From: Bacteroidales bacterium
GTDB lineage: Bacteria > Bacteroidota > Bacteroidia > Bacteroidales > JAAUTT01
Reading direction: 5' to 3'
Assembly: GCA_012031335.1 (NCBI GenBank)
Contig: JAAUTT010000031.1
Coordinates: 1 to 14,087, forward strand
DNA length: 14,087 bases
Below the pieces are notes generated by a model. It was not told the DNA's origin, did not search any database, and was given only the letters and a program-made list of their open reading frames with translations. Position numbers and translations under genes: made by a program. Position 1 is the first letter of the stretch, and each line of letters opens with the position of its first letter. Below are positions 1 through 14,087 of the stretch, one piece after another.

Positions 1-579
1 AGCTTCTTTAGCTTTATTGCCAAGTAGCCGGTATAAGTCGAGAGCTTTATAATAGTAAAGCATAGCAAAACTGTCACGTCTGTTGTCGGACTCAATAATG
101 CCAAGGTTCTGCAAAATTTTTGCCTGTCCGTAAATATTTTTTTTTAACTGATAAAGTTTTAAGGCTGCACGGTAAAATACAAAGGCTGAGTCGAAATTTG
201 CCAGATAATCGTAGCAGCGTGCCATGGAAAATTTCAAATCGGCCAAAAGAACTGTATCGTTTATATAATATTCACTTGTTAGGCAGGTATTAAAATCCTT
301 TATTGCTTTTTTATAGTTCTCGAGATATGAATGGGCAGACCCTCTTAAGTAAATAGCTTTGAAATATTCAATTCCCGATTCCTGGTTTTTAAGCGATCTA
401 ATTACTTTTTCAGCCAGTTTCAGTGACTGAGCGGGGTTGTCTTCCAAAAGATTTTCACCTTCGGAAAGTAATTCTACAATTCCATGGGTTTGATTTTCGG
501 GTGAAGTTTTTGCATGAGCCAATATCCTGTTAGTTAGAATTATGGAAATAAAAAATACTAACATTATGTAACGGTTCAT
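1..579 (-). CDS. Exported TPR-repeat protein, N-terminal part (C-terminus outside window)
   Basis: An open frame of exactly 193 codons runs on the minus strand from an ATG at 579 to the window edge without a stop. Residues 1-22 (MNRYIMLVFFISIILTNRIL onward) form a signal peptide. After it come helical repeats with TPR spacing: a segment around NPAQSLKLAEK, then YLRGSAHSYLENYKKAIKDF, then ADLKFSMARCYDYLANFDSA, then AKILQNLGIIESDNRRDSF. In Bacteroidota, exported TPR proteins with this start often continue into a membrane segment followed by a histidine kinase or a LuxR-type helix-turn-helix, but that part lies outside the window, so the function is open. The gene is divergent from the deacetylase at 709, with a 130-bp AT-rich spacer. 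No frameshift is visible in the part seen. Confidence 0.8.
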   Translation of the reverse strand, partial: MNRYIMLVFFISIILTNRILAHAKTSPENQTHGIVELLSEGENLLEDNPAQSLKLAEKVIRSLKNQESGIEYFKAIYLRGSAHSYLENYKKAIKDFNTCLTSEYYINDTVLLADLKFSMARCYDYLANFDSAFVFYRAALKLYQLKKNIYGQAKILQNLGIIESDNRRDSFAMLYYYKALDLYRLLGNKAKEA

Positions 580-708
580 GGAAAATTTTTATATCAATTG
601 TTATATTATAATGAGTGCTGTCAAATGTAATGTATGGGAAACTTTTTAACAAATTTTAATTATATTAAGTAACTTTATAATTGCGAATGCGTTGATAGGA
701 TAATTAAA

Positions 709-2157
709 GTGTCTATGAAAAGTCAGATTATAATATACTCTGAAAGCGTAACTCCCAGACTTACTTACATACTGGATTTTATTTTTGGTAAAATTATCGG
801 TGTCACTTATAAAATTACTAGCGATTTTCAGGTATTCCTTAGTTCGGATTTACCCAAAATAAATTATTCGTTCCGGGAAAGTGATGAATTGAGAGTAAAA
901 CCTTCGGGTTTATTGTTCCAGAAGGGAATTGAGGCAGTTGATACCGGATATGCAAAGTGGAACGGAATGCATTGTTTGTTCTATAATCAGGATGGAGCAG
1001 CAATTCCTTTTGACCTTTTCTCAGCTTCTTTCTTCCTTTTAACCCGATATGAAGAATATTTGCCTTATCAGGCTGACGACCATGGACGATTCAGCTCCGA
1101 CCAGAGTATTGTCGGAAAACATAAATTTTTGGAAGAGCCTGTAGTGCAACAATGGGTTGGATTCTTACTTAATGTTTTGAAGTTGAAATTCAGTAATTTA
1201 ACTGAAAAGAAACAGGAATTTAAAATAGAGCCAACCATTGATGTAGATGTAGCTTTTGCTTTTGTTTACCGAAATTTCGGACGGTTTTTCATGTCATCGG
1301 GGCGAGATTTTACAACATTAAAATGGAATCGGATTATCGACAGGATTTTGGTTACCTCTAAATCAAAGAAAGATCCTTTTGATACCTATTCGTATATTGA
1401 ATTGATTCATAAAAAATATAATTTCCCTGTATCGGTATTTTATTTAATTGGCGATTACAGTCATTACGACCGCAATATTCCTTATGATAGTCCGGAAGTA
1501 AAAGGACTTATAAAAGCTTTATCTGATAAATTTTCTCTTGGAATTCATCCTTCTTATAAAGCTGCTGATAGTGCTGATGAATTAAAAAAAGAAATAAATC
1601 GTCTTGGCAGTATAACCGGGAATATGGTTACCAAAAGCCGACAGCATTTTCTACGACTGAAATTTCCGGGAACATATCATAGACTCATGCAGGAAGGAAT
1701 AACCGACGATTACAGTATGGGATTTCACGACAAACCAGGATTTCGTGCCGGAATAGCGATGCCATACCCGTTTTATGACCTTGTTAATGAAAAGGAAACT
1801 ACGCTTACAGTGCACCCTTTTGCATTTATGGAACGAACCCTGAAGGATCGCCTGAAACTGGATCCGGATATGGCCTTGCTTAAAATCCAGGAATTGATGA
1901 AAAAAGTGAAATCGGTTAATGGCACATTCGGAACCCTTTGGCATAACGACTCCCTAAGCGATTACGGTGAATGGAAACGGTGGCGTTATGTTTACGATGT
2001 AATGCTGTCGATGGCATTACCAGTAGCCGAAAACAGGAAACACTACATCAGGAATCGTTTCCTTACAAACGTTAATCAACCTGAGATAATAAAAATCCAA
2101 CAGTTTAATTTATTTTTGATCTTTTTCCGAAGGAAGGAAAAGCCCTATGGATTATAG
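709..2157 (+). CDS. Polysaccharide deacetylase family protein with N-terminal DUF7033-like domain
   Basis: This 482-residue protein has the layout of the Bacteroidota polysaccharide deacetylase family: a DUF7033-like N-terminal region (about residues 10-165) and a NodB-like catalytic half. Visible motifs are TIDVD at 176-180 (the paired-Asp metal and base motif), IHPSYKA at 279-285 (the His of the second motif), RQHFLR at 311-316, DDYSMGF at 333-339, GFRAG at 344-348 and LWHND at 410-414. The family removes N- or O-acetyl groups from cell-surface polysaccharide; the exact substrate is unknown. There is no signal peptide, so it probably acts in the cytoplasm. The GTG at 709 is two codons before an ATG at 715, which is an equally good start and lies 14 bases beyond a weak GATAGGA. 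The last ~40 residues after the conserved part look unlike the family and may be a local extension or an unseen shift near the stop. The FemAB-like gene begins 21 bases later. Confidence 0.85.
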   Translation: MSMKSQIIIYSESVTPRLTYILDFIFGKIIGVTYKITSDFQVFLSSDLPKINYSFRESDELRVKPSGLLFQKGIEAVDTGYAKWNGMHCLFYNQDGAAIPFDLFSASFFLLTRYEEYLPYQADDHGRFSSDQSIVGKHKFLEEPVVQQWVGFLLNVLKLKFSNLTEKKQEFKIEPTIDVDVAFAFVYRNFGRFFMSSGRDFTTLKWNRIIDRILVTSKSKKDPFDTYSYIELIHKKYNFPVSVFYLIGDYSHYDRNIPYDSPEVKGLIKALSDKFSLGIHPSYKAADSADELKKEINRLGSITGNMVTKSRQHFLRLKFPGTYHRLMQEGITDDYSMGFHDKPGFRAGIAMPYPFYDLVNEKETTLTVHPFAFMERTLKDRLKLDPDMALLKIQELMKKVKSVNGTFGTLWHNDSLSDYGEWKRWRYVYDVMLSMALPVAENRKHYIRNRFLTNVNQPEIIKIQQFNLFLIFFRRKEKPYGL

Positions 2158-2178
2158 CGATAATTAATTTTGGCCTTG

Positions 2179-3052
2179 GTGATCAAAAGATTAAAAAACA
2201 ATCAGATAAATAAAATTCTCATGGGATCAGGTTATAACAGGATCAGATGATCCTTATGTTTACCTGTTATCGTGGTATCTCGATACTGTTACACCTGGAT
2301 GGGAATGCCTTGTAAATGAGAATTACAGGATGGTAATGCCACTTCCTGTAAAATATAAATTTGGAATTCCCTATTTAGTGCAGCCTCCTTTTGTCAAAAA
2401 ACAGGATTTTGGGATAGTGTAAAAAATGACGATGCCCGCAAATTTTACAGGCGAATATTTTGGACATTCCCCTATTATAACCTGCAATTGCCGGGTTTCA
2501 CGGGCCTCGAAAAAAAGGAAATATTTAAACGGAAGAATAAATTACACCCTTGACCTTTCGGCTCCATATGAGACTTTGGTGAAGGATTATAAAGAAAATA
2601 CCCAGCGCAATATTGAAAAATCTCAAAAGCACAATTGCAGTATTAAGGATTGCGGAGTTGCGGAGTTTTTAGAATTCAGCAATTCTCATCTCGAAGGGCT
2701 CAATTCTTACAATTTTCAAATATTCAGCAGATTAATTGCCGAAACATCAGAGCGAAAGCTGGCACGTATTGAAAAAGCAGTAGATGCTAATGGAGAGATT
2801 CTGTCAGTTGCCTGTTTTCTGGTTTGGAATATGCGCATATTTTACCTTGCTGGTGCCAGTTCTCCTAAAGGGAAACAGGTTTCATCCATGTTTCTCGTTT
2901 TCGATAAACTGATACGCGATTTTGCTTCAACAGGCTATCTGATCGATTTCGAAGGATCGATGATACCCGGGGTAGCCAGGTTTTTTAGTGGGTTTGGGGC
3001 TAAATCCTTCTACTACTATCATCTTAAGAAATACCTTTTCTTTTACAGGTAA
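2179..3052 (+). CDS. FemAB/GNAT-like acyltransferase, frame broken at three places
   Basis: The gene must be rebuilt from three frame changes. A start at GTG 2179 gives an N-terminus IKRLKNNQINK; the frame changes between 2206 and 2221 and continues as WDQVITGSDDPYVYLLSWYL, up to a TAA at 2420. From about 2422 the adjacent frame gives DDARKFYRRIFWTFPYYNLQ, and near 2536-2543 the frame returns to give NYTLDLS and NTQRNIEKS. These pieces in this order match Bacteroidota FemAB-like proteins (a tandem GNAT fold), and the repaired length is about 290 residues, which is normal. Only the last 208 codons (from 2426) form an uninterrupted ORF; its first ~35 residues are out of frame with the family. 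Members transfer aminoacyl or acyl groups to peptidoglycan or surface glycans; the substrate here is unknown. It follows the deacetylase by 21 bases and probably shares its transcript. It converges on the phosphatase gene with a 28-base gap. Confidence 0.72.
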
Positions 3053-3080
3053 CCTCACATAATTTTCACAAAAACTTCTT

Positions 3081-4241
3081 TCAGGAATTTATCTTCCAGG
3101 AGTCGAGCAATTCTGCGTGCAACTGTGCGTCGTATTTCCAGTTCCCGGGGAATTTTTGGGTCGTGATGGGGCCGGAATTAATACGTGTGCCAATCAGAAA
3201 ATGAATTTCATCCGATTCCAGGAGAAGCTTTACAATCTGATCAGCAGGGCCTTTCCCGATCATGCTGGCTGGAGTATTATCTTTAAGGAGATTGTTGACT
3301 TTGCTAAGTGTCAGAATTCCTTCGGTTACCAGGTCGATTCCATCCATGTACGAAACAGGCGGGAGATCGGGATCGTCGAACTGCTGACCTTCGGTAATTT
3401 TTATCCCAAGCTGGCTGGCAATGATATCGCTTGTAGTGGCGCCGCAAATAATTTTTTTCCCTTTGAAGTTTTTAACAATCTTAGCCATATCGGCATCGCT
3501 GAATTCTTCATATGGTGGTCCGCTGCAAAGCAGTAAACGCCTGGGATGACGCATATAAACCGCAGCACACGAAATATCGTCTTTAGCTTTGTAACCATCG
3601 TGCTGATAGGCCATGTTTACTAATTTGGAAGCCAGTTTTTTAGCTGAAATGGATGGCTCGTTTGTGAGAAGTTTTATAATAAACCCGGATATCTGATCGA
3701 GGCTCCAACCCAATGGAAACTTTACCGAACCCGTACCCGACTGAAGCACACCATCGCTGAAAAAGACAATTCTGTCCTCGCGATGTGTTTTAAAGGTGCA
3801 GGTTCTGATTTCTTTACCTGAATTTTTTGAACTGGTTAAGATAATACATTGCCATTCAGGTTCAATAATTTTATTCCCCCGGAATATAAGACACTCAGGA
3901 TTTCCGTATTCAATTATTTGTGTAGCGCCATCGTATTCAATATTAATAATGGTAAATGTTGAATAGCTCATATTGCGGTCGCTGCACACGGGCAGTGTGT
4001 TCATGATTATTTCGGCAATGGTGTTGGGGTCCTCGTGTTCCATGGTGAATCTCAGCGCCATGGTTGAAGTGAGTGTGGCCAGAACATTGGCTTTTACTCC
4101 ATGACCCATACCATCCGAAAGAACGGTTATCACCCTGTTTTCTTCGGGAATTCGTTTCGACAGGAAAACATCGCCACAAATCCGTTCTCCATTGTAATTT
4201 CTCTGCTGGCAATTTACTTCTATGTAAAAACCTTCTGTCAT
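3081..4241 (-). CDS. SpoIIE/PP2C-family serine/threonine phosphatase with extra C-terminal domain, hydrogenase-linked
   Basis: An intact 386-residue protein. Residues 1-230 are a SpoIIE-type PP2C phosphatase: the metal-binding acidic sites appear as CGD at 22-24, SDGMGHG at 42-48, FSDGV at 161-165 and KDDIS at 220-224, so it should be catalytically competent. It has no receiver, PAS, GAF or membrane segment of its own. Residues ~235-386 form a separate domain, with landmarks LLLCSGPP, ICGATTSDIIA and DLPPVSYMDGIDLVTEGILT, which to my memory is also found in phosphatases next to PAS-containing iron hydrogenases in Clostridia. The start (ATG at 4239-4241) lies six bases after the repaired stop of the hydrogenase gene, which points to translational coupling. 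I infer that it is the output enzyme of a two-protein redox or H2 signalling unit; its phosphoprotein target, perhaps an anti-sigma-factor antagonist, is not in the window. Confidence 0.87.
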   Translation of the reverse strand: MTEGFYIEVNCQQRNYNGERICGDVFLSKRIPEENRVITVLSDGMGHGVKANVLATLTSTMALRFTMEHEDPNTIAEIIMNTLPVCSDRNMSYSTFTIINIEYDGATQIIEYGNPECLIFRGNKIIEPEWQCIILTSSKNSGKEIRTCTFKTHREDRIVFFSDGVLQSGTGSVKFPLGWSLDQISGFIIKLLTNEPSISAKKLASKLVNMAYQHDGYKAKDDISCAAVYMRHPRRLLLCSGPPYEEFSDADMAKIVKNFKGKKIICGATTSDIIASQLGIKITEGQQFDDPDLPPVSYMDGIDLVTEGILTLSKVNNLLKDNTPASMIGKGPADQIVKLLLESDEIHFLIGTRINSGPITTQKFPGNWKYDAQLHAELLDSWKINS

Positions 4242-4247
4242 ATCGAT

Positions 4248-6120
4248 TTATGAGAGTCTGTTTTGCTTTTTTCCTATACCACCCTTATACAATCCTGCTA
4301 TGGCGTTCAACATCTGTTCGGTTTCGGCAGCGCTTTCGCCCAACAAAAACCGATTTTCTGAACCATTTCCAGGTTTTTATCAATAACCTCATCAATACGT
4401 TTCAATACTTCTTCTTTACGTACTTCAGGAGAATGGACATCTGCAATAACGGCACCTGCAACTGATCCTTTCTGAATGGTAAATACCGAAATGTTATACA
4501 ATTCCTCGTTAAAATGAATGTCCCGTTTCTGGATATCCTCGCCATTCAGCAGTACAAACGAAAAGAGATTATAAATAGGGAATGGCAAAAGCGTTTTCAG
4601 GTCGGCGCCGGTTAATCCGGGAATAACCTCATTTATTTCGGCGGCTTCAGGACCAAGAAACTTGATAAAACTCTCGTTGGTATGCAGAATTGTAAGTTTA
4701 TCATTCACGATCACCAAACTCGAAGGAAGCTTTTGCAGCATTGCCTCCATGGTGGAATAAGCCTGTTTGGCCAGTTGCTGCTCCCTTCGGGCACTGTTTT
4801 CCGACTCTCTCAATGCTTCCTTGGTTTTTTCGAGTTGATCGTTGATGGTCTGGAGGTGCTGTATGGAATTTTGACGGCTTTTTACAGCATGTGTAATGCA
4901 CATTTCTGTTGTGGTAAGGCCTTTAACAACATTGGTCGCAAAATCGTAACAGGTATTGTATCCACAGGCTCCGCAACCCAGATTGTCGTCGAATTCATCC
5001 TTACCCATGGCGATCATTACTTCCTTCACCTTATCACGGGGTGGTTGTGCAATGCGCTGGTCGTCGGCAATAAATGAAGTGGATAGATCGAAATGGAGAT
5101 AGTGTTTCAGTTCTTTTTCCCATTCCCGCTTATTGAAAGTTTGCAAACGTTTATTGGCATAGTTAACCACCAGTGTTCGCCTGAAGAACCTGTCGCCCCC
5201 TCGCGAAGTCCCAGGCCCCATTATACACCCGTGATCGTAAAATACATTGAAATGTCTGTTAATTACCTGGGAATGATCTGCAAATTCTTTTACTGCCTTT
5301 ACCATGGTACTTCTTCCTTCGGCTGTAATTACCGAACCTGTAAGCAGGTCCTCGCTAATGTCGGCAGCCTGTAGAAACCCGTTACTGATAGGATACAGAG
5401 AGCCTTTGCGGCCAAATGGTTTGTCGAAATCTCCATACTCATGTTTGCCCTCGGTAATACCAAATTCCTTGAAAAGTTCTCGTAATTCTCTGAAGGTAAT
5501 CACCGAATCAATCCGGGCTTTTTCGGTATACCTGAGAGCTTCCTTTTTGTTGGCGATACAAGGACCAATATAAATAATGGCTGTTTCGGGACCATACAAC
5601 TGATGAATTACCATGGCGGTAGCAATCATGGGAGTTACAATGGGAGCGAGGTTGGGTATAAGTTCCGGAAAATACTTTTCAATATATAATATGAGGGCGG
5701 GGCAATTTGCTGTGAGGTAGTATTTTCCTTTATTGTTTTCGAATAGTTCGGCATATTTATGAGCCACCAGGTCGACACCAAAAGAGGCTTCATTTACATA
5801 ATGAAATCCCAGTGCCCGTATCATTCCACAAATTTGCGGTAATCGGTAATATCCGAGAATTCTCCCGAGATGCTTGGACCAACTATGGCAGCTATTTTTC
5901 GTCCCGATTTTAGCAGGGCTTTGGTTTCTTCTTTGGAATCGTAATAAACAACAGCTTCAGGACCGCATACTGTAACACAGCTTCCGCATCCAATACACCG
6001 GTTATGCAATATTTTCGGATAATCGTCCGTTAAATCCATTTTAACGGCTTTAACCGGACAAACCCTAACACATGCATAGCACTTAACACATTTATTATGG
6101 ATAATTTCTATCAGGTTCAT
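4248..6120 (-). CDS. Putative sensory [FeFe]-hydrogenase (HydS/HsfB-like): 2x[4Fe-4S]-hydrogenase core-FeS-PAS, two frameshifts
   Basis: Two reading frames (6120-5821 and 5824-4307) join at a GAATGAT, where one missing A would restore the frame. A second lost base in the homopolymer at 4345-4349 replaces the true C-terminus; repaired, it reads GFLLGESAAETEQML and stops at 4248. The whole protein is about 624 residues: a 2x[4Fe-4S] ferredoxin (CVKCYACVRVCP near 11-22, CIGCGSCVTVC near 42-52), an [FeFe]-hydrogenase large-subunit core (~75-330), a small FeS domain (CGACGYNTC near 383-391 plus a Cys near 408), a coiled coil (~420-460) and a PAS-like domain (~465-560). This is the architecture of sensory group C hydrogenases. 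H-cluster motifs are altered: TANCP instead of TSCCP, GPCIANKKE for the second, and YDHGCIMGPG for the third, with one expected Cys not evident. It probably senses redox state or H2 and signals to the adjacent phosphatase. No signal peptide, so cytoplasmic. Confidence 0.85.
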
Positions 6121-6275
6121 CGGAAGTTGTTTTGGTTTAGAAACTAAAATATTAGCACGGAATCAACAATTAGTCTAAATGATAGCCATGTTAAAACTAA
6201 TAAAAATTTAGGCCAGGCACAAGGATCGGAAATCACAAATATTAACTTTACCATAATTAACCAAGTATTGTAACG

Positions 6276-8531
6276 ATGAAGAAGAGTATAGTATTAATCT
6301 TAATGATCGGCTTAACCTTAACTGAACTGTTTTCTCAGGAATCTGTCAAATTAATCAGAGATTTAAGTTTGAAAATTGATACCGGAAGATACTACCTGTC
6401 TCGTCACACTGTTGACCAGAACGGAGAACGAAAGCTTTATTTCAGTTTTCAAAGGGAAGATGAAGTTTGCGAGTTAAATATCTATCCTGCCGATAAGGAT
6501 AAAATTAAAGGGATTCAGTTATTGGGGGCAGCCGATTTTGTAACCCTCGATTCGCTTGTTTTTGTTAATAACGAATATTACCGTATCCGACTGAGATTTG
6601 TAAACCTTTTCAAAAGTCAATTTCTCAACTTTACCTTCTCGGCTAATGTTGAGGGAGTTGAGAAACCTGTGCTGGAAGAAGTGAAGCTTTTGCCTTTCAC
6701 CCAAACCAAGCTTGCTTTTGGACCGGTTAACGACGATTTGTTTATTGGCGAAGAAAAAGTTTTTGAGCTTATTACCAACAATTTAAAAAACATCCGCATC
6801 ACAAACGAATGGTCGAAGGATCAGGATATAAACTACAGGGTTGTAGAAGAAAACGGAAAAACTGATGGTACATCTGCTACCCATAAGTTCTGATAACAAA
6901 GAGGTGAAAATAAGGCTGCAAACATTTGTTCCCTATATTACTCCCGACAGGCAGATTTCGTATGATATTCCACCTGTGCGACAGATGTTCAGGGTTAAAA
7001 CTTCCCGGCTGGTATTTCTTAACCCCGATAAACAGGAAATCACCTTTGACGAAAGTACACGTTTGAACGGTATAGAGATTCAGATGGACAACGGCAGGTT
7101 TTTAACAGTTGGAAAAACATACCGCATCGAGAATCAGGAACAACCGGGAGGTGCGCTTATCGCTGAGCTTTTCACCAAAAGCAATCTTACAAACGATAAA
7201 ATGCTCTGTATTTTCCGGCCCTTTAATTTTCACCGGAAAACATCAGGGGTACCTTTATATCAAAGATGGCGATGTTCCGCGTTTTGTGACTAATTGCGAT
7301 ATAACTCCTAAAACTTCTATAACGTCAGTTATGGTGATGCACGAAGGCGGAGACTGGACATCGAACCTCACCATTTATCCTGGCGAAACCGTAAATGTAA
7401 AAGTTGAAGGGGAAGGACTTCATAAGGCTCGTTTTCATTGGGAAGATGTGCTCGATATTACTTCCGATACAGTTATCAGAAGCGAAAACCTGTGCTTTTT
7501 CCGGTTGAAAGTGCCTATGAATATTGCCAAACGCAGAATTAACCTGTACAATAATGTTACCAATACCGGAACTGCCTTAAACATTCGGGAATATCAGGTT
7601 CCCCCGGAAAATGGATTATGTCAGTCTTAATTTTGGAACAGGCAGCAGGGTGCTTGCCAATATGACGCCAACCATTATCCAGAGAAGTACCATTAAGGAT
7701 ATAACGCTTAATTTTGATAATAATAAAATTGATGCAGGCGATAAACTCTATGGTAAACAATACCTCGATGTGGATATCCGGTTACTTGGAAAGAGAGGGG
7801 AACTCATCGAAATGAAAACAATACGCAATGTGTTGGTTTGCCCGGGCGATAATTCTCCACGATCTATATATTATAAGGATAAAGCCGGCATTACATCGCC
7901 AATAAGCGTGAATAGCATGCTTGGAAATAAAACATATAACCTTGAGGATTTCTCAAAAGTTCAGATGACCTTTAAAAACCAGGACGATAAGTATGGCGAA
8001 TCAGGTTACGAAAAACAAATTGAAATTGTCCTTCAACGTCCTGTAATATTCGATATTGATGTGTCGTTCCCTGCGGGCTTGATGATTCAGAACCTGGGAA
8101 AAACGAAATCGGAGCAGGAATTATTCGATGCTTACGATTTAAATTATAATCAATATGAACTTGACCTGGAGCGATATAAAAAGGGCGAAATTGTTGTTAG
8201 TCCCACTGTACCTACTAAACCCAAAAAGGCTGCATTTACCGACAATCTAGGTGGTATCAGTTTGGCGCTTATTGCTCAATTCAGTTTTCCCGATGCCGAA
8301 AAGGTGGGTAAACTCAAACCTTACCGCATAGGTGCCGGATTTCTTGCTATCAATACCTTTAATTTCAGCGATGGTGCAAAACGCGATCTGGCAGCAGTAG
8401 TGCTTGCAAGTTTATACCCGATAAAGCCCGGAAGAGTATTTAACTTACCCATTCATATTGGTTTCGGTTATAAATTTCAGGATGCCATTCCTTTCCTGAT
8501 GCTTAGTCCAGGCATTGGAGTGCGGTTTTAA
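6276..8531 (+). CDS. Large exported protein of unknown function with C-terminal outer-membrane-type beta strands, three frameshifts
   Basis: Four overlapping frames tile this span without gaps and join at short homopolymers: A-run 6857-6861, T-run 7211-7214 and the C/A runs at 7601-7610. Removing one base at each gives a single protein of about 750 residues. It starts with a signal peptide (MKKSIVLILMIGLTLTELFS, then QES). The middle is rich in alternating beta segments that suggest several Ig-like or similar sandwich domains (for example DWTSNLTIYPGETVNVKVEG), and a Pro/Lys linker (SPTVPTKPKK) precedes the last ~100 residues. These are short amphipathic strands ending in ...MLSPGIGVRF, with a terminal Phe as in outer-membrane barrels. 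I do not recognise the family and assign no function. It is probably anchored in the outer membrane with a periplasmic body. It is divergent from the hydrogenase gene across 155 bp and ends in a strong terminator, so it is probably transcribed alone. Confidence 0.75.
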
Positions 8532-8560
8532 TTGAATACCATATTAATTTATAAGTTTAT

Positions 8561-8594
8561 AAAACGGTCCGGATATTTCCCGGACCGTTTTTTT
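8561..8594 (+). terminator. Rho-independent terminator
   Basis: A perfect 12-bp inverted repeat (AAAACGGTCCGG at 8561-8572, CCGGACCGTTTT at 8580-8591) flanks a 7-base loop (ATATTTC) and runs into a stretch of seven T at 8588-8594. It lies 30 bases after the stop of the large exported protein and before the lyase gene, so it separates two plus-strand transcription units. This is the clearest regulatory signal in the window. Confidence 0.92.
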
Positions 8595-8673
8595 ATAAAA
8601 AAGATGGTGAAAAGCATTCAGCTCTTTTCATTGTGATCACTATTTACAATATTTGTATGAAATAGTATAGACA

Positions 8674-10109
8674 ATGCGAATAGAAAGTGATGCCATCGGA
8701 GAGTTGCCCGTTCCTGCCGATGCTTTGTATGGGATACATGCTGCACGAGCCAGGGAGAACTTTCCCGATCACACCGCATTTTTTATGGAATGGTTTAGGT
8801 CGGTTGGAGTCGTTAAACACTCCTGTTATCTTACATACCAAAGGTTTAAAGAAACAGCGCTTGAAAACAAGTTAACAGCATCATTCAGGTGGATTGACAA
8901 TGATATAATCTCGGCTCTGATTCAAAGCGCCACGGAGGTTTCGGAGGGTTTACATTTTGAACATTTTATAGTTCCGGCTGTGCAGGGTGGTGCCGGTACA
9001 AGTATAAATATGAATGTTAATGAAATAATTGCCAACAGAGCTTTGTTACTGATGGGGAAAAAGCCGGGAGATTATGCTTTTATTGGTCCTATAGAACATG
9101 CAAATGTTTTTCAAAGTACCAACGATGTAATTCCTACCGCGCTAAAGGTTGCTGTCATGCAACTGCTGAATGAACTTGAAACAGTTATCAATCAGTTGCG
9201 GCAATCGGTCGAAAATATTGAAGCCAAACACAGGAACCATTTACGCATAGCATATACTCAGATGCAGGAAGCTGTTCCCTCCAGCTTCGGGCGATTATTC
9301 AGTACCTATTCCGATGCACTGTCGCGCGACTGGTGGCGGGTGTCCAAATGTTCCGAGAGAATCAAAACCGTAAACCTGGGTGGTGGTGCAGTGGGGACAG
9401 GGATTGCAGTTCCGCAGTTTTTTATTATGCAGGTAGTGAGCGAACTGCAGCATTTAACAAAGCTTCCTGTAACCCGGGCCGAAAACCTCCAGGATGCAAC
9501 GGCTAACAACGATTCATTTGTCGAGGTACATGCAACACTCAAAGCACATGCAGTAAATCTCGAAAAATAGCTAATGACCTCCGATCGCTTTCATCCGATT
9601 TAGGTCATAAAGATATTTCTATTCCAAAAAAGCAGACAGGTAGCTCAATTATGCCAGGGAAAATTAATCCTGTAATTCCTGAGTTTATAATAAGTGCTGC
9701 ACGTAAAGTATATGCCAATGATCACCTTATTACTGATCTGGCAGCTATGGGATGTCTCGACCTAAATGCTTATCTTCCGTTGTTAGGACATGCATTGATT
9801 GATAGCCTGAAGTTACTTGTTGCAGCCGGCAAAAGTATGCACTTTCATTTACTGGAAGGGCTCAGTGTGCATGGAGAGGTAGCGCTCAACAGGCTGCTGC
9901 ATAGTCCCTCGCTTACAACAGCATTGGTACCTTATTTGGGATATAATACCGCCGCTTTACTTGCCGCCGAAATGAAAGAGAGCAATTCCGGTATTTTTGA
10001 AGCCAATAACAAACTCAAACTTATCGGGGACGATATACTCCGAAAAATTCTGGAACCTTCAAGGCTACTGAGGCTGGGGTATTCACTTAACGACACAACC
10101 AATGATTAA
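8674..10109 (+). CDS. aspA: Aspartase-like lyase (fumarase/aspartase superfamily), one frameshift
   Basis: Two frames (8674-9570 and the frame ending at 10109) join at the A-run 9563-9567; adding one base turns a TAG stop into EKIANDLRSLSSDL and restores a ~478-residue protein, the normal length. Superfamily motifs are present in order: DALYGIHA (16-23), GGAGTS (105-110), STND (148-151), GGGAVGTGI (236-244) and the signature GSSIMPGKINPVIPE near 323-337. A Gln follows the Thr at 195-196 (TQMQEAVP) where fumarases have His, and NPVIPE ends the signature; both point to aspartase (L-aspartate to fumarate plus ammonia) rather than fumarase. The N-terminal ~60 residues differ from well-studied AspA, so this may be the divergent paralogue that in some anaerobes sits within hydEFG hydrogenase-maturation clusters, as I recall them. 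It overlaps the flippase start by eight bases, suggesting co-translation. No convincing ribosome site precedes the ATG. Confidence 0.8.
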
Positions 10110-11291
10110 AAATTATATGATTACCATCGGTAGTCGTTATTTTATTGCATTCATGAACCTTGCTCTTATTATCCTGTGTTCACGCTATCTGGGAGCCGAA
10201 GGCCTTGGATTTATCAGTCTTTTTGTACTTGGACTTGCACTAAACAACCAGGTATGTAGTTTCTTCGGAGGTAGCGCTCTGGTTTATCTTGCTCCACGTA
10301 AAAACCTTGCAACATTAATTTTTATCTCATATACAGGAGCAACAATTATGCATATGGCACTTGTACCGCTTTATCTGTGGCTGAAGCCGTTTGATATTGT
10401 ATATTTTCCCGAGTTCTTTATCATTTCTCTTATGAATGTGTATTTTTCAACAAATCTTTCCTTGTTATTAGGAAAGGAAAAAGTTGAAACATACAATGTT
10501 TTAAGTGTATTTCAGATTTTATTGCAAGTATTGATTTTCGGATTGTTTGTTTATAAACTGGAAAAGATATCCGTAAATCATTATATAATTGCAAGTATTA
10601 TATCCTATTTTATGGCTATGGCAGGCAGTGCGGGTATACTTATGAATAATATTCCGCGTCGTACCGAAGAGTTATTTCAGACTATCAAAGAAATTTTTAA
10701 GTATGGATTTTTGCTGAGTCGGGAAATATACTGCAACTTTTGGCCTATCGTTTAAATTACTTCGTAATTAACAAATGGCTCGGATTGGCGGCATTGGGAG
10801 AGTTTTCACTTGCTGTTCAGCTTACCGAAGGATTAAGACTCTTCAGCAAAGGCGTTGCCACTGTAGAATATTCCTATTTTTCTAACTCCGACTCCTTTAA
10901 AGAAAACGTTGCCATTACCCGGAAATCAATTGTATATAGCCTTGTTTTCACTTTTACAGGACTGTTGGTTTTATTGGTTATACCCACCTCGGTTATTCAA
11001 TCATTTTTCGGAGAAGAGTTTCACCAAACCCGGTTGATAGTTTCTTTATTAGCTCCTGGAATTTTGCTGTTAAGTGCCGGAACTATCATTACTCCCTTTT
11101 TCTCGGGGCAGGGTAAGCATTATGTTAATGCCATAGGTTCAGCTATTTGTTTTATTGTAACAGCTTTGCTTTCGTTTATACTCATTCCATGGCTTGGAAT
11201 ATCAGGAGCCGCTATCGTTAATACACTTGCTTACAGCGCCCTGACTGTTTATCTGTATCTTACCTATAAGAAGCATCTACGTTTTATATGA
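10102..11291 (+). CDS. Wzx/MATE-type polysaccharide flippase, one frameshift
   Basis: Frames 10102-10755 and 10740-11291 join at about 10716-10723, where one missing base gives LLSSGNILQLLAYRLNYFVI, a typical mid-protein stretch of polysaccharide biosynthesis flippases (an SG..QLL.YR..YF pattern). The repaired product is about 396 residues and almost wholly hydrophobic, with roughly a dozen predicted membrane helices, an N-terminal SRYLGAEGLG element and a C-terminal WLGISGAAIVNTLAYS element characteristic of the MATE-like Wzx group. These proteins move lipid-linked glycan units across the inner membrane; the glycan here is unknown. It is slightly shorter than usual. The ATG lies inside the last codons of the lyase gene, so the two are probably in one operon, although no shared pathway is obvious. 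No clear terminator follows in the 168 bases before the next gene. Confidence 0.85.
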
Positions 11292-11459
11292 TTGCTGTTT
11301 TTCAGTAAGTTGAGCCATCATTCAGGTGGGAAAAGTGTAATTTATTCCTGTTTTAATGTAAAACATTATTCATCGTGTTTTCTGACCTTTGTAACTATGT
11401 TGTAACAGAAATTTAAACTTATTTCTGAAAACGGTAACAAATTAGTTAAGGTAGGGAGT

Positions 11460-11918
11460 ATGAAAAAGACAATCTTATTTTCTTTAATTATAGCGCTGTT
11501 TGAGTCAATGAATATGGCTGGTCAGGATGCCGAAAAAAAGAAAAAGGAAGCAAATGAAAAGGTATCCGAAGCCCGTATGGAAGTATCCAAGGCAGAAAAA
11601 AATCTGGAAAAAAGCGAAAAAAGACTCCGTGAAAACTTATGAGGAATTTAGAAAGGAAACTGAAAAAAAACTCAGGGAAGTGGAAAAAAACCTTGAGGAT
11701 ATTGATGATAAGATTGCCAAACTCGACGACAAAGAGAAAACAAAATATGAGGCCCGCAGAAAGGAGCTAAAAGAAAAGAACAAAGCTTTAAAATACAGGC
11801 TGGATAACTACAAGGATGGAGATGAACCTACCAAATTTGAAGCCTTTCAGAAGGAATTCCAGCACGATTTCGAAGTCCTGGACAGAGCACTTGATGAGTT
11901 TTTGTTGACAACAAATAA
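11460..11918 (+). CDS. Small exported charged coiled-coil protein, two frameshifts
   Basis: A signal peptide (MKKTILFSLIIALFESMNMA, then GQD) is followed by a Lys/Glu-rich helix that continues for most of the protein, with repeating KKLREVEKNLEDIDDKIAKL-type heptads, so an elongated periplasmic coiled coil is likely. The first frame stops at 11642, but an extra base in the A-run 11617-11622 explains this: removing it gives SEKDSVKTYEEFRKET and continues. That frame runs to 12030, 74 bases into Dps. One missing T in the T-run 11899-11903 would instead give ALDEFFVDNK and a stop at 11916-11918. I prefer this end because it removes the overlap and gives a sensible 152-residue product; if it is wrong, the gene ends at 12030. 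I recognise no specific family. It heads the Dps/lmo0937/YtxH stress-type cluster, so a role in envelope stress is a guess from context. Confidence 0.68.
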
Positions 11919-11956
11919 AATATCCGAATCGAATAACTTATTAAAATTCCAACTTA

Positions 11957-12430
11957 ATGAGAGCGAACATCGAAATATCCGAAGCGAATCTAAAGGAGTC
12001 GGCAACACTTTTGAATATTTTACTTGCTGATGAATATGTTCTATACACAAAAACCCGAAATGCTCATTGGAATGTTCAGGGTTCTGGGTTTTACGAGCTT
12101 CATAAGTTTTTCGAAGATCAATACAATGAACTTGCCGAAATAATCGATGAAGTGGCTGAAAGAGTAAGGATGTTGGGCCATTTTGCACTGGGAACAATGA
12201 AGGATTTTCTGGCAGTAACCCGAATGAGTGAGAGTAATTATGAATTCACAAATCAGCAGCAGATTATCAAAACATTACTCGACGATCATGAAACTATAAT
12301 ACATTCTCTCAGAAGTGATGCCATGTCAGTGGCAGACAAACATAAGGATATCGGTTCATCTGATTTTTTGACAGGAATGCTCGAAAGGCATGAGAAAATG
12401 GCCTGGATGCTTCGTGCACATTTATCTTAA
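11957..12430 (+). CDS. dps: Dps-family DNA-binding ferritin-like protein
   Basis: An intact 157-residue protein with the Dps signature AHWNVQGSGFYELHKFFEDQ. The inter-subunit ferroxidase ligands are all in the right spacing: H37, H49, E53, D64 and E68 correspond to the His/His/Asp/Asp/Glu set of Listeria Dps, with Glu in place of the third ligand. Members form 12-subunit shells that oxidise Fe(II) with hydrogen peroxide and store the iron, protecting DNA during oxidative stress and starvation. The N-terminus is short and has only modest positive charge, so DNA binding through a tail is uncertain; ferroxidase function is better supported. The start at 11957 follows the preferred stop of the coiled-coil gene by 38 bases, and lmo0937 follows after 10 bases, which supports one operon. 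No operator is recognisable. Confidence 0.95.
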   Translation: MRANIEISEANLKESATLLNILLADEYVLYTKTRNAHWNVQGSGFYELHKFFEDQYNELAEIIDEVAERVRMLGHFALGTMKDFLAVTRMSESNYEFTNQQQIIKTLLDDHETIIHSLRSDAMSVADKHKDIGSSDFLTGMLERHEKMAWMLRAHLS

Positions 12431-12440
12431 ATATATATAC

Positions 12441-12587
12441 ATGGGAAGTCTGCTTTATATTGTGGCTGTTATACTTGTAATTGGTTGGCTTTTAGGATTT
12501 TTTGTTTTTAATGCCGGAAGTATCATACATGTTTTGCTGGTAATTGCAATAATAGCCATTTTACTTAGAATTATCAGGGGTGCCTGA
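12441..12587 (+). CDS. lmo0937-family mini membrane protein
   Basis: A 48-residue protein (MGSLLYIVAVILVIGWLLGF at the start, ILLRIIRGA at the end) with two hydrophobic helices separated by a short FNAGS turn, the form of the widespread lmo0937 family of small membrane proteins. I chose the ATG at 12441, ten bases after the dps stop; a longer frame from 12390 would add 17 residues that merely overlap the dps coding sequence. The family has no established biochemical role but is often found in stress-induced clusters next to YtxH, CsbD or Dps genes, as here. Confidence 0.88.
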   Translation: MGSLLYIVAVILVIGWLLGFFVFNAGSIIHVLLVIAIIAILLRIIRGA

Positions 12588-12623
12588 AGATTTTGATTAT
12601 TATTAATTTAAAAAGAAATAATT

Positions 12624-12902
12624 ATGAGTGTAGGTAAAGTTTTATTAGGCGTATTGGCAGGTGTTGCCGCAGGTGCTTTAATCGGGATTCTTTTTGCTCC
12701 CGATAAAGGTTCGGAAACAAGGAAAAAGATAATGGAATCCGGCGAGGATATGGCAAATTCGGCCAAGGAAAAGTTTAATGATGTAATGGATAATGTTAAC
12801 GAACGTGTTAACAGGGTAAAAGAAGGAATTGGTAATGTTACCGGAAAAGCAAAAGAGACTGCTGAAGGGGCTAAAAATGCTACCCGTTCGGCAACAGCTT
12901 AA
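12624..12902 (+). CDS. YtxH-domain protein
   Basis: A 92-residue protein with one N-terminal Gly/Ala-rich membrane helix (VLLGVLAGVAAGALIGILFA), the conserved APDKGSETRKKI segment that defines YtxH, and a long helical tail built of short amphipathic repeats (KEKFNDVMDNVNERVNRVKE, then KAKETAEGAKNA) resembling LEA-type sequence. YtxH proteins are induced by general stress in Bacillus and are common in Bacteroidota, but their function is unknown; the tail suggests a membrane-tethered, loosely folded helix. It follows lmo0937 by 36 bases and is probably the last gene of the dps cluster, followed by a hairpin at 12954-12988. Confidence 0.92.
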   Translation: MSVGKVLLGVLAGVAAGALIGILFAPDKGSETRKKIMESGEDMANSAKEKFNDVMDNVNERVNRVKEGIGNVTGKAKETAEGAKNATRSATA

Positions 12903-12953
12903 ACGTATAGTTTAGGTAAAAGCAACTTCGGTACAAATATTTGGTTCATTAAT

Positions 12954-12988
12954 AAGGTGTATACCTTTTCAAAAGAGGTATACACCTT
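12954..12988. terminator. Perfect 13-bp hairpin after ytxH, possible terminator
   Basis: A perfect inverted repeat, AAGGTGTATACCT at 12954-12966 and AGGTATACACCTT at 12976-12988, can be extended to about 16 bp through T-G and T-A pairs, leaving a three-base loop. No real T-run follows on either strand (TTGGTTTAC on plus), so intrinsic termination would be weak. It lies 52 bases after the ytxH stop and 77 bases before the glycosyltransferase. It may be a terminator or RNA-stabilising stem; the arms could also be a binding site for a dimeric protein. Confidence 0.55.
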
Positions 12989-13050
12989 GGTTTACATAAG
13001 GGTTTAGGGTTTTTGAATACAATCATTTACAGCTATTATTACAGGGCTGG

Positions 13051-13058
13051 AAAGGGGA
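13051..13058 (+). promoter_or_regulatory. Ribosome binding site of the glycosyltransferase
   Basis: AAAGGGGA lies six bases before the ATG at 13065 and is one of the few good purine-rich sites in the window. It decides the start: the nearer ATG at 13058 is in another frame and hits a stop after eight codons. Confidence 0.55.
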
Positions 13059-13064
13059 TGGGTT

Positions 13065-14087
13065 ATGGCCAACCATGTAAATAGAATTGTAGAAAATAGC
13101 AGAGATATTTCAGCACCTTCAAATATGGATGTACATGGCCAATCCATGGAGTTTGGCGAAAATAGAAATGTACCCGCAGATATTATTGGCCGGCCTGAAA
13201 TATTGTTTTTAACTTCTTATCCACCGAGGGAGTGTGGCATTGCTATGTATTCACAGAACCTTATTTTTGCGGTCCGAAATAAGTTTAACGATTATTATAA
13301 CCTGAAAGTTTGTGCACTTGAACCTGGCAAAGCCCGGTACTTTTACCCTGAAGAGGTTTATTTTACCCTGGATACCACACAACCAGAAGCATTCAGCAAT
13401 TTAACCGGGAAAATTAACCGGGACAACAAAAGCGAGGCCGTTATAATCCAGCACGAATTTGATCTCTTTAACCCCGTTAAACATCTGTTGCTTAAGTTTA
13501 TTGCTGATATCAATAAGCCTGTTATTTTTGTTTTTCATAAAATTGCACCTAACCCCGACAAGGAATTAAAATCCTATATTCAACATATCTGTAATCGTGC
13601 TTCAACAGTAATTGTAATGGCTTATGAATTGGCATGCATTCTTACCTTTGATTACCAGATACCTGAAACCAAAATTCGAATTATTCCTTACGGCACCGAA
13701 CTAACCGAAAGAGCCGATAAAGAAGTTCTGAAGGAAAAATACAATTTTTCGGGACGACAGGTCCTTTCAACTTTTGGATTACTTACTCCCGTTAAAGGGA
13801 TTGAGACTGTGCTCGAGGCATTACCCGCTGTTATTAAAAAGCATCCGGATGTACTTTTTCTTGTTATCGGTAAAACACACCCCGAAACCTTTAAACTGGA
13901 AGGAGAAAATTACCGTGTTAAACTTGAAGCCAGGGTGAATTCTCTTAAACTGCAGAACTATGTTAAATTTATTAATAACTATGTTGTTCCTGAAACTTTA
14001 AAAGAGTATCTGCAGTTATCCGATATTTGTCTTTTCACATGTACCGATCCGCACAGGCCTATGAGCGGAACCTTTTCTATGGCGGTG
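13065..14087 (+). CDS. GT4-like glycosyltransferase, N-terminal 341 residues (C-terminus outside window)
   Basis: An open frame of exactly 341 codons runs from ATG 13065 to the window edge. After a ~43-residue polar leader comes the donor or acceptor fold: ILFLTSYPPRECGIAMYSQN at about 46-65, a signature of a Bacteroidota glycosyltransferase subfamily, then IQHEFDLF (128-135) and FHKIAPNP (157-164). The second Rossmann half is visible in RIIPYGTEL (205-213), STFGLLTPVKGIETVLEALP (235-254), LVIGKTHPE (266-274) and the start of the nucleotide-sugar region, TDPHRPMSGTFSMAV (327-341). This is a GT-B enzyme of GT4 type, using a nucleotide-activated sugar; the donor and acceptor cannot be told from sequence. 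There is no signal peptide, so it is cytosolic or membrane-associated. No frameshift is visible. It begins a new transcription unit after the hairpin. Confidence 0.88.
   Translation, partial: MANHVNRIVENSRDISAPSNMDVHGQSMEFGENRNVPADIIGRPEILFLTSYPPRECGIAMYSQNLIFAVRNKFNDYYNLKVCALEPGKARYFYPEEVYFTLDTTQPEAFSNLTGKINRDNKSEAVIIQHEFDLFNPVKHLLLKFIADINKPVIFVFHKIAPNPDKELKSYIQHICNRASTVIVMAYELACILTFDYQIPETKIRIIPYGTELTERADKEVLKEKYNFSGRQVLSTFGLLTPVKGIETVLEALPAVIKKHPDVLFLVIGKTHPETFKLEGENYRVKLEARVNSLKLQNYVKFINNYVVPETLKEYLQLSDICLFTCTDPHRPMSGTFSMAV

Follow-up and report, generated by a model that had tools for sequence, protein, structure and literature searches.

A phosphatase-linked, HydS-like protein of Bacteroidales with altered residues at the H-cluster site

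Results and discussion

The gene pair and its reading frames

The window, i.e. the whole stretch of DNA analysed (14,087 nucleotides of a Bacteroidales contig), carries a real two-gene pair coding for a HydS-like protein with a hydrogenase domain and for a SpoIIE/PP2C phosphatase. The pair probably represents a redox-signalling unit related to HydS-phosphatase and HfsB-HfsC and operating without a standard catalytic H-cluster. The pairing itself is already known (HydDB group C3, Ruminococcus albus, HfsB-HfsC) and, for Firmicutes, the signalling idea has been published; what appears to be new is the loss of H-cluster-holding residues in the version of this pair found in the Bacteroidales lineage. 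A description of the pair in Bacteroidota was not found in the literature searched, most subscription papers being outside its scope.

The HydS-like protein is composed, in this order, of a two-cluster ferredoxin, the hydrogenase domain, an FeS motif of the type Cx2Cx4Cx16C, a long helix, a PAS-like domain and a C-terminal tail. Pfam scans of 13 ORFs in the window placed Fer4 at 6120-5821, Fe_hyd_lg_C and the FeS part at 5824-4307 and SpoIIE at 4241-3081 (all minus strand). The pair consists of the following pieces:

5821..6120, minus strand: 5' piece of the HydS-like gene (99 aa); two-[4Fe-4S] ferredoxin domain (8/8 Cys present; Pfam Fer4 families) and start of the hydrogenase domain; corresponds to residues 1-99 of the intact L001 relative
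4307..5824, minus strand: main piece of the HydS-like gene (505 aa); hydrogenase domain, FeS motif, long helix and PAS-like domain; final residues out of frame
4248..4349, minus strand: final part of the HydS-like gene, coding for the C-terminal tail and read in a third frame; its end is six bases away from the phosphatase start; located by tblastn with residues 592-622 of the L001 protein
3081..4241, minus strand: phosphatase ORF (386 aa); SpoIIE/PP2C domain, PF07228

An intact, syntenic relative of the pair is present in locus L001, the neighbouring genes of which match those of the window too. As judged by tblastn with its proteins, the hydrogenase gene as sequenced lies in three frames and the phosphatase gene in two. 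A preliminary description had reported a ferredoxin-hydrogenase-FeS-PAS protein followed six bases later by a SpoIIE/PP2C phosphatase. Domains and domain order were borne out by Pfam, whereas neither gene reads as one protein as sequenced, the PAS domain remains below the Pfam cut-off, and the six-base spacing is true of the third frame only, the gap from the stop of the 505-aa ORF being 65 nt. The close homologues listed are mostly single proteins (hydrogenase ~617-633 aa; phosphatase 393-402 aa, ~394), and P0017 (352 aa, 98% identical over the covered part) reads on through the C-terminal break of the HydS-like gene. Beyond the pair, genes at 6276-7294 (three frames, tblastn) and at 8674-10109 and 10102-11291 (by ORFs) are split as well, which suggests an error-rich assembly; because of these splits, sequencing error is the likelier cause of the frame changes. 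The window sequence was taken as is and the frame changes were left unrepaired.

The overlapping or adjoining split ORFs at 6276-8531, 8674-10109 and 10102-11291 correspond to an unassigned gene, a Lyase_1 gene and, as judged by eye, a flippase-like gene, respectively. A DUF7033 protein (709-2157), a ferritin-like (Dps-type) protein (11957-12430) and a YtxH-like protein (12624-12902) are also encoded in the window.

Conservation of the pairing and genomic context

Genome contigs were scanned with the hydrogenase alignment alone, and the best 80 of 562 relatives were kept as loci; group names in their record titles, where given, are those of Bacteroidota. Among these best 80 of 562, the phosphatase gene is located directly downstream on the same strand in 78 loci, corresponding to 78 of 79 testable ones, with L072 cut by the contig end and L063 devoid of a phosphatase. 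The gap between the two genes has a median of 2 nt (range -143 to 219 nt; best 80 of 562), the most negative values probably being ORF-start artefacts. Such pairing is far beyond chance, and the lack of conserved pairing in related genomes, named beforehand as an outcome speaking against the unit, did not come true. In a class-wide sample of 296 genomes, the protein occurred in four, the relative itself included. In L063, an opposite-strand gene occupies the place where the phosphatase would be, and the HydS-like gene (5704-7548) keeps Cys at the L3 site.

When the window was searched by tblastn with the HydA, HydB and HydC sequences from two relatives, only the pair and chance matches were returned. 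The reported lack of a catalytic partner thus holds for the window; among relatives, the pair is usually divergent to hydrogenase genes, a HydA-like gene being located upstream on the opposite strand in 54 of the 59 loci with at least 4.9 kb of upstream sequence (21 of the best 80 of 562 being too short). A second sensor-type hydrogenase (B, as opposed to the phosphatase-linked A) is present in 51 of the best 80 of 562 loci and truncated there by the end of the locus. For three of them, the B protein was completed from the genome (G018, G017, G011; 660-664 aa) and proved to be a hydrogenase-HisKA-HATPase fusion; the other 48, judged by similarity, would represent the same kinase fusion.

The genome of the nearest relative (G001) encodes HydF, HydG and five Fe_hyd_lg_C proteins, among which are two group-A-like HydA, and on account of these maturases the host is predicted to be capable of making H-clusters. 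A lack of maturases in the hosts was considered and rejected: HydF scored over cut-off in 47 of 50 genomes (covering 50 of the 80 loci) and HydG in 26 of 29 (covering 29 of the 80). The gaps look like incomplete assemblies, because each maturase is present where the other is missing (three genomes in either case).

A kinase or substrate partner was also sought via HATPase_c_2, which was of little informative value, being found in 6/6 genomes but also in 12/14 controls. A PAS-less sensory hydrogenase beside HydABC, which we take to be 'group D', was observed in L104 (10383-13878), L102, L103 and L105, in all four accompanied by small proteins presumably containing DRTGG and PHP domains. An RsbW-like ATPase (HATPase_c_2) is also encoded nearby in L104 and could be a kinase opposing the phosphatase.

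Active site of the hydrogenase domain

The hydrogenase H-domain is present in the window protein. Its active-site positions are given below by residue of the 505-aa ORF (locus counts for the best 80 of 562); numbering of L1-L3 beyond C299, M353 and M497 in CpI is our assumption, and CpI K358 is taken to be the lysine that holds the diiron site.

5702..5704, minus strand: Cys41, equivalent of CpI C300 (L1), kept; Cys in 80/80 loci
5558..5560, minus strand: Cys89, equivalent of CpI C355 (L2), kept; Cys in 80/80 loci
5549..5551, minus strand: Asn92 at the CpI K358 position, Lys gone; Lys in 1/80 loci
5234..5236, minus strand: Asp197 at the CpI C499 position (L3), cubane cysteine gone
5225..5227, minus strand: Cys200, equivalent of CpI C503, bridging Cys kept; Cys in 80/80 loci

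Three of the four H-cluster cubane cysteines (C41, C89, C200) are therefore present, with D197 at the fourth position, and the group A catalytic set C299, M353, K358 and C499 is represented by N40, G87, N92 and D197. No other Cys precedes the FeS motif in the 505-aa ORF, and no Cys column replacing the lost C499 equivalent was found in the alignment of 198 relatives. Among these 198, which are not independent, the C499 equivalent is Asp or Asn in 68 and Cys in the other 130. In G018, G017 and G011, from which B was completed, the A protein has Asp or Asn at this site. The proteins of L001 and P0004 are of the Asp type, whereas P0061 and the protein of L011, a locus of the cultured Perlabentimonas gracilis, are of the Cys type.

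The K358 equivalent is Lys in only 1 of 80 phosphatase-linked loci (best 80 of 562) versus 51 of 51 B paralogues, in which the L3 Cys is kept as well where readable. HydA has Lys (52) or Arg (8) in 60 of 63 cases, and the three Firmicutes HydS all have Lys and keep the fourth cubane Cys. Since Firmicutes HydS and the B paralogues keep both residues, the loss of standard-site residues appears to be specific to the phosphatase-linked branch of Bacteroidales. The Pfam match to Fe_hyd_lg_C points in the same direction, stopping at 220-227 of 245 in four Asp-type proteins and reaching 245 in 5/5 Cys-type proteins.

Alignment at L3 requires some care, the motif being mostly C-x2-C in A and B proteins versus C-x3-C in HydA and Firmicutes HydS; in seven relatives, an extra residue places Asp at the canonical x3 spacing. 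Position 197 was taken as the ligand because Cys is constant there in B, whereas position 196 varies. That the first Cys of the 'CC' in B is the true C499 is unlikely, as this position is occupied by C (21), S (6) or G (2) in 29 proteins and the next always by Cys; whichever alignment is chosen, Cys is missing from the L3 site of the window.

In a tree of 31 rows, the A proteins form one clade (100/100), joined with B (99/98) and apart from Firmicutes HydS; these rows do not settle the branching within B. Repeated loss of the Cys was not demonstrated (5 changes on 131 rows; 3 for Cys versus non-Cys on 54 rows), and a single clade of non-Cys rows was not rejected (p-AU 0.33, 54 rows). The idea that the Cys/Asp/Asn state tracks linkage to HydA was dropped for want of a clear pattern. 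No report of sensory hydrogenases with Asp or Asn at the fourth cubane site was found in the literature searched, a weak negative given its incomplete coverage. A cubane ligand can be changed in a hydrogenase (e.g. Cys to His) with altered activity, shifting bias and overpotential, according to the available text of PMC11376134.

FeS motif, linker, PAS-like domain and tail

The C-terminal half of the HydS-like protein comprises:

4898..4975, minus strand: Cx2Cx4Cx16C FeS-cluster motif of sensory hydrogenases (C284, C287, C292, C309), as given in PMC8163306; all four Cys in 80/80 loci (best 80 of 562)
4733..4897, minus strand: long linker helix from the FeS motif to the PAS-like domain; modelled by AF2 in P0004 as helix 409-463, with pLDDT <50 over part of its length
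4433..4732, minus strand: PAS-like domain; sub-threshold Pfam PAS and AF2 secondary structure of P0004

The Pfam PAS match of the window (PF00989) is below cut-off with E 0.052, as is that of the R. albus HydS PAS, and the AF2 model of the close relative P0004 displays a PAS-like order of strands and helices at 464-563. In the same model, the tail (564-626) has pLDDT <50. Compared with the three Firmicutes HydS, in which about 38 linker residues are absent according to the alignment, the tail is 29-37% identical (14-18/49), the PAS-like domain 15-21% (14-19 of ~91), the hydrogenase domain shares 60-76 of 249-265 residues and the ferredoxin and FeS parts 17-21 of 56. The tail is thus better conserved across phyla than the PAS or hydrogenase domains and about equal to the ferredoxin and FeS parts, and we propose it as the predicted contact with the phosphatase. 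The idea that the tail strictly indicates a phosphatase next to HydS is weakened by Acetoanaerobium noterae, the HydS of which keeps the tail with no phosphatase adjacent. In this organism, HydS (L100, 7995-9701) and a phosphatase of the same family (L106, 4382-5563) are encoded about 0.9 Mb apart; the partners may work unlinked.

The ferredoxin part of the electron path also varies among loci: in 27 of 80 loci (best 80 of 562), Ser, Asn or Thr takes the place of the second Cys in its first [4Fe-4S] motif; the window retains this Cys.

The phosphatase

The phosphatase is composed of two parts:

3546..4241, minus strand: PP2C/SpoIIE phosphatase domain with D24, D43-G44, D163 and D221-D222
3058..3545, minus strand: conserved C-terminal phosphatase domain without Pfam match; frame changes near the end

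Alignment with SpoIIE identified D43, G44 and D163 as equivalents of the metal-site residues D628, G629 and D746, and D222 is presumed from its position in the family to be that of D795. These residues are intact, being constant in 77-78 of 78 loci (best 80 of 562), including Gly44, the match of the glycine switched in SpoIIE. According to the available text of PMC5468089, D628, G629, D746 and D795 coordinate the metals of SpoIIE, and its metal-binding glycine is moved by a helical switch.

SpoIIE and RsbU-type PP2C phosphatases share the metal-site residues and fold, whereas the window phosphatase has its own C-terminal domain of ~160 residues without Pfam family, its regulator presumably being a separate protein. 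Of the aligned residues of this domain, 50/161 are identical between P0122 and R. albus. The sole near-significant non-PP2C match by Foldseek was methylglyoxal synthase (E 4.8e-3), and the VIA rows barely cover this part.

Comparison with known systems

In R. albus 7, HydS and the SpoIIE phosphatase (WP_013483411, WP_013483412; pRUMAL01) are adjacent and located downstream of rex and adhE, together with a 4Fe-4S dicluster gene which we take to be hydA2. The pair agrees with that of Bacteroidales in the order of genes and domains, in the FeS motif and tail of HydS, and in the phosphatase as a whole, C-terminal domain included; both proteins align over their full length. Apart from this gene neighbourhood, differences concern HydS, which is 26% identical to P0061, keeps Cys, K358 and the C-x3-C motif at L3, and has ~38 linker residues fewer. 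The plasmid pRUMAL01 carrying this pair (L099) is typed mobilizable.

A mechanism of H2 sensing by R. albus HydS and phosphatase has been proposed (ISME J 2019, as far as available). The available text of PMC5707799 calls the gene adjacent to R. albus HydS a 'kinase', as proposed by Zheng et al.; the R. albus record for the same neighbour names a SpoIIE phosphatase.

That some group C hydrogenases occur next to phosphatases, as stated in the preliminary description, is confirmed by these systems and by HydDB, which defines group C3 as 'phosphatase-linked (putative)' (PMC5037454, available text). Group C3 and the window have in common the hydrogenase domain, sensory architecture, FeS motif and adjacent Ser/Thr phosphatase, a likeness by features; the window differs by the cubane Cys replaced by Asp and the lost K358 equivalent.

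HfsB-HfsC of Thermoanaerobacterium, described in the available texts of PMC11837493 and PMC5707799 as a PAS hydrogenase and a serine phosphatase homologue, resembles the window pair by description (sensor and phosphatase in one operon), and is distinguished by an operon shared with the catalytic hydrogenase HfsD. In T. saccharolyticum, deletion of hfsB raised adhE expression and ethanol, unlike that of hfsC, which left adhE unchanged and diverted flux to lactate (PMC5707799, available text). For hfsB, this is genetic evidence of a regulatory role (PMC5707799, PMC11837493). HydS of Thermotoga maritima is likewise a PAS-containing sensory hydrogenase, and about half of its class, like the window, has Gly at the M353 position; in contrast, its H-cluster cysteines and the residues hydrogen-bonding the diiron site are reported as conserved, and its H-cluster is functional (PMC10055695, available text).

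Proposed mechanism and alternatives

From these observations we infer a cluster content, a signal, a physical contact and a target for the pair. Given the lost lysine and fourth cysteine, with host maturases still present, sensing of the redox state would probably involve FeS clusters or a strongly modified H-cluster rather than one of the standard type. Electrons would enter the ferredoxin-like clusters of the HydS-like protein and pass to the hydrogenase-type domain, which, with one cubane cysteine now Asp and the K358-type lysine gone, would most likely contain a [4Fe-4S] cluster whose fourth site is either bound by a carboxylate or left open. The redox state of the hydrogenase-type domain would then pass along the FeS domain, the linker helix, the PAS-like domain and finally the conserved tail, reaching the PP2C phosphatase; this enzyme would dephosphorylate a Ser/Thr-phosphorylated regulator, fermentation and hydrogenase genes being likely targets. 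The differing deletion phenotypes in T. saccharolyticum argue against a simple linear path from sensor via phosphatase to gene, because loss of hfsB raises adhE and loss of hfsC does not. The earlier idea of a redox signal passing through the pair is thus strengthened by the conserved pairing and the full-length alignment with R. albus, and its H-cluster half is weakened by the presence of only three of four cubane cysteines and the absence of a K358 equivalent.

A true H2 sensor, in which Asp would serve as fourth cubane ligand of a complete, tuned H-cluster and H2 binding at the diiron site would drive the phosphatase, is unlikely, even though the other three cubane cysteines including the bridging one persist in 80/80 loci (best 80 of 562), the fourth is replaced by Asp or Asn only, as though a side chain capable of ligation or hydrogen bonding had to be there, Asp attains canonical x3 spacing in seven relatives, hosts carry maturases, and bias and overpotential have been shifted by engineering of such a ligand (PMC11376134, available text). 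The K358 equivalent is gone in 79 of the same 80 loci, Lys and Cys are retained by the three Firmicutes HydS and (51/51 for Lys, where readable for Cys) by B, and the Pfam match ends before L3 in the Asp-type proteins examined. A protein acting mainly in electron transfer or as catalytic partner, with the phosphatase co-transcribed and without functional contact, would agree with the rich FeS content, the frequent location beside hydrogenase genes and the differing hfsB and hfsC deletions; the near-universal tight pairing, the PAS-like domain, the lost catalytic residues and the genetics of hfsB (PMC5707799, PMC11837493; available texts) make it very improbable. Hardly credible is a decaying remnant with a vestigial hydrogenase domain: three frame changes across the pair, read as real lesions, and lost active-site residues could be taken this way, but the splitting of other window genes points to sequencing error, one break is bridged by P0017, and relatives have intact genes with constant FeS cysteines and phosphatase residues.

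Beyond the redox-signalling unit as such, the Bacteroidales branch may have given up the standard H-cluster, the fold now being an H2-independent FeS redox switch or holding a natural H-cluster with an Asp/Asn-site cubane, while the site for hydrogen sensing would be retained by the kinase-fused paralogue of these genomes; we regard this wider proposal as evenly poised. Against a lost H-cluster count the 130 of 198 relatives keeping the fourth Cys and the HydF and HydG genes of most hosts, in which an H-cluster could be made.

Significance

H2 sensing by group C proteins is unproven, and in the present branch a cubane ligand varies naturally in the way that protein engineers have varied it by hand, within intact phosphatase-linked pairs and in genomes whose kinase-fused paralogue keeps the site. 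Comparison of A with B would be a direct test of whether signalling needs the H-cluster. If the site holds no diiron cluster, annotation as 'hydrogenase' would overstate H2 metabolism in Bacteroidota metagenomes.
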